NCBI GenBank assembly: GCA_016870915.1
Contig: VFZY01000004.1
Coordinates: 1 to 64,000, forward strand
Reading direction: 5' to 3'
Length of the DNA stretch: 64,000 bases
Origin: Acidobacteriota bacterium
GTDB taxonomy: Bacteria; Acidobacteriota; Terriglobia; Bryobacterales; Bryobacteraceae
The notes below the pieces were generated by a model. It was not told where the DNA came from, searched no databases, and was given only the letters and a program-made list of their open reading frames with translations. Numbering within the stretch: the first letter of the stretch is position 1; each line of letters starts with the position of its first letter. Shown here piece by piece: positions 1 to 64,000 of this stretch. The position numbers and the translations under genes were made by a program.

Positions 1-176
1 GCTCCCCATCCCCCTGCCCGGTAGGCTGCAAGCCAGTTGTAGATGCAGGCCCGGGCAAAACCCAGTGCCTGGATCACCACCTCTGGACTCTCGCCCGCTT
101 GCACTCGCTCGACGGCGCGGATGCGGATCTCTTCCAAGGTCTTGTGATCAAGAGATCGGGCATCTCGCTTGGGCAT
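1..176 (-). mobile_element. IS630-type transposase, N-terminal part, cut by window edge
   Basis: Reading the minus strand from an ATG at 176 gives 58 codons beginning MPKRDARSLDHKTLEEIRIR and ending in a helix-turn-helix-like stretch (VIQALGFARACIYNWLAAYR). This matches the N-terminal DNA-binding part of IS630-family transposases, where a basic start, an EIR-RAVE-V-AGES helix and a Y-W-A-YR recognition helix are typical. The catalytic DDE part lies beyond the window edge, so intactness cannot be judged. A zinc-ribbon reading frame on the same strand stops abruptly just upstream, which fits insertion into that gene. The family call rests on motif memory only. Confidence 0.65.
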
Positions 177-195
177 GATCCATTTTACCAGATGT

Positions 196-333
196 CTACC
201 TACTTATGCACTCATTAATAACGCAAGTCTCTTTGTTGCCCTTCAGGGTGATGTGCGCCCCTCGAAATTGTCCGAACACACGAGACGAAAAGAGGGCGCC
301 GCAATGTTCGCAATACGCCGGGATTCCACTCAT
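196..333 (-). pseudogene. Zinc-ribbon protein fragment truncated next to the transposase
   Basis: From the ATG at 333 this reads MSGIPAYCEHCGALFSSRVF and so on, with a C-x-x-C-G knuckle and an 'ITLKGNKETC' segment. Small bacterial zinc-ribbon proteins of this kind usually carry a second C-P-x-C-G pair right after such a segment. Here the frame continues only eight unrelated residues after the third Cys and stops at 196, 19 bp before the transposase start. I infer that the 3' half was removed by insertion of the mobile element. An alternative start lies at 378. From 334 to 466 I see no supported feature. Confidence 0.35.
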
Positions 334-466
334 AAATGGTCTCCACGCTTCTTCAGCCGAAGGAGCGTACGATCTCATTATGCCACGAGCACCGGGCGGT
401 TCGATGTTGAAGCAACTCCTCCCCGTCCGGGCGCCGCGCGTTCTCTGTTTCTGTCAGTGGTGATTA

Positions 467-3227
467 TCAGAAGATCAGCTTCAGGGCGAGTTGCGCCTGC
501 CGGGCGGGGAAGGTGCCGTTGATCTGGCCGAAGGTGTTGCTGGACCGGTTGGGGTCCGGCGCCAGGAAGTTTGTGCGGTTGAAGAGATTGAAGAATTCGG
601 CGCGGAACTCGACTTTCATCCCTTCGCGCGGCAGCATGAAGTTCTTGTGGACGCCGAGATCGGTGGAGAAGTAGCCGGGGGCCTGGACGACGTTGCGGCC
701 GATGTTTCCGTAGGGGTCCGCGGTCTGGTTGGCGGCGGCGGTGACTTCGAGGACGGTGGCGCGGTTGAGGTAGCTGGCGGGGCCGCGCTGGCCTTCGGGC
801 ACCAGCGGGTCACCGGTCACGTTGGCGCGGATGTTCCCGATGGAGCCGATCTGGAGGCGGGCGACGGGGCTGTAGACGAGGTTGACGGGAAGGCCGCTAT
901 TGGCGGTGGTGGTCTGGCTGATGCTCCAGCCACCCAGCACGCCGTCGGCGATGGGATGCAGGGACGCTCCGAACTTCTTGCCGCGGCCGAAGGGCGCGTC
1001 CCAGATGACGGTGAAGGTGTTGTTCAGCGGCTGGTTGTAGCCCGACACGCCGCGGTACGACTGGCGGCGCGTGTAGCTGATGCGCGAGTCATCGCCGCCC
1101 GCCGTTTCCAGGTGGCCGGAGGCGTTGTCGATGGCCTTGGACCAGACGAAGGTGTTGAGCAGCAGGAAGCCGGCGCGGTAGCGGCGTTCGATCTTGGCCT
1201 GCAGGGCATGGTAGTTCGAGAAGCCGGCCGGGTGCGCGATCTGAATCTGGCCGAAGCCCTGAACGGGCCGGCGGGCGTTGATGGTGAGGTTCTCGCCCGG
1301 GCCGTTGAAGCGGGCTTCATTGTAATCGCTGAGCACGACCAGCTTGTTGCCCCGGTTGCCGACATAGGCCACGTCGAGGACGACGTTGCGCCCCAGTTCG
1401 CGCTGAATGGTGAAGTGCCAGTTCATGATGTACGCGGTGCGGGTATCGGCGGGGAGGAAGTTGGTTCTGGAGGTGAGGGTGTTGGCCAGTTGCGGGCTGA
1501 GCAGGTTCGACGGATAGCCGTCCTGCGTGGGCCGGAAGCAGGTGGTGGGCAGTTGCCCGTCGCGGCAGCGAGGCTGGCTGACCAACTGGTCAACGCCGAC
1601 GCCGATGATGCCCGGAAGGTTGTACGCCAGAAGATTCTCGCCGCCCAGGCGGTTGAAGTGCACGAAGCTGGCGCCAAAGCCGCCCCGCAGCACGGTGCGC
1701 GGTGTGAGGTTGTAGGCCAGGCCGAGGCGCGGGGCGAAGTTGTTGCGATCGGGATTGACCAGCGAACGATCGTAGATGGACCCGCTGCCGGCCCGGATGA
1801 GGCGTCGGCCGGCCGGGTCAAAGTTCGAAAGAATGTTGTCGCGCTCCCACTGCGGGGTGGCGTATTCGTAGCGCAGGCCGAGGTTGAGCGTGAGTTTGCG
1901 CGACACCTTGAAGTCGTCCTGAAGGTACCAGAAGTTCATCCGCTGCTGGTAGTTGACGATCACGCTGTTGTTCAGCGGCTCAAAGTTATTGGCCAGGCGA
2001 TGGGAGTAGCGGAAGAAGAAGGTGAGTTTTTCCGAGAAATAGTGGTCGTAACGGATGTCGCCTTTGTCATTCTGATCCGTCTGGCGGGGCAGGGCTTCAA
2101 AATTGTTCGCGATGCCGGGCCTGTTGACGGCGGGCAGTTCGCTGAGCACCTTGCGGGCAAAGGGGAGCATGGCGGATTGCGGAATGACGCCGTTCAGGAA
2201 CGTTTCGCCGGTGAGCGGATTGGCCACGGGGATGCCGAAGGCGCCGGCGCGCTGTTCCATGGTGGGCAGGGTGGAGAGGACGAGAGCGCGGCGGACGCGG
2301 CGGTATCCCTCATAGTCGGCGAAGAAGAACATCTTGTCCTTGCGGATGGGGCCGCCGAAGGTTACGCCGAACTGATGCTGCTGGAGGGTGGGCTTTCTGT
2401 TCTCGCGCGGCTTGAAGAAGCCGACGGCGTTGAGGTTGGTGTTGCGGACGAAATCCCAGGCGGCGCCGTGGAACTGGTTGGTGCCGCTCTTCACGGTGGC
2501 GTTGATGACGCCGCCGCCGGCGCGGCCGAATTCGGCGCTGAAGTTGTTGGTCTCAATGCGGAACTCCTGCACGGCATCGGGCGAGAGCTGTACCACCTGA
2601 TTCGAGAAGCCCTGATTGGAGGTGCCGTAGGCGTTGTTGTCGACGCCATCGATGATGAAGTTGTTGAGGGCGCTGCGCATGCCGTTGATGTTGTAGGAGG
2701 CATCGCGCAGGGAGCCGCCATCGGGCGTCACGTTGAGGGTGGAGCGGCGCACGCCCGGCGCCAGAAGGGCGAGGTCCGCATAGCTGCGGCCGTTGAGCGG
2801 CAGGTTGACGATCTCAGTGGGCCTGCATGGCATGGCCGCGCGAACTGGTGTCGGTCTCCAGGGCTTTGACCTCACCGGTGACGGTGACTGCTTCGCTGAC
2901 GGTGGCCACCTGGAGCGTGAGATCGACGCGTTGACGGGTGCCCACGGTGACCGTGAACTGCGCCGCGGAGGCCGGCGCGAAGCCCGCCTTTTCCGCGCGG
3001 AGCGTGTATCCGCCGGGGCGTACGTTGAAGAACTGGAAATTGCCTTCGCCGTCGGTTTCCTGCCGGGCGGTGATGCCGGTGGCGACATTGCGAAGTGTCA
3101 CCGCTGTACCGGCGACACTGGCCGCCGCCGAATCGCGCACGGTGCCAAGGACGCTTGCGCTGTCAAACTGGGCCTGAAGACCCGCGGCCGTGAGAACGGC
3201 CAGGGACGCGAAACCACGAAACACCAT
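467..3227 (-). pseudogene. TonB-dependent receptor (Oar-like), single frameshift near 2823
   Basis: An outer-membrane receptor: signal peptide (VFRGFASLAVLTAAGLQAQ), N-terminal carboxypeptidase-regulatory-like domain (about residues 20-110), plug domain (LPLNGRSYADLALLAPGV), then a long beta-barrel ending in a hydrophobic-aromatic tail (QLALKLIF). The N-terminal part and the rest are in different frames. The first frame runs into TGA at 2814-2816 just after 'SSRGHAMQ', while the other frame resumes at 'PTEIVNLPLNGR'. Removing one G near 2823 would restore one protein of about 920 residues. The ATG at 3227 has an AGGGGG ribosome site 5 nt upstream and is preferred over the TTG at 3245. The gene diverges from nikR, so nickel-complex uptake is possible. 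Either a true one-base mutation or an assembly error. Confidence 0.8.
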
Positions 3228-3244
3228 CGAACCCCCTGGTACCA

Positions 3245-3270
3245 AGTATAGTGCCGCGCCGCGTTATACT
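3245..3270. promoter_or_regulatory. Palindromic site between the TonB receptor and nikR (candidate NikR operator or divergent -10 pair)
   Basis: AGTATA (3245-3250) and TATACT (3265-3270) form a perfect inverted repeat with a 14-bp spacer in the 54-bp gap between two divergent genes. Other NikR operators are dyads with long spacers, and a 14-bp spacing has been described for some; the half-site sequence here differs from the E. coli GTATGA box. Each half also resembles a -10 hexamer (TATACT) pointing toward its nearest gene, 11 nt before the nikR ATG and 17 nt before the receptor ATG. Operator and overlapping promoters are both possible. Confidence 0.4.
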
Positions 3271-3281
3271 CATTGGATTGC

Positions 3282-3701
3282 ATGAGCGAACTGGCCCGCA
3301 TTGGCGTTGCGATTGAGGCGGGACTTCTTGAGAAGTTCGATGAACTCATCGCGCGGCATGGTTACGACAACCGGTCGGAGGCGTTCCGCGACATGGTGCG
3401 GGACCGCTTGGTGCGCGAGGCGGCAGAGGCGCCCGACCAGCCGGTGGTGGGCACGATCACGCTGGTCTACAACCATCATCACCGGCAGTTGAACGAGAAG
3501 CTGACCGGGCTTCAGCACGAGGTGCATCATGCGATTATTTCCACGCTGCATGTGCACCTGGACCACGATGCGTGCCTGGAAGTGCTGGTGGTGCGGGGCC
3601 GTGCGCGCGATGTGCGGGCGATTGCGGACCGTCTGATCGCGACCAAGGGTGTGCGCCATGGCCAGCTCAGTCTGACAGCCGCGGCGGCGGCGCATGAATA
3701 G
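3282..3701 (+). CDS. nikR: Nickel-responsive transcriptional regulator NikR
   Basis: A 139-residue ribbon-helix-helix regulator of the usual NikR length. The N-terminal strand and helices (ARIGVAIEAGLLEKFDELIA, then YDNRSEAFRDMVRD) are the DNA-binding domain. The C-terminal ACT-like domain holds the nickel ligands in the expected spacing: an upstream His in HEVHHAII, then H-V-H and a Cys in HVHLDHDAC. The family represses nickel uptake genes when nickel is bound. I chose the ATG at 3282 over an in-frame TTG at 3273 because other members begin close to the first beta strand. It diverges from a TonB receptor and converges with the nitrate reductase cluster. The divergent receptor is the obvious candidate target. 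Confidence 0.93.
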   Translation: MSELARIGVAIEAGLLEKFDELIARHGYDNRSEAFRDMVRDRLVREAAEAPDQPVVGTITLVYNHHHRQLNEKLTGLQHEVHHAIISTLHVHLDHDACLEVLVVRGRARDVRAIADRLIATKGVRHGQLSLTAAAAAHE

Positions 3702-3719
3702 CGCCGTGGCGGGACAAGT

Positions 3720-4934
3720 CTAGACAGGCCCGGTGTAGCGTACCTTTCCGAGTTCGACCGGGATTGCGACCTTGGCCAGGACGGTGAACACGAAGGCTCC
3801 CATGGCGAAGATGCCGAGGCCCACGGCGAATTCGACCCACGTTGGCGCATACTCCACCACTTTGCCCCACGGTTCCGGCACAAAGCCCGGAATGATGGTG
3901 CCCATGCCCTTCTCGATTTCGATGGCCACAACCAGCGCGGAACAGGCGGCCAGCAAGACGGGCAGACGCTGCCGCCAGCGGTGGACGGACAGCACCCCGG
4001 CCGCCGCGAATTGAAGCGCCAGGGAGGACCAGATCCACGGGACGAGGCGGTTGTGGCCATCCAGCCCGAAGAAGAGATACCTGGCGGAATGCGAGTGGTG
4101 GGTGGAGCGGTACGTCTCGGTGAAGATCTCGGAGATGCTCATGACGCAGCAGACCTGGGCGGCGACGGTGACGATCATGGCGAGTTTTTCGATGGTCCGG
4201 TCCGCCACGGGCATTTCGGTATGGCGGCGGATGGCAACCAGGATCAGGATGATCAGGGCCGGGCCCGCGGTGAAGGCGGTGGCGAGAAATCGCGGCCCCA
4301 GCAGAGCCGAGTGCCAGTATGGCCGCGCCGGCAACCCGGCGAACAGGAACGCGGTCACCAGGTGTAGAGAGACGGCCCAGAGAATGGACAGGAACACGAA
4401 GGGAACGTAGCGGCGCCGGTCCGGCGTGTGTCCGCGGAAGCGCGTGAAGAGCAGGTAGAAGGGGATGCCCAGGTTCAGGACGAGGTAACCGTTGAGCACC
4501 AGGATGTCCCAGGCGAGCATGGAGCGGGGGAAGTTCATCCGGCCCAGGCCCGGCAGAACGTGCCAAAGGCGGGCCGGGCCACCGACATCCACGACGACGA
4601 AGGCAATGGCCATGAGCACGGCGGCCACGGCGACCGCCTCACCGATGAGCACGGCGCGTTTGAAATCCATCTCTTCCAGCACGTAGGCGGGCATGACCAA
4701 AATGACGGCGGCGGCCGCGATGCCCACGAGGAAAGCGAAGTTTGAGATGTAGAAGCCCCAACTGACCTGATCGCGCATGCCGGTGACGGCGAGCCCCTGA
4801 TCGAGCTGGACGCAATAGGCGAACAGGCCCACGCACATGAGGAGGGTGAGCAGGGCCATCCAGAGATGGTAGGCGGGGCCGCCGCGGGTGGCTTCGCCGA
4901 TGCCGTAGCGGAGGAAGGATCGCAGTGCGGTCAT
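3720..4934 (-). CDS. NrfD/PsrC-type polytopic membrane quinol oxidoreductase subunit
   Basis: A 404-residue integral membrane protein with about ten hydrophobic segments and the NrfD-family pattern: an N-terminal segment followed by 'WGFYISNFAFLVGIAAAA', and a conserved-looking 'GRMNFPRSMLAWDILVLNGYLVLN' region. NrfD/PsrC subunits exchange electrons with the quinone pool and pass them to a partner ferredoxin. The partner is the gene directly upstream, separated by 4 bp. It is the last gene of the five-gene cluster with napA, so I infer it supplies quinol electrons for nitrate reduction, replacing NapC or NapH. Similar subunits occur in polysulfide, tetrathionate and alternative complex III enzymes, so the physiological direction is inferred from context. 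Confidence 0.85.
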   Translation of the reverse strand: MTALRSFLRYGIGEATRGGPAYHLWMALLTLLMCVGLFAYCVQLDQGLAVTGMRDQVSWGFYISNFAFLVGIAAAAVILVMPAYVLEEMDFKRAVLIGEAVAVAAVLMAIAFVVVDVGGPARLWHVLPGLGRMNFPRSMLAWDILVLNGYLVLNLGIPFYLLFTRFRGHTPDRRRYVPFVFLSILWAVSLHLVTAFLFAGLPARPYWHSALLGPRFLATAFTAGPALIILILVAIRRHTEMPVADRTIEKLAMIVTVAAQVCCVMSISEIFTETYRSTHHSHSARYLFFGLDGHNRLVPWIWSSLALQFAAAGVLSVHRWRQRLPVLLAACSALVVAIEIEKGMGTIIPGFVPEPWGKVVEYAPTWVEFAVGLGIFAMGAFVFTVLAKVAIPVELGKVRYTGPV

Positions 4935-4938
4935 AGGA

Positions 4939-5892
4939 TCAGTCCATGAAGTACCAGAACTTCGGATCGGTTCCGAGATCTTCCTTCAGCCGGAAGACCT
5001 TCTTGTTGGCGAGCACCCAGCGGATCTCGCTTTGGGGGTCCAGGAGGTTGCCGAAGATGCGCGCGCCGGTGGGGCAGGCTTCGACGCAGGCGGGGTTGCG
5101 GCCATCGCGGCTGCGTTGAATGCAGAAGGTGCATTTTTCGACGACGCCTTTCTGGCGCATCCGGTTGCCCAGGTAGTGCTGGTTGGGGTTGAGATCGGCC
5201 TCCGGCACTTCCGGCGCCTGCCAGTTGAACCGCCGTGCGTCGTAGGGACATGCCGCCATGCAGTAGCGGCAGCCGATGCACCAGTCGTAGTCCACCACCA
5301 CGATGCCGTCGGGCTCCATCCAGGTGGCTTTGACGGGGCAAACGTCGACGCATGGTGGATTCTGGCAGTGAAAGCACTGGGTTCCGAGATAGAAGTGGCC
5401 CTCGGCGGGCACCGGATGATCGAAGGTATCGCTGGCTTTCGAGAAATCGAACTCGCCGTTGCGGTGCTCATGGATCCGGATGTAGGCCATGCCGGAGGCT
5501 CGATCCTGGTTGTTCTCCCGGATGCATGCGCTTACGCACTCCAGGTAGCCCCGGCACTTGGAGACGTTGAAGGCGTAGCCGAACAGCACTTTCTCGATGG
5601 GTTCGGCGCCGCTGACTGAGATCCGGCCGCCGTGCTTAAGCTGGTGGAGGCGTTCCAGCCGCAGAAGGGCTTCCGTTTTTTCTTCTTCCGACATGAGCCG
5701 GTAGTTCTCTTGAAAGTACCGCTGCCACTCCAGCCGCGACGCTTCGCGGGATTCCGGCGAAGCGAAGGGATTGATGGCGTTGGCCACGGAAGCCGCGGCG
5801 GTGGCGGCGCCAGCCACGGCGCAGCCAGCCACGGTGATGGCGGTGCGGCGGTCCATTGGCTGGGAGAGAATCTGAACGAGTCCATTCTTCAT
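4939..5892 (-). CDS. Four-cluster [4Fe-4S] ferredoxin subunit, twin-arginine leader
   Basis: A 317-residue electron-transfer protein. The leader has DRRTAITVAGCAVAGAATAA, a twin-arginine-like signal, so it is probably exported folded. Four cysteine clusters follow: CRGYLECVSAC, CFHCQNPPCVDVCP, CIGCRYCMAACPY and CTFCIQRSRDGRNPACVEACP, as in DmsB/PsrB/NrfC-type subunits that bind four [4Fe-4S] centres. The ATG at 5892 overlaps the upstream cytochrome stop by ATGA and has AAAGGAGG in front, which fixes the start. Followed after 4 bp by the NrfD-type gene. It most likely carries electrons from the NrfD subunit toward the cytochromes and NapA. Confidence 0.88.
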   Translation of the reverse strand: MKNGLVQILSQPMDRRTAITVAGCAVAGAATAAASVANAINPFASPESREASRLEWQRYFQENYRLMSEEEKTEALLRLERLHQLKHGGRISVSGAEPIEKVLFGYAFNVSKCRGYLECVSACIRENNQDRASGMAYIRIHEHRNGEFDFSKASDTFDHPVPAEGHFYLGTQCFHCQNPPCVDVCPVKATWMEPDGIVVVDYDWCIGCRYCMAACPYDARRFNWQAPEVPEADLNPNQHYLGNRMRQKGVVEKCTFCIQRSRDGRNPACVEACPTGARIFGNLLDPQSEIRWVLANKKVFRLKEDLGTDPKFWYFMD

Positions 5893-6416
5893 TCGCCGGC
5901 AGCCTCCTTTCGTGTCATGGCTGGCAGCCGCCGGCCGAAGCCGGGCGAGTGCGGGTTGTGGCACCCGGTGCAGCCGATGGCGACGCGAGCGCTGGCCCAA
6001 CCGGTGGCCCGCTTGCCATGGGCTCCACCGGCCCAGTCCTTCTGTTGCCGGGCATGGCACTGGCCGCAGAGGCGGTGCGATTCATCGAAGCCGACGGGTG
6101 CGCCGCCGAGCATTCGCAGTTCGCCGCGGACCGGGTCGGCGTGACAGGTCTGGCATTGCATGGTTTCGTTGGGGGCGTGGCGCTGAGCGACCCCCCAGTG
6201 CGCCGCGGGATGGACCGGGCTCATGGCCGCGAGGGGTACGGTGTGGCAGCGAGTGCAGGGAGCTTTCTCCATAAACGCTGCGCGCTCGACCACACCGGGC
6301 GGCGCGGGCACGATGTCGAGGGCGCTCATGGGGCGCGGCGGCCTGCCGGGTGAACCTCCACAGGCGGCCAGCACGAAGATTGAAACAACGCTTGCGCCCG
6401 CGAGTGCGAATCTCAT
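5889..6416 (-). CDS. Tetraheme c-type cytochrome lipoprotein
   Basis: A 175-residue exported cytochrome. The leader MRFALAGASVVSIFVLAAC ends in a lipobox (LAAC, Cys19), so it should be lipid-anchored; lgt and lspA lie nearby. Four CXXCH sites are visible: CTRCH (54-58), CQTCH (88-92), CGQCH (117-121) and CTGCH (149-153), the last in the C-T-G-C-H-N-P-H form seen in many multiheme proteins. The start ATG at 6416 overlaps the upstream cytochrome stop by ATGA. By position it should shuttle electrons between the ferredoxin/NrfD pair and the NapB-like cytochrome. I do not recognise an exact named homologue. Confidence 0.85.
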   Translation of the reverse strand: MRFALAGASVVSIFVLAACGGSPGRPPRPMSALDIVPAPPGVVERAAFMEKAPCTRCHTVPLAAMSPVHPAAHWGVAQRHAPNETMQCQTCHADPVRGELRMLGGAPVGFDESHRLCGQCHARQQKDWAGGAHGKRATGWASARVAIGCTGCHNPHSPGFGRRLPAMTRKEAAGE

Positions 6417-7072
6417 TCGGGCCCTCTGCGGAAGACGGCGCCGTTGACTTCGCGAGCCACATGGCATTGTGAGCAGTTGTGGCGCTCCGGGTGTGACATT
6501 CGGAGTTCGCGTACGGCTCCCGGGCCGCTATGGCAAGCCAGGCAGTTGGTCCGGGTGTCCGTTTCGTGGGGAACCGGCGGCGGGCTGCCGGGCAGTGCGG
6601 GGCCATTCTCTGGCGGCGGGACGGGTGTGAATGACGTGGGACGGAACAGGCCGGCGTTCTCTTCCTTTGCCACATGGCATTGCAGGCAGGAGGTGAAGCC
6701 CGGGTGAGGTGTGACTGGCGCCATGGCCTTGAACAGAGGGACAAAGCCGCCGTCGCGATGGCAGATGAGGCAGCCGCGGCCGCCCCATGCCGCGGAGTCC
6801 AGGAGACGATGCGGAATGGCGGGGGGAGCACCGGGATAGGCACGCAGCCGGCCGGCGGAAGCCAGGGTGCGCGCACCGGGAGCGGGCACCTTGCTGTAGC
6901 TTTCGGGTTTGAGTGAGTCCGGGGCTGGAGGAGGGGGCTGCGTCCGTTCCTTAAGCGCGCCGGAGTCCCGTGTGCCGGGCAGGGGCGCCTGGCTGCCGAG
7001 CACGAACACCCCGCCCAGCATCAGCGCGGAGATGCCTGTGATGTGCCAGATTCGTGCGGGTGCGATGGTCAC
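6413..7072 (-). CDS. NapB-like cytochrome with internal duplication (four hemes)
   Basis: A 219-residue membrane-anchored or secreted cytochrome c. NapB, the usual small subunit of periplasmic nitrate reductase, has two hemes and the pattern I-P-H, C-x-x-C-H, H-P, C-x-Q-C-H-V. Here that pattern occurs twice: IPH (86-88), CLICH (101-105), HPG, CLQCHVA (129-135), then VPH (167-169), CLACH (177-181), HPE, CSQCHVA (200-206). I read this as a tandem duplication of the NapB module. The GTG at 7072, 4 bp after the napA stop, gives a hydrophobic leader segment near residues 10-27; other starts would overlap napA deeply. It should be the direct electron donor to NapA. Confidence 0.82.
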   Translation of the reverse strand: MTIAPARIWHITGISALMLGGVFVLGSQAPLPGTRDSGALKERTQPPPPAPDSLKPESYSKVPAPGARTLASAGRLRAYPGAPPAIPHRLLDSAAWGGRGCLICHRDGGFVPLFKAMAPVTPHPGFTSCLQCHVAKEENAGLFRPTSFTPVPPPENGPALPGSPPPVPHETDTRTNCLACHSGPGAVRELRMSHPERHNCSQCHVAREVNGAVFRRGPE

Positions 7073-7076
7073 GGCT

Positions 7077-9386
7077 TTAGCCCAGCTCCGCGCGGGCGGG
7101 CTCCACGCGCACGGCGCATTTCTTGTAGTCCGGCTGCTTGGAGATGGGGCAGAACGCATCGAGCGTCAGTTCGTTGATCAGCTTCGATTCATCGAAGAAG
7201 GGCACGAACACCTGGCCGGGCGCGGGCTGGCCGCGTCCGCCCACCTTGGCTTTCAGCACGATTTCGCCGCGGCGGCTGCGCAGACGCACGGCATCGCCGG
7301 TGCGGAGTTGAAGACGCGCCGCATCGCGGCTGTTGATCTCGACGTAGGCGGCCGGCACGGCCTGGTGCAGCACGGGCACGCGACGGGTCATGGAACCGGT
7401 GTGCCAGTGTTCCAGCACGCGTCCGGTGGAGAGCCAGAACGGATACTCCTTGTCGGGCTTTTCCGGCGGTGGTTCGTAGGGACGGAACCAGATCCAGGCG
7501 CGCCGGTTGGGCTTGCCGTAGAAATCCCAGGAGTCACCTTTGGCCGCCGGATCGTAGCGGGCGTGGTAGCGCCACTTGGTCTCCCGGCCGTTGACGTAGG
7601 GCCATTGGACCCCCGGGCGCTGCTTGAGCACCTCGTAGGGCGCCATGGAGTGATCGGCGCCGTGATGAAACTCGCTGTATTCCTTCCAGATGGCGGCGAT
7701 GTGATTTTCGCGGGTCCAGGGGAACAGATGGCCGTAGCCGGCCCGCCGCGCCACCTCGATCAATTGCCAGGTGTCGCTCATGGCATCGCCGGGCGGCTGC
7801 AACATCTGCTCGAAGTGCTGGGTGCGCCGTTCGGAATTTCCGAACATGCCCTCGCGCTCGATCCACATGGCTGATGGGAGGACGACGTCGGCGATGTCCG
7901 TGGTTGGAGTGGGGTAGACCTCGGAGACGACGATGAACCGCCCGTCTTTCTTCGCGGCGTCGCGATACCGGCGGAGTTTGGGCATGGTCACCATGGGGTT
8001 GGTGACCTGAATCCACAGGAAGCGGATTTCCCCGCGATCGAGCGCACGGAACATCTCCACGGCGTGGAAGGTGGGCTTGGCGGGAATTTTCTCCACGGGC
8101 ACTTTCCAGATGGAGGCTGCCAGTTTGCGGTCCGCTTCGTTTGTCACGTCCCCGTGCGGCAGGCGGTTGGTCAAGGTGCCCACTTCACGCACGGTGCCGC
8201 AGGCTGAAGGCTGCCCTGTCAGGGAGAACGGGCTATTGCCCGGTGTTGAGATCTTGCCTGTCAGCAGATGCAGGTTATAGACAAGGTTCTGCATCCAGGT
8301 GCCGCGGGTGTGCTGATTCATGCCCATGCACCAGAAGCTCACCACCTTCTTACCGGGATTCGCGTAGAGCGACGCCAGATAGCGCAGATCCCGTGGACTC
8401 ACGCCGCTCAGCGCCTCAACGCGTTCGGGCGTGTATTCGTCCACCAGTTCCCGGTACTGTTCGAAGGTGATGGCGGTGGCCTGATCATTGAACGCGAATT
8501 TGTCTTCCACGCCATAGCCGATTTCCGTCTTTCCCTGGTGGAAGCTGACGTGCCGTTCGACAAAGGCGCGGTTGACGGCGCCGAGGCGGATGATCTCCCG
8601 CGCCAGGCCGTTGGCGATGGCCAGGTCGGCATTTGGTTGAAAAAGAATCAGACGGTTCGCCGCCGCGGAGGTGCGCGTCGATCGAGTTGCCAGATCGATG
8701 ATCTCGACGTCCGGCCGCTTGTCGCGCTGCTCCAGCATCCGTGAGAAGAGCACCGGATGCATTTCCGCCATGTTGTTGCCCCAGAGCACGAAGACATCGG
8801 CATGATCGATGTCCTCGTAGCAGCCCATGGGCTCATCCATGCCGAAGGTGGTCATGAAACCGGTGACGGCGCTGGCCATGCAAAGCCGGGCGTTCGCCTC
8901 CACGTTGTTGGTCCCGATGCCGCCTTTGAAGAGTTTCGAGGCGACATAGCCGTCGGGAATGGTCCATTGGCCGCTGCCGTAGATGGCGACGGAGTCCTTG
9001 CCCGATGCCGCGATGGTCTGCTTGAGCTGCGACGCCACCAGATTGAGCGCCTCTTCGATGGGCGCGGGGGTGAGCTTGCCGTTCTTGCGGATGAGTGCCT
9101 GGCGTAGACGGTCCTCGCCGTAGAGAGCCATGACGGAGTGGTAGCCCTTGACGCAGCAGAGGCCCTTGTTCACGGCGCTGGCCGGGTCGCCTTGCACGGC
9201 GACGGCCTTGCCGTTCGCGATGCCCACCAGCAGCCCGCAGCCGGTGCCGCAGAAGCGGCATGGGGTCTTCTTCCACACCGTCCCGGCCGGCAATCTGGTT
9301 TCCGCCGCGGGTGCGGCCTGTTCCACGAGCGACGCAGCGGCCCCGGCCGCCAGCACCTTGAATACGTCTCTTCGCTTCCGCGCCAA
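7077..9386 (-). CDS. napA: Periplasmic nitrate reductase catalytic subunit NapA
   Basis: A 769-residue molybdopterin oxidoreductase, probably reducing nitrate to nitrite in the periplasm. A twin-arginine signal (RKRRDVFKVLAAGAAA) precedes the [4Fe-4S] cysteines C43, C46, C50 and a CC at 77-78. The likely Mo-ligand cysteine is C169 in NNVEANARLCMAS. NapA-like stretches include LTGKISTPGNSPFSLTGQPS, PTPTTDIADVVLPSAMWIER and VNGRETKWRY. GTG at 9395 sits directly on the AGGAG; the TTG at 9386 is 8 nt behind AGGAGG, so I chose it. First gene of napA, doubled napB, tetraheme lipoprotein, ferredoxin, nrfD. An assimilatory enzyme is less likely given the leader and cytochromes. Confidence 0.9.
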   Translation of the reverse strand: MARKRRDVFKVLAAGAAASLVEQAAPAAETRLPAGTVWKKTPCRFCGTGCGLLVGIANGKAVAVQGDPASAVNKGLCCVKGYHSVMALYGEDRLRQALIRKNGKLTPAPIEEALNLVASQLKQTIAASGKDSVAIYGSGQWTIPDGYVASKLFKGGIGTNNVEANARLCMASAVTGFMTTFGMDEPMGCYEDIDHADVFVLWGNNMAEMHPVLFSRMLEQRDKRPDVEIIDLATRSTRTSAAANRLILFQPNADLAIANGLAREIIRLGAVNRAFVERHVSFHQGKTEIGYGVEDKFAFNDQATAITFEQYRELVDEYTPERVEALSGVSPRDLRYLASLYANPGKKVVSFWCMGMNQHTRGTWMQNLVYNLHLLTGKISTPGNSPFSLTGQPSACGTVREVGTLTNRLPHGDVTNEADRKLAASIWKVPVEKIPAKPTFHAVEMFRALDRGEIRFLWIQVTNPMVTMPKLRRYRDAAKKDGRFIVVSEVYPTPTTDIADVVLPSAMWIEREGMFGNSERRTQHFEQMLQPPGDAMSDTWQLIEVARRAGYGHLFPWTRENHIAAIWKEYSEFHHGADHSMAPYEVLKQRPGVQWPYVNGRETKWRYHARYDPAAKGDSWDFYGKPNRRAWIWFRPYEPPPEKPDKEYPFWLSTGRVLEHWHTGSMTRRVPVLHQAVPAAYVEINSRDAARLQLRTGDAVRLRSRRGEIVLKAKVGGRGQPAPGQVFVPFFDESKLINELTLDAFCPISKQPDYKKCAVRVEPARAELG

Positions 9387-9455
9387 AATGCCCACCTCCT
9401 AATAAAGGATTGGGGGCTGCACGCGTCGTGCCAAAGTCCTGAGCTTGCCGGAAGC

Positions 9456-10952
9456 CTAGACGTCGCGGGGCCGGACGTACCATTCCAGGGCTTCTTCGCG
9501 CGACAAACGCTGGGGTTCCGCCTGGGATTCGGGGTGGGTGGCGCGGAAGCGGGTGAGGAGCAGATCCTCCATGGCTTCCACCACCTTTGGGTGTTTTGCC
9601 CCAACGTTGGTGAATTCGCCCGGGTCGGACTTCAGGTCGTAGAGGCGGGTGTAGCGCCCCGGGGTGGGGGTGTCGATATCGTAGCCGTCGCCCCGGGCGC
9701 GGCGTCCCGAGCAGAAGATGAACTTCCAGCGGTCCGTCCGGATGAAGGCCTCCTCGTTCTCCAGGTACTCGGAGAAGATGTGATCGCGGCCGGTGGTCTT
9801 GCGGCCTTCGAGGTAGGGGCGCAGGGACTTTCCTTGGGCGCCGGGCAGGGGGTCAAGGCCGAGCATGTCGGTGATGGTGGGGGCCACGTCCAGATGTTCC
9901 GTCAGATCGCGGACGACGCCGTGGCGGACACGGCCGGGCATCCGCATGATGAGCGGGACGTGCAAGGCGGGGGCATAGCCGCAGTGCTTTTCGAACCGCC
10001 CGTGCTGGCCCAGGCAGTAGCCATGGTCGGCCAGATAGACGATGTAGGTGTTATCGTCGAGGCCGAGGTCACTGAGGCGCCTCAGCACACGGCCGATGTT
10101 CGAATCCAGGTATCGTGCCGAGGTGTAATACGCGGCGGCGATTCCCTGTTTTTCGGCATCCGTGAGATCGCGGAAGATTTTGGGAATCTGCCAGGCGTCT
10201 TCGGGCCCGACGCGCGGCGCCGTGAATCTGGCCGGGGCGATGGCATCGCGATCCTCCACCGGGAAGTCATAGGGCGAATGGGGCTCCTGGAAGCTCAACC
10301 ACAGCGCGAACGGTTTGTCGCGATGAGCTTCGAGGAATGCATCGCCCTGGCGCAGCAGAAACGCTGACTTCATCGCTTCCCGGTGCCGGGGGAAGGGCAG
10401 CTTTTCGGCGTTCAGCCAGATTCTGGACGGGTCACGGAACGGGCGCCATTGCGGCTTGGTGCGAATGGTGGAGGGGATCTCGCGCGGCTTCACTTCCGCC
10501 ATCCACTGCTTCTGCAGTTCGGCTTCGGTCAGCATGGTGGCGAAGCCATGCAGGCCGGCTTCGGCGGGCTGGTTGAAGTGCATCTTGCCAAAGACGGCGG
10601 TGGCGTAGCCCGCGGTTTGAAACTGTTTGGCCAGTGTGGCTTTGTTGCGGTCCAGCCGCGTGGGCAGACGGGTGACGCCGGCGGCGTGCGGCAGCAGGCC
10701 GGTGAGCAGGCTCTGGCGCGACGGCGTGCAGACCGGGGAGTTGCAGTGATGGCGCGCGAACCGAGTGCCCTGGGAGGCCAGCCGGTCGAGGTTGGGAGTT
10801 TCCGCCAGCGGGTTGCCGTCGCATCCCATGACGTAGCCGGCGTGATCGTCGGCGATCAGGAAGAGGAAATTGGGGCGGCCTCGCCGCTGAGACTTGAGGA
10901 TCGCTGGAGCGCCCAAGGCGCCGAGGGCTTCGCGGCGGGAAAGGTTCGGCAT
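9456..10952 (-). CDS. Sulfatase (type I formylglycine)
   Basis: A 498-residue sulfatase of the alkaline-phosphatase superfamily. It hydrolyses sulfate esters; the substrate is not evident. Key motifs: FLFLIADDHAGYVMG with the metal-binding Asp pair, then C-T-P-S-R in NSPVCTPSRQSLLTG, the site where Cys is converted to formylglycine, and a late 'YIVYLADHGYCLGQHGRFEKH' metal-site region. The leader NLSRREALGALGAPAI looks like a short twin-arginine signal. It lies 69 bp upstream of napA on the same strand but has no functional link to it that I can see. Confidence 0.9.
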   Translation of the reverse strand: MPNLSRREALGALGAPAILKSQRRGRPNFLFLIADDHAGYVMGCDGNPLAETPNLDRLASQGTRFARHHCNSPVCTPSRQSLLTGLLPHAAGVTRLPTRLDRNKATLAKQFQTAGYATAVFGKMHFNQPAEAGLHGFATMLTEAELQKQWMAEVKPREIPSTIRTKPQWRPFRDPSRIWLNAEKLPFPRHREAMKSAFLLRQGDAFLEAHRDKPFALWLSFQEPHSPYDFPVEDRDAIAPARFTAPRVGPEDAWQIPKIFRDLTDAEKQGIAAAYYTSARYLDSNIGRVLRRLSDLGLDDNTYIVYLADHGYCLGQHGRFEKHCGYAPALHVPLIMRMPGRVRHGVVRDLTEHLDVAPTITDMLGLDPLPGAQGKSLRPYLEGRKTTGRDHIFSEYLENEEAFIRTDRWKFIFCSGRRARGDGYDIDTPTPGRYTRLYDLKSDPGEFTNVGAKHPKVVEAMEDLLLTRFRATHPESQAEPQRLSREEALEWYVRPRDV

Positions 10953-11000
10953 GCGGACCAGTCTAGCTGAGCTTTGGGGTGGACTGAGCGTGCGGGCCGG

Positions 11001-11804
11001 TCAGCGGGCGGCGGCGCTCAGTTGCCGGGGCTCGGCGGAACCGAGGCGCATGAGAATCCAGGCACCGGCCAGGAAGATGAGGGCTGAAATCCACTGGGTG
11101 TTGGAGAGCGCCCAGCCGAATGGGTGGGGCTGTTCATGGTGGCGGTAGAAGTCCACGGTGAAGCGGGCGGCGGAGTACAGAACCAGATACCAGCCGATCA
11201 ACGCGCCGGTGCGGTAGGGCCGGGCCGCCATCCACCAGAGCAGTCCGAAGATCAGGAGTTCGGAGCCCGATTCGTACAACTGGGTGGGGTGGAGGGGCTC
11301 ATTCAAGGGCACGCCGACCAGTTGATAGGCGTCCAGATTGTCGAAGGTGACGGCCCATGGCCGGTCGCACTTGATGCCCCAGCAGCAGCCGGCGGCGAAG
11401 CAACCCAGCCGGCCGATGGCGTGCCCGAGGGCGATGCCCGGCGCGAACAGGTCCGCCGTGGCGAGCCCGGGGAGGTGATGACGCCGCATGTACCACCACG
11501 CGGTGGCCACGGCAAGGAGGAAGCCGCCCTGATAGACACCCGCCGCCTGCAGGGTGGAAAGCGAGAAGATATCGCGCGGGTTGCGGGCGTAGTGATCGAA
11601 GTCAAAGAGCAGCATCATCAGCTTGGCGCCGGCCAGGCCGGCCAGTGCGCAGGAGACGGCCAGATTCGAGATCAGCTCCGGGTTCAGGCTTGCGCGCCGC
11701 GCCAGTTTCTGCGTCACCCACAACGCCGCCAGGAACGCCGTGGCCACCAGGAGGCCATAGGTGGGAAGATAGAAGCCGCCGAGATCAATCAGCTTTGGAA
11801 ACAT
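11001..11804 (-). CDS. lgt: Prolipoprotein diacylglyceryl transferase
   Basis: A 267-residue inner-membrane enzyme that moves diacylglycerol from phosphatidylglycerol to the lipobox cysteine of prelipoproteins. It shows the hydrophobic multi-pass layout, the YQGGFLLAV segment and the signature GHAIGRLGCFAAGCCWG. It is the third gene of ileS-lspA-lgt and its ATG at 11804 lies inside the lspA 3' end (20-bp overlap), so the first two steps of lipoprotein processing are co-transcribed. The tetraheme lipoprotein and others in this window are likely clients. Confidence 0.93.
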   Translation of the reverse strand: MFPKLIDLGGFYLPTYGLLVATAFLAALWVTQKLARRASLNPELISNLAVSCALAGLAGAKLMMLLFDFDHYARNPRDIFSLSTLQAAGVYQGGFLLAVATAWWYMRRHHLPGLATADLFAPGIALGHAIGRLGCFAAGCCWGIKCDRPWAVTFDNLDAYQLVGVPLNEPLHPTQLYESGSELLIFGLLWWMAARPYRTGALIGWYLVLYSAARFTVDFYRHHEQPHPFGWALSNTQWISALIFLAGAWILMRLGSAEPRQLSAAAR

Positions 11805-12321
11805 GGTTGGCCGGAACCGCGTTGCGATTGAATCGAATGAGATCGAGCACCATCAGCGCGGCACCCACGCTGATCGCTGAATCGGCGACGTTGAAGCTGG
11901 GAAACTCCCACGGTCCGATGAAGAACTGAAGAAAGTCCGTGACGCTGCCGTAGACGGCGCGGTCATAGATGTTGCCGAGCGCTCCGCCCAGAACCAGCAC
12001 CAGGGCGCGGCGTTCGGGGGAGGGTTCGGCTGGCGCGCTGGCGCGCCAGAGAAGCACCACGACGAACACCAGGATGCTCACCGAAGCCGTGAGGAGCGCC
12101 GTCTTCCGCACCATGGGCGGGGCGTCGGCGAGCAGGCCGAAAGCCATTCCGGGGTTGCGCGTGTAGACGATGTTAAACAGGCCGGGAATGACGGTGTGCG
12201 AATCCCAGATGGACACGGTTCGCTCGATCACCACCTTGGTGGCGCGATCGAGCGCGAAAATCCCCGCGGCGATTCCGAAATCGATCAGCCTTCGGCGCGC
12301 GGCGGCGGGCATGGCGTTCAT
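11785..12321 (-). CDS. lspA: Lipoprotein signal peptidase (signal peptidase II)
   Basis: A 178-residue aspartyl protease of the inner membrane that cleaves lipoprotein signal peptides. Catalytic-site motifs are GGALGNIYDRAVYGSVTDFL and FNVADSAI, which hold the two active Asp residues, and the N-terminal ALDRATKVVIE segment is typical. Four hydrophobic spans are visible. The ATG at 12321 shares bases with the ileS TGA (TGATG), so translation is coupled; a second in-frame ATG lies 9 bp later. Overlaps lgt at its 3' end. Confidence 0.94.
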   Translation of the reverse strand: MNAMPAAARRRLIDFGIAAGIFALDRATKVVIERTVSIWDSHTVIPGLFNIVYTRNPGMAFGLLADAPPMVRKTALLTASVSILVFVVVLLWRASAPAEPSPERRALVLVLGGALGNIYDRAVYGSVTDFLQFFIGPWEFPSFNVADSAISVGAALMVLDLIRFNRNAVPANHVSKAD

Positions 12322-15134
12322 CAGCCTCTCAGGATCTCATGAACGGCCATGGCGCACGGCATGCAAACGGTGGGGAACTCGGGGTCCTGCCCGACGTCGG
12401 TGGTGAATTTCCAGCAGCGTTCGCACTTCACGCCGCCGGCCTTTTCCACGTGGACGCTGAGGGCGGCGGCGCTGTTTTCCAGCACAACCTCCGAGACGAT
12501 GAAGAGCGACGGCAGTTCTTCTTGATACTCATCGAGCAGCGCAAACCACTCGGGGTCCGCCTCAATGGTGACCTTGGCTTCGAGCGATCCACCGATGAAC
12601 TTCTGGTCGCGCGCTGCGGCCAGGCTCTTGAGCACATGATCGCGCGCTTCGATGAGCCGGTCCCAGTTCCGAAGCCGCTCGCGGCGCGCTTCGGGCAGCC
12701 CGGCGGTTAGTTCCCCGGGCGTTGGAAATTCGGCCATGTGGACACTGGCCGGGGCGCCTTCGGGCAGTCTCATCTGGGCCCAGGCTTCCTCCGTGGTGAA
12801 CGCCAGCACCGGCGCCAGAAGGCGGGTGAGCGCGAGGTTCACGCGGTAGAGCGCGGTCTGTGCGGAGCGCCTGGCTTCGGAGCGTGGCGCGGAGGTGTAC
12901 AGCCGGTCCTTGAGAATGTCGAAGTAGATGGCGCTCAAGTCGACGATGGCGAAGTTGTAGAGGGCCTGATACACACGGTGGAAGGCGAATTCGCCATACC
13001 AGGCGAGGCAGCGGCGCACCAGATCCTCGGCGCGGGTGAGAATCCACTGGTCGATCTCACGCAGGGCGGCTGCCGGAACGGCATCGGTGGCGGGGTTGAA
13101 ATCCGCAAGGTTGCCAAGCGCGTAGCGGAACGTATTTCTCAGCTTCCGGTACGCCTCGGCCAGCCGGGCCAGAATGGTGTCGGAGATGCGGACGTCGTCG
13201 CTGTATTCGACCGAAGCCACCCATAGGCGCAGCACTTCCGCCCCGTACTGGTTGATGATCTTTTCGGGCTCAACGACGTTGCCGACGCTCTTCGACATGG
13301 CGCGGCCATCGCCATCGAGGGTCCAGCCGTTGGTGACGCAAGTGCGGTATGGCGCGCCGCCCTTCAGCCCGGTTCCCACGAGCAGCGATGAGTGGAACCA
13401 GCCGCGGTACTGATCGCCGCCTTCCAGATAAACATCGGAAGGCCATGGCAGGCCGCTTTCCGGATGGAGCACGGCGAGGTGGCTGGCGCCGGAATCGAAC
13501 CAGACATCGAGAATGTCGTTTTCCCTGCGGAACTCGCCGCCGCCGCACTTGCCGCAGCGCGCTTCGGGACCCATCAGTTCGGCGGGGGTGTGGGAGTACC
13601 AGGCGTCCGCGGTTTCGGTGGCGAAACGGTCCACGACGCGATCGAGCACAGCTCGATCGGTGAACGGTTCCTGGCAGCCTTCGCAGTAGAAGACGGTGAT
13701 GGGCACGCCCCAGATGCGCTGGCGGGAGATGCACCAATCCGGGCGGGTGGCGATCATGTTGGAGATCCGCTCTTCGCCCCAGGACGGCATCCACTTCACC
13801 TGCTTGATGGCTTCCAGGGCGCGCTGGCGAAGCCCGTTCCGCTCCATGCCGATGAACCACTGCTCGGTGGCGCGGAAGATGGTGGGCTTGTGGCAGCGCC
13901 AACAGTGGGGATAGCTATGGTCGATTCGCTTTTCGGCCAGCAGCGCTCCAGCCTCCCGCAGCAGCCCGATGACAACCGGGTTCGCGTCCCAGACTGTCTT
14001 GCCGATGAGTTCTTCCGGCAGACGCCCCCCGCCCCCTTCGGCGTGGTAGAGACGGCCCGCGTTGTCCACCGGGCAGTAGGTTTCGATTCCGTACTGGCGC
14101 CCGATCGCGTAGTCTTCCTGGCCGTGCCCGGGCGCGGTGTGGACGGCGCCGGTGCCCTGTTCCAGCGTGACATGCTCGCCCAGCAGCCCCGGGGAGTTGC
14201 GTTCGAGGAACGGGTGCCTGAAGATCGCGCCCTCCAGAGCCGACCCCTTGAAGCGGGCCACCACCTTCGGATCGGCCCAGCCGCACCGGTTGGCCGTTTC
14301 TTCCAGCAGCGCTTCCGCCACGATGTAGGCTTCGCCATTCACCTCCGCGGCGACATAGTCGAACCGCGGGTGGTAAGCGATGGCCATGTTGGCGGGAATG
14401 GTCCAGGGTGTGGTGGTCCAGATGAGGCCCGATACGCTGTGGCCGGCGAGATCCGGGTGGATCGCGCCAGGATCGGAGGTGAGCCGGAAGCGCACCCAGA
14501 TGGACGGGCTGGTGTGGTTCTCATACTCCACTTCAGCCTCCGCCAGGGCGGTGCGGCAGCTCAGGCACCAGTTGACGGGCTTGAGTCCCTTATAGACATA
14601 GCCCTGGTGCAGAAAGTCGACGAAGGCGCGGGCGATGACGCTCTCATAACCCGCGGTCATGGTGAGGTAGGGATTGGCCCAATCGCCGAACACGCCCAGG
14701 CGCTGGAAGCTGCACGACTGAAGGTCGACGTACTTCTGGGCGTAGGCGCGGCACGCCTGACGGATCTGGGCCGGAGTCATCCTGGTTTTCTTGCCGCCAA
14801 GCTCGGAATCCACTTTGATCTCGATGGGAAGCCCGTGGCAGTCCCAGCCCGGGACGTAGGGAGAATCGAACCCGGCCATCACCTTGGACTTGACGATGAA
14901 ATCCTTCAGCAACTTGTTGAAGGCGTGACCCAGGTGGATGTTGCCGTTGGCGTACGGCGGGCCATCGTGGAGGACGAACAGAGGTCTGCCTGCGCGCGCT
15001 TGCCGGATTTGCCCGTAGAGGTCCATTTCCTGCCAGCGGCTCAGCAGCTTGGGCTCATTCTGTGCCAGATTCGCCTTCATGGCGAAGGCGGTTTGGGGCA
15101 GATTGACAGTCTTCTTGAGATCGACTTCAGCCAT
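12321..15134 (-). CDS. ileS: Isoleucine-tRNA ligase
   Basis: A 937-residue class Ia aminoacyl-tRNA synthetase that charges tRNA-Ile. The HIGH motif appears as HLGH in [18 protein letters not shown], the KMSKS loop as AMSKS in [12 protein letters not shown], and the editing domain includes [17 protein letters not shown]. The C-terminal zinc finger has C-x-x-C in CERCWKF and C-x-x-C in CMPCAM. The length is usual for bacterial IleRS. It is the first gene of ileS-lspA-lgt, the same order seen in many bacteria. The start ATG at 15134 faces a plus-strand oxidoreductase 93 bp away, so a divergent promoter lies between them. Confidence 0.97.
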
Positions 15135-15224
15135 GGGAGGGGGTAAACTCTCATGGTAGCAGGCAGCCGCCGGGACCCCGGCGCTGACCTTGCGGCCCGC
15201 CCCGCGACCCGCTATCTTGAACTA

Positions 15225-15299
15225 GACATGGCGAAACCAGACATGACGAAGCCAGACATGAAGAAGCCGGACAGGACGAACCCAGACATGGCAAACCCG
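15225..15299 (+). repeat. Five tandem 15-bp units at the start of a coding region
   Basis: Five head-to-tail copies of GACATGRMGAARCCR-like 15-mers, beginning at 15225, 15240, 15255, 15270 and 15285. Four of the five copies contain an in-frame ATG (15228, 15243, 15258, 15288). They encode the pentapeptide M-x-K-P-D repeated, varying to R-T-N-P-D and M-A-N-P-G. Because the unit is a multiple of three, gain or loss of a copy keeps the frame. Confidence 0.9.
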
Positions 15300-16538
15300 G
15301 GCATTTCCGTATCTTCCCGCCGCCGCTTCCTTGGCGGCACCGGCGCCGGCGCCTTCCTCATCGGGAAGCCTGCCGAGGTGCAGGCCCAGGGCCTGAAGAT
15401 CCGCGCCGGCATCGTCGGCACGGGGGGACGAGGCACCGCCGCCATTCGCGAGTTTCTTTCCGGCAACGACGACGTGGAGCTTGTGGCCGCCGCGGACCTC
15501 TATCGCGACAATCTGGACAAGGCGTTGGCCGCATCCAGCGCCAACGCGGCGATTGCCGCCAAGGTGAAGGTGGATCCGGAGCACCGGTTCACCGGTTTCG
15601 ATGCCTACAAGAAAGTGCTGGCCAGCGACATCAACCTGGTGATTCTGACCACGCCGCCCATCTACCGGCCCATCCACTTTGAAGCCGCCATCGCGGCGGG
15701 CAAGCACGTCTTCGCCGAAAAGCCCCTGGCGGTGGATCCGGTGGGCGCCCGCCGCATCATGGCCACGGCCGTCGAGGCCGAAAAGAAGAAACTGACGGTT
15801 GGCGTTGGCGCGCAACGGCGCAACCAGCCTGAGTATGTCGAGACCATCCGCAGAATTCACGATGGCGCGATCGGCGAACTGGTGGCCGCGTACGCGTGGT
15901 GGCAGGGCGGACCGATCATTCGGGACACAACGGCGTCCATGGGTGATGTGGAAGCACAGACTCGCAATTGGTACCGCTACCTCTGGCTGAGCGGCGATCA
16001 GGTGGTGGAGCAGCACCTTCACAACATCGATGTCATCAACTGGGTGATGGGCGGGCCGCCGGTGAAGGTGACGGCCAGCGGAGGCCGTTCCTGGATGCCG
16101 CTCGACCGGCGGCATGGCAACAACTACGACAATCTTACGGCCACCTTCGAGTACCCAACCGGAGTGATCAGCATCAGCCAGTGCCGGCACTTTCCGGCGG
16201 GGGCCACGAATCGTATCGGTGAGCTGGTTGTGGGCACGCGGGGCAGGAGCAACTGCCAGGATCTGGCGCCCAAGGGTCCGTTGCCGCCGAAGGTGCAGGA
16301 ACACGTGAATCTGGTGAAGAGCATTCGCGGCCAGGGCCCTTACATGAACCTCGCCCACGATGTGGCCCGCAGCACGATGACGGCGATCATGGCGCGGGAA
16401 TCGGCCTACAGCGGCATCGAGATCACGTGGAACATGATCATGGCGTCGAAGCTCGACCTGCTGCCCGCAGCACTTGAGAGCGACCCGAAACTCGGCATCC
16501 CGGCGCCGCCCGAGCCCGGCAAGTACAAGTTCATCTAA
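15228..16538 (+). CDS. Gfo/Idh/MocA-family oxidoreductase, exported, repeat-bearing N-terminus
   Basis: A 436-residue NAD(P)-dependent oxidoreductase that probably acts on a sugar or inositol-type substrate. After the repeated pentapeptides comes a twin-arginine-like signal (SSRRRFLGGTGAGAFLIG), then the Rossmann motif GIVGTGGRGTAAI and the conserved E-K-P as KHVFAEKPLAVDP. The C-terminal alpha/beta domain includes QHLHNIDVINWVMGG. Which ATG is used is uncertain because the 15-bp repeat offers four in-frame; all would keep the signal. First gene of an operon with a sulfatase and a second family member, suggesting polysaccharide or sulfated-sugar use. Confidence 0.88.
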   Translation: MAKPDMTKPDMKKPDRTNPDMANPGISVSSRRRFLGGTGAGAFLIGKPAEVQAQGLKIRAGIVGTGGRGTAAIREFLSGNDDVELVAAADLYRDNLDKALAASSANAAIAAKVKVDPEHRFTGFDAYKKVLASDINLVILTTPPIYRPIHFEAAIAAGKHVFAEKPLAVDPVGARRIMATAVEAEKKKLTVGVGAQRRNQPEYVETIRRIHDGAIGELVAAYAWWQGGPIIRDTTASMGDVEAQTRNWYRYLWLSGDQVVEQHLHNIDVINWVMGGPPVKVTASGGRSWMPLDRRHGNNYDNLTATFEYPTGVISISQCRHFPAGATNRIGELVVGTRGRSNCQDLAPKGPLPPKVQEHVNLVKSIRGQGPYMNLAHDVARSTMTAIMARESAYSGIEITWNMIMASKLDLLPAALESDPKLGIPAPPEPGKYKFI

Positions 16539-16563
16539 CGGAGATTAACATGCGGAGACAAGC

Positions 16564-17973
16564 ATGAACCGGCGTGTATTCACAAGCCTGCTTGGCGTGG
16601 CCCCGGCCGCGTTCGTCAAGGCGGCCCAGCCGCGGCAGAACATCCTGTTTGTCGCGATCGACGATCTCAATGATTGGATCGGGTGTCTTAACGGCTATCC
16701 CGGTGTGCTGACGCCCAATCTGGACAAGGTGGCGGCGCGCGGCACGCTGTTCCGCAGCGCCCACTGCGCGGCGCCGTTGTGCAACCCCGCGCGGACTGCG
16801 ATCATGACGGGGCGCCGCCCGGCCTCGACGGGCGTTTACGACAACAATCAGCCCTATCACGGCTCCAAGGTGTTGAAGGGCGCCGTGACGCTGAATCAGC
16901 ACATGGTGGACAACGGCTATCTCGCGTTCGGCGCGGGCAAGATCTATCACGGCACGCGCGGCGCGTTCGCCGACATGAAAGGCTGGACGGAATACGGCGA
17001 CCCCAAAGGCGCCCCGGAACTTCCGGGACCTCTGCCGCTGGCCGGTCCCGTGGGGCTGGCGAACATGGACTGGGGCGCCGTCAAGGGCGGCGACGAAACC
17101 ATGAACGACTACCATGTGGTGGATTGGGTCTCGCGCCACCTGGCCGCGAAGCAAACGCAGCCAATGTTCCTTGCCTGCGGCATCTACCGTCCTCACCTGC
17201 CGTGGTATGTGCCGAAGAAGTACTTCGATCTCTATCCGCTTGACGCCATCCGCCTGCCGGTGGTGAAGGAAGACGATCTTGACGATGTGCCGGAAACCGG
17301 CCGCCGGATGGCCAGGCAGAACAACGACCATCCACGCATCACGAAGAACGATGCCTGGAAGCGCGCGGTTCAGGCTTACCTGGCGTCGATCACGTTCGCC
17401 GATACGATGGTGGGCCGTCTGATGCGGGCGCTTGAGAATGGTCCGCATGCCGGCAACACCTCGATCGTGTTGTGGAGCGACCATGGCTGGCATCTTGGGG
17501 AAAAGCTCCACTGGCGGAAGTTCACGCTTTGGGAACGCTCGACCCGAAACGTGTTGATGATCAATGCGCGGGGCGTGAGCCGTCCCGGTTCCACGTGCGA
17601 CCGCACGGTGAGCATGGTGGACCTCTACCCGACGCTGATGGACATGACCGGGCTTAAGGCGCCGGGCACGATGGACGGCCAGTCCTTGATGCCTTTGTTG
17701 CGCAATCCCGCGGCGGGGCGGACGGAGCCGGCGCTCACCACATTTCGATTCGGAAACCACGCTGTGCGCACGGAGGGCTGGCGCTACATTCGTTACAACG
17801 ACGGCGGTGAGGAGTTGTACGACCGCACGGCGGATCCGAACGAATGGACCAACCTGGCCGCATCACCCGCGCAGGCCGCGCGCAAGGCGGAACTGGCCCG
17901 CTGGCTGCCGGCGCACAATGAGCCGAACGCGCCGGTGGGCCGGGGCACGGGCGAAGAGCGTGAAAACAACTAG
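16564..17973 (+). CDS. Sulfatase (iduronate-2-sulfatase-like)
   Basis: A 469-residue sulfatase. FVAIDDLNDWIGCLNGYPGV holds the metal Asp pair in the form typical of iduronate-2-sulfatase-like enzymes, and C-N-P-A-R in APLCNPARTAIMTG is the formylglycine site. 'LWSDHGWHLGEKLHWRKFTLWE' provides the later metal ligands. The leader MNRRVFTSLLGVAPAAFVKA looks like a secretion signal with RR. It sits 25 bp after one Gfo/Idh gene and 16 bp before another, so the three are likely one transcript. The substrate cannot be read from the sequence. Confidence 0.9.
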   Translation: MNRRVFTSLLGVAPAAFVKAAQPRQNILFVAIDDLNDWIGCLNGYPGVLTPNLDKVAARGTLFRSAHCAAPLCNPARTAIMTGRRPASTGVYDNNQPYHGSKVLKGAVTLNQHMVDNGYLAFGAGKIYHGTRGAFADMKGWTEYGDPKGAPELPGPLPLAGPVGLANMDWGAVKGGDETMNDYHVVDWVSRHLAAKQTQPMFLACGIYRPHLPWYVPKKYFDLYPLDAIRLPVVKEDDLDDVPETGRRMARQNNDHPRITKNDAWKRAVQAYLASITFADTMVGRLMRALENGPHAGNTSIVLWSDHGWHLGEKLHWRKFTLWERSTRNVLMINARGVSRPGSTCDRTVSMVDLYPTLMDMTGLKAPGTMDGQSLMPLLRNPAAGRTEPALTTFRFGNHAVRTEGWRYIRYNDGGEELYDRTADPNEWTNLAASPAQAARKAELARWLPAHNEPNAPVGRGTGEERENN

Positions 17974-17989
17974 ATTCAGGAGAATGACA

Positions 17990-19183
17990 ATGATGAATTC
18001 CACACGCCGGGGACTGTTTCGCGCGGCGATGGGCTTTACCGCCGCGTCGTATTCGCGCATCCTGGGCGCGAACGAGAAGATCAACCTGGGCCTGATTGGC
18101 GCGGGCGGCCGCGGCACGGGCGTGATGGGCACGTTCCAGAAGACGGATCAGGTGAACGTCCGCGCCGTCTGCGATGTCTTCGCGGACCGCATCGACCGCG
18201 CGATCACCCGCGCCCCCGGAGCCCGAGGCTTCAACGACCACCGCAAGCTTTTGGAGCAGAAGGACGTGGACGCGGTGCTGATCGCCACGCCCGATCACTG
18301 GCACGGCGGCACGGCGATTGACGCCATGAACGCCGGTAAGGATGTGTACGTCGAAAAGCCGCTGACGCTTCGCATTGAGGAGGGGCCGGAGATTGTTAAG
18401 GCGGCCCGGGTGAACAATCGCATCTGCCAGGTGGGCATGCAGCAGCGCTCCGGCACGCACTATCTTCAAGCCAGGGAAGAGTACATCAAGAGCGGCAAGC
18501 TGGGCAAGATCACGATGGCCCGCACGTGGTGGCACGGCAACGGGGCCCATCTTCAGAAAGCGCCCGCGGCGCTGGCCACGCAGCCTTCGAATCTGGACTG
18601 GGCCCGTTTTCTGGGGCCGGTGAAGTGGCGGGACTGGGATCCTCAACAGTTCTGGAATTTCCGCGCCTATCTGGATTTTGGCGGGGGCCAGGTGACGGAC
18701 CTGTTCACGCATTGGATCGACGTGGTGCACATGTTCATGGATCAGGACAATCCGACGGCGGCGGTTGCCTCCGGCGGCGTGTATCACTACAAAGACGGCC
18801 GCACGGCGCCCGACACCATCAATGTGTTGCTGGAGTATCCGGCCGAGTGGACCGCCACGTTTGAGGCGACGCTTGCGCCGGGGATCACGGGCGCGGGCGT
18901 CGAGATGTGCGGCACGGAAGGCAAACTGTTCATCACACGTGGACGTTTCGAGTTCCAGTCCAAGGAGCGCGGCGCGCCGCCGGTGGTGGTGCAGTCTCCG
19001 CGCGACCAGACGATTGAGCACGTGCAGAACTTCCTGGATTGCGTCCGCTCGCGCAAGCTGCCCAATGGGGATGTGTACATCGGCCATCGGTCGGCGCAGG
19101 CCTCGCATCTGGGCAACATCGCGTATCTGCAGAAGCGCCGCCTGAAGTTCGATCCGGACCGCGAAGAGATTCTACCCCTGTAG
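17990..19183 (+). CDS. Gfo/Idh/MocA-family oxidoreductase, exported
   Basis: A 397-residue oxidoreductase with leader NSTRRGLFRAAMGFTAASYS (twin-arginine-like), Rossmann motif LGLIGAGGRGTGVMG and the catalytic E-K-P in DVYVEKPLTLR. 'PDHWHGGTAIDAMNAGKDVY' is characteristic of the family in Acidobacteria, Planctomycetes and Bacteroidetes. ATG codons occur at 17984, 17990 and 17993; the AGGAGA at 17979 leaves 7 nt to 17990, so that start is chosen. Third gene of the oxidoreductase-sulfatase-oxidoreductase set. It converges with and slightly overlaps the ABC exporter gene. Confidence 0.88.
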   Translation: MMNSTRRGLFRAAMGFTAASYSRILGANEKINLGLIGAGGRGTGVMGTFQKTDQVNVRAVCDVFADRIDRAITRAPGARGFNDHRKLLEQKDVDAVLIATPDHWHGGTAIDAMNAGKDVYVEKPLTLRIEEGPEIVKAARVNNRICQVGMQQRSGTHYLQAREEYIKSGKLGKITMARTWWHGNGAHLQKAPAALATQPSNLDWARFLGPVKWRDWDPQQFWNFRAYLDFGGGQVTDLFTHWIDVVHMFMDQDNPTAAVASGGVYHYKDGRTAPDTINVLLEYPAEWTATFEATLAPGITGAGVEMCGTEGKLFITRGRFEFQSKERGAPPVVVQSPRDQTIEHVQNFLDCVRSRKLPNGDVYIGHRSAQASHLGNIAYLQKRRLKFDPDREEILPL

Positions 19184-20956
19184 CCCGGCGATCTCTTCTT
19201 CCAGCAACTGCCGCTGGTGGAGATCGGCGTAGTAGCCGCCCAGGGCCAGGAGTTCGTCGTGTGTACCCTCTTCGGCGACGCGTCCGTGCTCAATCACATG
19301 GATGCGGTCCGCCATGCGCACAGTGGACACACGGTGTGAAATCAGAATGGTTGTGCGCTGCCGCGTCACATCGGCCAGCGCGGTGAGAATGCGTTCTTCC
19401 GTCACTGTGTCGACACTGGCCAGGGCGTCGTCGAGAATCAGAATGGCGGGATTGCGAAGGATGGCGCGGGCGATGGCGGTGCGCTGCTTCTGGCCTCCCG
19501 AGAGGGTGAGGCCGCGCTCCCCGATCATGGTGGCGTAGCCTTCCGGGAAGGCGGCCACATCGGGTCCCAGGCCCGCGATCCCTGCGGCGCGTTCAATTTC
19601 CGCGGGCGTCGCGTCCGGAGCGCCGAATGCGATGTTGCCGGCCAGCGTGGTGCTGAACAGGAAGGTTTCCTGGGGCACGAAACCGATCTGCCGGCGCAAC
19701 TCCTGGGGGTGGTACCGGCGCACGTCCACGCCATCAACGAGCACCTGGCCCTGTGTGGGGTCCAGCAGGCGGGGCACCAGATTCACCAGTGAACTCTTGC
19801 CGCTGCCGGTGTGACCCACCAGCGCCACGGTGGCGCCGGCCGGCACGCGCAGTGTGACCCCGTCCAGCCCCCGCACGCCGCCGTAGTCCAGAGTGACATC
19901 GCGGAACTCGATTTCGCCCCGCAGGCGCGCGGGCATGGGCGCGGCGCCATCGGCTGGCGCTGCGATTCCAGGCTGGGTGTTCAGAATCTCCAGGATGCGC
20001 TTGAACGAAGCCTTGCCGCGCTCGGTGAGGTTGATGACCCAGCCGAAAGCGATCATCGGCCAGATCAGCATGCCCATGTAGGTTTGGAACATCACGAACG
20101 CGCCGATGGTGAGGCCGCCATCCATCACACGCAGACCGCCGGCCCACAGGACGATGAGAAAAGTCACGCCGGCCAGCGCCTGCAATAGCGGCCAGAAGAC
20201 GCCGGTCTTCCGGGCCATCTCCAGATTTCGCCGGATGTAGTCGCGGTTCAGGGCTTCAAACGCCGCCATCTCAGCCTCTTCGCGGGCATAGGCGCGCACG
20301 ATGCGGACGCCGGCCAGGTTCTCCTGAACGCGGTTTGAGATCTCGCCGAACTGCTCCTGAATCTTTTCGAATCGCGTGTGCACCTGCCGGCCGAAGTAGA
20401 CCACCACCAGGCTCACCAGCGGGGCCGGGGCCAGTGCCAGCAGCGTCATGCGCCAATCGACGCTGAGCATTACCGCCAGCGCGAGTAGAAACATCAGCAC
20501 GGTTTCAAACCAGTACATGACACCGGGCCCCAGCATCATACGAACGGCGTTGAGATCGTTGGTGGCGCGGGCCATGATGTCGCCGGTGCGGAAGCGGGCG
20601 TAGAAATCGTGCGAGAGGCGCGCCAGGTGCGCGAACAGATCGTTGCGCAGGGCATATTCGATGTCGCGCGAAATGCCAATGAGGATCACGCGCATCCAGT
20701 ACTGGAAGAAGCCCTTCACGGCGGAAAGGCCGGCGAGGGCGGCGGCCAGCCAGAGCACGGTTTCGACGCGGAAGCCCTGGGTCAAGGAGTCCACGCCCTG
20801 CCGGATGACGAGCGGCAGGCAGACGGCGCAGGCGTCCTTGAGAATGAGGGCCGTGAAGCCGCGCGCAAGTCCGGCCCGGTGGCTCCAGAGATAGGGCCAC
20901 GCGGCGGCCAAGGATTCTTTGAAGGTTCCCGGCAAGGCGGCTACAGTCCGAACCAA
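19172..20956 (-). CDS. ABC transporter, fused membrane and ATPase domains (MsbA/LmrA type)
   Basis: A 594-residue half-transporter exporter. Residues about 25-330 are the six-helix membrane domain (SRDIEYALRNDLFAHLARLS; EISNRVQENLAGVRIVRAYA). The ATPase domain has Walker A GHTGSGKSSL, signature LSGGQKQR, Walker B ILILDDALASVD and the switch His in ILISHRVST. It works as a dimer; substrate unknown (lipids or drugs in relatives). The listed start is a TTG at 20956 that overlaps the upstream YdcF-like gene by 16 bp; a second TTG lies 21 bp later. Confidence 0.92.
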   Translation of the reverse strand: MVRTVAALPGTFKESLAAAWPYLWSHRAGLARGFTALILKDACAVCLPLVIRQGVDSLTQGFRVETVLWLAAALAGLSAVKGFFQYWMRVILIGISRDIEYALRNDLFAHLARLSHDFYARFRTGDIMARATNDLNAVRMMLGPGVMYWFETVLMFLLALAVMLSVDWRMTLLALAPAPLVSLVVVYFGRQVHTRFEKIQEQFGEISNRVQENLAGVRIVRAYAREEAEMAAFEALNRDYIRRNLEMARKTGVFWPLLQALAGVTFLIVLWAGGLRVMDGGLTIGAFVMFQTYMGMLIWPMIAFGWVINLTERGKASFKRILEILNTQPGIAAPADGAAPMPARLRGEIEFRDVTLDYGGVRGLDGVTLRVPAGATVALVGHTGSGKSSLVNLVPRLLDPTQGQVLVDGVDVRRYHPQELRRQIGFVPQETFLFSTTLAGNIAFGAPDATPAEIERAAGIAGLGPDVAAFPEGYATMIGERGLTLSGGQKQRTAIARAILRNPAILILDDALASVDTVTEERILTALADVTRQRTTILISHRVSTVRMADRIHVIEHGRVAEEGTHDELLALGGYYADLHQRQLLEEEIAGLQG

Positions 20957-21564
20957 TAGGCTACCGTCTTTGTGGTCTCAAGCAGCCAAATGCGGCGGGA
21001 GCGGCGGGATTGCCACCATCGTTCCGGGTCGAAATCGCGGTCCGGCGCGGCGACCACGCGGAGAGCGATGTCAGGCGCGGCTTCCCTGAAGACCCGAGCC
21101 GCGCGGCCGGTGTGGTAGTTGCTGGTGACCAGCAGATAGCGCCGCACACCGCGGCGGCGCAGCTCGGAGGCCACCAGCCTGGCCTCCTCGCGGGTGGAGT
21201 CAGCGTCGATGGGGAAATTGTCCAGCCAGCCGGCGGGCCAGCCTTGAGTTTCGGCGTAGCGCATGGCCAGATCGCTTTCCCGGAAGCCGTAGAAGCCCGG
21301 AGGCCCGTCCACCAGGATTTTTGGTGCGTAGCCGCGCCGGACGAGTTCGACGGCGTGCCGCAGCCTGTCGCCTTTATAGTCACCCGCCAGCAGAACAATC
21401 AGCTCGCCGTTTCCGGGACCATCATCGGTGACCAGAGCACGGCCCATCCAGCGCAACGCGGGCTGATGAAGAAAGTAGCCCGCGGCGGCCACGGCCAGCA
21501 GGAAGATCCAGAGGAAGCGGCGCGCGGGCCGGCTATTTCTCGTCCGGCGAGGAAATGGGGTCAA
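20941..21564 (-). CDS. YdcF/ElyC-family (DUF218) membrane-anchored protein
   Basis: A 207-residue protein with one N-terminal membrane segment (FLWIFLLAVAAAGYFL) and a DUF218 domain: IVLLAGDYKGDRLRHAVELV, DADSTREEARLVA and YLLVTSNYHTGRAARVF. The family includes ElyC and SanA, linked to envelope and peptidoglycan-precursor metabolism, but the reaction here is not known. The only in-frame start is TTG at 21564, which overlaps the upstream gene by 32 bp and has a weak ribosome site. Probably in an operon with the flanking genes. Confidence 0.8.
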   Translation of the reverse strand: MTPFPRRTRNSRPARRFLWIFLLAVAAAGYFLHQPALRWMGRALVTDDGPGNGELIVLLAGDYKGDRLRHAVELVRRGYAPKILVDGPPGFYGFRESDLAMRYAETQGWPAGWLDNFPIDADSTREEARLVASELRRRGVRRYLLVTSNYHTGRAARVFREAAPDIALRVVAAPDRDFDPERWWQSRRSRRIWLLETTKTVAYWFGL

Positions 21565-22099
21565 GATGGCCCACTGTCTTGAGGCGCCGGAACATCTCTT
21601 CCACCTCAGCTTCGTCCTCGGGCGTCAGCAGCGGGTACTTTGCCGGCTTGTTCATCTTGCCCGCCTTGGGACCGTTCACCACCGGAATCCGCCAGAACTC
21701 GTTGTACGGCAGCCCGTCGATGGACGCTTCCCGCGCATGCCGGAACAGTTGCTGGGTGAGCCTCTTCGAGGTGGTGACGGTGCCGGCGTGGATGAGCATG
21801 CGGCGTTCACCGCCCTCGAATTCCAGGATCATGATCAGCGGCGAAACCCAACCGGTGCGGTCGACGCGTTTGATGAGGTTCCAGGCGATTCGTTCCTTGC
21901 CGATGGCCAGGTGCGACTCGTAGATGACGATTGCCGGCCGGGTTCCAAGGTAGGCGAACAGCAGCGCCGCACCCAGGAAAAGACCCGCTGGAATGGCCGC
22001 CAGCGGCCAGTGTACCGCCCAGGCGGTGCATCCGATGGTGATCGCCAGCGCGACCCCGCCGAGTACCAGGTGTTTCCGCGACGAAGGAAAACGGCTCAC
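21533..22099 (-). CDS. Membrane-anchored protein of unknown function
   Basis: A 188-residue protein starting at GTG 22099 behind AAGAAGGGG. Two hydrophobic segments lie near the N-terminus (LVLGGVALAITIGCTAWAVHW and AIPAGLFLGAALLFAYLG), followed by a soluble part with 'WNLIKRVDRTGWVSPLIMIL', which resembles PH-like domains of membrane proteins, and an acidic C-terminus. I cannot name a family with confidence. It is the first gene of a minus-strand trio with the YdcF-like protein and the ABC exporter. Confidence 0.75.
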   Translation of the reverse strand: MSRFPSSRKHLVLGGVALAITIGCTAWAVHWPLAAIPAGLFLGAALLFAYLGTRPAIVIYESHLAIGKERIAWNLIKRVDRTGWVSPLIMILEFEGGERRMLIHAGTVTTSKRLTQQLFRHAREASIDGLPYNEFWRIPVVNGPKAGKMNKPAKYPLLTPEDEAEVEEMFRRLKTVGHLDPISSPDEK

Positions 22100-22195
22100 G
22101 TTCTGCCCCTTCTTAAAGCCTAATCCCGCCCGGTGGGGTCCGTCAAACGCGTGAGGGCGCCGGCTGAGGGCGTCCGGCGGAGGTAGGATGGACAA

Positions 22196-23122
22196 GTGAT
22201 CCATCCGTCCCCACCCACGCGCCGTGCCGTGCTGGCTTCCGCCGTTCCTTTTTTCCTTGCGGCCCGGCCCGCAGGCTTGCTGATCGACACGCACATTCAT
22301 CTGTTCCATCCCGATCAGAAGGAGTTTCCGTACCATCGGAATGCGAGCTATCGCCCGCCGGCCGAGTCCCTGGCGGACTACACCGCTTTCGTCCGCCAGA
22401 GCCGCCTGGATCACGCCGTGGTGGTGCATCCGGAACCCTATCAGGACGACCACTCCTATCTTGAGTACTGCTTCCGCAACGAACCCTCGCCGGGTTTTTT
22501 CAAGGGCACCTGCCTCTACGATCCGCTGCTGGCGGACACGCCGGCCCGCATGGCCGGGCTGGTGAAGAGGTGGCCCGGCCGCATTGTTGCGCTGCGCGTT
22601 CATCAGAACCGGGCGAAGGGCGCCCCGCCCACTACCAGCGGTCCGATTCGCGAGCGCGATATGAGCCACCCGCGGATGGCGGATACGTGGCGCGCGGCGG
22701 CCGATCTGGGACTTGCGATCCAGATGCACTTCATTCCCTGCCACGCGGCGGGCATTGGGGCGCTGGCGTCGAAGTTCAGCGCCATGCCGGTTGTGCTGGA
22801 TCATCTGGCGCGCGCCGGGGAGGGCACGCCGGAAGAGTTCGACGAGGTCTTGAAGCTGGCCAGGTTGCCTAAAACCGTGATGAAGTTCTCCGGTTGGGGA
22901 TACTCCTCCAAACAGCCGGCGCCTCATCTGGATTTGCAGCCGTTGCTGAAACGGGTGCACGCCGCGTTCGGCAGCGGGCGTATTGTCTGGGGCGGCGTGG
23001 GCATGAATCTGAAGGAGTTTGACCAGCGTTCCGCGATGCTCGACCGCCTGTGGGACTTTATCCCGGAAGCGGACCGGGCCCGCATCCGTGGGCTGAACGC
23101 CAAGGCGCTTTACCGGTTCTGA
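22196..23122 (+). CDS. Amidohydrolase-2 family TIM-barrel hydrolase, exported
   Basis: A 308-residue protein with leader RRAVLASAVPFFLAARPAG and the metal-binding start DTHIHLF typical of amidohydrolase 2 / 2-pyrone-4,6-dicarboxylate hydrolase-like enzymes. Other barrel landmarks are LRVHQNR, IQMHFIPCH, VLDHLAR and MKFSGWG. These enzymes hydrolyse lactones or decarboxylate small acids; the substrate is unknown. The start is GTG at 22196, because the nearby ATG at 22188 runs into TGA after three codons. Followed after 13 bp by the sialidase-like gene, so the two may be co-transcribed. Confidence 0.82.
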   Translation: MIHPSPPTRRAVLASAVPFFLAARPAGLLIDTHIHLFHPDQKEFPYHRNASYRPPAESLADYTAFVRQSRLDHAVVVHPEPYQDDHSYLEYCFRNEPSPGFFKGTCLYDPLLADTPARMAGLVKRWPGRIVALRVHQNRAKGAPPTTSGPIRERDMSHPRMADTWRAAADLGLAIQMHFIPCHAAGIGALASKFSAMPVVLDHLARAGEGTPEEFDEVLKLARLPKTVMKFSGWGYSSKQPAPHLDLQPLLKRVHAAFGSGRIVWGGVGMNLKEFDQRSAMLDRLWDFIPEADRARIRGLNAKALYRF

Positions 23123-23135
23123 AAGATTCTGAGAA

Positions 23136-24218
23136 ATGGATACTCGCGCCTTCGCCGTCGCGCTTCTGGCCGCGCTGCCCGCCGCAGCGGACTTGTTCCA
23201 GGTGGATCTCTTCGAACAGGGGGCGGCCGGGGTGCACACTTACCGCATTCCGGCGCTTGCCGAATCGCGGCGGGGAACGCTTCTGGCCGCCGCGGACGCC
23301 CGCTTTGATTCAACCGGCGATCTGCCCGGGCGCATCGCCATCGTGCTGCGGCGCAGTTTTGACAAGGGCCGCACCTGGACGCCGGCTCAATTCATTCACC
23401 GGGTTCCGGAAGGCGGGGCAGGCGACCCCTCACTGCTGGTTGACCCGCGCACGGGCCGCATCTGGTGCTTTTTTGCCTACGGCCCGCCCGGGATCGGATT
23501 CCCCACGGCCAAACCGGGGGCCCGCACGGGCGTTGAGACGCTTCAACTTCATGCCATTCACTCGGATGACGATGGGGCGACATGGTCATCGGCCGCCGAC
23601 CTGACGCCGCAGGTGAAGGACCCCGCCTGGCGCGCCTTCTTTGCCACGTCGGGCGCGGCGATCGTCACGCGCACGGGCCGGTACCTTCTGCCCCTGGTGG
23701 TTCGGGATGCGGACAACTCGGTCCACGCCCGCAATGCGTATAGCGATGACCGGGGCGCTACATGGCATACCGGCCCGTCGCTTGGCCCGGGCACCGATGA
23801 GAGCCACCATGTTGAGTTGCGCGATGGCGCGGTGTTGCAGAATTTGAGGACCAACCCCGGCGGTCCGCGCGGGGTGGCGGTCTCGCGGGATGGGGGTGTG
23901 AGCTTTTCACCGGTGGAACGGCACCCGTCGCTGGTTGATCCGGGCTGCAATGCGGGCATCACGCGCCACGCGAGAAAGAACGCATTGGTGTTTACGAACG
24001 CCGCTTCCACCCGGCGTGAACGGATGACGGTGAAGGTGAGCCGCGATGACGGACGGAGCTGGTCCGGCGGGCGGGTGGTTCATGAGGGCCCGGCGGCGTA
24101 CTCGTCGGTGATCGTGCTGCGGGACGGCTCGATTGGGGTGCTCTATGAGCGGGGTGAGAAGTACGCGGCCGAAAGGATCACGTTCGCGCGTTTCCCGTTG
24201 TCGTGGGCGGAAAAGTAA
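23136..24218 (+). CDS. Exo-alpha-sialidase-like protein (BNR/Asp-box repeats)
   Basis: A 360-residue secreted six-bladed propeller. Signal peptide AFAVALLAALPAAA; then YRIPAL, the sialidase F/Y-R-I-P motif with the first arginine of the triad. Asp boxes (S-x-D-x-G-x-T-W) appear as SFDKGRTW, SDDDGATW, SDDRGATW, SRDGGVSF and SRDDGRSW. Sialidases release terminal sialic acids from glycans. The catalytic Tyr-Glu pair is plausibly near the C-terminal GVLYERG segment. It stops inside the A-rich flank of a terminator hairpin that serves the opposite gene. Confidence 0.85.
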   Translation: MDTRAFAVALLAALPAAADLFQVDLFEQGAAGVHTYRIPALAESRRGTLLAAADARFDSTGDLPGRIAIVLRRSFDKGRTWTPAQFIHRVPEGGAGDPSLLVDPRTGRIWCFFAYGPPGIGFPTAKPGARTGVETLQLHAIHSDDDGATWSSAADLTPQVKDPAWRAFFATSGAAIVTRTGRYLLPLVVRDADNSVHARNAYSDDRGATWHTGPSLGPGTDESHHVELRDGAVLQNLRTNPGGPRGVAVSRDGGVSFSPVERHPSLVDPGCNAGITRHARKNALVFTNAASTRRERMTVKVSRDDGRSWSGGRVVHEGPAAYSSVIVLRDGSIGVLYERGEKYAAERITFARFPLSWAEK

Positions 24219-24221
24219 AAA

Positions 24222-24247
24222 GGGCTCCCGGATTGCTCCGGAAGCCC
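24222..24247 (-). terminator. Rho-independent terminator for the exported protein gene at 24284
   Basis: GGGCT and CCGG arms pair with CCGG and AGCCC (one mismatch) around a 6-nt loop. Read on the minus strand the stem is followed by TTTTTACTTTT, a good U-tract, 37 nt past the stop of the minus-strand gene. On the plus strand no T-run follows, so it mainly serves the minus strand. Confidence 0.75.
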
Positions 24248-24283
24248 CGATTTGGTCAGAAACCGCTCTGCCTTGCGGCCAGG

Positions 24284-25012
24284 TTAGCGGATCAGGCCAA
24301 GCACGCCGGACGCCATGCCGTCGGTGCGAATGGCGCGTGCCCCGTCGGCCGTCGCCAGAACCAACAGCGTCTCCGTTGTGGTGGAGATGGTGCCTTCGGC
24401 GTCGGTGGCCGAGAAGCTCAGCATGATCTTGGCGAACCCAGGGACATCCGGCATCCGGGTGCCCTGCGCCTTGCGGCTGGAGCTTTCGCCATTGGTCTGC
24501 TTCACTTCATCGCCGGTCACGTTGAGGGCGTCGATCTTGATGCGAGCCGCCCGCGCGAACCCGTCGGCGGACGATTCAACCAAGAGATAGTCGCCGTTCG
24601 GACCCTGCGCCGGCGCCGGGCTCAACCGGGCAGCCCCGTTGAATCCAGCGTTCGAACGCACGGCGGCGATCTCCCCGGAAGCCGAGCGGAAAACGCTGAG
24701 GTTCTCGGTCATGTGGGACCGGTTGCCGTCGGCGTCCTCATCCGAAATAAGGGTCAGCGTGATGGAACCCGTGTTGTCGGTCCGCATCGTGTACGTACCC
24801 TGCACGGCGTAGAAGGTGGTGGAGTCCTTGGCGCGGAGCACCTCGTTGCCTACCACGGTCCCGTTCTCATCGAAGCTCAGGTTGGCCAATGCCGCATAGC
24901 GCTGACCATCTCCCCGCGTACCTTCCTCCGTGAAAACGAACTTGCCTTTGATGTTGGCCTGCGCGAAGGCGGAGACTCCGGCGAGACCAAGGAACAGAAT
25001 TGACAGCCTCAT
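24284..25012 (-). CDS. Exported protein of unknown function
   Basis: A 242-residue secreted protein with signal peptide RLSILFLGLAGVSAFAQA. The mature part is rich in beta-type alternating residues and Thr/Ser (KGKFVFTEEGTRGDGQRYAA, GTYTMRTDNTGSITLTLISD). Its form recalls the hypothetical exported proteins common in Solibacter-like genomes, but I do not recognise a domain. It has its own promoter (25058-25085) and terminator (24222-24247), so it is a single-gene transcript. Confidence 0.75.
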   Translation of the reverse strand: MRLSILFLGLAGVSAFAQANIKGKFVFTEEGTRGDGQRYAALANLSFDENGTVVGNEVLRAKDSTTFYAVQGTYTMRTDNTGSITLTLISDEDADGNRSHMTENLSVFRSASGEIAAVRSNAGFNGAARLSPAPAQGPNGDYLLVESSADGFARAARIKIDALNVTGDEVKQTNGESSSRKAQGTRMPDVPGFAKIMLSFSATDAEGTISTTTETLLVLATADGARAIRTDGMASGVLGLIR

Positions 25013-25057
25013 GGTAATGATCCTTTCATCGGCGGCTTGACTACTGCATGCCGCTTC

Positions 25058-25085
25058 ATTTTAGTTGTGGCCGCGGGTTGAACAA
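25058..25085 (-). promoter_or_regulatory. Sigma-70-like promoter for the exported protein gene
   Basis: On the minus strand TTGTTC (25085-25080), a 16-bp spacer, and TAAAAT (25063-25058) resemble -35 and -10 boxes with 4/6 and 5/6 matches. They lie about 46 bp before the start codon at 25012, and an AAAGGA ribosome site follows. Confidence 0.5.
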
Positions 25086-25481
25086 ACTTACAACCCGGTG
25101 GCGATTTTTCACGCCTGTTACAGTAACTTACCGAGGCTTTCCCAGGCACACCGCGCCCGGGCACACCCCGGCCATTCACCGCACCGGCCGGTTGGCCCGC
25201 ACTCCCTTCGAGAATGCGGAGGGTCTGATCGTTTGGCTCCACCGGGGCGTCGCGCCACGCGTGGGACCGGACATCCGGCGGCGTTGCACCGCCGTTACAG
25301 CGTATGTTTCAGAAAGTGTGAGGTTGGTTGACCGCTCCTCAACTGTCTTAGACACCGTAGATGGGGTTTGGTTTCGTCAAAGATAAACTCCTCTATGTAA
25401 AGAATGTGGAGCGAAGCCGTTTTCCGTTCGCCGCCGGTGAAAATGGCGTTGCGGGATCCGGCTGCCTGCTAAACTCGGACC
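25086..25481. other. Intergenic region between divergent genes, no supported gene
   Basis: About 400 bp between the promoter of the exported-protein gene and argD. Two short overlapping reading frames occur, but they lack ribosome sites and recognisable sequence. It must contain the argD promoter, since argD is transcribed away from here. I see no clear ArgR-type palindrome, riboswitch or RNA gene. Confidence 0.5.
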
Positions 25482-26738
25482 ATGAGCAGCGCTGTCATGG
25501 AAGAGGTCACGGCTGTGTCCACGGGGCCCGATCTCCCCACCTCCTTCGAGGAGGTGGTCCAGCTTGAACGCCAGTATCTGTTGCAGAACTACGGCCGCTA
25601 CCCGTTGGGTCTGGCGCGCGGCAAGGGCTGCTATCTTTACGATTTTTTGGGACGCCGCTATCTGGACCTTCTGACTGGAATTGGCGTCAACGCGCTGGGG
25701 CATGCCCATCCGCGGCTGACCCGCGTCATCCGGGAGCAGGCCGCCACGCTCATCCACACGTCGAATCTGTACTATCACCCCTATCAGGCGCCGTTGGCGA
25801 AGAAACTGGCGGAAACCAGCGGCCTGCAGCGCAGCTTCTTTTGCAACTCAGGCACCGAGGCCATGGAAGGCGCCCTCAAGATGGTGAAGGCCCATGGCAG
25901 GAAGATCGATGCCTCGAAGTTCCGGATCGTGGCTTTGGACAACTCCTTCCACGGCCGGTCGATGGGTGCGTTGAGCGCCACGGGCCAGCCCAAGTACCGG
26001 CACGATTTCGAACCGCTGCTTCCCGGCGTTCAGTTCGTCGACCGCAATGATGAAGCGGCGCTGGAAGCCGCCGTCAACAGCTCGACCGCCGGGATAGTCC
26101 TGGAGGGTATTCAGGGCGAAGGCGGAGTTTACCCGTGTTCGCCGGCCTTTATTGCCAAGGCTCGCGAACTGGCGGACCGTTACGATGCGCTGCTGATCTT
26201 CGATGAGATCCAGTGCGGGGTGGGGCGCACCGGAACGTACTTCTCCTATCAGACGCTGCGCCCGGCGGTGATGCCCGATATCGTGACTGTCGCCAAGCCT
26301 CTGGCTTGTGGCCTGCCCATGGGCGCCGTGATTTGCAATGACCGTGCCGCGGCATCGATCGCGCCCGGCATGCACGGTTCGACGTTTGGCGGCGGAGCGC
26401 TGGTGTGCCGCGTGGCGCTGGAGTTCTTCGACATTCTGGAAGGTCTTTTGCCGCGGATCACGGAAGTGGGTGACTATTTCCGTTCCGAGTTGCGCCGTCT
26501 GGCGGGCCGGTACAGCTTCATCAAGGAGGTCCGCGGCGCTGGGCTGATCATCGGCTGCGAACTCGATTTTCCGTGCAAGGAGATGGTGGCGGCGGGCTTT
26601 GAGCACGGGCTGCTGTTCAATTGCACGCATGACACCGTGCTCCGTTTCCTGCCGCCGTTCATCCTGACGGAACGCGAGGTGGACAAGGCCATTACAGGCC
26701 TCAATCGGATCTTCCGGAAGGCCCGGCGTTCCGCGTAA
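25482..26738 (+). CDS. argD: Class III aminotransferase, acetylornithine aminotransferase type
   Basis: A 418-residue PLP enzyme. Key features: LTGIGVNALGHAHP near the N-terminus, FFCNSGTEAMEGALKMVKAH (phosphate-binding loop), FDEIQCGVGRTG, and the PLP lysine in TVAKPLACGLPMGA. This combination fits acetylornithine or succinylornithine aminotransferase of arginine synthesis; other class III enzymes (ornithine, 4-aminobutyrate) remain possible because no other arg gene lies here. The N-terminal extension of about 25 residues precedes the usual start of the fold. A ferredoxin gene follows after 3 bp. Confidence 0.85.
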   Translation: MSSAVMEEVTAVSTGPDLPTSFEEVVQLERQYLLQNYGRYPLGLARGKGCYLYDFLGRRYLDLLTGIGVNALGHAHPRLTRVIREQAATLIHTSNLYYHPYQAPLAKKLAETSGLQRSFFCNSGTEAMEGALKMVKAHGRKIDASKFRIVALDNSFHGRSMGALSATGQPKYRHDFEPLLPGVQFVDRNDEAALEAAVNSSTAGIVLEGIQGEGGVYPCSPAFIAKARELADRYDALLIFDEIQCGVGRTGTYFSYQTLRPAVMPDIVTVAKPLACGLPMGAVICNDRAAASIAPGMHGSTFGGGALVCRVALEFFDILEGLLPRITEVGDYFRSELRRLAGRYSFIKEVRGAGLIIGCELDFPCKEMVAAGFEHGLLFNCTHDTVLRFLPPFILTEREVDKAITGLNRIFRKARRSA

Positions 26739-26741
26739 GCC

Positions 26742-27149
26742 ATGGCGGACGTTGAACGCTTGCGCCGCATCGCCGAAGGCTACGCCGTCGGCTCGGTGGA
26801 TCGCCACATCCTGTTGTGCGCTGACCAGACCAAGCCTAAGTGCTGTTCCCATGAGGCGGGTCTGGCGTCGTGGGATTACCTGAAATCGCGGCTGGCTGAA
26901 TTGAAGCTGACCGGCGGCGGCGAAACGTGTGTGTTCCGGACCAAGGTGAATTGCCTGCGGGTGTGCGAGGAAGGGCCGCTGGCGGTGGTTTACCCGGAGG
27001 GCACTTGGTACCACTCGGCGACGCCGGAGGTGCTGGAGCGCATCATTCAGGAACACCTGATCGGCGGCCGGCCGGTGGAAGAGTTCGCCTTTGCCAACAC
27101 GTTTGAAAAAAGCGCCGTGGCGCCCGGGGCTGACCAGACCGGCCGGTGA
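26742..27149 (+). CDS. Thioredoxin-like [2Fe-2S] ferredoxin
   Basis: A 135-residue soluble protein with the cysteine pattern of thioredoxin-fold [2Fe-2S] ferredoxins: a first pair in [12 protein letters not shown], then C-x3-C in [19 protein letters not shown], the signature G-P-x-x-x-x-Y-P following. Residues 25-120 cover the domain. It could deliver electrons to an unknown partner. The start ATG is 3 bp after the argD stop, so the two are probably co-transcribed, although no link in function is evident. Confidence 0.87.
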
Positions 27150-27658
27150 ACCGCCACAACCGGTCCCGTCCCGTCAAGCCAACGCATTCAGCCAACGCAT
27201 TCTGTTGGCACCATCCCCCTCGGCCCCCTTCCGCCACTGGCCAAGGGTAGGGAGGGGGGGCCCCATTCGGGGGGATTCGCTTGCGTCAGAAGCGGTCACC
27301 TTGTCCGTCAGGATCTCATGGCGGTCGAAGACCTCAAGGGCGTCTGCTTGATTCTTAAGGTGGGCGGATTTCACCCGGCGCAGCGCCGATCTCTTCATGG
27401 CAGGACGGACACGGGACGGCGGCATTGCCTGGGTGTCATGAGGCCGGCCCGGCCTTTGCCGGCAACAGACCAAGGCCGTGGGCCGGAATTCGCACGGCCC
27501 GGCGGGTGTCTTGGTGCGGTGCTCGCGGGCTGCCCTCGCTGGAGGGGTTGCGTGACAGTTAACGTGACAAAGGGCCGGACTGAGTTCCGGCCCTTCTCGC
27601 ATCTGGTCTTTGGTCGCCGCGGGATTACGATGGCGCTTTCGCCCGGCTCCGCTATTCG
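27150..27658. other. Non-coding stretch with a strong hairpin at 27570-27595
   Basis: No reading frame here is convincing. There is a G/C-run-rich segment at 27225-27275. A perfect 10-bp stem, AAGGGCCGGA at 27570-27579 and TCCGGCCCTT at 27586-27595 with a 6-nt loop, could end transcripts of the ferredoxin operon, though only a weak T-run follows on either strand. Confidence 0.45.
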
Positions 27659-28018
27659 TTGAAGAGATATCTGGACGGAGTGGCGGAGGCGGACAAAGAG
27701 AGCAAACTCGTGGGGGTGATCGAAGAAATCGATCATGAGTGCCGGAAGGCGGAGGACGAGTTCAAGAGCATTGAGCGGAGGCATTCCCGGTCACTGACGG
27801 GGATGTTGATTACAACGTCTGTGGTGTCGTTGGCCGCAGCAGGCGAAGTGGCGATGCCGGGCGTCCTTGCGGCCGCGATGGGATCGGTGACGGTGAAGGA
27901 CCTGATGGAGAGAAGGATTGCGAAGATGAGCGACGCCGAGGATATGGAGAGGAGCGACTACTGGATCGCCTGGAAGATTCACGAGGAGAACAGGAAGCGA
28001 GCGGGCCGCGGAAAGTGA
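27659..28018 (+). CDS. Hypothetical protein, possibly the C-terminal remnant of a longer one
   Basis: A 119-residue frame starting at TTG, with a charged helical part (EEIDHECRKAEDEFKSIERR), one hydrophobic segment (LTGMLITTSVVSLAAAGEVAMPGVLAAAM) and a basic tail. The same frame is open upstream to about 27600 without a start codon and continues to read plausibly (DYDGAFARLRYS), so the true N-terminus may be lost. No family recognised. The hairpin at 27570-27595 is close in front. Confidence 0.4.
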   Translation: MKRYLDGVAEADKESKLVGVIEEIDHECRKAEDEFKSIERRHSRSLTGMLITTSVVSLAAAGEVAMPGVLAAAMGSVTVKDLMERRIAKMSDAEDMERSDYWIAWKIHEENRKRAGRGK

Positions 28019-28124
28019 ATCGGTCGTCCCAATCACGACCGCTGCCTCCTCGAGGGCTTCCCCACACCCACCACCGGCCTCAAACGTCTCTTCCGCAAAG
28101 CGGCCGAGCCCAAAGGACCCCTCA

Positions 28125-28799
28125 TCACTTCCGCGCCGCCCGCAAGAAACGCAACGACGCACTCAACTCCGCATCGCTGTAACGCCCGAGATCATGCTGC
28201 CACGCCCCCGGCGTGCTCGTAGCCGTCAACCGTCTCCGCACCGGCAGCGGCGAACTCAAGTCGTAGACAACGCCATCGGAAACAGGCAGCCCGGCAAACG
28301 TCTCCGCACCCGCCGAATGCGTCCGCACCTTCGCGGACCGAAACGCCCGAAGCTCCGCGGCATCGGCAGGTACCTGAGTGATCACCACGACCGGCGAGCC
28401 CCAATCATCCGCCTCATGACAAGCCCCGCAAGACCCCATCCGCGTCGCGTCGAAGAACACGGCGCGCCCTTCTTTCTCAGGCTCGGTCAACTGACGCTTA
28501 CTTACTGCCGCGATGCTAGCCGCCGCCGCCGCCGCCGGCAGACTCCTGATGTACTGCGCTATCGCGTAGATCGCGTCCTCGCTCAGCGCTCCTTCGAATT
28601 TTGGCATGCCTTTGCCGGAAATGCCGTTGCGTATCACGCCCACCAGCCTGTTTGCACTGAGCCCGGTCCCCGCCAGCGCCGGCGCACGTCCCGCAGTCCC
28701 ATCCGCGCCATGACAGTACGTCACCGCGCAACTCTGCCGGTAAAGCGCCGCTCCATCCTGCGCAAATGCGGCGAGAGACAACATCCAGAGCGCCGTCAT
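28125..28799 (-). CDS. Secreted c-type cytochrome with an unusual CX4CH heme site
   Basis: A 224-residue cytochrome with leader MTALWMLSLAAFAQ. The first domain has S-C-A-V-T-Y-C-H-G-A-D-G-T-A-G, a CX4CH heme site instead of CX2CH, followed by a Met-containing GKGMPKFEGALSEDAIYAIA that fits an axial ligand and the final helix of class I cytochromes. A second site, C-G-A-C-H, lies near residue 125. The ATG at 28799 overlaps the PQQ dehydrogenase stop by ATGA, so this is most likely the electron acceptor of that enzyme. Confidence 0.82.
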   Translation of the reverse strand: MTALWMLSLAAFAQDGAALYRQSCAVTYCHGADGTAGRAPALAGTGLSANRLVGVIRNGISGKGMPKFEGALSEDAIYAIAQYIRSLPAAAAAASIAAVSKRQLTEPEKEGRAVFFDATRMGSCGACHEADDWGSPVVVITQVPADAAELRAFRSAKVRTHSAGAETFAGLPVSDGVVYDLSSPLPVRRRLTATSTPGAWQHDLGRYSDAELSASLRFLRAARK

Positions 28800-30424
28800 T
28801 TCCCTACCTCCGGCAACGCAAAGACAAACAGCGTCGATCCCGCGCGTGGCCTCGGCGTGTTCGGCCATCGCGCGCCATGGGAGGCGCCCGCGAGTGACCC
28901 CCAACCCGAAGGCGTCGCCACATACTGGCGGCCGCTTATCGAATACGTGACCGCCGAACCGCGATGCCCGCCACCGGTTGGAAACGACCACAAAGACGTG
29001 CCCGTCCGAGCGTCCAGCGCGAAGAAATTGCCCTCGGGATCCCCGGAAAAGACCAGGTCGCCGGCTGTGGCCAACATGGATGCCATGATCCACGTCTTCG
29101 CCGGTCGAGTCCACTTCCGTTCTCCAGTGGACGCATCGAACGCCGCGATGTACGCCTCAGCCTTCCCACCTTCCGGCGATACGACGCGCCACGTACCGCC
29201 GGTCGAAACCTGCCCCTCGCTCGCTGGATCGTCCCGCGCAATCAGCTCATTGCAAAGCTCGTGCACCGGGACAAACAGCAGGCCCTGCCGAGGCGACCAC
29301 GCCGCCTGATTCCAACTCTTCGCGCCAGTAACGCTTGGACAAACAGTGATTGGCTTGTTCAACTCCGGCTCGCGCCGCCCGACCAACTTTCCGGTTTCCG
29401 TGATGCCGGAGATCCACGACACATTTTTCGCGAACTTCCACGCCGACAAGAACTCACCGGTGACGCGGTCGAGAATAAAAACATACCCGCCCTTGGCCGG
29501 TAACATCACGGTCTTGCGCATCCGGCCCTTGATCGAAACATCGGCCAGGATCATCTCGTACGCCGCGTCGAAGTCCCACACATCGTGAGGAACCACTTGA
29601 TAGTGCCACTTCAACTTTCCGGTATCGGCGTCCAGCGCAACAATCGACGCCGTGTACAGATTGTCGCCTTGCCGCCTGGAGCCATTCACGTCCGAGGACG
29701 CATTGCCGGTGCCCCAATAGATCAGGTTCAGCGCCGGATCGTACGACCCGGTCATCCACGGCGCGCCGCCGCCTAACTTCCACGAGTCCCCCGGCCACGT
29801 CTCGTTGCCTTTCTCACCGGGCCCGGGCGTCACGTAGAACCGCCACGCCAACCGTCCCGTCTTCGCGTGAAACGCCGTCAGCATGCCGCGATGCGCCGAG
29901 TCGCCGCCGGTTCCCCCCGTCACCACGAGGTCCTTCACAACGATTGGCGCCGCCGTAATGTTGCATCCGCACTGCCGGTAGTCGGCCACATTCACGCGCC
30001 ACGATTCGATCCCCGTTTTCTGATCGATCGCAACCATATGATTGTCGGCGGTCCCCATGAACACCAGACCGTGCCCAACCGCCACGCCGCGGTTTTGTTT
30101 CGCGTATCCGAGCCGTCTCCCCTGCGGGAGTTCGTATCGATACTCCCAAACCACCGTGCCCGTCGCTCCATCCAAGGCCATCACCCAGTTGTTCGACGTC
30201 GAAAGATAAATCACGCCGTCGATCACAATCGGCGTCGCCTGCAAACCATTCTCCGCGTCGCCGGTTTGAAACGCCCACGCCGGCGTCAGCTTCGCGACGT
30301 TCGACGCATTGATCTGATCAAGCGTGCTGTATCGCCACGCCGCGTGAGTCCCGCCATACGACGGCCAATCGGCGCCGGTCTGCGCGGCGGCCTGCACACT
30401 CAAAATGAGCATAGCGCGATACAT
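28796..30424 (-). CDS. PQQ-dependent alcohol-type dehydrogenase
   Basis: A 542-residue periplasmic eight-bladed propeller quinoprotein. Signal peptide at 1-15; then DWPSYGGTHAAWRYSTLDQI, typical of the family start. Blade (tryptophan-docking) motifs include VIYLSTSNNWVMALDGATG and LKWHYQVVPHDVWDFDA, the latter with the likely catalytic Asp region; a C-G-C in RQCGCNITAAP takes the place near the vicinal disulfide of methanol dehydrogenase. These enzymes oxidise alcohols or sugars and pass electrons to cytochrome c; the coupled cytochrome gene follows. A perfect palindrome lies 56 bp upstream. Confidence 0.88.
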   Translation of the reverse strand: MYRAMLILSVQAAAQTGADWPSYGGTHAAWRYSTLDQINASNVAKLTPAWAFQTGDAENGLQATPIVIDGVIYLSTSNNWVMALDGATGTVVWEYRYELPQGRRLGYAKQNRGVAVGHGLVFMGTADNHMVAIDQKTGIESWRVNVADYRQCGCNITAAPIVVKDLVVTGGTGGDSAHRGMLTAFHAKTGRLAWRFYVTPGPGEKGNETWPGDSWKLGGGAPWMTGSYDPALNLIYWGTGNASSDVNGSRRQGDNLYTASIVALDADTGKLKWHYQVVPHDVWDFDAAYEMILADVSIKGRMRKTVMLPAKGGYVFILDRVTGEFLSAWKFAKNVSWISGITETGKLVGRREPELNKPITVCPSVTGAKSWNQAAWSPRQGLLFVPVHELCNELIARDDPASEGQVSTGGTWRVVSPEGGKAEAYIAAFDASTGERKWTRPAKTWIMASMLATAGDLVFSGDPEGNFFALDARTGTSLWSFPTGGGHRGSAVTYSISGRQYVATPSGWGSLAGASHGARWPNTPRPRAGSTLFVFALPEVGK

Positions 30425-30479
30425 TTGATTATTCCTTCTAACGGATCACCGACGATGCGCGGCGGCTGGTGCAGGGTTA

Positions 30480-30506
30480 CGTCGAACGTTGTAACAGCGT
30501 TCGACG
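30480..30506. promoter_or_regulatory. Palindrome upstream of the PQQ dehydrogenase (possible operator)
   Basis: CGTCGAACG (30480-30488) and CGTTCGACG (30498-30506) form a perfect 9-bp inverted repeat with a 9-bp centre. It sits 56 bp before the dehydrogenase start in a 260-bp gap that holds no gene. Position and symmetry suit a dimeric regulator site; no regulator gene is adjacent. Confidence 0.4.
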
Positions 30507-30684
30507 AGCGGACTCCGCCGCATGCCGGCGCCCAATGCTCTTCAACCCCTCCGTATCCGGCGCTCCCGCGCTACGAAATCGCTCTTGGCGGCTTTCCAGC
30601 AACCCGGCGCTATCTTCCATTGCAGGCATGATTTTCATTCCTGCTCTCCCTTCTTGTGATCGTCCGTAACAGGATCGAATTTTG

Positions 30685-31158
30685 CTATTCCTGTTCCTGG
30701 ATTCGTCCGCGCGCCGTATCTTTGCGGCCAGAGGCGGGAATCAGCTTGCCGACTTTGCCCAACCCGTACACAGGCATGCCGGAGTAGATCGCTTCGTACT
30801 GGCCCGGTTTGATCTTGTAGGTTTCGTGCCAGATGCCGACATCGCCGCGGCTGGCACCGACCCTCTTATTGAAGTCCACCCAGGCGGGCCAGTGCTTTCT
30901 ATCTTTCGCGCGGGCGTAGGCCTCAAGGTGCTCAAACGAGCGCCAGTACTGCACGATACCGCCGAGATTGATGCCGTTGTGGCCGAGGAAACCCGACTCC
31001 GGGGCGGCCTCCAGTTCCTTAATCATTTTGGGCATCGCGGTGAACACGGGCAGCCACTTGTGAATCTTCCAGGGTTTGTTGATGCGCATGCCGATCAGGA
31101 AGACGACGAACTCGCCGTCCATCTGCGCCGCCATCCGTTGGTTGATTATCTTGGCCAT
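30685..31158 (-). CDS. DUF4188-family protein
   Basis: A 157-residue soluble protein with the conserved DUF4188 features: [23 protein letters not shown], a long helix [39 protein letters not shown] and [20 protein letters not shown]. Members are annotated as monooxygenase-like (dimeric alpha-beta barrel); no reaction is established from the sequence. It has its own upstream -10 box (31179-31184). Confidence 0.8.
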
Positions 31159-31178
31159 ATCGTTGGGTTTCGAACGCG

Positions 31179-31184
31179 ATTATA
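31179..31184 (-). promoter_or_regulatory. TATAAT -10 box for the DUF4188 gene
   Basis: A perfect TATAAT on the minus strand, 21 bp before the start codon. No good -35 is visible at the right distance; a small perfect dyad, ACTCCG and CGGAGT (31197-31213), covers the spacer/-35 area and could bind a regulator. Confidence 0.45.
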
Positions 31185-31302
31185 CACCCACGCCTCACTC
31201 CGAATGCCGGAGTTAATCAGAAAACCCCTTCCGGGGGTGGGCGAGGCACTGAGGCTGTCGATGCTGGAACGGCGCTGGAGCTACAACGAGTCTGCACCAA
31301 GC

Positions 31303-31327
31303 AAACGGGCCGCGCGAAGCGGCCCGT
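31303..31327 (-). terminator. Terminator hairpin downstream of tRNA-Pro
   Basis: ACGGGCCGC (31305-31313) pairs perfectly with GCGGCCCGT (31319-31327) around a GCGAA loop. On the minus strand the stem begins 17 nt past the tRNA 3' end and is followed by TTTG, a short U-run. Confidence 0.6.
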
Positions 31328-31343
31328 AACTCGTTGCAATTAT

Positions 31344-31420
31344 TGGTCGGGGCGGGGCGATTTGAACGCCCGACCCCCTGCGCCCAAGGCAGGTGCGCTA
31401 CCAGGCTGCGCTACGCCCCG
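31344..31420 (-). tRNA. tRNA-Pro (anticodon TGG)
   Basis: A 77-nt cloverleaf. The acceptor stem CGGGGCG pairs with CGCCCCG, then discriminator A and an encoded CCA end. D arm GCGC-AGCCTGGTA-GCGC; anticodon stem CCTGC/GCAGG enclosing loop CTTGGGC, giving anticodon TGG with G37, as in proline tRNAs; T arm with TTCAAAT. A TAAAAT box lies at 31439-31444, 18 nt before the 5' end, and a hairpin terminator follows the 3' end. Confidence 0.96.
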
Positions 31421-31481
31421 ACATGCGTTGCTTCTTTGATTTTAGAACACTTGACGAGCTGGCGGACTTGGTTGGCCTAGA

Positions 31482-31952
31482 ATGATGGGTGCGATGGCGA
31501 TTCCAGTTGACGGGCTGTTTGAGGCTCACCTTCCGGTTTCCGATCTTTCCCGGGCGGTTGGGTTTTACCGGGACCGGTTGGGGCTTCCTTTGGCTGTCCG
31601 GATGCCCGAGCGCGGGGTGGCTTTTTTCTGGGTTGGGGGCGTGGGAGTGTCCATGCTTGGGCTTTGGTCCGCGGGCACGATGCCGATGCGGATCTCCCTG
31701 CATACGGCGTTCCGGGTTCGGGTGGAGGATGTTCTGAGGGCGGTGGAGATTCTGAGCGCGGCGGGGGTGGAGCCTCTGGATTTCGATGGGGCACCGGCGC
31801 GGGAACCGGTGGTTCTGGCGTGGATGCCGGCGCTCGCGATCTATTTCCGGGATCCGGATGGGAACCTTCTGGAGTATCTCGCCATGCTGCCGGAGAGTCC
31901 GCGGCCGGAACTTGGCGTGGTTCCCTGGAGCCTGTGGCGCGATCAGAAGTAG
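31482..31952 (+). CDS. VOC-family (glyoxalase/bleomycin resistance-like) protein
   Basis: A 156-residue protein with the vicinal-oxygen-chelate fold: LFEAHLPVSDLSRAVGFYRDRLGLPL at the start of the first beta-alpha-beta unit, FFWVGG, and IYFRDPDGNLLEYLAM, where the final Glu is a usual metal ligand; the His in EAHL is the other. The reaction is not evident. Three in-frame ATGs (31482, 31485, 31494) leave the start uncertain. It converges with and overlaps the TonB receptor by 10 bp. Confidence 0.83.
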   Translation: MMGAMAIPVDGLFEAHLPVSDLSRAVGFYRDRLGLPLAVRMPERGVAFFWVGGVGVSMLGLWSAGTMPMRISLHTAFRVRVEDVLRAVEILSAAGVEPLDFDGAPAREPVVLAWMPALAIYFRDPDGNLLEYLAMLPESPRPELGVVPWSLWRDQK

Positions 31953-34900
31953 AGCTTGGCTCCGATTTCGGCGCGGCGGGCGTTGTCCATGACTCCTCCC
32001 GCGCTGCCGAAGTTGGCCTGATTGGCGGAGATGACGGAGGGGCCCGCGAAGGTCACCTGATTGAGCACGTTGAAAGCGCGCAGTTGCAGGGAGACACGGA
32101 TGCGGTCATTGACGATGATCGATTTCTGCAGGTTGACGTCGGAGGAGCGCAGCCAGCCTTCGCGAATATTGGGCAGGAAGCGGGGACCGTTGGGGATCTG
32201 GAACTCGGGTGTCACCGTGAACGCTGCGGGGTTGAACCAGGGACGGGTGCAACCGCAGCGATTGTCCCAGGCACGGCTGTTGGCGATGGATTCGGAGAGC
32301 GGAAGGCGGGCCCGGACGCCGGGCACGACGGAGGCTCGGGAGGGGCTGGCGCCGGCGATGCGGGAGAGGTCGGGGCCGCCGACGTTGACGGGGAGGCCGG
32401 CCTGGAGCGTTGAATAGGCGAAGAACTGCCAGTTGCCGGCGACGCGATTGAGCCAGCCGGCGTGGTTCAGCCAGCGCCTGCCTTTGCCGAAGGGGAGTTG
32501 GGCGCCCAGGACGAAGACCGCGCGTTGGGGGATGTCGAAGCTGCCGGCGCTGCGTTCCAGGCGAATGTTGTAGATGTCGCGGATGCCGGCGGGGTCGAGA
32601 AAGGCGATTCCGTTGCCTCCGCCGCCGGTCTCAAGCACCTTGGCGATGGTGTAGTGCGCGGTGAGCGAGAAGCCGCGGGTGAATCGGCGCTCGTAGCGGA
32701 AGGTGACGGCGTGATAGATGCTGTCCGCCACCGGGGGGCGGAAGTAGTTGAGGCTGCCGCCAAAGGCGTTGGCGGTGTTGGGCGAAGCGAACTGGGGGAA
32801 GGGCTTGAGCAGTTGCATGCGCGGAATGCGCGCCAGCGAGAGGAGGCCGGGCAGCCCGCGGCCGGCGAAGGGGTTGGGGACGGTTTCCGTGAGGGCGGCG
32901 CCCTGGGCGAGATTCTTCGGGTCGATTTGATTCAGTTCGAGCGAGTTGGTGGGCAGGCGGATGCCGCGGCTGCCGAAGTAGGTTACGTCGATGCCGGTGT
33001 GCCAGGCGAGTTGGCGGCCGAGGGCGAGGTTCCACTGCTGGACGTAGCTGGACGGCTGATCGCGCAGGACGATGTTGGCGTTCTGCCCCAGGCGGAAGCG
33101 GCCGTCCTCAGTCCGGTTGGCGGAAGCAGGGCGCGAGATGCCGCCGGGGAAGGGATTGGTAAGGGTGGTGCGCGGCGAGTAGTCGGGGTTGAAGACATCG
33201 GCGATGACATTGAAGTTGAAGGGCGTGGTGACGATGGCGGTCTCAAGGCCAATGGGCAGATAGAAGATGCCGTAGCCGCCGCGCACGGCCAGACGATTGG
33301 AGAGCTTGTAGGCGAAGCCGGCGCGGGGGCCGAAGTTGGCGAAGTTTGTCTTGCGGATGGTGCGCGGGTTGGGGCCGCCGGTGAATTGAAGGGCACCGCG
33401 GGCGCCGGGCAGGGCAGGGCTGGGAGCGGCGGGATCGAAGTATGTCAGGCGGTCATGGGCTTCGCCGGTGCCGGTTTCGGTCTCCCAGCGCAGACCCAGG
33501 TTGAGGGTGAGCCGGCGGGAGACACGCCAGTCATCCTGCGCGTAGCCGGCCAGGTAGTGCTGGAAGGCGGAGAGCGGTTCCACCTTCTCATAGGTAAACG
33601 CGCCGAAACCGAGCAGGAAGCTGGCCAGACCGAGGCCCTGATCGGGGCGGGCGGCGCCGAGCTGATCGCTGGCGGTGAAGAGCTGGTTGAAGCTGTAGGC
33701 GCCGGTGGGGTTGGCGATCTGGAAGGGGTAAAAGCGGTAAAGGCGGTATTCGGCGCCGGCCTTGAGGGTGTGGGCGCCGGCCGCGTAGACCCAGTTGGAC
33801 TGGGCTCCCTGGGTGTCGCGCGGCTGGTTGTTGAAGGCGGTGCCGCCGAGATCGGGGATGCCGGAGCCGATGGAGACGTTGGGGTAGATGAGCACGTTGG
33901 CGGAGTCGCGGACGTAGGCGGGGAGGCCGAGTGTTGTGGGGTCGAAGCCCAGGGTGTTCGAGATCAGGTTGGCGCGGTAGCGGACGTACATGACGCGGAA
34001 GACGTGGAAGAGGCGCGGGGTGATCTGAAAGGTGTCGTCAATGCCGGCGTTGTAGAACGAATCGCGGGTGTTGTTCGAGTTGGTGAAGCGGACGCGGACG
34101 CTGGGCTGGGTGTCGAGCGATTTCTGGCGTGAGTAGCGGCCAAAGAGACGGTGGCGGTTGGAGAAGACGTGATCGACGCGGGTGGTGAAGAGGTCGCGAG
34201 CGTAGGTGCGGTTGCCGGCGAAGAGATAGTTCTGGCGGCCGGTGACGGTGGAGCCGGGGCGGTTGGATTCGGGGTACTCGCCGAGCATGCGCAAGGAGAT
34301 GGGGTTGAAGCGCGAGGCCGGGATGCGATTGCCGGGGAAGAGCTCACGGGAGCGCAGGCCGGCGGCGAGGCGGGAGGTGGCGGGATCAAAGATGTTGATC
34401 AACTGGGGGCCGGCGGCGGAGAGGAATCGGGTTTCCGAGAAGTCGCCGGAGCGTTCGAGGGCGGTGGGGACGCTGGTGATGGAACGAACGGGGTCCTTTT
34501 CGCGGCGGCCTTCGAAGGCGGTGAAGAAGAAGGTTCGGTCCTTGCCGCTGTAGAGTCTGGGGATGAGCACGGGGCCGCCGGCGGTGAAGCCGTATTGGTG
34601 GCGGCGAAGGACGGGCCGGGGGGTTCCGAAGCGGTTGTTGGTGAAGCTGTTGGCGTTCAGGAAGTCGTTCTGGTGGTAGTAGTAGGCGGTGCCGTGGTAT
34701 TGGTTGCCGCCGGACTTGGTGACGATGTTGACGGCGCCTCCGCCGGTGCGGCCGAATTCGGCGGAGAAGGCGTTGGTTTCGACGCGGAATTCCTGGACGG
34801 AGTCCGGGGGCGGGCTGAAGGCGACGCCGTTGAAATCGCCGATGGTGTTGACGGCTCCGTCGAGCAGGACTTCATTGGTGGAGGTTCGGCCGCCGCCGAC

Positions 34901-35437
34901 GGAGAAGTTGGAGTTGAAGACGCCGCGGCCGCCGCGGGCGTCGCCCACTTGGCCTTTGGCGACGACGCCGGGGGCGAGGCGCACCACGGCCATGACGTCG
35001 CGCTGGACGAGCGGGAGTTCATCGATGGTCTGGGCGGTGATGGAGGCACCGACGCCGCCGGATTCGGTTTGAAGGACGGGCGCCTCGCTGGTGACCTGCA
35101 CTTCGGTCGCGACGGCGGCCGGGGCGATAGTGAGGTTGAGAACGACGGCTTCATTGGCGGGGAGGCGGACCTGGCGTTGGATGAGGGTCTGGAAGCCGGG
35201 CTTCTCGACGGTGACCTCGTAGAGTCCGGGGAGCAGCAGGGGGAGGGAATAGGCGCCGCCGGGGCCGGTTTCCACCGTGGCGCGGACGTTGGTTTCGACA
35301 CGGATGGCGGTGACAAGGGCGGCGGGGACGACTGCCCCTGTGGGGTCCGCGATGAGGCCGCCAAGGCGGGCGGTGAAAGTCTGCGGCCAGGCGGTGAGGG
35401 CGAGGGCAAGGAGCGGCGTGGAACGCGGAAATCTCAT
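31943..35437 (-). CDS. TonB-dependent receptor (Oar-like, 1164 residues)
   Basis: A very long outer-membrane transporter of the acidobacterial type. Signal peptide (TPLLALALTAWPQ), carboxypeptidase-regulatory-like domain (LGGLIADPTGAVVPAALVTA to GLYEVTVEKPGFQTL, about 25-105), plug domain (IDELPLVQRDVMAVVRLAPG; VLLDGAVNTIGDFNGVAF; FRVETNAFSAEFGRTGGG), then barrel strands up to a C-terminal RRAEIGAKLYF. Members import large substrates such as glycans or peptides with TonB energy. The frame is intact, unlike the receptor at 467-3227. It diverges from the TolC gene across a 171-bp gap. Confidence 0.92.
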   Translation of the reverse strand: MRFPRSTPLLALALTAWPQTFTARLGGLIADPTGAVVPAALVTAIRVETNVRATVETGPGGAYSLPLLLPGLYEVTVEKPGFQTLIQRQVRLPANEAVVLNLTIAPAAVATEVQVTSEAPVLQTESGGVGASITAQTIDELPLVQRDVMAVVRLAPGVVAKGQVGDARGGRGVFNSNFSVGGGRTSTNEVLLDGAVNTIGDFNGVAFSPPPDSVQEFRVETNAFSAEFGRTGGGAVNIVTKSGGNQYHGTAYYYHQNDFLNANSFTNNRFGTPRPVLRRHQYGFTAGGPVLIPRLYSGKDRTFFFTAFEGRREKDPVRSITSVPTALERSGDFSETRFLSAAGPQLINIFDPATSRLAAGLRSRELFPGNRIPASRFNPISLRMLGEYPESNRPGSTVTGRQNYLFAGNRTYARDLFTTRVDHVFSNRHRLFGRYSRQKSLDTQPSVRVRFTNSNNTRDSFYNAGIDDTFQITPRLFHVFRVMYVRYRANLISNTLGFDPTTLGLPAYVRDSANVLIYPNVSIGSGIPDLGGTAFNNQPRDTQGAQSNWVYAAGAHTLKAGAEYRLYRFYPFQIANPTGAYSFNQLFTASDQLGAARPDQGLGLASFLLGFGAFTYEKVEPLSAFQHYLAGYAQDDWRVSRRLTLNLGLRWETETGTGEAHDRLTYFDPAAPSPALPGARGALQFTGGPNPRTIRKTNFANFGPRAGFAYKLSNRLAVRGGYGIFYLPIGLETAIVTTPFNFNVIADVFNPDYSPRTTLTNPFPGGISRPASANRTEDGRFRLGQNANIVLRDQPSSYVQQWNLALGRQLAWHTGIDVTYFGSRGIRLPTNSLELNQIDPKNLAQGAALTETVPNPFAGRGLPGLLSLARIPRMQLLKPFPQFASPNTANAFGGSLNYFRPPVADSIYHAVTFRYERRFTRGFSLTAHYTIAKVLETGGGGNGIAFLDPAGIRDIYNIRLERSAGSFDIPQRAVFVLGAQLPFGKGRRWLNHAGWLNRVAGNWQFFAYSTLQAGLPVNVGGPDLSRIAGASPSRASVVPGVRARLPLSESIANSRAWDNRCGCTRPWFNPAAFTVTPEFQIPNGPRFLPNIREGWLRSSDVNLQKSIIVNDRIRVSLQLRAFNVLNQVTFAGPSVISANQANFGSAGGVMDNARRAEIGAKLYF

Positions 35438-35608
35438 CTGCTTTCAGTGTAATGGTCTGTTCGAATTCACCCCGGGCGCGTCCCAGAAGCGGACACATGG
35501 ATGCGGCGTGGGGGCTTGGGGGTGGCTCGCAAGCTGCTCAGGGGAAAGGCGATATCCTGATGAAACAGGTGGCGCGTGGTTTGCGTAGAGGCACTTGTAC
35601 GGATATTC

Positions 35609-37534
35609 ATGTCAAAAATCACAAATCGAATGCGGGCGGTGGCGGCCTGGCTGCTGCTGGGCCTGGTGCCCGCCGAGAGTGTGCGGGCGCAGTCCTGGAT
35701 TTACGATCAGCTTGGGCGGGGCAACGTGATGGACAAGTTCCGGCAGTCCTACCGGCCGGTGTACGTGCCGGGCAGCAGCTTTGAGAACTCGACGCGGCTT
35801 GAGCGGTTGATGCGGGCGGGAAAGATCTATCTGTCTCTGGAGGAGGCGGTGGCGCTGGCGATTGAAAACAACCTGGATCTGGAGTCCGCCCGGTACGGGC
35901 CCCGGATCGCGGATTCGGACATTTTGCGGGCGAGCGCCGGCCAGATTCTGCGCGGCATCAGCACGAACATCCGGCAGGGTGCGAACTCGGCGTCATCGGC
36001 GGGCGTGCTGAGCGGGGCGAGCGCGCTGGGCAACGCGGGCGGCGGCGGTGGCGGCGGCGACAGCGGCCTGTTGAGCGGCCTGAACGTTCAGTTGGCGGGT
36101 GCGCCCATTCCGAACCTGGATCCGAACGTCTACTTCAACTTCAATAGCTCCCACAACACGCGTCCGCAGACGACGCGGATTGTCACCGGCACGAACTTCC
36201 TGGTTTCCGAGTTCAAGCGCTGGAGCTATGGCGTGGAGAAGAGCTACCTTTCGGGCACGACGGTGAATTTCGACTGGAGCAACAACGTGCTGCAGCAGAA
36301 TTCGCCGAACAACGATTTCAACCCCACGACGAGCGCGAACGTGACGCTGACCATTCAGCAGCGGCTGCTGCGCGGGTTCGGGCTGGCGGTGAACTCACGC
36401 GCGATCCGGGTGGCGAAGAACAACCGGCATGTCTCGGACCTGGTGTTCCTGGAGCAGGTGATTGCCACGGTGGGCAACGTGATCGGGCTGTACTATGACC
36501 TGGTTTCGTTCAACGAAGAGTTGAAGGTGCGGCAGCAGGCGCTGCAGTTGAATGAAAAGCTGTATGACGACAACCGGAAGCGGCTGGAGATCGGGACGGT
36601 GGCGCCGGCGGACATTCTACAGGCGGAGGCCGAGGTGGCGGCGAGCCGGCAGCAGCTTCTGAACGCGGAGACGACGGTGATGCAGCAGGAGATGATCCTG
36701 AAGAACGTGTTGACGCGCACGGGCGTGGACAATCTGATGCTGATGGAGGCGCGGATCATTCCGACGACGCCGCTGCCGAAGCCGGGCCCGGAGGGCGTGC
36801 AGCCGGTGCAGGACCTGATTGCGCGGGCGCTGGCGATCCGGCCGGAGATTGAGCAGGCGGGGATCCAGTTGGAGAACGCGCGGCTGAACCTGAAGGGCAC
36901 GCGCAGCGCGCTGATGCCTTCGTTCGACGTGTTCGCGCAGGCGGCGAACAATGCCCTGGCCGGGCAGGTGAATTCAGTGCCGATTCCGAATCTGTCGAAT
37001 GTGCCGAACAATCTGGTGCGGTCGGCGAATACGGTGGACCGGTATTTTCTGGGCGGCTACGGCACGGTGCTGGGGCAGTTGCTGCGCCGCAACTTCCCGG
37101 ATTACACGGTGGGCTTCCAGTTGAACATGCCGCTGCGGAACCGTTCCGCGCAGGCGGATCTGATTCGCGATCAGTTGAACCTGCGGCAGCAGGAGATCAC
37201 GGTGCGGCAGTTGAACAACGCGATCCGGCTGAATGTGATCAACGCGCATATCGCGCTGCAGCAGACGCGGGCGGCGTGGGAGACGGCGGTGAAGGCCCGG
37301 GAACTGCAGGAACGCACGCTGCGCGGGGAGCAGACGAAGTATGAGCTGGGCACCTCGACGCTGTTCAACGTGGTGCTGATTCAGCGCGATCTGGTGACGC
37401 GGCTTTCGGCCGAGGCGTCGGCGGTGGCGTCCTATGTCCGGGCGCGCACGAATCTGGAGGCGGTGACCGGAGAGATCCTGACGGCGCACAACGTGGAGAT
37501 CGAAGAGGCCCGTCAGGGCCAGTCACGGCGTTAA
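35609..37534 (+). CDS. TolC-family outer-membrane efflux protein
   Basis: A 641-residue outer-membrane channel. Signal peptide (MRAVAAWLLLGLVPAESVRAQ), then the first TolC repeat beginning LSLEEAVALAIENNLDLESAR and the second with PVQDLIARALAIRPEIEQAG and LNLKGTRSALMPSFD; long coiled helices (LNLRQQEITVRQLNNAIRLN) fit the periplasmic barrel. A glycine-rich stretch (about 135-150) is an insertion. The ATG at 35609 is favoured over the upstream TTG. Downstream are padR and an ADOP permease, so the three probably form an export system, without an obvious membrane-fusion protein. Confidence 0.87.
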   Translation: MSKITNRMRAVAAWLLLGLVPAESVRAQSWIYDQLGRGNVMDKFRQSYRPVYVPGSSFENSTRLERLMRAGKIYLSLEEAVALAIENNLDLESARYGPRIADSDILRASAGQILRGISTNIRQGANSASSAGVLSGASALGNAGGGGGGGDSGLLSGLNVQLAGAPIPNLDPNVYFNFNSSHNTRPQTTRIVTGTNFLVSEFKRWSYGVEKSYLSGTTVNFDWSNNVLQQNSPNNDFNPTTSANVTLTIQQRLLRGFGLAVNSRAIRVAKNNRHVSDLVFLEQVIATVGNVIGLYYDLVSFNEELKVRQQALQLNEKLYDDNRKRLEIGTVAPADILQAEAEVAASRQQLLNAETTVMQQEMILKNVLTRTGVDNLMLMEARIIPTTPLPKPGPEGVQPVQDLIARALAIRPEIEQAGIQLENARLNLKGTRSALMPSFDVFAQAANNALAGQVNSVPIPNLSNVPNNLVRSANTVDRYFLGGYGTVLGQLLRRNFPDYTVGFQLNMPLRNRSAQADLIRDQLNLRQQEITVRQLNNAIRLNVINAHIALQQTRAAWETAVKARELQERTLRGEQTKYELGTSTLFNVVLIQRDLVTRLSAEASAVASYVRARTNLEAVTGEILTAHNVEIEEARQGQSRR

Positions 37535-37541
37535 TCTCAAA

Positions 37542-37575
37542 TCGATATTGACAGTCGATATCGACTTCCGATATC
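37542..37575 (+). promoter_or_regulatory. Three CGATAT boxes with 13-bp period before padR
   Basis: CGATAT begins at 37543, 37556 and 37569, an exact 13-bp spacing; the middle copy is part of the palindrome TCGATATCGA (37555-37564). The set lies between the TolC stop (37534) and the padR ATG (37584), where the promoter must be. PadR proteins bind AT-rich dyads at their own promoters, so I infer an autoregulatory operator. Confidence 0.6.
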
Positions 37576-37583
37576 ATCGCTCC

Positions 37584-37916
37584 ATGGAGAAATCCGCCAA
37601 CCTTCCCCATGGCACGCTCGACCTTCTGATCCTGCGTATTCTGGAGTTGCGCCCGATGCATGGAGTGGCGATTGCGGACCGCATTGAGCAGACCACGGGC
37701 GGGGTGTTCGTGGTGGGCCCGGGGTCGCTTTTTCCTTCGCTGCACCGGCTGGCGGAGAGGGGTTGGATCCGGGGCCAGTGGGGTGAATCGGAGGCGGGGC
37801 ACAGGGTGAAGGTGTATGAGCTGACGGCGCGCGGGCGGAGGCAATTGGAAGAAGAGAAGCGCCACTGGCGGCGGGTGCAGACGGCGGTGAACCAGATTCT
37901 GGCGGAGGAGTTGTGA
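37584..37916 (+). CDS. PadR-family transcriptional regulator (acidobacterial type)
   Basis: A 110-residue winged-helix repressor: LPHGTLDLLILRILELRPMHGVAIADRIEQ (helix-turn-helix), GSLFPSLHRLAERGWIRGQW (wing), then YELTARGRRQLEEEKRHWRR, the dimer helix. The length and the 'GSLFPSLHRL' form are typical of the acidobacterial PadR group linked to ADOP permeases. The ATG at 37584 follows the CGATAT boxes; an earlier in-frame start would put these inside the gene. The stop overlaps the permease start by GTGA, so the regulator and permease are translationally coupled. Confidence 0.93.
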   Translation: MEKSANLPHGTLDLLILRILELRPMHGVAIADRIEQTTGGVFVVGPGSLFPSLHRLAERGWIRGQWGESEAGHRVKVYELTARGRRQLEEEKRHWRRVQTAVNQILAEEL

Positions 37917-40558
37917 GACTGGACGCGCTTTGGCGGCTGCTGCGGCGTCTTGCGGGGCGCACGGGCGAGGAGCGCGAGTTGAGCGACGAAGTGGAAGCGT
38001 TCTACGCCATCCACATGGAACGGGAGATGGCGCGGGGCGTGCCGCGGGACGAGGCCCGGCGCCGGGTTCGCATGAAGTTTGGCGCTCCGGTGAAGGCGAT
38101 GGAAAGTGTGCGGGAGGTACGTGTGGGAGCTTCTTTCGAAACGTTTCTGGCGGATCTGCGTTACTCGGCCCGGATGTTGTGGAAGGCGCCGGGATTCACA
38201 TTCTTCGCCATTCTGACAATCGCACTGGCGCTGGGCGCGAACACGGCGATCTTCACCTTGGTGGACGGCGTGTTGTTCCGGGGCTTGGGCTACGCGGAGC
38301 CCGAACGGATGGTTCAGCTTTGGGAGAAGCCGCCAGATGGCCTGCGGAACTCGATTGCGCCGGCGAACTATCTGGACTGGGCCCGGCTGCAGACTTCGTT
38401 TGAAGCGATGGCGGCGATCAGTGGGGGCTCCATGAGCTACCTTCCGGTGGAGGGCGGAGGCGAGCCGTTGAGTCTGCGCGCGGGCATGGTGTCGGCGCCG
38501 TATTTCGACGTGTTTGGCGTGCGGGCGGCGCTGGGGCGGACGTTCGCGCGCGACGAGGATCAGTTGGGCAGGGAAAAGGTGGTGGTGTTGACCCACCGGC
38601 TGTGGACCAGTCTGATGGGCGCCGATGCGCGAGCGGTGGGGCGCGAGATCCTTCTCGACGGGCAGCGGTATACGATCATCGGGGTGTTGCCGGGAGCGGG
38701 CGAGTTCGACCGCAACAGCACCGATCTGTGGATTCCGCTGGCGTTTCCACCGAACCCGGCCCGCAACTATCATTCCTACGGCGCCATGGCCCGGTTGAAA
38801 CGCGGGGTGACGATTGAGCAGGCGCGGGCGGACTTGAGTGCGATTGCGGCGGGCATCGCCGAGCGTTACCCGGACATCAAGAAGGGCTGGGGCGCGACGA
38901 TTGACCGGTATGCCGACCGGGTGATCAATGATCAGTCGCGGCTGACGCTGAAGGTGCTGTTGTGGGCGGTGGTGGCGGTGTTGCTGATTGGCTGCGCGAA
39001 TCTGACGAACCTGCTGATGGCCCGTGCGACGCTGCGGCAGCGCGAGATCGGACTGCGGATGGCGTTGGGGGCCCGGCGTGAGCGCGTGGTGCGGATGCTG
39101 TTGACGGAGAGCCTGTTGTTATCCGTGGCGGGCGCGGTGGCGGGGCTGGCGGTGGGCCACGGGCTGCTGCTGTGGATCCGGAATCTGCTGCCGCCGTTCC
39201 ATTTCCCACCGGAGGTGGCGATTGAGCTGGATGGGCGGGTGCTGATGTATCTGGCCGCCGCGACGCTGTTCACGTGTGTGGCGGTGGGCCTGGTGCCGGC
39301 GGTGCGGGCATCGCGGCCGGCGGCGGATGCGCTGCGGGAGTCCAGCCGGTCCGTTACGGGCGCGCGCGGACAGCTTGTGGCGCAGCAGGTGTTCATTGGG
39401 GCGCAGGTGGCGGTGGCTCTGGTGCTGCTGGTGGGCGGCGGTTTGCTTGTGCGGAGCCTGCAGAAGGCGATCAACGTGGATGTGGGGTTCGATTCGAATG
39501 GCCTGGTGGCGGCCTATCTGCCACTGCCGTTCGACAGCCCGGACGAGGGTGTGGTGTCGCAGTACATTGAGCGGATTCTGGAGGAGGTGAAATCGGTTCC
39601 TGGCATACGCGAGGCGGCGGTGACCACCGGGCTTCCGTTTCGCGGGTGGGGCGATGGCATGCCGATGCGGCTGGCGGAGCGTCCGGAGGAGGAGCGAGGG
39701 ACAGGGTTCAAGATTATCTCGCCGGGCTATTTCGGGGCGCTGGGTCTGCGGCTGAAGGCGGGCCGTTATCTGGATGCCCGGGACACGAAGTCGACGCCAC
39801 CGGTTGTCGTGGTGAATGAGTCTTTTGTGAGGCGGCACTACCCGGATGGGAAGGCGATCGGGCGGAGGATTCTGGTGGAGAAGATTCTGGTGACGCGGCG
39901 GGGGCTGGGCCCGCAGACGGCGTGGGAGATTGTTGGGGTGGTGGCGGATGAGAAGGGCCGCGGTGTGGAGTCCTTGACGGATGTGGGAACGTATGCCTCG
40001 TTCGCACAGAATCCCGTGGTGGGGCTGGGGCTGGTGGCGCGCGCCGGGGGCGACCCGGCGGCCGCGATCCGGCCCATGGCGCAGGCGGTGACACGGGTGG
40101 AGAAGACGCAGGTGCTGGACAGGCCGAGAACAGTCAACGAGTGGAAGGCACAAGCGCTGGCCGGCCGCCGGATGGCAACGTCGATGCTCACCGGTCTGGG
40201 TGTGCTGGCGATGCTGCTGGCGTGTTCCGGGATCTATGGTGTGTTGTCGTTCGTCACGGCCCGGCGGACGCAGGAGTTCGGCATTCGGGCGGCTCTGGGG
40301 GCATCGCGGCCGGCACTGCTGCGGCTGGTGTTGAGCGGCGGCACAGCGCCGGTGATGGTTGGACTGGTGGCCGGTTTGGGCGGCGCGCTGGCGCTGGGGC
40401 GGTTCATCCGGGCGATGCTGTTTGCGACGGAGCCGGTGGACCCGGCGACGCTGGCGGCGGTGTCGGGGTTGTTCCTGGCGGTGGCGCTGGCAGCCTCGCT
40501 GGTTCCGGCGTGGCGCGCTTCAAGCGCCGATCCGATGACGGCGCTGCGGCACGAATAG
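37913..40558 (+). CDS. Duplicated FtsX-type ABC permease (ADOP family)
   Basis: An 881-residue membrane protein of the MacB/FtsX permease type. An N-terminal extension (RLDALWRLLRRLAGRTGEER, then EVEAFYAIHMEREMARG) is the usual ADOP start. Two permease halves follow: the first membrane helix at FFAILTIALALGANTAIFTLVDG, three helices with VLLWAVVAVLLIGCANLTNLLMARA, and a second set starting near VFIGAQVAVALVLLVGGGLLV and ending with MLTGLGVLAMLLACSGIYGVL. No ATPase domain is present and no ATPase gene lies adjacent. GTG start at 37913 overlaps padR by 4 bp with GGAGGAG just before. Function in export is inferred. Confidence 0.9.
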   Translation: MRLDALWRLLRRLAGRTGEERELSDEVEAFYAIHMEREMARGVPRDEARRRVRMKFGAPVKAMESVREVRVGASFETFLADLRYSARMLWKAPGFTFFAILTIALALGANTAIFTLVDGVLFRGLGYAEPERMVQLWEKPPDGLRNSIAPANYLDWARLQTSFEAMAAISGGSMSYLPVEGGGEPLSLRAGMVSAPYFDVFGVRAALGRTFARDEDQLGREKVVVLTHRLWTSLMGADARAVGREILLDGQRYTIIGVLPGAGEFDRNSTDLWIPLAFPPNPARNYHSYGAMARLKRGVTIEQARADLSAIAAGIAERYPDIKKGWGATIDRYADRVINDQSRLTLKVLLWAVVAVLLIGCANLTNLLMARATLRQREIGLRMALGARRERVVRMLLTESLLLSVAGAVAGLAVGHGLLLWIRNLLPPFHFPPEVAIELDGRVLMYLAAATLFTCVAVGLVPAVRASRPAADALRESSRSVTGARGQLVAQQVFIGAQVAVALVLLVGGGLLVRSLQKAINVDVGFDSNGLVAAYLPLPFDSPDEGVVSQYIERILEEVKSVPGIREAAVTTGLPFRGWGDGMPMRLAERPEEERGTGFKIISPGYFGALGLRLKAGRYLDARDTKSTPPVVVVNESFVRRHYPDGKAIGRRILVEKILVTRRGLGPQTAWEIVGVVADEKGRGVESLTDVGTYASFAQNPVVGLGLVARAGGDPAAAIRPMAQAVTRVEKTQVLDRPRTVNEWKAQALAGRRMATSMLTGLGVLAMLLACSGIYGVLSFVTARRTQEFGIRAALGASRPALLRLVLSGGTAPVMVGLVAGLGGALALGRFIRAMLFATEPVDPATLAAVSGLFLAVALAASLVPAWRASSADPMTALRHE

Positions 40559-40596
40559 ACGGCGGGTGTGATAAGCTCGCTCCCGGAGCTATCATC

Positions 40597-41691
40597 ATGT
40601 CCGACAACGTATCAAGACGACTCTTCATGGCCACCGCGCCCGCAGCCGCGGCGGCGCAGGCCCAACGCGCGCCGGTGACGGCGACGGCGCCCGCGGCGCA
40701 ATCCAATCGCGCCCCCGGGGAGCCGATTCGCATGCTCACGATGATCAACCTGGATGAGCCGGAGATCGCGCGGATAACCCGGGCCGGGGGATCGACGAAG
40801 GTGGAGATCACGATTGCCCGGAATCGCGACGAGTTCCGTGCGAAGCTGCGCGATGCCGAGGTGGTGTATGGGGACGTCCGGGCGCAGGAGCTGGACTATG
40901 CTCCCCGGTTGAAGTGGATGCAGGCGGGCGGGGCCGGGATGGAAGGCACGGACCCGAAGTTGATGGCCAGCCCGATTGTCATCACGAACTTCGCGCGGAC
41001 CTTTGCGCCGGCGATAGCCGAGACGGCGTTCGGGCTTTTGCTGTGTCTGACGCGCGGCATCAGCACGCACTACATGCCGCAGTTCGCCAAGCGGCAGATG
41101 AATCCCGTCGGGTCGGTGAAATCGCGCGATTACTGGGAACTGGGCGGGAAAACGATGGGCATCGTGGGCATGGGCGGCATCGGCTCGGAGATTGCCCGCA
41201 GGGCTCACTACGGGTTCGGGATGACGGTGCTGGCCACGGATGCCCGGCCGATGCACCGGCCCGACTTCGTGGCGGAGCTGCGGGAGCCGGCGTGGTATCG
41301 CGAGATGGCGGGGAAGGTGGACGTGCTGGTTGGGGCGGCGCCGCACACGCGCCAGACCGAGAAGATGTTCGACGAAGCGGTCTTCCGGAGCATGAAGAAG
41401 ACGGCGGTGTTTCTGGCGATGTCGCGCGGCAAGCTGTTTGACGAAGTGGCTCTGGTGAAGGCGCTGAAGGAGAAGTGGTTCTGGGGCGCCGGGCTGGACG
41501 TGTTTCCGGAAGAGCCGCCGCCACAAAACCATCCGATCTTCGATTGCCCGAACGTGGTGATGAGCGCGCACACTTCCGGGTGGGGACCGGAGCGTCAGGA
41601 GCGTTTGATCAGCCTGTTGGCGGAGAACATGCGGCGGTATGCGGGCGGGCTGCCGTTGATGAACGTGGTAGACAAAGAAAAGGGCTACTGA
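40597..41691 (+). CDS. D-isomer-specific 2-hydroxyacid dehydrogenase, exported-looking
   Basis: A 364-residue NAD-dependent dehydrogenase. The start has SRRLFMATAPAAAAA, a twin-arginine-like leader. The Rossmann motif is GIVGMGGIGSEIARRA; RTFAPAIAETAFGLLLCL precedes it. The usual catalytic set of Arg, Glu and His is represented by SRGKLFDEVALVKALKEK, LDVFPEEPPP and the late S-A-H-T-S-G. The ATG at 40597 has a GGAG 9 nt upstream. The longer frame open upstream is a read-through of the permease end and is rejected. Substrate unknown. Confidence 0.85.
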   Translation: MSDNVSRRLFMATAPAAAAAQAQRAPVTATAPAAQSNRAPGEPIRMLTMINLDEPEIARITRAGGSTKVEITIARNRDEFRAKLRDAEVVYGDVRAQELDYAPRLKWMQAGGAGMEGTDPKLMASPIVITNFARTFAPAIAETAFGLLLCLTRGISTHYMPQFAKRQMNPVGSVKSRDYWELGGKTMGIVGMGGIGSEIARRAHYGFGMTVLATDARPMHRPDFVAELREPAWYREMAGKVDVLVGAAPHTRQTEKMFDEAVFRSMKKTAVFLAMSRGKLFDEVALVKALKEKWFWGAGLDVFPEEPPPQNHPIFDCPNVVMSAHTSGWGPERQERLISLLAENMRRYAGGLPLMNVVDKEKGY

Positions 41692-41872
41692 GGAGCACGC
41701 GCAAGCCGAATTCGCCGCGGCGTTCGGTGAGCGGTGGTGTCCGCGTTCCCGATAGAGGTTCACCTTCGATACTCCGCGTTCGAAAAACGGCTATCTGATC
41801 TTCAACCCCGCCGCGGGGCGTCTTCGCCGTGCGCCGGGTCTGCCGGATGCGCTGGCGTCCGCTCTTCGCGCC

Positions 41873-42709
41873 GTGGGCCACGGGATTCGCATTGCACCTA
41901 CGCCAGGCCCCGGGGCGGCGCCGGGCATGGTCCGCGAGCTGATTGGCCAGGGGGCGGATCTGATCGTGGGCGTGGGCGGGGATGGCACCCTGAATGAGAT
42001 TGCCAATGGTGTTGCCGGAACAAGGGTGCCGCTTGCCATTCTGCCGGGCGGCACGGCGAACGTGCTTTCGAACGAACTGGGGCTGGGCAACCAGGCGCTG
42101 CGCGCGGCGGCCCGGTTCGGTTCTCTGCGCGCGGTGCGCATCGGCGTTGGCGAACTGGCCAACAGCACGGGCCGGCGGCGGTTCGTGGCGATGGCCGGCG
42201 CCGGTGTGGATGCGGAGATCGTCCGGCGTGTGAACCCCATCCTCAAGAAGCGCGTGGGCAAGGTTGCGTATTGGGCCGCCGGCCTGAGTGCTCTGCTTGA
42301 GACGTTGCCGGAGTTCCAGGTAACCGAACAGGGCCAGCCGGGGCGGCGCGGCTCCTTTTTTCTTGCCAGCCGCGTGCGCAACTACGGTGGCGATCTTGAG
42401 ATCGCGCGCACGATACGGCTGACCAGCGGGCGTCTGGAGACCGTGCTGTTCGAAGGTTCGTTCGCGCCGCGGTACCTGAAGTATCTGGCGGGTGTCGGCC
42501 TGGGCATTCACCACCGGCTCCGGGGCGTTCATACCGGGTTCACAAACCGTGCCGACCTCAGCGCGGAGACCGCCATCCCGGTGCATGTGGACGGCGAAAC
42601 GGCCGGATGTCTGCCGGCCCGCATTGAGTACCACGCGGATGCTCTGACGCTGCTGATGCCTCCCGAATATCCTGGCGCCGCGGAAGGGACAGCCGCATGG
42701 ACAACCTGA
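41873..42709 (+). CDS. Diacylglycerol-kinase-family lipid kinase, N-terminus uncertain
   Basis: At least 278 residues from GTG 41873. The catalytic core shows VGVGGDGTLNEIANGV, the GGDGT glycine loop, then LAILPGGTANVLSNELGL, as in YegS/DgkB-like lipid kinases. The usual first strand and NP-x-x-G motif lie upstream in the same open frame (YLIFNPAAGRLRR, 41792-41830), so the GTG start would lose them. Back to the stop at 41753 there is no ATG, GTG or TTG; the only near-cognate is CTG at 41795. Either a rare start is used or a start was lost. Overlaps the next gene by 13 bp. Confidence 0.82.
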   Translation: MGHGIRIAPTPGPGAAPGMVRELIGQGADLIVGVGGDGTLNEIANGVAGTRVPLAILPGGTANVLSNELGLGNQALRAAARFGSLRAVRIGVGELANSTGRRRFVAMAGAGVDAEIVRRVNPILKKRVGKVAYWAAGLSALLETLPEFQVTEQGQPGRRGSFFLASRVRNYGGDLEIARTIRLTSGRLETVLFEGSFAPRYLKYLAGVGLGIHHRLRGVHTGFTNRADLSAETAIPVHVDGETAGCLPARIEYHADALTLLMPPEYPGAAEGTAAWTT

Positions 42710-43692
42710 CCCACACGCTCACCGGCCTGCTGCTGAGCCGGGCCGGCTTCAACCGCCTCACACCCAACGCCTCGCTTCTGATGATGGTGGCGGCGAACGT
42801 TCCCGACATCGATATTGTGGCGACGGCCGGGGGGTCGCTGGTGTATCTGGAGTATCACCGCCACCTCACGCACGCCGTGGCGGCGGCGCCGCTGATGGCG
42901 CTGGCGGGAGTGGCCATCACGCGCTTCGTGCTGCGCCGCGCGGTGCCCTGGATACCGGGTTTGATGGCGGCATCGGCGGCGGTGGCCTCTCACCTGCTGC
43001 TGGATTGGACGAATACCTACGGCATCCGGCTGGGGCTGCCGTTTTCGGACCGATGGTTCGCCCTGGGCTGGACCAACGTCGTGGACTTCCTGCTGTGGAC
43101 GGTGCTGCTGTTCGCCGCCGGCTGGCCGCTGCTTTCCCGGCTGGTGAGCCAGGAGATTGGGGCAAAGTCCACGCCAGGACGCGGCCTGGCCATCCTGGGT
43201 CTGTGCTTCGCCGCCCTGTCGAACTACGGCCGCGGCGTGGCCCAGGGCCGCGCGGAGGACCTGCTGGCGAGCCGGCTCTACGCCGGACAGACGCCGGTTC
43301 GCGTGGCGGCCTGGCCCGATCCGGTGAATCCCCTGCGATGGCTGGGTCTGGTTGAGACAGCCGGCGCCTTTCACTGCACGCCGGTCAACCTGGCTTCCGA
43401 GTTTGACCCGGAGGATGGCGTGGCTCTATACAAGGCGCCGTCATCGCCCGCTCTTGAGGCGGCGCGGCGCACGGCCACGTTTGAAAAGTTTCTGGCATTC
43501 TCCACGGTGACGCTCTGGACTGTTCTGCCGCCGCCTTCGGGCGAGCCGGGTTATCTGGTGGAGGCGCGGGATCTCCGCTTCGGCTGCCGGGAGCCGCGGT
43601 TCCGTGCGCGAGTGGAGTTTGATCCCGCGCTGCGTGTGCGCCGCGAATGGTTCGAGTTCGGCCCTCCGGCGAGCTCGCTTCAGCGGAAGTAA
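42697..43692 (+). CDS. YdjM-type membrane-bound metal-dependent hydrolase
   Basis: A 331-residue membrane protein. MDNLTHTLTGLLLSRAGF, then NVPDIDIVA and EYHRHLTHAVAAAP are the conserved H, D-x-D and H-R-x-x-T-H pieces of the YdjM/DUF457 family, which carry a metal site in the membrane. Several hydrophobic helices fill residues 60-175, and a soluble tail follows. The family is called LexA-regulated hydrolase in E. coli but its substrate is not established. Start overlaps the kinase end, so translation is likely coupled. Confidence 0.83.
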   Translation: MDNLTHTLTGLLLSRAGFNRLTPNASLLMMVAANVPDIDIVATAGGSLVYLEYHRHLTHAVAAAPLMALAGVAITRFVLRRAVPWIPGLMAASAAVASHLLLDWTNTYGIRLGLPFSDRWFALGWTNVVDFLLWTVLLFAAGWPLLSRLVSQEIGAKSTPGRGLAILGLCFAALSNYGRGVAQGRAEDLLASRLYAGQTPVRVAAWPDPVNPLRWLGLVETAGAFHCTPVNLASEFDPEDGVALYKAPSSPALEAARRTATFEKFLAFSTVTLWTVLPPPSGEPGYLVEARDLRFGCREPRFRARVEFDPALRVRREWFEFGPPASSLQRK

Positions 43693-43693
43693 G

Positions 43694-45121
43694 ATGAATC
43701 CGATGGAATATCCGATGCAGATTGACGGCGCCCCGGTTCGGTCGCCGCGGGAACGCGCCGTGGCGCTGCCGTTCGATGGCAGCCAGGTGGGTACGATCTT
43801 CGAGGCGACCGAGGAGCAGGTGAACGCGGCGGTGGAAGCCGCCGGCCGCGCCGCGCGCCAGATGCGGGAGCTCACTTTGGATGAGCGGTCCGCTATTTTG
43901 CGAAAGGCTCATTACCGGCTGCTGGAAGAACGCGACGAGATGGCGATGGCCGTCTGCCAGGAGACGGGCAAGCCGCTCAAGGAGGCCCGGATGGAAGTGG
44001 AGCGGGCCGCGCTCACACTGCTGTTTTCCTCCGAGGAAGCCCACCGGCTGCACGGAGAGGTTGTGCCGATGGACGCATCGCCCGCCGGCAAGGGGCGCAT
44101 GGGCATCACGGTGCGTGAGCCCGTGGGCGTGATTGCGGCCATCACGCCATTCAACTTTCCCCTGAACCTGGCGATGCACAAGATTGGCCCCGCCATCGCC
44201 GGCGGCAACGCCATTGTGCATAAGCCAGCCACGGTCACCCCCATCAGCGCCGTGAAGATGGCCCGCCTGTTCCTGGACTGCGGACTTCCCCAAGGCGCCC
44301 TCAACGTGATCACCGGGCCCGGCGGCGCGGTGGGCGACATGCTGGTGTTCCACGCGGGCGTCGACATGATCACGTTCACGGGCAGCGCGGAAGTAGGCCA
44401 GCGCATCCGCAATCTGGCCGGCCTGAAGCGCGTGACGCTTGAGTTGGGCAGCAACTCCGCCCTGATTCTTGAGGAAGACGCGGATATTGAGGCAGCCATG
44501 CCGCGCATCGTTGCCGGCAGTTTCGCCCATTCCGGGCAGGTCTGCATTTCGATTCAGCGCATCTACGTGCAGGAGGGCATCCGCACGGAGTTCATCGACC
44601 GTTTCCAGGCCGCCACGGCGAAGCTGGCCATCGGGCACCCCTATGACCCGGCCACCGACATCAGTTCCCTCATCACGGTGGATGAAGCCGAGCGCGTGGT
44701 GAGCTGGGTGGGTGAGGCCATTCGCGCCGGCGGCAAGCTGATCACCGGTGGCGGCCGCCAACATGCGACGGTCGCCCCGGCGATTGTCGCGGATGTGCCT
44801 CCGCACGTCTCGCTGTGCCGCAAGGAAGCGTTTGGTCCGGTGGTGGCCGTGAACACGTACGGCAAGCTGGATGAAGCGGTCGCCATGGTGAATGACTCGG
44901 ATTACGGCCTGCAGGCGGGCATCTATACCCGCGATATTCAGAAGGCATTCCAGGCCGCGCGGCAGGTGCATGTGGGCGGCTTTCACATCAATGAGACGCC
45001 GCAGTACCGCATTGACCACATGCCCTACGGAGGCGTGAAACTGTCCGGAACGGGCCGTGAAGGTCCGAAGTACGCCGTGGAGGAGATGACGGAGCCGAAG
45101 CTGATCACCTGGCGGGTGTGA
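43694..45121 (+). CDS. NAD-dependent aldehyde dehydrogenase
   Basis: A 475-residue ALDH-superfamily enzyme oxidising aldehydes to acids. NAD-binding FTGSAEVGQ, catalytic Glu in TLELGSNSALIL and catalytic Cys in SGQVCISIQRIYV are all visible, with ITPFNFPLNLAMHKIGPAIA at the N-terminal site. ELGSNSA and the 'PFNFPLN' form resemble lactaldehyde/glyceraldehyde-type members; the substrate is not certain. The ATG at 43694 starts 1 bp after the previous stop with GGAAG in front; further in-frame ATGs lie at 43703 and 43715. Confidence 0.92.
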   Translation: MNPMEYPMQIDGAPVRSPRERAVALPFDGSQVGTIFEATEEQVNAAVEAAGRAARQMRELTLDERSAILRKAHYRLLEERDEMAMAVCQETGKPLKEARMEVERAALTLLFSSEEAHRLHGEVVPMDASPAGKGRMGITVREPVGVIAAITPFNFPLNLAMHKIGPAIAGGNAIVHKPATVTPISAVKMARLFLDCGLPQGALNVITGPGGAVGDMLVFHAGVDMITFTGSAEVGQRIRNLAGLKRVTLELGSNSALILEEDADIEAAMPRIVAGSFAHSGQVCISIQRIYVQEGIRTEFIDRFQAATAKLAIGHPYDPATDISSLITVDEAERVVSWVGEAIRAGGKLITGGGRQHATVAPAIVADVPPHVSLCRKEAFGPVVAVNTYGKLDEAVAMVNDSDYGLQAGIYTRDIQKAFQAARQVHVGGFHINETPQYRIDHMPYGGVKLSGTGREGPKYAVEEMTEPKLITWRV

Positions 45122-45142
45122 ACTCTCCCAGGCCTTTGCCGG

Positions 45143-47545
45143 CTAGAAAAACCGTTCCTGCCGCCTGAGCGTCCCGAATGAGCCGATGTTGGCCACCGCG
45201 AACGCCACCCGGAACTGATTCTCATTGCGCGTGCCGAAGCTGAACCGGCGGTATTGCACGCTGAAACCGCAGCAATCGGTGTTGTAGGTGATCTGGGTGT
45301 TGGCGAACTGGAGCACGCCCACGCGATAGTCGTAGAGGGCAAAGAATCCGGCATTCCAGCCGCGGCGGTTTTCCTTGCCCAGCCCGATGAGTCCTCGAAA
45401 CTGGTTGGCGCTCGGCGAGAGCACCCGTTCGCTCCGAACGTGGTTGTGGCCCAGCGAAAGGAACAGATTTTCCAGCCGCCCGTCGGCGGTGAAGCTTGAG
45501 TTGCTGAAGCCGCCACGCAGCGGGTCGTAATCGGCTCGCCATTCCAGACCCAGCCCGGGCCGCGGCGTGGCGCGAAGCGCTGAGACGATGGGTGAGTAGT
45601 CGCGGGCGCGGTCGATGAACGCGAAGGCCGTCATTTCGGTTGAGCTCAGGAAGACGTTGCGCTGCCCCGGCTGAATGGCTCCGCCGAAATCCGAGTCGAA
45701 GTAGCGCTTCTGCCAGACCTCCCAGCTCAAGATCTCCGCCACATTGGAGCCTCGCTTGGAATAGAGCCGGTTGGTGATGGACACGCCGGCCTCGGTGGTG
45801 TTCGAAAGAAGCTCCACCAGGTCATACCGCACGAGCGAACTGAAGTTGTCGATGCCGCTCACGTACCGGAAACTGGCCCGCGGCTCAATCACATGCTTCA
45901 GCTTTTCGCCCAGCCACGGCTGCTTTCTCTTGCCCACGTCGAAGACGCGGGCCAGCGAGGGCGTGACCAGGTCCAGACTGAAATCGCGCGCCAGGCGATT
46001 GACGTTCGAACCGGTGATCCGCTCCCCTTCCTGGGAGGAAGCCTGGTAGGTCTCATGGAGCGTGAAGCTGGGAATCAGATGGAAATCGCGCCAGCGCCAC
46101 GCCGACATGACGCGCGGGGCGGCATCGAAACGCTCGACGAACTGGCGGGTCTGATAGAGCGGCTGGTTGCGCCGCATCAGGCCGTTGCTGGCCTCAAAGG
46201 ATACCCAGACCGGAATGCCCTCTTTCACCTGGCGGTCGCGGCTGGCGAACAGGATCTCGGGCAGGCGCCGAATCACGATGCGATCGTTAGGCTCCAGGCT
46301 CTGATAGTTTTCAAGCCGCGAAAATACGATGTCCGCCGAATAGCCGTTCCACTGCTTGGACAGAAAGCCAACGGAGTTCACCTCGGAGAAGATGGCCTCG
46401 TTGAAGGACTCCGTGAAAGCCTGCCGGAAGCGGAAGTTGCTCAGATAGTTCACCTGGCCCCGCGCGCGCCAGCCGCGGCCCACCTCGCTGACGCCAAGGA
46501 ACGACAGCAGGAACCCGCCCTCCTTGCGGCGCGAGCCGTCGGGCAATTGCAGCCCGCGATCGTTCACCCCGTACAGGAACAGGTTGAAATCGGAGCCTTC
46601 GCGGGGTTTACCCCGCAGGTCCGCGGTATGCGCAAACCCCCGCTTGGTGAAGTACTGCGACCGGTAGAGCACGTCATAGCTGCGGTTGATCGCCCAGTAG
46701 TAGCCCAGGCCGTACATCGCCCCGCGGCGCGAGCTGGTTCCGAAGTTCGGGGTCAGGAAACCGCTCTTCCTGGGCTGCCGTTCGAGCGACTTGAAGAAGT
46801 AAGGCGTGTAGAAAAGCGGTACTCCCCGAACCGCGAAGCGTGCGCCGTGGGCGATGGCGCGTTTGTCGGGGATCAGGTCGAATTTGGGGCCCTTGAGCAC
46901 CCACCAGGGCTTAGGAATCTTGCAACTGGTGATGAAGCCATGATGCAGAATGTAGCGATCCTTCAGGCGCTCCGCCCACTGGCCTTCAAACGCGAACGGG
47001 TTGGCCGAGGTGAGCACGCCGGGACGCGCCTCCAACTTCGCGGGGAACGTTCCGCGAGGCTGGTGGAATTTGCCTGCCTCTTCGCGCAGGTTGTACTCCA
47101 CGCGGGTGGCGTGCAGGATCTCGCCGCCTTCGAAGTTCTCGAAGTAGACGTTGCCGCGCGCATCGGCGTCGCCGGTCTCCTCGTTGTAGTCGATCTCGTC
47201 GGCCTTCAGGATCATCTCGGTGGTTTCCAGTTCCACCTTCCCGCGCAGCCGCCGCATGGGTCCCTCCACTTCCTGCGTCACCGCGCTCACCCGGATCTTG
47301 TCCGGCTCCACAGCGTCCGGGCGGGCCACCTTGGCCCGCAGGTTGGGGGTTTCCGCCGCCGCGCCGCCGGAAGGGGCCGGAACGCCAAACACGGGCGGCC
47401 GGTACTGCGCCGCCGCCGGAATGCCGGAAAACATCGCCACGAGCGCCCAAGTGACTGATTTTTCTAGACACAACTGCCGACTTATGATAGGAAAGAAGAA
47501 GCGAAGCAATTCGAGCAGGCGAGGTGGGCGATCAGGCAGATTCAA
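45143..47545 (-). CDS. lptD: LPS-assembly protein LptD
   Basis: An 800-residue outer-membrane protein that places lipopolysaccharide in the outer leaflet with LptE. It shows a signal peptide (SVTWALVAMFSGIPAAAQ), the OstA domain (VELETTEMILKADEIDYNEETGDADARGNV region, about 105-160), a long LptD barrel with FYTPYFFKSLERQPRKSG and VFSRLENYQSL, and a C-terminal CCGFSVQYRRFSFGTRNENQ. The paired Cys near the C-terminus are usual. The start is uncertain: TTG at 47545 has no ribosome site, and an in-frame TTG near residue 26 would give a cleaner signal peptide. Confidence 0.93.
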   Translation of the reverse strand: MNLPDRPPRLLELLRFFFPIISRQLCLEKSVTWALVAMFSGIPAAAQYRPPVFGVPAPSGGAAAETPNLRAKVARPDAVEPDKIRVSAVTQEVEGPMRRLRGKVELETTEMILKADEIDYNEETGDADARGNVYFENFEGGEILHATRVEYNLREEAGKFHQPRGTFPAKLEARPGVLTSANPFAFEGQWAERLKDRYILHHGFITSCKIPKPWWVLKGPKFDLIPDKRAIAHGARFAVRGVPLFYTPYFFKSLERQPRKSGFLTPNFGTSSRRGAMYGLGYYWAINRSYDVLYRSQYFTKRGFAHTADLRGKPREGSDFNLFLYGVNDRGLQLPDGSRRKEGGFLLSFLGVSEVGRGWRARGQVNYLSNFRFRQAFTESFNEAIFSEVNSVGFLSKQWNGYSADIVFSRLENYQSLEPNDRIVIRRLPEILFASRDRQVKEGIPVWVSFEASNGLMRRNQPLYQTRQFVERFDAAPRVMSAWRWRDFHLIPSFTLHETYQASSQEGERITGSNVNRLARDFSLDLVTPSLARVFDVGKRKQPWLGEKLKHVIEPRASFRYVSGIDNFSSLVRYDLVELLSNTTEAGVSITNRLYSKRGSNVAEILSWEVWQKRYFDSDFGGAIQPGQRNVFLSSTEMTAFAFIDRARDYSPIVSALRATPRPGLGLEWRADYDPLRGGFSNSSFTADGRLENLFLSLGHNHVRSERVLSPSANQFRGLIGLGKENRRGWNAGFFALYDYRVGVLQFANTQITYNTDCCGFSVQYRRFSFGTRNENQFRVAFAVANIGSFGTLRRQERFF

Positions 47546-47700
47546 CGAATGTTATGCGCGCCGGGTGGACCGGGCTCCCATCCAAACCGTATCACGCCGC
47601 GCAAAGCGGGCACAAGAGGCGCGGCGCGCAGCCCCATGCCTGCTTTCCGCACAGCCCGTTTCCCGGCTCAGCCGTTGTCAGGCTCAACCCCGGTGAGTGC

Positions 47701-47745
47701 GGAATGAAGCTGGGCGCGGAATGAAGCTGAGCGCGGAATGAACTG
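47701..47745 (+). repeat. 17-bp tandem repeat creating nested leader mini-ORFs
   Basis: GGAATGAAGCTGRGCGC occurs at 47701 and 47718, then a partial copy GGAATGAACTG at 47735 that contains the RDD start ATG (47738). Each copy makes ATG, six codons (MKLGAE, MKLSAE) and a TGA that overlaps the next ATG as ATGA. An earlier GTG at 47693 gives a similar short frame (5 codons) ending in ATGA. Confidence 0.7.
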
Positions 47746-48589
47746 TCTGTACTGCCGGGCCTGGAACCCCGAGGATGAGCATCGCTGCGCCCGTTGCGGC
47801 CGGCGGCTCCGGTTCGCCAACGCGCGCCCGGCGCCCGACACCTATCCATTGGCCACCGCGACGGCGCCAAGGCTTGCCCGGGTGGAACAGCTTACGCCGG
47901 CCCAGCCGGTCCCTGAGCCGCCGCTTCAGGCATCCCTGTTTCCGGTGCAAGAGACGCCCAAAGTGGTGGCCATCACATCGCCCGCCCGGCGTGCCGCGAG
48001 CCCAGCGCCCCGCCGCGAGCCGGTGGGCCGCCGTACCCCGCCCCGCTCCGTGGCGGCAACCCAGCGGCCGGAGGCTGTGCAGCAGCAGTTGGCGTTCGCG
48101 CCGGCGCCGGCGCCCAAACCGCGCGTGCTGCGCCCGCAGGTGGAATCGGCGATCTTCTGCGATGCCCCGGTGGCCTCGCGGGATCACCGTTTGCTCGCGG
48201 CAGCGCTCGACACCACGTTCGGCCTGATTGCCACCGGTGCGGCAGCGGCGGTTTTCTACTTCAGCGGCGGCGCCCTCAGCGGCGACAAAGTGTCACTGTT
48301 CACGTACGCGGGCCTTCTGGCGAGCCTTCTGATTTTCTACCGGTTGCTGTTCTGCCTGGCGGATACCGATACTCCCGGCATGCGTTGGATGGACCTTCGT
48401 CTTTTGCATTTCGACGGCCGTCTTCCCAGCAGACCGGAGCGGTTCGTGCGTCTGGCGAGCGGCATTCTCAGCCTCGCTTCCGCCACACTCGGTCTGCTAT
48501 GGGCGCTGGTCGACGAGGAGACCCTCACCTGGCACGACCATATCTCGAAGACCTTCCCCACACCCGTTCCGCGCACCCGAAAGAGTTGA
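47738..48589 (+). CDS. RDD-family membrane protein with N-terminal zinc ribbon
   Basis: A 283-residue protein. Residues 1-25 hold C-x-x-C pairs (CLYC, CARC), a zinc ribbon. A long Pro/Ala-rich disordered stretch follows to about 145, then an RDD domain: SRDHRLLAAALDTTFGLI (R, D, D positions), two to three membrane helices (LFTYAGLLASLLIFYRLLFCLA) and TPGMRWMDLRLLHFDG. Transport is suspected for RDD proteins, with the substrate unknown. The ATG at 47738 is preceded by a 17-bp repeat of leader mini-ORFs. Confidence 0.8.
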   Translation: MNCLYCRAWNPEDEHRCARCGRRLRFANARPAPDTYPLATATAPRLARVEQLTPAQPVPEPPLQASLFPVQETPKVVAITSPARRAASPAPRREPVGRRTPPRSVAATQRPEAVQQQLAFAPAPAPKPRVLRPQVESAIFCDAPVASRDHRLLAAALDTTFGLIATGAAAAVFYFSGGALSGDKVSLFTYAGLLASLLIFYRLLFCLADTDTPGMRWMDLRLLHFDGRLPSRPERFVRLASGILSLASATLGLLWALVDEETLTWHDHISKTFPTPVPRTRKS

Positions 48590-48649
48590 TCGCGGATCGG
48601 TTACAATAGGCCTTTCCCCAAAATTCTACTGCCGGAGGCCGTTCCGTAC

Positions 48650-49045
48650 ATGAGTGCTCTTTTGCGCGGCTACTGCTACCTCTTCAATCTGGCGCTTTGC
48701 CTCGCCGCGCTCGCCCTGGGGCTTGTCGCCTACCTCTCGGGTGTTCACAACCTCAACCTCGGCATGCTGCCCTGGACGGGTAAGAACCTGACCAACTATC
48801 TCATCTGGTTGGGGCTGCTCGGCCTGATGTGTGTGGCTGGCGCGTTCACGGGCAAAGTGCGCTTCCTTCTACCACTGTGGTGCTTCGCCATTCTATGCCT
48901 GTTCGGGTGGGGGTTTTATCTGGGCAGCTACTCGTTCCCGGGCCGCGAGGAGTTCGACCAGTCCCTGTGGTTTACCGGTGCGGCTCTGGTGAGCTTCCTT
49001 GCCTCGCTCACTCTTTTTAAGAGCGGCCGCCGGCACCATCGCTGA
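48650..49045 (+). CDS. Small integral membrane protein of unknown function
   Basis: A 131-residue protein with four predicted membrane helices (LFNLALCLAALALGLVAYLS, NYLIWLGLLGLMCVAGAF, FLLPLWCFAILCLFGWGFYL, LWFTGAALVSFLASLTLF) and a basic tail. No domain recognised. It lies 60 bp after the RDD gene and 42 bp before the selenoprotein, in the same direction, so one transcript is likely. Confidence 0.75.
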   Translation: MSALLRGYCYLFNLALCLAALALGLVAYLSGVHNLNLGMLPWTGKNLTNYLIWLGLLGLMCVAGAFTGKVRFLLPLWCFAILCLFGWGFYLGSYSFPGREEFDQSLWFTGAALVSFLASLTLFKSGRRHHR

Positions 49046-49087
49046 TTTTTCTGGAATGAATATTCTGATCCGGTGGATGATAGTGGC

Positions 49088-50125
49088 ATGAGAGGTTTGT
49101 TGCTGGGCGTGTGCCTGGCCGTTTCCGCCCTTGCCGCGAAGCCTGAAGACAAAGCCATTGCCGTTGGCGCGCAGGCCCCCGCATTCAGCGCGCCGGACCA
49201 GAACGGCGCCGTCCAATCGTTCGATACGCTCAAAGGAGCAAACGGCCTGGTGCTGCTTTTCCACCGCTCGGCCGACTGGTGACCCTACTGCAAGGCCCAG
49301 CTCGTGGAGCTGGAACAGCAGCGCGCCGAACTGGCGCGGCGCGGCTTCGGGGCCGCCGCCATCAGCTACGACACGCAGGGCGTGCTGAGGGCGTTCGCAG
49401 CGCGGCGCCAGATTTCCGTGCCCCTGCTCTCCGACCCTGACTCGGCGATCATCCGCGCCTTCGGCATCTTCAACGAAACCACGAAGCCCGGGGCCCTGGA
49501 CCATGGAGTGCCCTACCCGGGTCTCTTCTTCCTTGACGCCAAGGGCCGTGTCACCGCGCGGTACTTCGAGGAGCGTTACACGGACCGGTTCACCATCTCG
49601 AGCATCCTGCGCCGCCGCATGGGAGCCGCCGCGGCGATCCGGGCCGAACCGATTCAGGCGGCACGCCTCACGGCGACACCGCTCGCCAGCACGGCGATGC
49701 TCGCGCCGGGACAGCGAGTGACCCTGGAACTGGAGATTGCCATGCCGAAGGGGTTGCACGTCTACGCGCCCGGTGCGCCAGCGGACTACATCGCGCTTGA
49801 TCTTGCGCTTGATGCCTCGCCGCTTTGGAAAGCGCATCCCACGGAGTACCCGAAATCCCGGACCACAAAGATTGCCCGGGAACACGTTCCGGTGTTCGAA
49901 CGGACCTTCAACGTGGTGCGCGACGTCACAGTGTACCCCGACGCAAAGCTGCGCCTCGGCGCATCAACCTCCGATCTCACGGTAACGGGAAAGCTCCGGT
50001 ACCAGGCTTGTGACCGGAAGCAGTGTTTTCCGCCCGAGACGGTGCCGGTCGCGTGGAAATTGAGCGTCGGAATGTTCGACCGGGAGCGTGCTCCGGCGGA
50101 GTTCCGGCGGCAGGCAGGACGCTAG
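49088..50125 (+). CDS. Predicted selenoprotein: secreted redoxin fused to a DsbD-alpha-like domain (UGA at 49280 read as Sec)
   Basis: One frame of 345 codons is interrupted only by TGA 49280-49282. Signal peptide 1-17 (RGLLLGVCLAVSALAA), then a redoxin (AhpC/TSA-like) domain about 22-180. The TGA falls in S-A-D-W-[UGA]-P-Y-C; relatives have S-A-D-W-C-P-Y-C, so Sec replaces the first Cys, giving U65 and C68. Homologous text continues directly (KAQLVELEQQ; VPYPGLFFLDAKGRV). Residues about 190-330 resemble the DsbD N-terminal domain (MPKGLHVYAPG; YQACDRKQCFPPE with C308 and C313). A bSECIS-like stem follows at 49297-49313. Likely a periplasmic thiol/selenol redox enzyme. The alternative is a nonsense mutation, which would not explain the exact Cys position and stem. 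Confidence 0.85.
49297..49313 (+). promoter_or_regulatory. Candidate bacterial SECIS hairpin
   Basis: CCAGCTC (49297-49303) pairs perfectly with GAGCTGG (49307-49313), leaving loop GTG with G as the first base. The loop begins 21 nt after the UGA. Known bacterial SECIS elements have a short stem with a small loop carrying a G among its first two bases, about 16-37 nt after the UGA, so this fits. It lies within the coding region. Confidence 0.7.
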
Positions 50126-50241
50126 CGTCGCCCTGGTTTCGAGGCAACCGCGCGATATGTTTCGAGCCGCGCCGCGGAGGGGCCTTGAGCCTCCCTCGCT
50201 TGTACCAGACAACCGCAGTTAGAATGGGGACAGGAGCGCAT

Positions 50242-50460
50242 ATGGAAGTCAACCTGCCAGCCGACCTAACGCAGCAACTACAGACCGAAGTTGCGGCGGG
50301 CCGCTATTCCAGCGCCAGCACCCTGATCGAGCAAGCTCTTCGCCGCTTCTTGACCGAGCAGCAACGTGGCACGGAGAGACTGGAAGCCCTGCGCCGTATT
50401 GGTCAAGCCGTGGATGACGCGGGGCTGTATGAACACGTCGTTCTGCCTGACCACCAATGA
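50242..50460 (+). CDS. ParD-like ribbon-helix-helix antitoxin-type protein
   Basis: A 72-residue protein: MEVNLPADLTQQLQTEVAAG (beta strand and first helix), YSSASTLIEQALRRFLTEQQ (second helix), and a C-terminal acidic helix (RRIGQAVDDAGLYEH). This is the pattern of ParD/CopG-type antitoxins. AGGAG lies 6 nt before the ATG at 50242, fixing the start. No ParE-like toxin gene follows: the 78 bp to the next stop on the other strand contain none. Confidence 0.7.
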   Translation: MEVNLPADLTQQLQTEVAAGRYSSASTLIEQALRRFLTEQQRGTERLEALRRIGQAVDDAGLYEHVVLPDHQ

Positions 50461-50538
50461 CGGGTCCGCCGGTACCGTGTTGGCTCTGCCAAGCGCAGCA
50501 ATGCATCGCTACGGAGCGGCTTTGCGCTCCAAAATGAC

Positions 50539-51375
50539 TCAGGACTTCACCATCCCACGATACGGCACGTCGATCGGCATCCTCCCCTTCCACCTGGAGG
50601 GACCGTAGAGCCCCAGGCACCAGTGAATCGCGTTGACGCTCAGCCGCTGCACTGATTCCACCGCCATGTCTTCCGGGTGTCCGACGGTGGTGAAGAATAC
50701 GCGGCCGCCGTGCCGGTTCTTCCAGGTCCAGGCCACCGGGTTGTCTTCCGCCGGCTTGTTCGGCTCGATAGCTTTGCCCATGAGCAGCAGTTCAGCGTCC
50801 TTGGGCGGCCATTTCGGCAGAACGCGATAGAGCCAGGAACGGACGTGGAACCTGGGCTCGACGCCCTTGAGGATGGGATGCTTCGACGCGCCGGGAATCA
50901 CCGTCACATCCGTGCTGGCCTGATGGCCGAAGTGTGTATGCCCGTCGCCGCCCCAGCCGGGCGGAGTGCCGAACGCTTCCGAACCCCACGCGTTCCAGGC
51001 AAACAGCGGATCGCCCTTCGGGTAGTTGAAGGAGTGGGAACTGGTGCGGTACCCCATCATCGGCTTGCCGGCCTTCATGTACCGCTCAATCGGCGCCAAC
51101 TGGGACGCTGGCAGACGCCTCCAGCGCAGGAAGAAGACTGCGAGATCGGCCTTGTCCAACGCTTCAAGCCCCGGAATGTCCGTTTCGCCGTTCTGGTCCG
51201 GCACGGACTTGATCACCGAGCATTCCATGCCGTAGTCGCGATTGAGCCCGGCCGCCAGCAGCGGCAGAGTCGCCTCGCCCGAGTATTCGTGGTCGCCCGC
51301 GACGAACACAACTCGCTTCCTGGTCTTGGCCAGCGCAAGCGCCGGTGCGGCAAACATGGTGCGGCGTGAAATCAT
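50539..51375 (-). CDS. ThuA-like domain protein, exported
   Basis: A 278-residue protein with leader ISRRTMFAAPALALA (twin-arginine-like) and a glutamine-amidotransferase-like ThuA fold: RVVFVAGDHEYSGEATLPLL, DLAVFFLRWRRLPASQL, GYRTSSHSFNYPKGD, HPILKGV and GGRVFFTTVGHPEDM near the end. ThuA-like proteins are linked to trehalose/sugar use and commonly occur with Gfo/Idh genes in these bacteria. The ATG at 51375 has AGGA 7 nt upstream; the frame open further upstream overlaps the TPR gene and is not used. Confidence 0.82.
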   Translation of the reverse strand: MISRRTMFAAPALALAKTRKRVVFVAGDHEYSGEATLPLLAAGLNRDYGMECSVIKSVPDQNGETDIPGLEALDKADLAVFFLRWRRLPASQLAPIERYMKAGKPMMGYRTSSHSFNYPKGDPLFAWNAWGSEAFGTPPGWGGDGHTHFGHQASTDVTVIPGASKHPILKGVEPRFHVRSWLYRVLPKWPPKDAELLLMGKAIEPNKPAEDNPVAWTWKNRHGGRVFFTTVGHPEDMAVESVQRLSVNAIHWCLGLYGPSRWKGRMPIDVPYRGMVKS

Positions 51376-51430
51376 GAACAATCCTAATAGACAAAGATAC
51401 TTCAGACCAAACCGGATCCGCCGCGGACAC

Positions 51431-52981
51431 TCATGGCGCAGCCCGGCGCCATGCACGCTCACGTTCCATTGCGACCATCCGGGCCGCATCCGTCTTGCCC
51501 TGGGCGCGGAGCGCGCGCAGAAGGCCGTCGAGCGACCGTGGATTGCGCGGCGTCCGGCTCAGATCCTCGCGCAGGACCGCTTCAGCGTCAGCCGCCCGTC
51601 CCAGGCTGAGCAACGTCAGGCCGAGTTCCTCACGGATTGGAGTGGGCCACGGCGGCGGCTCGTCGTACACCAGCCCGTCCTGAACCTCAATGGCCCGCCG
51701 CAGCGCCGCCACGCGATCCGCGCCGGCTGTGGCCAGCCGTGCATCCAGTACGTGGCCGGCGATTGCCAGGATGTCCGCGGCTTTGTTGTTGAGAAACCCG
51801 GCGCCCGGCGCCACCGCCCGGCGAGCCTGATCGAAGAGCGCCCGCTCGGAAGCGGCGCGCGCGCGATCGCCTGAGCCAAGCCAGGCCGCTGTGCGGGCGA
51901 AGCGCCAGAGGGCCCGCGTGACAGGCAGATTCTCCGCCGGGTCGGGCGAACTTAAGATCCGGGGCCAGCGCGCGAATCGCTCTTCAACCAGCAGAGGCGT
52001 GGCGATGATGGGATCCACGATGGCTGGGGCTTCGCGCAGCAGAGGCGCCAGGCGTTCGATCAGCTTGTTGGCCGCCGCAATCGCATCGGCATACCGCATC
52101 TGCATGACGCGCGCTGCGATGAGGAAGTGCAGATTGTGGGCATAGTATCCCAGGTACTCCGCCGTCGAGCCCGCATGTTGGAAGTGGTCCTCATCGGCCG
52201 AGATGGCACGTTCATTCGAGGAAGCCACCACTTCGTAATCGCCCACCCGGAAGTAGATATGGCCCGCCATGTGGACCAGATGCCCGGCGTTGGGCGCGAT
52301 GCCGCCCATCAGGCGCTGCGCCGCGGGCAGGCCGCGTTCCGGCGTGGGCGACATCTCGACGGCATGGACGTAGAAGTGGTTGGCGCCGGGATGATCGGGG
52401 TCGCGCCGCATGACGCTCTCAAGCAGCGCGATGCATTCAGCCATCGCCCCGGCGGGCTTGCCGTCCCGCGTGAACCAGCGCCAGCGCACGGGAACCATCA
52501 ACGTTTCGGCGTAGAGCGCCGCTGCGTCCAGATCGTCGGGATATGCCTGATGGAGGACGCGCATTGCGGCGCGCCACCCCTCTTCCCCCTGGCAGAGTGC
52601 GGCGGCGGCGTTCGCGTAGAGCTTTTCGGGCCCGGCAGCGGCGCGCTTCGAAGCCTCGCCGGCGGCGGCGCAGGCAGCCTTGAGATTCACGTCGCCATCC
52701 AGATCCATGTTGATGTGGGGAGCATACGTGGCGGCGATCCCCCAATGGGGCATGGCCGCTTTGGGATCAAGCGCCGCCGCACGTTCAAAGGACCGCCGGG
52801 CGGCTGGCCGGTTAAAGCCGTACAGCAACACCAGACCCTGGTCAAAGTAACGGCCGGCTTCGTCACTGGCCGTCCGTATGGGGTGGCGGTGGAGCCCCAT
52901 GCCGCGAAGCAGGGGCACCGGCTTGCTGTCCTGAGCGGGGAGGATCACCGCCGTCAGCACTCCAACGATGAGCGTCTTCAT
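51431..52981 (-). CDS. Secreted tetratricopeptide-repeat protein
   Basis: A 516-residue protein with signal peptide KTLIVGVLTAVILPAQ. TPR-like helices appear as YFDQGLVLLYGFNRPAARRSFERAAALDPKAAM and again near the end as LGLTLLSLGRAADAEAVLREDL and PRSLDGLLRALRAQGK. The middle (ANHFYVHAVEMSPTPERGL, LVHMAGHIYFRVGDY) is a form typical of a large group of acidobacterial TPR proteins of unknown role. Probably a protein-binding scaffold. Its start overlaps the GT9-like gene's end by 4 bp. Confidence 0.8.
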   Translation of the reverse strand: MKTLIVGVLTAVILPAQDSKPVPLLRGMGLHRHPIRTASDEAGRYFDQGLVLLYGFNRPAARRSFERAAALDPKAAMPHWGIAATYAPHINMDLDGDVNLKAACAAAGEASKRAAAGPEKLYANAAAALCQGEEGWRAAMRVLHQAYPDDLDAAALYAETLMVPVRWRWFTRDGKPAGAMAECIALLESVMRRDPDHPGANHFYVHAVEMSPTPERGLPAAQRLMGGIAPNAGHLVHMAGHIYFRVGDYEVVASSNERAISADEDHFQHAGSTAEYLGYYAHNLHFLIAARVMQMRYADAIAAANKLIERLAPLLREAPAIVDPIIATPLLVEERFARWPRILSSPDPAENLPVTRALWRFARTAAWLGSGDRARAASERALFDQARRAVAPGAGFLNNKAADILAIAGHVLDARLATAGADRVAALRRAIEVQDGLVYDEPPPWPTPIREELGLTLLSLGRAADAEAVLREDLSRTPRNPRSLDGLLRALRAQGKTDAARMVAMERERAWRRAAP

Positions 52982-54198
52982 CCCACCATTTTCGCCGCTT
53001 CAATCGCCTGCTTGGGGCTCGCTGGCTGCAGCACAGTGACCGGGCCGCTGCCCGACGGCTTCCAGCGCTCGAACATCCGCTGGTTGACCGCGCCCGTGAA
53101 CACGCACAACAGCGGCGTGCCGGCGGCCGCCGCGGCGTGCCCTCCCGCGGAGTCATAACCGGCATAAAACCCCGCTTGCGTGATGGCGTAGGCAAACGGG
53201 GCGAACCGGCCCTGCCAGAGCGTGGCGTTCGAATGAGATGCGAATGCCCGCCGCACACGAAGAGCCTCCTCTTCGGACGCCCCTTGATCGACGATCACCC
53301 GAGGATAGCGGGCGCACAGAAGATCCGCCAGCCGGCTTTCAAAAGGATCCTCCAGGAGTTTGTCCGCATTGCCGCCGGTTCCGAGGCTCACCGTTGCGAA
53401 GCGCCCTTCCGGCACATCCACCGGCGCCGGTGCCACGTAGTTGCGGCCGGAGACTCCGAACGTCGCCTGCAACCAGGCGGCGGCCAGTTCCGTGATGGTG
53501 GCGCTTGAATCGCCCCCGGCCGAGCGGCTCTCAAAGAAGTAATAGCGCTCCTCGGCGCAGACCGGCAGCAGGCCCAGTTGCGTGAGCCTGGAGTCGGGAT
53601 CGACGACGATGACTCCCGCGTCATCCAGGTTCAGCGTGAGCCCCAGCCGCAGCCGTTCGGCGAGCGGGGCGGTGCGGCCGTAGTCCACTTCGAGCAGGTC
53701 AACGGGCGGGCCGGCCTCAAACAACTCCCAGCACTTGCGCGACCCGGCCAGCACCACGCGCCCCCGGGGGAAGCGGTGGTGCATCGCATCCAGCACGGCG
53801 CTGGTAACGGCAATATCCGCTCCAATGGTCACGCGGGAAAGCACCACGACGGTTTCAGGATCGGGGCCTTCAAACCGCCGCGGCTCACGGACGCGCCGGT
53901 AACGCGACACCAGGTGATGCGCGCGAAGGTGCGGCAACGCCTGTTCCACAACGCGCGAAAACAGCTCGGCGTAGGGCAGGCAGAGCGCGGGGTCGAAGCG
54001 ATCGCTGAGGGGCTCGATCAGCCCCGCGAACAGAGCCTTGAGAGCACCCGGGTTTCCCGCCAGGGCGTCCGCGGCCAGGCCATGGAACGCCGCTTCGTCG
54101 AACGCCCGGCCGGCGAGGCAGGCTTCCAGGATGCTGGCGGCGATCTCAGCCGGCGAAGTACTTGCCAACGATGAGCTCCAGCTTGCGCCGCGTGGCAT
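52978..54198 (-). CDS. Glycosyltransferase family 9-like protein
   Basis: A 406-residue protein with GT9 (heptosyltransferase-like) features: TVVVLSRVTIGADIAVTSAV near the nucleotide fold start, RVVLAGSRKCWELF, and a C-terminal VSLGTGGNADKL with QAGFYAGYDSAGGHAAAAAGTPLLCVFTG, the ADP-sugar-binding region with the 'D-S-A-x-x-H' motif. The N-terminal 90 residues are not typical. The start at 54198 overlaps the MTA phosphorylase by 53 bp; a TTG near 54168 would shorten the overlap. Sugar donor and acceptor unknown. Confidence 0.65.
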   Translation of the reverse strand: MPRGASWSSSLASTSPAEIAASILEACLAGRAFDEAAFHGLAADALAGNPGALKALFAGLIEPLSDRFDPALCLPYAELFSRVVEQALPHLRAHHLVSRYRRVREPRRFEGPDPETVVVLSRVTIGADIAVTSAVLDAMHHRFPRGRVVLAGSRKCWELFEAGPPVDLLEVDYGRTAPLAERLRLGLTLNLDDAGVIVVDPDSRLTQLGLLPVCAEERYYFFESRSAGGDSSATITELAAAWLQATFGVSGRNYVAPAPVDVPEGRFATVSLGTGGNADKLLEDPFESRLADLLCARYPRVIVDQGASEEEALRVRRAFASHSNATLWQGRFAPFAYAITQAGFYAGYDSAGGHAAAAAGTPLLCVFTGAVNQRMFERWKPSGSGPVTVLQPASPKQAIEAAKMVG

Positions 54199-55009
54199 CG
54201 GGCACCGTGCTCTTGTCGGTGATCAGCGCATGCGCCAGGGCGGCGCCGCACTTGCACGTGCGCCCGGCGGGCATGGCCGCCACGGCCGCGGCGACAACCT
54301 TCGCCGCATTTTCGGCATTCTGCGTCAGCACACGAATGATGTCGGCCACGGTTACGGCGTCGTGATCGGGGTGCCAGCAATCATAGTCCGTGACCATGGC
54401 CACCGTTGCATAGCAGAGTTCGGCTTCCCGGGCCAGTTTGGCCTCCTGCAGGTTCGTCATGCCGATGACGTCCATGCCCCAGCTGCGGTAGACGTTTGAT
54501 TCGGCCTTGGTTGAGAACGCAGGACCTTCCATGCAAAGATACGTCCCGCCGCGCTTCGCCGTCACGCCCGCCGTTCGGCAGGCTGCTTCCACCACATCGC
54601 CCACTTCATGACACACGGGGTCGGCAAAGCTGACGTGCGCAACCAGGCCTTCGCCAAAGAAGGTGGAGACGCGGCCGCGGGTGCGGTCGAAGAACTGATC
54701 GGGAATGACGAACTCGGTGGGGCGGTGTTCCTCCTTCAGCGAACCCACGGCGCTCAGGGAGATGATCCGGCTGACGCCAAGCTGCTTGAAACCATGGATA
54801 TTGGCCCGAAAGTTCAATTCGGAAGGCGATATCCGGTGCCCTCGCCCATGGCGCGCCAGAAACGCCACCGCGCGCCCCGCCAGCCGCCCCACCACATAGG
54901 CGTCCGACGGGCTTCCCCACGGGGTGTCCAATCGAACTTCCTCGACGGCCTCAAACCCGGGCATGCTGTACAGCCCGCTGCCGCCAATCACTCCAATCTC
55001 TGCTTGCAA
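54146..55009 (-). CDS. mtnP: S-methyl-5'-thioadenosine phosphorylase
   Basis: A 287-residue purine-nucleoside-phosphorylase-type enzyme cleaving methylthioadenosine in methionine salvage. IGVIGGSGLY, DTPWGSPSDAYVVGRLAGR, FLARHGRGHRISPSELNFRA, GTYLCMEGPAFSTKAESNVYR and GMDVIGMTNLQEAKLAREAE are characteristic; 'MVTDYDCWH' near the end is the substrate loop. The TTG at 55009 follows GAGGAG by 7 nt and is chosen; no ATG exists near the domain start. Confidence 0.92.
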   Translation of the reverse strand: MQAEIGVIGGSGLYSMPGFEAVEEVRLDTPWGSPSDAYVVGRLAGRAVAFLARHGRGHRISPSELNFRANIHGFKQLGVSRIISLSAVGSLKEEHRPTEFVIPDQFFDRTRGRVSTFFGEGLVAHVSFADPVCHEVGDVVEAACRTAGVTAKRGGTYLCMEGPAFSTKAESNVYRSWGMDVIGMTNLQEAKLAREAELCYATVAMVTDYDCWHPDHDAVTVADIIRVLTQNAENAAKVVAAAVAAMPAGRTCKCGAALAHALITDKSTVPDATRRKLELIVGKYFAG

Positions 55010-55025
55010 AAGAGACTCCTCGGTG

Positions 55026-55934
55026 TCAGGTATAGCGCTCAAGCCAGCGGTCGACAACGCTGTAGGGGTCGCTTTGGCGGCTCTCGACAGCGGCGGCGGC
55101 TGAGCGTAGCTCTTCCAAGGGTAACCGTTCCGCAACGCGCTCGCGGAACATCTCGCGCAGCCGGTGCTCCCAGGGCGGGTTTGGCGCGCGGGCCGCCTGT
55201 CCACGCATCGCCTCCAACAGCTCCGCGGCGCCCGCACCGGTGGTGCCGACAGTGCGCAGGATGGGCGTCTCCCGCGGCCCGAGCGCCAGCGTCTCGCGGA
55301 GCTCCTGCTCGAACTGATCGGTTCCCGGGTGGTCCGCCTTGTTGATGGCAAACAGACCGGCAATCTCGAACAGCCCCGCCTTAATCGCCTGAACGCCATC
55401 GCCCATGCCGGGCACCAGCACCACAACCGTCACGGCGGCCAGACGCGCAATGTCGATCTCGTCCTGCCCCACGCCCACGGTTTCCACCAGGATCAGGTCG
55501 AAACCCGCCGCGTCGAGCAGCAGAGTCATGTCGGCGGTGGCGGCAGCGAGGCCTCCAAGCCGTCCGCGGGTTGCCATGGAGCGGATAAAGACGCCGCCGT
55601 CCGCATAGTGGTCCTGCATGCGAACGCGGTCGCCCAGGATGGCGCCGCCGGTGAACGGGCTGGTGGGGTCCACCGCCACCACCGCCACACGGAGCTGCCG
55701 CAACCGGGCCTGCCGGATGAGCGCCCCGGCAAGCGTACTCTTGCCGGCGCCGGGCGCCCCGGTGATCCCCACAATCAGCGCGCGGCCCGCCAAAGGGAAC
55801 AGCCGGCGCAGCAGTGCCACGGACTCCGGTGCGCGATTCTCAACCAACGTCGCGGCGCGGGCAAGCGCCCGGACATCACCCTGCGCAATGCGCCCGGCAA
55901 GTGCTTCCGGAGAGCTCGCTTCCTGAGAGCTCAT
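55026..55934 (-). CDS. meaB: Methylmalonyl-CoA mutase-associated GTPase MeaB (ArgK family)
   Basis: A 302-residue G-protein chaperone that protects methylmalonyl-CoA mutase or a related B12 mutase. G motifs: [13 protein letters not shown] (P-loop), [30 protein letters not shown] and NKADHPGT. The ATG at 55934 overlaps the acyl-CoA dehydrogenase stop by ATGA. The neighbours handle acyl-CoA and methylthioadenosine; no mutase gene is in the window, so the partner is elsewhere. Confidence 0.92.
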
Positions 55935-57079
55935 GCATTCGACTTCAGCAACTGGCGCGCAATCACCAGCCGCTGAATCTCGCTGGTGCCTTCGCCAATG
56001 GTGCACAGCTTCACGTCGCGATAGAACTTCTCCACCGGGTAGTCCTTCGTGAATCCGTAACCGCCATGGATCTGGACGGCTTCATTGCACACCGAAACGG
56101 CGGCTTCGGAGGCGAACAACTTGGCCTGCGCGGACTGGCGGGTGACGGCACGGCCCTGATCCTTCAGCCAGGCGGCGCGGCAGGTGAGCAGACGCGCGGC
56201 CTCAATGGAGGTGGCCATGTCGGCCAGCTTGAATTGAATGGCCTGGAACTCGGAGATGGGCCGGCCGAATTGCTTGCGCTGCCGGGCGTAGGACAGCGCG
56301 GCTTCATACGCCCCCTGGGCCACACCCACCGACAGGGCGGCGATGGAGATGCGGCCGCCATCCAGGATCCGGAGGGCGTCGATGAAGCCTTCGCCCGGAT
56401 TGCCCAATAACTGCGAGCCTGGAATCCGGCATCCGGTGAAGATCACCTCGCCGGTGTCGCTGGCGCGCATCCCCAGCTTGTCTTCCTTTTTGCCGGGACG
56501 AAAACCGGGCGTACCGCGCTCGATCAGAAACGCCGACACACCATGCGAGGACGCGGTGCGATCGGTCACCGCCATGGCGACGCAGAGATCGGCGTAGTGC
56601 GCGTTGGTGGTGAACGTCTTGGCTCCATCCAGGATCCACTCCTCACCATCGCGAACGGCCTGCGTGCGCGTGCCGCCCGCGTCGGACCCCGCCTCGGGCT
56701 CCGTCAGGGACCAGCACCCGATCCACTCCGCGGTGGCCAGCCGTGGCAGGTAGCGCCGCTTCTGATCCTCGCTGCCGGCCAGGTAGATATGGTTCGAGCA
56801 CAGCGAGTTGTGCGCGGCCACGATCAGGCCCACCGAGGGATCCACGCGCGCCAGTTCCTCAACCACGATGGAGTAATCGATGTAGCCGAGCCCGGCGCCG
56901 CCGTACTCTTCCGGGAAGATGACGCCCATGCACCCCAGGGCGCCAAGCTTGCGCACCACCTCCAGCGGGAACACGTTATCGCGATCCCAGGCATTGACGT
57001 GCGGCTTGATCTCCGCTTCAGCAAACTCGCGCACGCTCCGGCGCAGTTGCTCTTGCTCCGCGGTGAACTCGAAGTTCAT
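55931..57079 (-). CDS. Acyl-CoA dehydrogenase
   Basis: A 382-residue flavoenzyme desaturating acyl-CoA. Typical stretches: [42 protein letters not shown] (FAD/substrate loop), [19 protein letters not shown] and the C-terminal [42 protein letters not shown], where the catalytic Glu lies in the 'IGEGTSE' region. The start ATG at 57079 is 13 bp after the upstream Gfo/Idh stop. Chain length preference is not evident. It is followed by meaB with an ATGA overlap. Confidence 0.94.
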
Positions 57080-57092
57080 GGGAATGATGGAT

Positions 57093-58310
57093 TCAGACGA
57101 TTTCTTCGCGCGTTTCGTCCCAACGGACCGTCCGGCCCTGGCGATAACTCTCAACCGCCATCCGGCAGGCGATGGAGACGCGGAAGCCCAGTTCAAATGG
57201 GCAGTTGGTCTCCTCACCGGAGCGCATGGCGTCAAAGAAATTCCGCATGTGGGCGGCCTGCGGTGTTGGCGTGCGGCCCAGCAGCTCAACGCCCTCCGCC
57301 AGGTTTACCTTCTGGGGCACGTACCGGATCTGCTGGGAGCGGCTGATGGCGCCGGTGTCGCCCAGCACATCCTCGCCGGTTCCCGGCTGGCTGTTGCCAA
57401 AGCCGGAGTCCCAGGAGAACAGGATCTCCTCGGCATGTTCCAGGGAGACGTGCATCGTGTCCGGCACTTCGCGGCCGTCTTTCCAAAGGTAGACGCCGCC
57501 GGTCATGGTGACGGCCCGCGGAATCCTCAGACTCAGCGCGCGGTACCAGAAGGCGAGTTGCTGCGAGAGGTTTTCATGGACGCTGCCGCCCGAGTAGTCC
57601 TGATAAAGACGCCAGTTGACCAGACGGTTGGCGTCGAACGGCAGCGGGTCCGCCGGACCCAGAAAACCGGCCCAATCGATGTTCGCTGCGGTGGCCTCGC
57701 CCGGCACCGGACGGCTCCACTGCGGCTTGCCGTGCGGTGTGTTGCGGAACGCCCTGGCCTGGATGGCCGTGATGCGTCCAAGCTGGCCATTGGCCAGGAA
57801 ATGGATGGCATCCGTCATCTGCCCCGAAGAACACTGCTGATGGCCCACCTGGATGGCGCGCTGCCCGGCGCGGCGCACGGCTTCGCGCATCGACTTCGCT
57901 TCCGGAACGGTAAAGGCCAGCGTGCGTTCCTGGTAGATATGCTTGCCCGCTTCGAGCGCGGCGGTAAACTGCCCCGCATGCAGGTGCTGCGGCGTGGCGA
58001 TGAGCACCGCATCAATCGACTTGTCGTCCAGCAAGGCACGGAAGTCGCTATGTGTCTTCAGATCGGGGTCCAGGGCCCGTGCTGCCTCAAGCCGCTTTCC
58101 AAAGACATCGGCGGCGGCGGCGAACGCCGCATTCGGAATGCTCGCGGCTTCGCGGGCAAGCTGTAGACCTCGGTCACCGGCGCCAATCAGGCCAAAGCGA
58201 ATGCGTTCATTGGCGCCCAGCACGGCACGCGGCGACGCAATGGCGCCGGCCATGCCGGAGGCGAATTTGCCGATAAAGTTGCGGCGGGAGTCCATGAAAG
58301 CCAGTTTCAT
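57093..58310 (-). CDS. Gfo/Idh/MocA-family protein lacking the E-K-P catalytic motif
   Basis: A 405-residue member with leader [20 protein letters not shown] (twin-arginine-like) and Rossmann motif [15 protein letters not shown]. At the position of the usual E-K-P, the sequence reads [13 protein letters not shown], so the catalytic Lys is an Arg and Pro is Thr. Other parts ([29 protein letters not shown]) are family-typical. It may bind substrate without normal catalysis. Two in-frame ATGs (58310, 58295) are possible starts. Confidence 0.82.
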
Positions 58311-58350
58311 CTTATCAGGAACTCCCCGGTTTCCCGCCCGAGGGGATTGG

Positions 58351-58713
58351 TTAGCGGGAACGGCGGCGGATCAGGGCCAGGGCTCCCAGAGCGGCCGCGG
58401 CCAGAATCAAGGTGGATGGTTCCGGCACCGCGCCCGGGTCCATGATCACCTGATAGGTGAGGTCCATCGGGTTGCGGAGTTCCTGCCACAGGAGCCCCGT
58501 TCGCAGCGTGGGCAGCTCCGCGCTGAAGCTGAGGTAGTTCGCCGACAGGTACTTGAGCACGGTGAACGAATCGCCGAGGTCGGGAGAGAACCTCAGGAAC
58601 CGGAGCACGACGCTGTTCACGCCGGCGGTGTTGTTGAAGGTAACATCGCCCAGCACATCGAGCATGTCGAACTCGCCCGGATCGCGGCCCGCGATTTCGA
58701 ACGCCGAGAGTAA
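58351..58713 (-). pseudogene. PEP-CTERM protein remnant
   Basis: An open frame from 58713 (just after a TGA) to 58351, with only one ATG at 58665. The C-terminus is a textbook PEP-CTERM sorting signal: V-P-E-P-S-T-L, a hydrophobic helix (ILAAAALGALAL) and RRRSR. The part before it (SFTVLKYLSANYLSFSAELP) reads like the end of a secreted repeat protein. There is no signal peptide, so the 5' part seems to have been lost; the divergent sulfatase begins 19 bp away. PEP-CTERM proteins are handled by exosortase, which is not seen in the window. Confidence 0.6.
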
Positions 58714-58731
58714 TCAGGCATAATCAGGCTC

Positions 58732-60120
58732 ATGCCGTCCACGTTCGCCCGCCGCGACTTCCTTGGACTTCTCGGCCCCGCCCTGCTGGCCCAGCACAAC
58801 CCGGCGCCCCGCCCGAACATCGTCTTTCTCCTCTTTGACAAGTGCCGCACCGACGCCATCGGCGCCTACGGAGAGCGCAAGGTCTCGACGCCCAACATCG
58901 ATGCCATTGCCGCCTCCGGCGTCCGTTTCGCCAACTGTTTCACACCTCAGGCCCTGTGCGGACCCGCGCGCTCCTCCATTCTCACCGGCAACTATCCGCA
59001 CGCCCACGGACTGCGGCGGAACGTCTACCCAACCCGCCCCAGCAGCATGAACAGCAACTACCCGGAGGCCATACCGGACCCGTTCCGCGACACACGGTTC
59101 AAGCTGTGGGACAACTTTGTCTTCTATCTCAGCAACGCCGGTTACGCGACGGCGCACATCGGCAAGTGGCACCTCGGCCCGGGCAATCCCGGTTTCTTCG
59201 ACTACTTCAAGTCGTTCAACTCCACGGTGCGGCACTGGATCGGTGAGCCGCACCAGTCGCTGTACCGGCCGGATGTCCATACCGACCTCGGGATCGCATT
59301 CATCAAGGAACACCTGGCGGGCAAGCATTCAAGCGAGCCCTTTTTCCTGTACCAGAGCTACTACACGCCGCATGAGCCGCTGGACCCGCCCAAGCAGTGG
59401 CTGGAGCCCTACCAGGGGCAGGAACATGCGGCCTACTACGGCGCGGTCTCGAACCTGGACTGGAATGTGGGCCGCATCGTCAGCGCGCTCAAGACGCAGG
59501 GCGTCTACGACAACACACTGATCATCATCAGCACCGAACATGGCCGGACATGGGCCCGCCGCCCCGCCAGTCTCGAGGACATCTGTCTGCCCTATGACGA
59601 GGTTTCGCGCATTCCCCTGATCCTGCGCCACCCGGGACTTCTGCCGCAGGGCAGGGTGTGGAGTTCCGGTGTGACGCTGGCCGATCTGGCGCCCACCATC
59701 CTTGAAGCCGCCGGTGTCCAGGTGCTGAAGGGCGGCATTGTCGAACCCGCCGGAAGTTCAATCTTCCAGGGCGAGAGCCTGCTCACGCAGATGCGTGGGG
59801 AGGATCGATGGCGGCGCCCGGTGGTGCTGCAGAACATCCCGCAGGCCGCGCTCGACGGGTCGCTCTTTGAGGATCGCGCGCTGCGCACGGAGCGCCACAA
59901 GCTGATCCTTCGCAAGTTCGACAACCGCCCGGAACTTCGGCCCGGGGAACTCTACGATCTGAAGGAAGACCCCGGCGAGACCCGCAATCTCTATGCATCG
60001 AACCCGAAGCTGGTGGCCGCTCTGGCGAATGAACTCGCCGCCTGGGGCCGGCGGTACGACGACAGTCTTTCGATTGAGTTGGCAGGCTGGGCTCAAGAAC
60101 AGGCGCAAGCCGGCCGATAA
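58732..60120 (+). CDS. Sulfatase with altered N-terminal metal motif
   Basis: A 462-residue sulfatase with leader STFARRDFLGLLGPALLA (twin-arginine-like). The formylglycine site is C-G-P-A-R in PQALCGPARSSILTG. The N-terminal metal pair normally reads D-D; here it is FLLFDKCRTDAIG, that is D-K, so one ligand is replaced. The late motif LIIISTEHGRTWARR also shows E-H-G where most have D-H-G. This could be a divergent or inactive sulfatase. A 10-bp tandem repeat (TAATCAGGCW, 58711-58730) precedes the start. Confidence 0.85.
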   Translation: MPSTFARRDFLGLLGPALLAQHNPAPRPNIVFLLFDKCRTDAIGAYGERKVSTPNIDAIAASGVRFANCFTPQALCGPARSSILTGNYPHAHGLRRNVYPTRPSSMNSNYPEAIPDPFRDTRFKLWDNFVFYLSNAGYATAHIGKWHLGPGNPGFFDYFKSFNSTVRHWIGEPHQSLYRPDVHTDLGIAFIKEHLAGKHSSEPFFLYQSYYTPHEPLDPPKQWLEPYQGQEHAAYYGAVSNLDWNVGRIVSALKTQGVYDNTLIIISTEHGRTWARRPASLEDICLPYDEVSRIPLILRHPGLLPQGRVWSSGVTLADLAPTILEAAGVQVLKGGIVEPAGSSIFQGESLLTQMRGEDRWRRPVVLQNIPQAALDGSLFEDRALRTERHKLILRKFDNRPELRPGELYDLKEDPGETRNLYASNPKLVAALANELAAWGRRYDDSLSIELAGWAQEQAQAGR

Positions 60121-60145
60121 GCGTCTCCAGAACAAGGAGAGGTGA

Positions 60146-60376
60146 ATGCAAATCACCCAGATCGCAACGGAGGGGCTGCTCCGCGCCGAGCAACGGCTTG
60201 AGCAAGCCGCAGCGAAGGTGGCCCGTTCCACCGAATTGAGAGAAACCAATTCCGGAGACACATTGGATCTGAGCCCGGCCGCCCGTGAACTCATCGAGTC
60301 CCGCAACGGGTACAAGGCGAATGCCCGGCTCTTCAATCAGGCTTCGCAGTGCAAGGTGATCAACATTCTCGCCTGA
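60146..60376 (+). CDS. Small protein of unknown function, flagellar rod/hook-like C-terminus
   Basis: A 76-residue protein with AAGGAGAGG shortly before the ATG, so it is likely real. Helical N-terminus (TEGLLRAEQRLEQAAAKVAR), then LDLSPAARELIESRNGYKANARLFNQAS, which resembles the C-terminal helix of flagellar rod/hook proteins such as FlgC. No flagellar gene is nearby. It lies 25 bp after the sulfatase. The similarity is short, so the family is open. Confidence 0.6.
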   Translation: MQITQIATEGLLRAEQRLEQAAAKVARSTELRETNSGDTLDLSPAARELIESRNGYKANARLFNQASQCKVINILA

Positions 60377-60403
60377 GGCGCGCGGGTAGCATAGAATGTG
60401 GAG

Positions 60404-60691
60404 ATGATCCGAGTTGTCGCCCACATTTCCGCCCGGCCTGAACGCATCGCCGATCTTGAGGCGCTGCTGCGCAGCCTGATCGAGCCGACGCGGAAGGAAG
60501 CCGGTTGCCGCCGCTACGAACTGCACGTTAATAACGCCGACCCGTCAGAGTTCACGTTCATCGAGGAATGGGAGTCCGATGCCGCGCTGGATGCCCATCT
60601 GGCCGCTCCTCATCTCCAGGCTGCCTTCCCTCGCGTGCCCGAACTCTGCATGGCGATGCCGGACATCCGGCGGTACACGTTGCTGGCATAG
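60404..60691 (+). CDS. Antibiotic biosynthesis monooxygenase-like (ABM) domain protein
   Basis: A 95-residue dimeric ferredoxin-fold protein: RVVAHISARPERIADLEALL, PTRKEAGCRRYELHVNNADP, FTFIEEWESDAALDAHLAAPHL and a C-terminal strand. The family includes quinol monooxygenases and heme-degrading enzymes; no specific substrate is seen. GTG at 60398 and ATG at 60404 are both in frame; ribosome sites are weak for each. Confidence 0.85.
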   Translation: MIRVVAHISARPERIADLEALLRSLIEPTRKEAGCRRYELHVNNADPSEFTFIEEWESDAALDAHLAAPHLQAAFPRVPELCMAMPDIRRYTLLA

Positions 60692-60708
60692 TGGTAGACA
60701 GGTGCCTG

Positions 60709-61887
60709 ATGCGACGGATTGTTCCAGCACTGGTGGCGATAGCGTTCCTGGCGAACGCGCCGCTGGATGCCCAGAAGCGCAAGAAGAAGGGTGAGGACGA
60801 CTATCCGCTGCTTCTGCCTCTGGACGAGGACGACCCCAGGAACAAGAAGCGGAAGAAGAACGAAGAGATCACCCAGACCCTGGATGTGCTGCCCGATCCG
60901 CCCGCCGCGCTCGCCGCGGAACCGCAGCGGTTCACTTTTCACGTTTCCCCGCTTTCGAACAAGGGCCTGCTTTCGCAGCAGATCCGCGATGGCTTGAAGT
61001 CGGTGGTGGGGTCGGCCAAGGGCAATCCCATCGTCAAGCTGCGGGCCTTCGTTTCCGGCACGGGCGATCAGCGCCGAGTGCAGGCGCTTGTGTCGGAAAC
61101 CTTCTCGGAACGCCGCGCCACGCTGCCTGTCCTTACCACGGTGCTTGTCGGCGCGCTGCCCATGGAGGGCGCGCAGGTGTTGATTGAAGCCGTGGCGGCG
61201 GATCGCAAGACCGTCAACCCGCACGGCCTGGCGTTTTTCTCGGGCCAGGGCGCCACGGATGCCGAGCCCCTGAAGCCTATGGCTCCGCTGGCCAGAAAGT
61301 CGGTTGATAATCTGATGCTGGCCGCCAAGGGCGCGGGCGTGGCCGCCGGTGACATGCTGCGTGTGACCTGCCTGCTCACCGGCCTTGATCAGTTGAGCGA
61401 GGTTCGGAGCATGGTGGCCGCCGCGTTCCCGCAGGCCGTGGCAAGCTTCGTTCAGCTTCAACGCAGCTCCAGCAGTTCCGTGGCCGAGTGCGAAGGCGTG
61501 GGACGGCTGGCGAATGCTCCCGCATCGCCGCTGCAGTTCCTCAACCCCGAGGGCCTCACCGCGTCGCCGAACTACTCGCAGGTGGCCCTGGTCAACGCTC
61601 CGAAGGTGATCCTTTCCGGCGGTCAACTCGCGTTTCGCGCGCAGGATGCCGATGTGCGGCTGGCATTCGACCGTCTGAAGAAGACGGTGGAAGGCGCGGG
61701 CGGTTCGTTGAAGCGCGTGGCGATGTCCAGCGTCTACCCGCTGAGTTCGGCCGTCACCGATCGGGTGCGCAACCTGCGCTTTGAGTACTACGACAAGCAG
61801 AACCCGCCCGCTTCGACCCTGGTTCTGTTTGAGGGCCTGCCCTCGCTGGACGCCTCCTTCGCCGTGGACGTCGTCGCCGTTCCCTGA
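60709..61887 (+). CDS. Secreted protein with two RidA/YjgF-like domains
   Basis: A 392-residue protein. Leader RRIVPALVAIAFLANAPLDAQ, a Lys-rich linker, then two RidA-like units: FFSGQGATDAEPLKPMAPLARKSVDNLMLAA with GDMLRVTCLLTG (about 205-310), and ILSGGQLAFRAQDADVRLAFDRLKKTVEGAG with LKRVAMSSVYPLS (about 325-392). In RidA the deaminase Arg sits in a P-x-R motif; here 'NPPASTLVLFEG' has Ser instead, so imine deaminase activity is unlikely. Role unknown. Confidence 0.72.
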   Translation: MRRIVPALVAIAFLANAPLDAQKRKKKGEDDYPLLLPLDEDDPRNKKRKKNEEITQTLDVLPDPPAALAAEPQRFTFHVSPLSNKGLLSQQIRDGLKSVVGSAKGNPIVKLRAFVSGTGDQRRVQALVSETFSERRATLPVLTTVLVGALPMEGAQVLIEAVAADRKTVNPHGLAFFSGQGATDAEPLKPMAPLARKSVDNLMLAAKGAGVAAGDMLRVTCLLTGLDQLSEVRSMVAAAFPQAVASFVQLQRSSSSSVAECEGVGRLANAPASPLQFLNPEGLTASPNYSQVALVNAPKVILSGGQLAFRAQDADVRLAFDRLKKTVEGAGGSLKRVAMSSVYPLSSAVTDRVRNLRFEYYDKQNPPASTLVLFEGLPSLDASFAVDVVAVP

Positions 61888-61888
61888 C

Positions 61889-61919
61889 CCGCACGGGAGC
61901 GTGCGGACTTCGGTACAAT
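61889..61919 (+). promoter_or_regulatory. Hairpin and TACAAT box before the M28 peptidase
   Basis: CCGCACG (61889-61895) pairs with CGTGCGG (61900-61906) around GGAG, right after the RidA-like stop, without a T-run. TACAAT at 61914-61919 resembles a -10 box 12 bp before the peptidase ATG. Confidence 0.35.
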
Positions 61920-61930
61920 TCACACGCATC

Positions 61931-63562
61931 ATGCGCATTGCGTTCTTCTTGTTTGTCTTCGCGCTCGGGGCCGGGGCCCAGCAGCGCGCTCCAGGCAGCG
62001 ATACGATCCTGCGGGATCAACTGAAAGCCGACCTCTACTTTCTGGCCGGCGATTCGATGCGGGGCCGTCTCACCGGGTCACCCGAGTACCAGCTTGCCGC
62101 CGAATGGATCGAGTCACGCTTCTCGCGCCTGGGCTTGAAGGGCGCCGGGGGCGCCGGATCTTTCTTTCATCGCTTTGACCTGATCCGTTCGAGCCTGGCA
62201 GGCGGCAACGCGCTCACGCTGCACGGCGCGGACGGCCACCGTGCCGGGCGCGTGCTGGAAGACTTTCACCCCATGATCTTCAGCCCGTCCGGCGAAGTTC
62301 GCGCCGCCGTCGCCTTCGCCGGCTACGGTATTCGCGCCGAGGCCCTGGGCTGGAATGACTACGCCCGCTCCAACGTTCGCGGCTCCATCGCTCTGATCCT
62401 CGATTCCGAACCGGCCGTGGACGACCCCGCGGGGCGCTTCGACGGAGCGGTCACCTCCGAGTACGCCAACCCGCTGCGGAAGGTGCTGTGGGCGCAGGAG
62501 GCGGGGGCGCGCGGCGTGCTGATCGTGAACCCGCGCCTGGCTCGCGGCCTCTCTTTTGTCAATGTTTCACGGGCGTACTGGCCCGCCAAGCCCGCTCACC
62601 TCGAACGCTACACGCTGGCCACCTATGCCAATCGCATCCACATTCCGGCCGCGCAGATCTCGCCGGCGCTGGCCCGCCATCTTTTTGATGCCGCCACGGC
62701 GGGCTTCGACGCCGCCATTGAGCAGGCTCAGGCACAACCGGCCGCGCAACCGGTGCTGCTGGGCGAAGCGACGCTCAAGACATCGGTCGAACGCACCATT
62801 GTCGAAGACCGCAGCGTCGCGGCGATGATCGAAGGGTCAGATCCTCAGTTGAAGAGCGAGGCGGTCATCCTCAGCGCCCATCACGACCACAACGGCGCCG
62901 TCGACGGCCAGATTTTCAATGGAGCGGACGATAACGGAAGCGGTGTGGTGGCGCTGGTTGAGATCGCCGAGGCGTACGCGCTGGCCGCCGCCCAGGGCCA
63001 ACGGCCGCGCCGCAGCGTGCTATTCATCTCCTGGGGTTCCGAGGAACGGTGCTGCGGGCCGCTGCTCGGCTCCTGGGCCTGGATTGAGGATGGCGCGTGG
63101 CCGCTCGATAAGACCGCGGCGGTGATCAACATGGACATGATCGGCAGAAGCGAGGAGGTACCGGAAGGGGGCGGATCGCGGTTCAACGGCCTGGCGGTCC
63201 AGACAGCCGCCTCGAACGCGAACAATGTCAACCTGCTGGGCCACAGCTTCAGCCCCGATCTGAGCGCCGCGGCCGATGCCGCCGGCCGCCACTTCGACCT
63301 GGCTCTGCTGAAGCGCTACGACAACAACAAATCGAACCTGCTGCGCCGCAGCGACCAGTGGCCCTTCCTGCAGCGCGGTGTTCCGGCACTCTTCTTCCAC
63401 ACCGGCCTCCACCCGGACTATCACACGGTTTTCGACCGTCCGGAGCGGATCGACTACCCGAAGCTGGAGCGCGTCGCCCGGCTGGTCCATCAACTGAGCT
63501 GGGACCTGGCGAACTCAGCCAGCCGCCCGCGCTACGTTCCAAGGAAGATGCCGCTTCCGTGA
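61931..63562 (+). CDS. M28-family zinc aminopeptidase, secreted
   Basis: A 543-residue exopeptidase with signal peptide RIAFFLFVFALGAGAQ, a PA (protease-associated) domain near 140-240 (SIALILDSEP; AGARGVLIVNPRLARG) and the M28 core. Zinc and catalytic motifs: H-H-D in LSAHHDHNGAV, D in NGADDNGSGVVAL, E-E in SWGSEERCCGPLLGS, D in INMDMIGR and H in FFHTGLHPDYH. A three-residue insertion (C-C-G-P context) follows the catalytic Glu pair. Its TGA overlaps the kinase GTG. Confidence 0.92.
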   Translation: MRIAFFLFVFALGAGAQQRAPGSDTILRDQLKADLYFLAGDSMRGRLTGSPEYQLAAEWIESRFSRLGLKGAGGAGSFFHRFDLIRSSLAGGNALTLHGADGHRAGRVLEDFHPMIFSPSGEVRAAVAFAGYGIRAEALGWNDYARSNVRGSIALILDSEPAVDDPAGRFDGAVTSEYANPLRKVLWAQEAGARGVLIVNPRLARGLSFVNVSRAYWPAKPAHLERYTLATYANRIHIPAAQISPALARHLFDAATAGFDAAIEQAQAQPAAQPVLLGEATLKTSVERTIVEDRSVAAMIEGSDPQLKSEAVILSAHHDHNGAVDGQIFNGADDNGSGVVALVEIAEAYALAAAQGQRPRRSVLFISWGSEERCCGPLLGSWAWIEDGAWPLDKTAAVINMDMIGRSEEVPEGGGSRFNGLAVQTAASNANNVNLLGHSFSPDLSAAADAAGRHFDLALLKRYDNNKSNLLRRSDQWPFLQRGVPALFFHTGLHPDYHTVFDRPERIDYPKLERVARLVHQLSWDLANSASRPRYVPRKMPLP

Positions 63563-64000
63563 GCAGTCTGGTCCTGGCGCTCGACCTGGGCACCGGCGGC
63601 TGCAAAGGCGCCGTCTACACGCGTGAAGGCCTTCGCGTGGCCCTGGAGTCGCGCGACTATGCCACCAGCCGGCCCGCCCCGGGCATCGTGGAACAGGATC
63701 CACGCGATTACATCGCCGCCGCGGGGGAGGTGGCGGGCGCACTCATGGCGGGGCACGCCATCGCAGCCGTCGGCTTCAGCACCCAGACTCCCACCCTGGT
63801 GCTGCTGGATGAACACTGCCAGCCGCTGCGTCCGGCCATCGTCTGGCAGGACAGCAGAGCCACGGCCGAGGCCGCCGAGTTGGAGGCGATCCACCCCGAG
63901 ATCCGCCGCGCCTGGTTCGGTTTCGACCTGCCGGTGGGACCCACCGCGGCCCCCGCCAAACTGCTCTGGCTGCGGCGCCACGAACCGGAGATCTGGGAAC
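63559..64000 (+). CDS. FGGY-family carbohydrate kinase (xylulokinase-like), cut by window end
   Basis: The first 147 residues of a sugar kinase. SSLVLALDLGTGGCKGAVYT is the phosphate-1 ATP motif, GIVEQDPRDYIAAAGEV is typical of xylulokinases, and AAVGFSTQTPTLVLLDEH with RPAIVWQDSRA completes the N-terminal domain. In FGGY kinases the W-x-D-x-R segment binds sugar. The GTG start overlaps the peptidase stop by GTGA. The remainder lies outside the window. Confidence 0.9.
   Translation, partial: MSSLVLALDLGTGGCKGAVYTREGLRVALESRDYATSRPAPGIVEQDPRDYIAAAGEVAGALMAGHAIAAVGFSTQTPTLVLLDEHCQPLRPAIVWQDSRATAEAAELEAIHPEIRRAWFGFDLPVGPTAAPAKLLWLRRHEPEIWE

Follow-up and report, generated by a model that had tools for sequence, protein, structure and literature searches.

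What is the protein with four heme motifs that is encoded directly after napA in an Acidobacteriota bacterium of the family Bryobacteraceae (assembly GCA_016870915.1, contig VFZY01000004.1; the window, i.e., the whole stretch analysed here, comprises the first 64,000 nucleotides of this contig)? Nap is a principal route by which nitrate is respired in the periplasm, and the partner of its catalytic subunit, NapA, has been described as the diheme cytochrome NapB, which is fed by NapC or NapGH. A sequence-only reading of the locus proposed that the NapB module had been doubled into one tetraheme subunit. With a probability of roughly three in four, the protein, designated here NapB4, is a NapB homologue in which the diheme module was duplicated in tandem in a single ancient event, and it transfers electrons to the NapA encoded beside it.

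Architecture of NapB4 and kinship of its halves

The napB4 gene (6413..7072, minus strand) encodes 219 amino acids from a GTG start at 7072, four bases past the napA stop codon; its coordinates, its length, and its place directly after napA had been given correctly in the sequence-only reading. A longer ATG frame from 7159 would overlap napA. The product matches the Pfam NapB model (PF03892) at 29.9 bits, above the cut-off of 25.1, and its sequence contains the heme motifs CLICH (residues 101-105, 6758..6772), CLQCH (129-133, 6674..6688), CLACH (177-181, 6530..6544), and CSQCH (200-204, 6461..6475), all on the minus strand. NapB unit 1 (residues 77-151; 6620..6844, minus strand) comprises PPAIPH, CLICH, TPH, and CLQCHVA, and unit 2 (residues 158-216; 6425..6601, minus strand) comprises PPPVPH, CLACH, SH, and CSQCHVA. 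The order PPxxPH, CxxCH, PH/SH, CxQCHVA, whose repetition had already been noticed, runs through residues 83-135 and again through residues 164-206. Among 77 aligned homologues, no variation occurs at the histidines of the four CxxCH motifs or at four others (88, 123, 169, and 194), and thus the four hemes are probably bis-His. Canonical NapB has two CxxCH hemes and two further histidines, a pattern that NapB4 does not fit, as it carries double and is thus a variant rather than a canonical NapB. The earlier statement that standard NapB comprises one diheme unit holds for canonical NapB, but the doubled form is common outside Proteobacteria.

To compare the halves with NapB, the heme Cys and His residues of every CxxCH were masked; 98 tetraheme proteins yielded 88 distinct ones, which were scored as halves, and 81 for the unit tree, and 24 of 26 diheme loci were used (L045 and L066 failed the motif filter). 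On the masked N-half profile, the median score was 28.2 bits for the C-halves (n=88) and 16.8 bits for the diheme NapBs; heme pairs taken from the neighbouring octaheme cytochromes and from Cyt4, a tetraheme lipoprotein encoded beside napB4, had medians of -1.6 to 0.7 bits. The masked diheme NapB profile gave 17.6 bits for the N-halves, 10.4 for the C-halves, and at most 4.1 for the controls; over three masked profiles, the octaheme and Cyt4 pairs had medians of -2.3 to 0.7 and a best single score of 5.4. Profile-profile comparison gave E-values of 2e-22 (N vs. C), 5e-19 (N vs. diheme), and 4e-14 (C vs. diheme). Against the PDB, the whole-family profile (A2), in which unit 1 matches solved NapBs at E 2.6e-11, ranked the three solved NapBs first to third (2.6e-11, 4.6e-11, and 7.9e-8), followed by NrfA at 2.2e-5, and the C-half profile (A3) also placed the three NapBs first (2.1e-6, 3.3e-6, and 4.7e-5), with the next match at 7e-4. 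The likeness of the halves to each other far exceeds chance.

The N-half is the more NapB-like one in 84 of the 88 proteins. Scored against the diheme profile, hemes 2-3 of the same protein, taken out of phase, do as well as the C-half (19.6 vs. 18.2 bits without masking, 10.7 vs. 10.4 with it), but this control is not a clean negative because it contains half of each unit; what carries the argument is the contrast with unrelated cytochromes and the register of the profile-profile alignments. An AF2 model of NapB4 was mediocre (pLDDT 71.2, pTM 0.59); the first PDB match of this model in Foldseek was the NapB chain 3ml1_B, which was not significant (E 3.9), and residues 81-154 of the model aligned weakly with 3ml1_B (Z 2.6 over 64 residues).

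Could the resemblance instead reflect convergence around heme motifs in a carrier of the NapM or cytochrome c3/c7 type? The NCBI name of the Flammeovirga homologue is indeed 'cytochrome c3 family protein', and the Cytochrome_C7 model, like PF03892, finds each of the 18 proteins in the first alignment (A1) at E<=0.01. The window C-half alone scores 20.6 bits with Cytochrome_C7, 18.5 with NapC, and 16.2 with NapB, all below cut-off. NapM is likewise a tetraheme protein that adjoins NapA, according to the accessible part of PMC5317091. However, in the masked profiles, NapM-type and NapC-type segments reached medians of only -2.3 to -0.2 bits (best single score 8.9), and 12 NapM-type proteins from napC-napM-napA clusters had medians of -1.9 to -0.8 (best 8.9); furthermore, NapAs linked to NapM form a separate clade and have the heme-II tyrosine discussed below in 0 of 11 cases. 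On the masked-profile scores, convergence from NapM, NapC, or c3/c7 cytochromes was rejected, and it appears extremely improbable. The concern that the halves might be no nearer to NapB than to other cytochromes was likewise not substantiated, as both are nearer to NapB, the C-half more weakly; the masked profiles and the PDB matches bear out the proposed doubling of the NapB module.

The operon, a conserved NapA tyrosine, and a possible electron route

The napA gene (7077..9395, minus strand; 772 amino acids, GTG start) encodes the catalytic subunit of periplasmic nitrate reductase, which scores 961.6 bits with NF010055 (cut-off 904) and 940.6 with TIGR01706 (cut-off 930.55), carries the [4Fe-4S] motif CxxCxxxC...C and the Cys in RLCMAS, and has E. 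coli and C. necator NapA as its best PDB matches. According to the accessible text of a 2026 review (PMC13223375), electrons enter at NapB heme I, and heme II lies ~7.5 Å from NapA Tyr58, a residue described as conserved in heterodimeric Nap. Tyr85 of the window NapA (9141..9143, minus strand) aligns with Tyr58 of C. sphaeroides NapA, the residue neighbouring NapB heme II. This tyrosine is kept in 75 of the 77 tetraheme-type NapAs that have a residue at the column, in 16/16 diheme-type NapAs, and in 0/11 of the NapM type, and its retention in the tetraheme type argues independently that the contact of NapB4 with NapA is like that of NapB. C. sphaeroides NapA Glu47 was uninformative, being present in 3/16 even among diheme-type NapAs.

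Downstream of napB4 lie the genes for the tetraheme cytochrome lipoprotein Cyt4 (5889..6416; 175 amino acids; Paired_CXXCH_1 37.5 bits, cut-off 20.6), an exported Fe-S protein of the DsrO/NrfC type (4939..5892; 16 Cys and an RR motif; 199.5 bits with the DsrO model NF045797, just below the cut-off of 200), and an NrfD/DsrP-type integral membrane protein (3720..4934; about 10 hydrophobic segments; Pfam NrfD 117.8 bits, DsrP model NF045798 393.4 bits with a cut-off of 350), which is presumed to be a menaquinol dehydrogenase. All five genes are on the minus strand and form a compact operon, in which the napB4/Cyt4 and Cyt4/Fe-S junctions are ATGA overlaps and the Fe-S/NrfD gap, like that between napA and napB4, is 4 bases; neither DsrM nor DsrK was seen in it. 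A gene for the nickel-responsive regulator NikR (3273-3701) is convergent to the end of the operon.

From this gene content, we infer the electron donor and, with it, a possible electron route. The NrfD-type protein would oxidise menaquinol, and the exported Fe-S protein and then the tetraheme lipoprotein would hand electrons to NapB4, from whose hemes they would pass via the NapA [4Fe-4S] cluster to molybdenum, where nitrate would be reduced in the periplasm. Of the two halves, unit 1 is more NapB-like and would be more likely to dock, unit 2 would provide an added entry for electrons, and the NrfD/Fe-S/tetraheme module would fill the place held by NapC or NapGH in known nap operons. A match to the NapC/NrfH family was absent from 4 of the 13 carrier genomes examined. 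Residues 11-27 of NapB4 form a hydrophobic segment in a hydropathy scan (6992..7042, minus strand), which is a putative membrane anchor and is followed by a Pro-rich linker of approx. 54 residues; it may alternatively be a cleaved signal peptide, but NapB4 is probably tethered by anchor and linker to the membrane beside its donor. The idea that a four-heme chain might reach further, perhaps to the membrane, can be set beside another route to the membrane, suggested by the hydrophobic anchor, a linker of 50-90 residues, and the dedicated tetraheme-FeS-NrfD module in the operon.

It might be asked whether NapA of these clusters acts in vivo on an oxyanion other than nitrate and receives its electrons from NapB4. 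Consistent with this, NapD was not found in a Pfam search of the window's genome, and the NrfD protein of the cluster in Flammeovirga kamogawensis is annotated as DsrP. On the other hand, the window NapA passes two curated NapA equivalog models, and on the complete plasmid of F. kamogawensis the order is napD-napA-napB4-cytochrome-FeS-NrfD, i.e., napD precedes napA; a substrate other than nitrate appears very unlikely. The best NapC/NrfH-family match in the window's genome adjoins a partial nrfA match near the end of another contig (C300:107-1483) and is probably NrfH. With NrfA and this NrfH-like gene, conversion of nitrate to ammonium by Nap and NrfAH would be possible in the organism.

Distribution, cluster types, and age of the duplication

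A search of 396 acidobacterial genomes returned 17 full-length homologues besides that of the window, each directly after napA, and three further weak matches, none of which has napA beside it. Scanning the GTDB collection yielded 237 confirmed loci, and the counts out of 80 that follow refer to the matches listed, 80 of these 237. All 80 listed loci encode four hemes; in 78 of them napA precedes napB4 in the same orientation, and the other two begin at contig ends. The distance from the end of napA to the first heme codon is 150-503 bases in 76 of the 78, and in two loci (L093:6902-7450 and L094:3282-3830) the order is napA, Cyt4, FeS, NrfD, with napB4 last. Seventy-two of the listed loci fall in 16 named phyla (eight have no phylum assigned), and the carrier groups include Planctomycetota, Verrucomicrobiota, Acidobacteriota, and Bacteroidota. 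Most listed loci come from metagenome assemblies, with cultured strains of Rhodopirellula, Roseimaritima, Roseiconus, Haloferula, and Aestuariivivens among them. One metagenome-assembled genome labelled Akkermansia muciniphila (L112) has a nap cluster placed among Prosthecobacter/Verrucomicrobiaceae in the NapA tree and is possibly misnamed or misbinned.

Two cluster types were distinguished. The first, napA-napB4-Cyt4-FeS-NrfD as in the window, accounts for 46/80 listed loci. In the second (20/80), an octaheme protein, which we take to be hydroxylamine-oxidoreductase-like, accompanies napA-napB4 (L103, L109, L118, and 17 more loci, mostly just upstream), and no quinol module is adjacent; thus, the NrfD route is not universal. 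The quinol module is partial in four listed loci, three of which reach contig ends (L078, L084, and L129) and one of which (L100) has only a distant Fe-S gene, and 10/80 have neither module nor octaheme protein. All 46 distinct NapB4s of the first type have a hydrophobic N-terminal segment, with a lipobox-like match in only three, whereas 21 of 27 octaheme-type NapB4s have a lipobox and a shorter linker (median 27 vs. 65 residues); both forms of the N-terminus suggest membrane attachment.

The second cluster type is possibly a nitrate-to-ammonium or nitrate-to-hydroxylamine unit, and it raises the alternative that NapB4 is a shared periplasmic hub, which would supply a nitrite reductase (NrfA or the octaheme protein) as well as NapA with electrons from the membrane, so that one unit would turn nitrate into ammonium. 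An octaheme protein accompanies napA-napB4 not only in the 20 listed loci, where the quinol module is missing nearby, but also in 10 of 17 acidobacterial regions; two acidobacterial examples match Multi-haem_cyto, and the window's genome has NrfA and the NrfH-like gene on another contig. Nevertheless, the stretches covering the 46 NrfD-module loci yielded no octaheme homologue, and the constant neighbour of napB4 is napA, not the octaheme gene. Such a hub is conceivable for NapB4 but appears rather unlikely, and a role as the NapA electron-transfer subunit is preferred.

A tree of both halves had been suggested as a means of timing the duplication. In this unit tree (81 N-units, 81 C-units, and 24 diheme NapBs), the C-units form one clade (100/93), which fits one old duplication, and the diheme NapBs form another (99/99), placed weakly among the N-units (67/86); N-units as one clade vs. 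diheme NapB were not rejected (AU p 0.48). The duplication is thus best read, from these sequences, as one old event shared by many phyla rather than a local novelty, a pattern that would fit its having preceded the spread over phyla. Of 141 loci considered for the NapA tree, 112 had sufficient coverage, and 102 were left after removal of duplicates; the tree then comprised 117 after diheme loci and Flammeovirga had been added and two partial rows replaced. Rooted with FDH, it groups the diheme NapAs together, next to three or more tetraheme clades, and the NapM-linked NapAs form a clade of their own; support for tetraheme-type NapAs as one clade is 39. One might speculate that, within the Nap lineage that uses NapB, the tetraheme version with an NrfD-type quinol module of its own came first and that proteobacterial diheme NapB arose by loss of the second unit, a doubtful scenario at present. 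At one locus (L212:3720-4544, genome G191), a diheme-type NapB frame approx. 3 kb from the tetraheme napB resembles a decaying gene, as the first Cys is missing from each of its heme motifs (SVRCH and GTACH).

If this interpretation is correct, the nitrate-respiring equipment of Planctomycetota, Verrucomicrobiota, Acidobacteriota, Bacteroidota, and others would be under-annotated, because the Pfam NapB model missed most copies and NCBI labels one 'cytochrome c3 family' beside 'DsrP'. When genomes were searched in six frames with PF03892 (E<=0.001), the tetraheme gene was recovered in only 5 of 18 carrier genomes, that of the window itself being missed, and a scan of genome contigs with a single protein query returned nothing. 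As the window NrfD-type protein (3720-4934) passes the NCBI DsrP model, such proteins of nap operons are named DsrP; thus, for example, that of F. kamogawensis plasmid p1 (L215:11172-12389) is called 'sulfate reduction electron transfer complex DsrMKJOP subunit DsrP', a name that may suggest sulfate reduction where the cluster serves nitrate. The interpretation also raises the question of whether nitrate reduction in the periplasm conserves energy when an NrfD-type protein is the donor.

Comparison with known systems

Literature searches, for which subscription papers were mostly outside reach, returned no paper on tetraheme or duplicated NapB. The accessible text of PMC13223375 describes four nap operon types, and neither tetraheme cluster type is among them; relative to that text, NapB4 with an NrfD-type or octaheme cluster is beyond the reviewed operon types. 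The closest known system is NapB itself (PF03892; 3ml1_B, 1ogy_B, and 1jni_A), which shares with NapB4 the PPxxPH-CxxCH-H-CxxCHV order and the place after napA. Solved NapBs are the best PDB matches for both halves, and the partner NapA tyrosine is kept in both systems. Unlike diheme NapB, NapB4 has two units and four hemes per chain, a diverged C-half, and, in the window, a probable N-terminal anchor.

NapM of the napCMADGH operons (Desulfovibrio type) resembles NapB4 in being a tetraheme cytochrome encoded beside napA, but it is without the NapB motif order, and its NapA belongs to a separate clade without the heme-II tyrosine. Modules of the NrfBCD/DsrJOP type share with the window operon the combination of a multiheme cytochrome, an exported Fe-S protein, and an NrfD-type protein, whereas the window module adjoins a molybdenum nitrate reductase and its cytochrome has four hemes. 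In DsrMKJOP, DsrM and DsrK are part of the same operon and DsrJ is a triheme protein; in contrast, the window operon holds napA, napB4, four-heme Cyt4, FeS, and NrfD only. Finally, Caldithrix, as described in the accessible part of PMC5317091, has an octaheme epsilon-Hao next to nap, is without NapB, and uses NapM. The octaheme protein beside napA is thus shared with the second cluster type; the difference lies in the partner of NapA, which is NapM in Caldithrix and NapB4 in the clusters described here.

Follow-up and report, generated by a model that had tools for sequence, protein, structure and literature searches.

Peroxiredoxin-like (Prx-like) and redoxin selenoproteins with a UxxC motif have been catalogued before, as is apparent from the sections of PMC13188914, PMC9312934 and PMC2398784 drawn on here. 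The Prx-like thiol:disulfide oxidoreductases (PF00578, UxxC/UxxU; PMC13188914, PMC9312934) combine an AhpC-TSA domain with Sec at the first position of UxxC, a bSECIS just downstream and the occurrence of Cys homologues, all of which, going by those sections, recur in the gene described below. Published representatives are WP_010940744.1 and HEU0032618.1, to which the present protein can be likened by domain and motif as given in the excerpted descriptions. In the excerpted tables of these two papers, the Sec domain stands alone and a fusion with a DsbD-alpha domain is not mentioned. Regarding the redoxin selenoproteins (PF08534, UxxC) together with Prx-like 3 and Unknown_3, the corresponding part of PMC2398784 describes UxxC redoxins of which some carry a fused Cys-bearing domain, and lists for Unknown_3 three conserved Cys including a CxxC. 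HEU0032618.1 and MBA3499694.1 are accessions of published Redoxin-family selenoproteins.

Reading frame, homologues and selenocysteine machinery

In the window (the whole stretch of 64,000 nucleotides that was analysed), positions 49088-50125 of the forward strand very probably constitute a genuine selenoprotein gene in which UGA 49280 is read as Sec. Its continuity has been computed directly: TGA 49280-49282 is the one stop codon that interrupts the frame between the ATG at 49088 and the TAG at 50123-50125, and read-through translation yields 345 amino acids with a single UGA as residue 65, lying in the motif SADW-U-PYC (residues 61-68). An earlier note on this DNA, made from the letters alone, had pointed to two open segments of one frame split by this TGA and to the text SADW-[TGA]-PYC around it, both of which are recovered in the 345-residue translation. 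It was also right that conventional calling would cut the gene in two, as table-11 calling returns pieces of 69 (49073-49282) and 273 amino acids (49304-50125), and that the protein continues beyond the UGA, since homology extends past this codon in related genes. Shortly 3' of the redoxin gene lies a ParD-type antitoxin gene (50242-50457, forward strand; PF03693, 26.1 bits) with no evident ParE toxin partner adjoining it.

Homology along the whole length has been found for about 40 genes across 61 related genomes. These 40 full-length homologues (window gene counted) share 30-47% identity and have TGA at the column of Sec65 in 38 cases and TGC in two. A named collection of 80 loci, nearly all labelled Acidobacteriota (Bryobacterales, Terriglobia, Vicinamibacteria, Holophagales, Thermoanaerobaculia), has 70 TGA, nine TGC and one TGT at this column. 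Merging both sets leaves 95 distinct homologues with 83 UGA and 12 Cys codons, which answers the earlier question of whether the UGA column is Cys in relatives; in a phylum-wide sample, 28 of 198 genomes contain a match (E<=1e-40). On a quick tree built without the Sec column and the stem columns, at least seven switches between Sec and Cys, counted on starred branches, are needed. Some records titled Gemmatimonadetes (L171) and Acidimicrobiia (L100, L112) carry the Acidobacteriota-type gene; VFZE01, the source of L100 and L112, appears to be identical with the assembly G031, which is placed in the window's family, and the record titles may be wrong. A shorter, separate redoxin family (L090-L093, from G035, G003, G039 and G034) has GYW-U-P[FY]C or GSW-U-PFC; its UGA occupies the same position and is followed by a hairpin, and its members apparently lack the fused domain.

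The source genome (6.6 Mb, 367 contigs) encodes the machinery that the earlier note had proposed to look for: a tRNA-Sec with anticodon UCA (70.7 bits; tRNA-SeC(tca) by ARAGORN) is accompanied by SelA (477.6 bits), SelB (378.5 bits) and SelD (361.9 bits), all above their curated cut-offs of 268, 242 and 125. The identification of codon 49280-49282 as Sec65 of WUPYC draws on this machinery and on the UGA/Cys column of the homologues. The SelD gene (G000:C318:938-1861, L078) has an in-frame UGA of its own within KAAGUASKLS, at the usual Sec position of SelD; judged from its sequence, SelD appears to be a second selenoprotein of this genome. In support of the Sec reading, strict thresholds yielded no match to SelA, SelB or tRNA-Sec in two genomes (G116 and G140), and both have the gene only as Cys copies. 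A further genome (G166) has SelA and SelB and holds one UGA copy (L180) and one Cys copy; its tRNA-Sec search at E<=1e-10 gave no match, a point against the Sec reading that may be ascribed either to an assembly gap or to a divergent tRNA-Sec.

The hairpin downstream of UGA 49280

The hairpin CCAGCTC-GTG-GAGCTGG (49297-49313, forward strand) has its stem at 49297-49303/49307-49313, and its loop begins 21 nt after the UGA, so that the 7-bp stem, the GUG loop and the spacing are as the earlier note had given them. It agrees with the bSECIS model in the part of PMC13188914 drawn on here, which allows a stem of 4-16 bp, a loop of 3-9 nt with G within the first two positions, a spacing of 16-37 nt and an MFE <= -7.5; the window hairpin has 7 bp, GUG, 21 nt and -10.0 kcal/mol. 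The earlier note had taken this hairpin as a signature of Sec insertion: it is indeed present, and was over-weighted as a lone clue, as its single-sequence fold is not significant. Folded alone, the 51-nt segment scores z = -0.66 and is equalled in stability by 45 of 200 shuffled sequences; such a hairpin, by itself, is not unusual for DNA this rich in GC. In addition, when the window was screened loosely for further open frames interrupted by a TGA within UxxC or CxxU, nine other places emerged, which look like chance frames. The clues from the single sequence are thus weak, and it is the comparative evidence that carries the case far beyond chance.

The selection acting on the hairpin has been computed from the alignment. 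Pair 21-31 of the stem joins the third base of a Gln codon to the first base of a Leu codon, and among the distinct rows of the 38 UGA genes it is GC in 22, AU in 14 and GU in one. The covariation score of 0.217 (0.121 when shuffled) is reached by none of 500 shuffles and also exceeds that of every slid version. In the 83 UGA genes, the two codons are CAG/CTG in 58, CAA/TTG in 21 and mixed in four. The five core stem pairs are intact in 82 of the 83 UGA genes as opposed to two of the 12 Cys genes, in which the hairpin has been lost. Synonymous-codon shuffling costs the UGA genes over half of the stability (-9.96 kcal/mol real, -4.15 shuffled) and leaves it almost unchanged in Cys genes (-1.74 and -1.68 kcal/mol). 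In 6.4 of seven independent pairs the stem follows the Sec/Cys state, never the opposite (median p 0.03), which is a moderate test since it is based on the quick tree. The putative bSECIS overlaps the codons of a QLVEL peptide. QLVEL or QLVQL is found in 82 of the 83 UGA forms, whereas the Cys forms vary at this site (QLADL, QLIQL, QLIEM, QMLEL and others); part of the protein conservation is therefore imposed by the RNA. In the proposed mechanism, the hairpin, 15-31 nt after UGA 49280, would recruit SelB with Sec-tRNA(Sec), and the UGA would consequently be read as Sec.

These data bear on three other accounts of the in-frame UGA. That a Cys codon has recently mutated to TGA here, in a pseudogene or through a sequencing error, has nothing in its favour beyond the prior odds that attach to any lone in-frame stop. 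The recurrence of this UGA in 83 of the 95 distinct homologues, the conservation of the frame on both sides and the compensatory codon changes that keep the hairpin make it extremely improbable, and sequencing error is in effect excluded because the UGA recurs in dozens of separately assembled genomes. A genome-wide reassignment of UGA to another amino acid, e.g. Trp, would likewise leave the frame open, as any residue read at TGA does. TGA is, however, the codon that most often closes a long frame in the window (18 out of 31 frames, not all of which are real genes), and because it ends so many of them it is an ordinary stop here too; together with the presence of tRNA-Sec, SelA, SelB and SelD and with Cys in the column of other homologues, this puts reassignment virtually out of the question. 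Sec insertion is in general incomplete and dependent on selenium, and the UGA could accordingly act as a regulated stop that yields mostly a truncated product of 64 residues and is read through only when selenium is plentiful. Such a piece would contain neither the UxxC nor the DsbD-alpha domain, and the part 3' of the UGA is conserved throughout, so that we consider a regulated stop quite improbable as well. Reading of the UGA as Sec in a full-length product remains our preferred account.

Domain architecture and a proposed electron relay

The domain make-up computed for the full-length product comprises two parts behind a possible signal peptide (MRGLLLGVCLAVSALAA, 49088-49138), which has been recognised by inspection only. 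Residues 26-157 (49163-49558) form an AhpC-TSA/Redoxin domain (PF00578, 96.4 bits, cut-off 26) that contains the U65-P-Y-C68 site, with the putative resolving Cys68 at 49289-49291. A confident model with a pLDDT of 92.7 has peroxiredoxins as its structural matches, AhpE (Z 20.9, 149 residues) and Bcp being the best. In the alignment with AhpE, Sec65 takes the place of the catalytic Thr, Cys68 pairs with the peroxidatic Cys, and Pro144 stands where AhpE has its catalytic Arg, going by the roles that these residues have in the family; the Thr of TxxC and the catalytic Arg that mark a peroxiredoxin proper are accordingly both replaced. P144 is invariant in 54 aligned homologues, as are C65, C68, C308 and C313. 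The pattern of Sec65, Cys68 and Pro144 is that of thioredoxin-type reductases with CxxC and a cis-Pro, and the model indicates a thioredoxin-type site within a peroxiredoxin fold.

Residues 205-318 (49700-50041) form a DsbD-alpha-like domain (PF11412), so that the redoxin reading of the earlier note holds for the PF00578 part and misses the C-terminal one. The window protein scores 24.6 bits, just under the cut-off of 25, and 26.7 bits in the genome search; the DsbD_N match has been found in all 54 homologues scanned (E<=0.001). Modelled alone, the domain has a pLDDT of 91.9 and a predicted immunoglobulin-like DsbD-alpha fold: the best matches in the fold search are the nDsbD structures 3pfu, 1l6p, 1jzd and 1vrs, and the top 12 are all DsbD-alpha or ScsB N-terminal domains (E 8.8e-6 to 2.6e-4). 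A search of solved structures by sequence with this domain gave no match at E<=1. Its Cys pair, C308-DRKQ-C313, lies at 50009-50026. Elsewhere in the genome (C25) there is a further DsbD-like gene, which has both DsbD_N and DsbD_TM parts.

We propose that the enzyme may be exported and act as a thiol:disulfide reductase (or peroxidase), with its own DsbD-alpha domain recharging the Sec. Following export, Sec65 would most likely attack an oxidised envelope substrate (a disulfide, sulfenate or peroxide) and then form a selenosulfide with Cys68. The Cys308/Cys313 pair of the fused domain would reduce Sec65 back, and the genome-encoded membrane DsbD system would in turn charge this pair. A relay from DsbD via Cys308/Cys313 and Sec65/Cys68 to the substrate, in one chain and widespread in Acidobacteriota, is a tentative reading that falls just short of being probable; it draws on the DsbD_N match, the DsbD-alpha fold, the four invariant Cys positions and the genomic DsbD-like gene. 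In E. coli, the alpha domain of DsbD passes electrons to thioredoxin-fold partners, and because of this analogy the direction from DsbD-alpha to Sec65 is the more likely one, although the domain might also accept electrons rather than donate them. The gene context offers no hint of a substrate or partner because no neighbour gene is conserved: among the 80 loci with flanks of up to 4 kb, no neighbour cluster occurs in more than six, and none is common to the window.

The selenoprotein might also work mainly as a peroxidase, with Sec65 or Cys68 reducing peroxides instead of disulfides. The peroxiredoxin fold, with AhpE and Bcp as the closest structures, and the strong PF00578 match speak for this function. 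As the catalytic Thr of AhpE has become Sec65 and the Arg an invariant Pro, in the pattern of a thioredoxin-type reductase, a mainly peroxidatic role seems rather unlikely, and the thiol:disulfide reductase is the reading we retain.

Relation to known systems

Under standard annotation these genes would be split at the UGA, and their active site would be lost. As no NCBIfam model reaches its cut-off with the window protein, the gene family is likely to be misannotated across Acidobacteriota. The nearest model, the SelL-related redox protein NF040769, describes a Sec-capable redoxin and matches residues 30-127; the window protein reaches 49.6 bits where the cut-off is 120, and NF040769 is without a fused domain. 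For the bSECIS, the family amounts to a natural experiment of unusual clarity, with at least seven Sec/Cys switches and a hairpin and forced peptide that relax in the Cys forms. It would further suggest that a major phylum of soil bacteria uses selenium in its cell envelope, with a built-in relay that can be tested.

The chemistry of Prx-like UxxC selenoproteins is already known, and the DsbD-alpha fusion is uncatalogued in NCBIfam and in the portions of the literature searched, where none describing a DsbD-fused selenoprotein was found, an absence that is no proof. With the 1-Cys peroxiredoxin AhpE, the protein shares its fold and differs at the peroxidatic site, where Sec65 and Pro144 stand in place of Thr and Arg. 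From Unknown_3 it is set apart, by the excerpted description alone, through a fused domain that is DsbD-alpha-like and has two invariant Cys in a CxxxxC. The N-terminal (alpha) domain of DsbD (PF11412) has the fold and a Cys pair after YQxC in common with it; in the window protein, the domain comes after a Sec redoxin in the chain instead of preceding a membrane transporter, and its Cys are spaced by four residues. If the proposed relay is true, the reducing half of an envelope thiol system and a selenoenzyme would here be united in one polypeptide.
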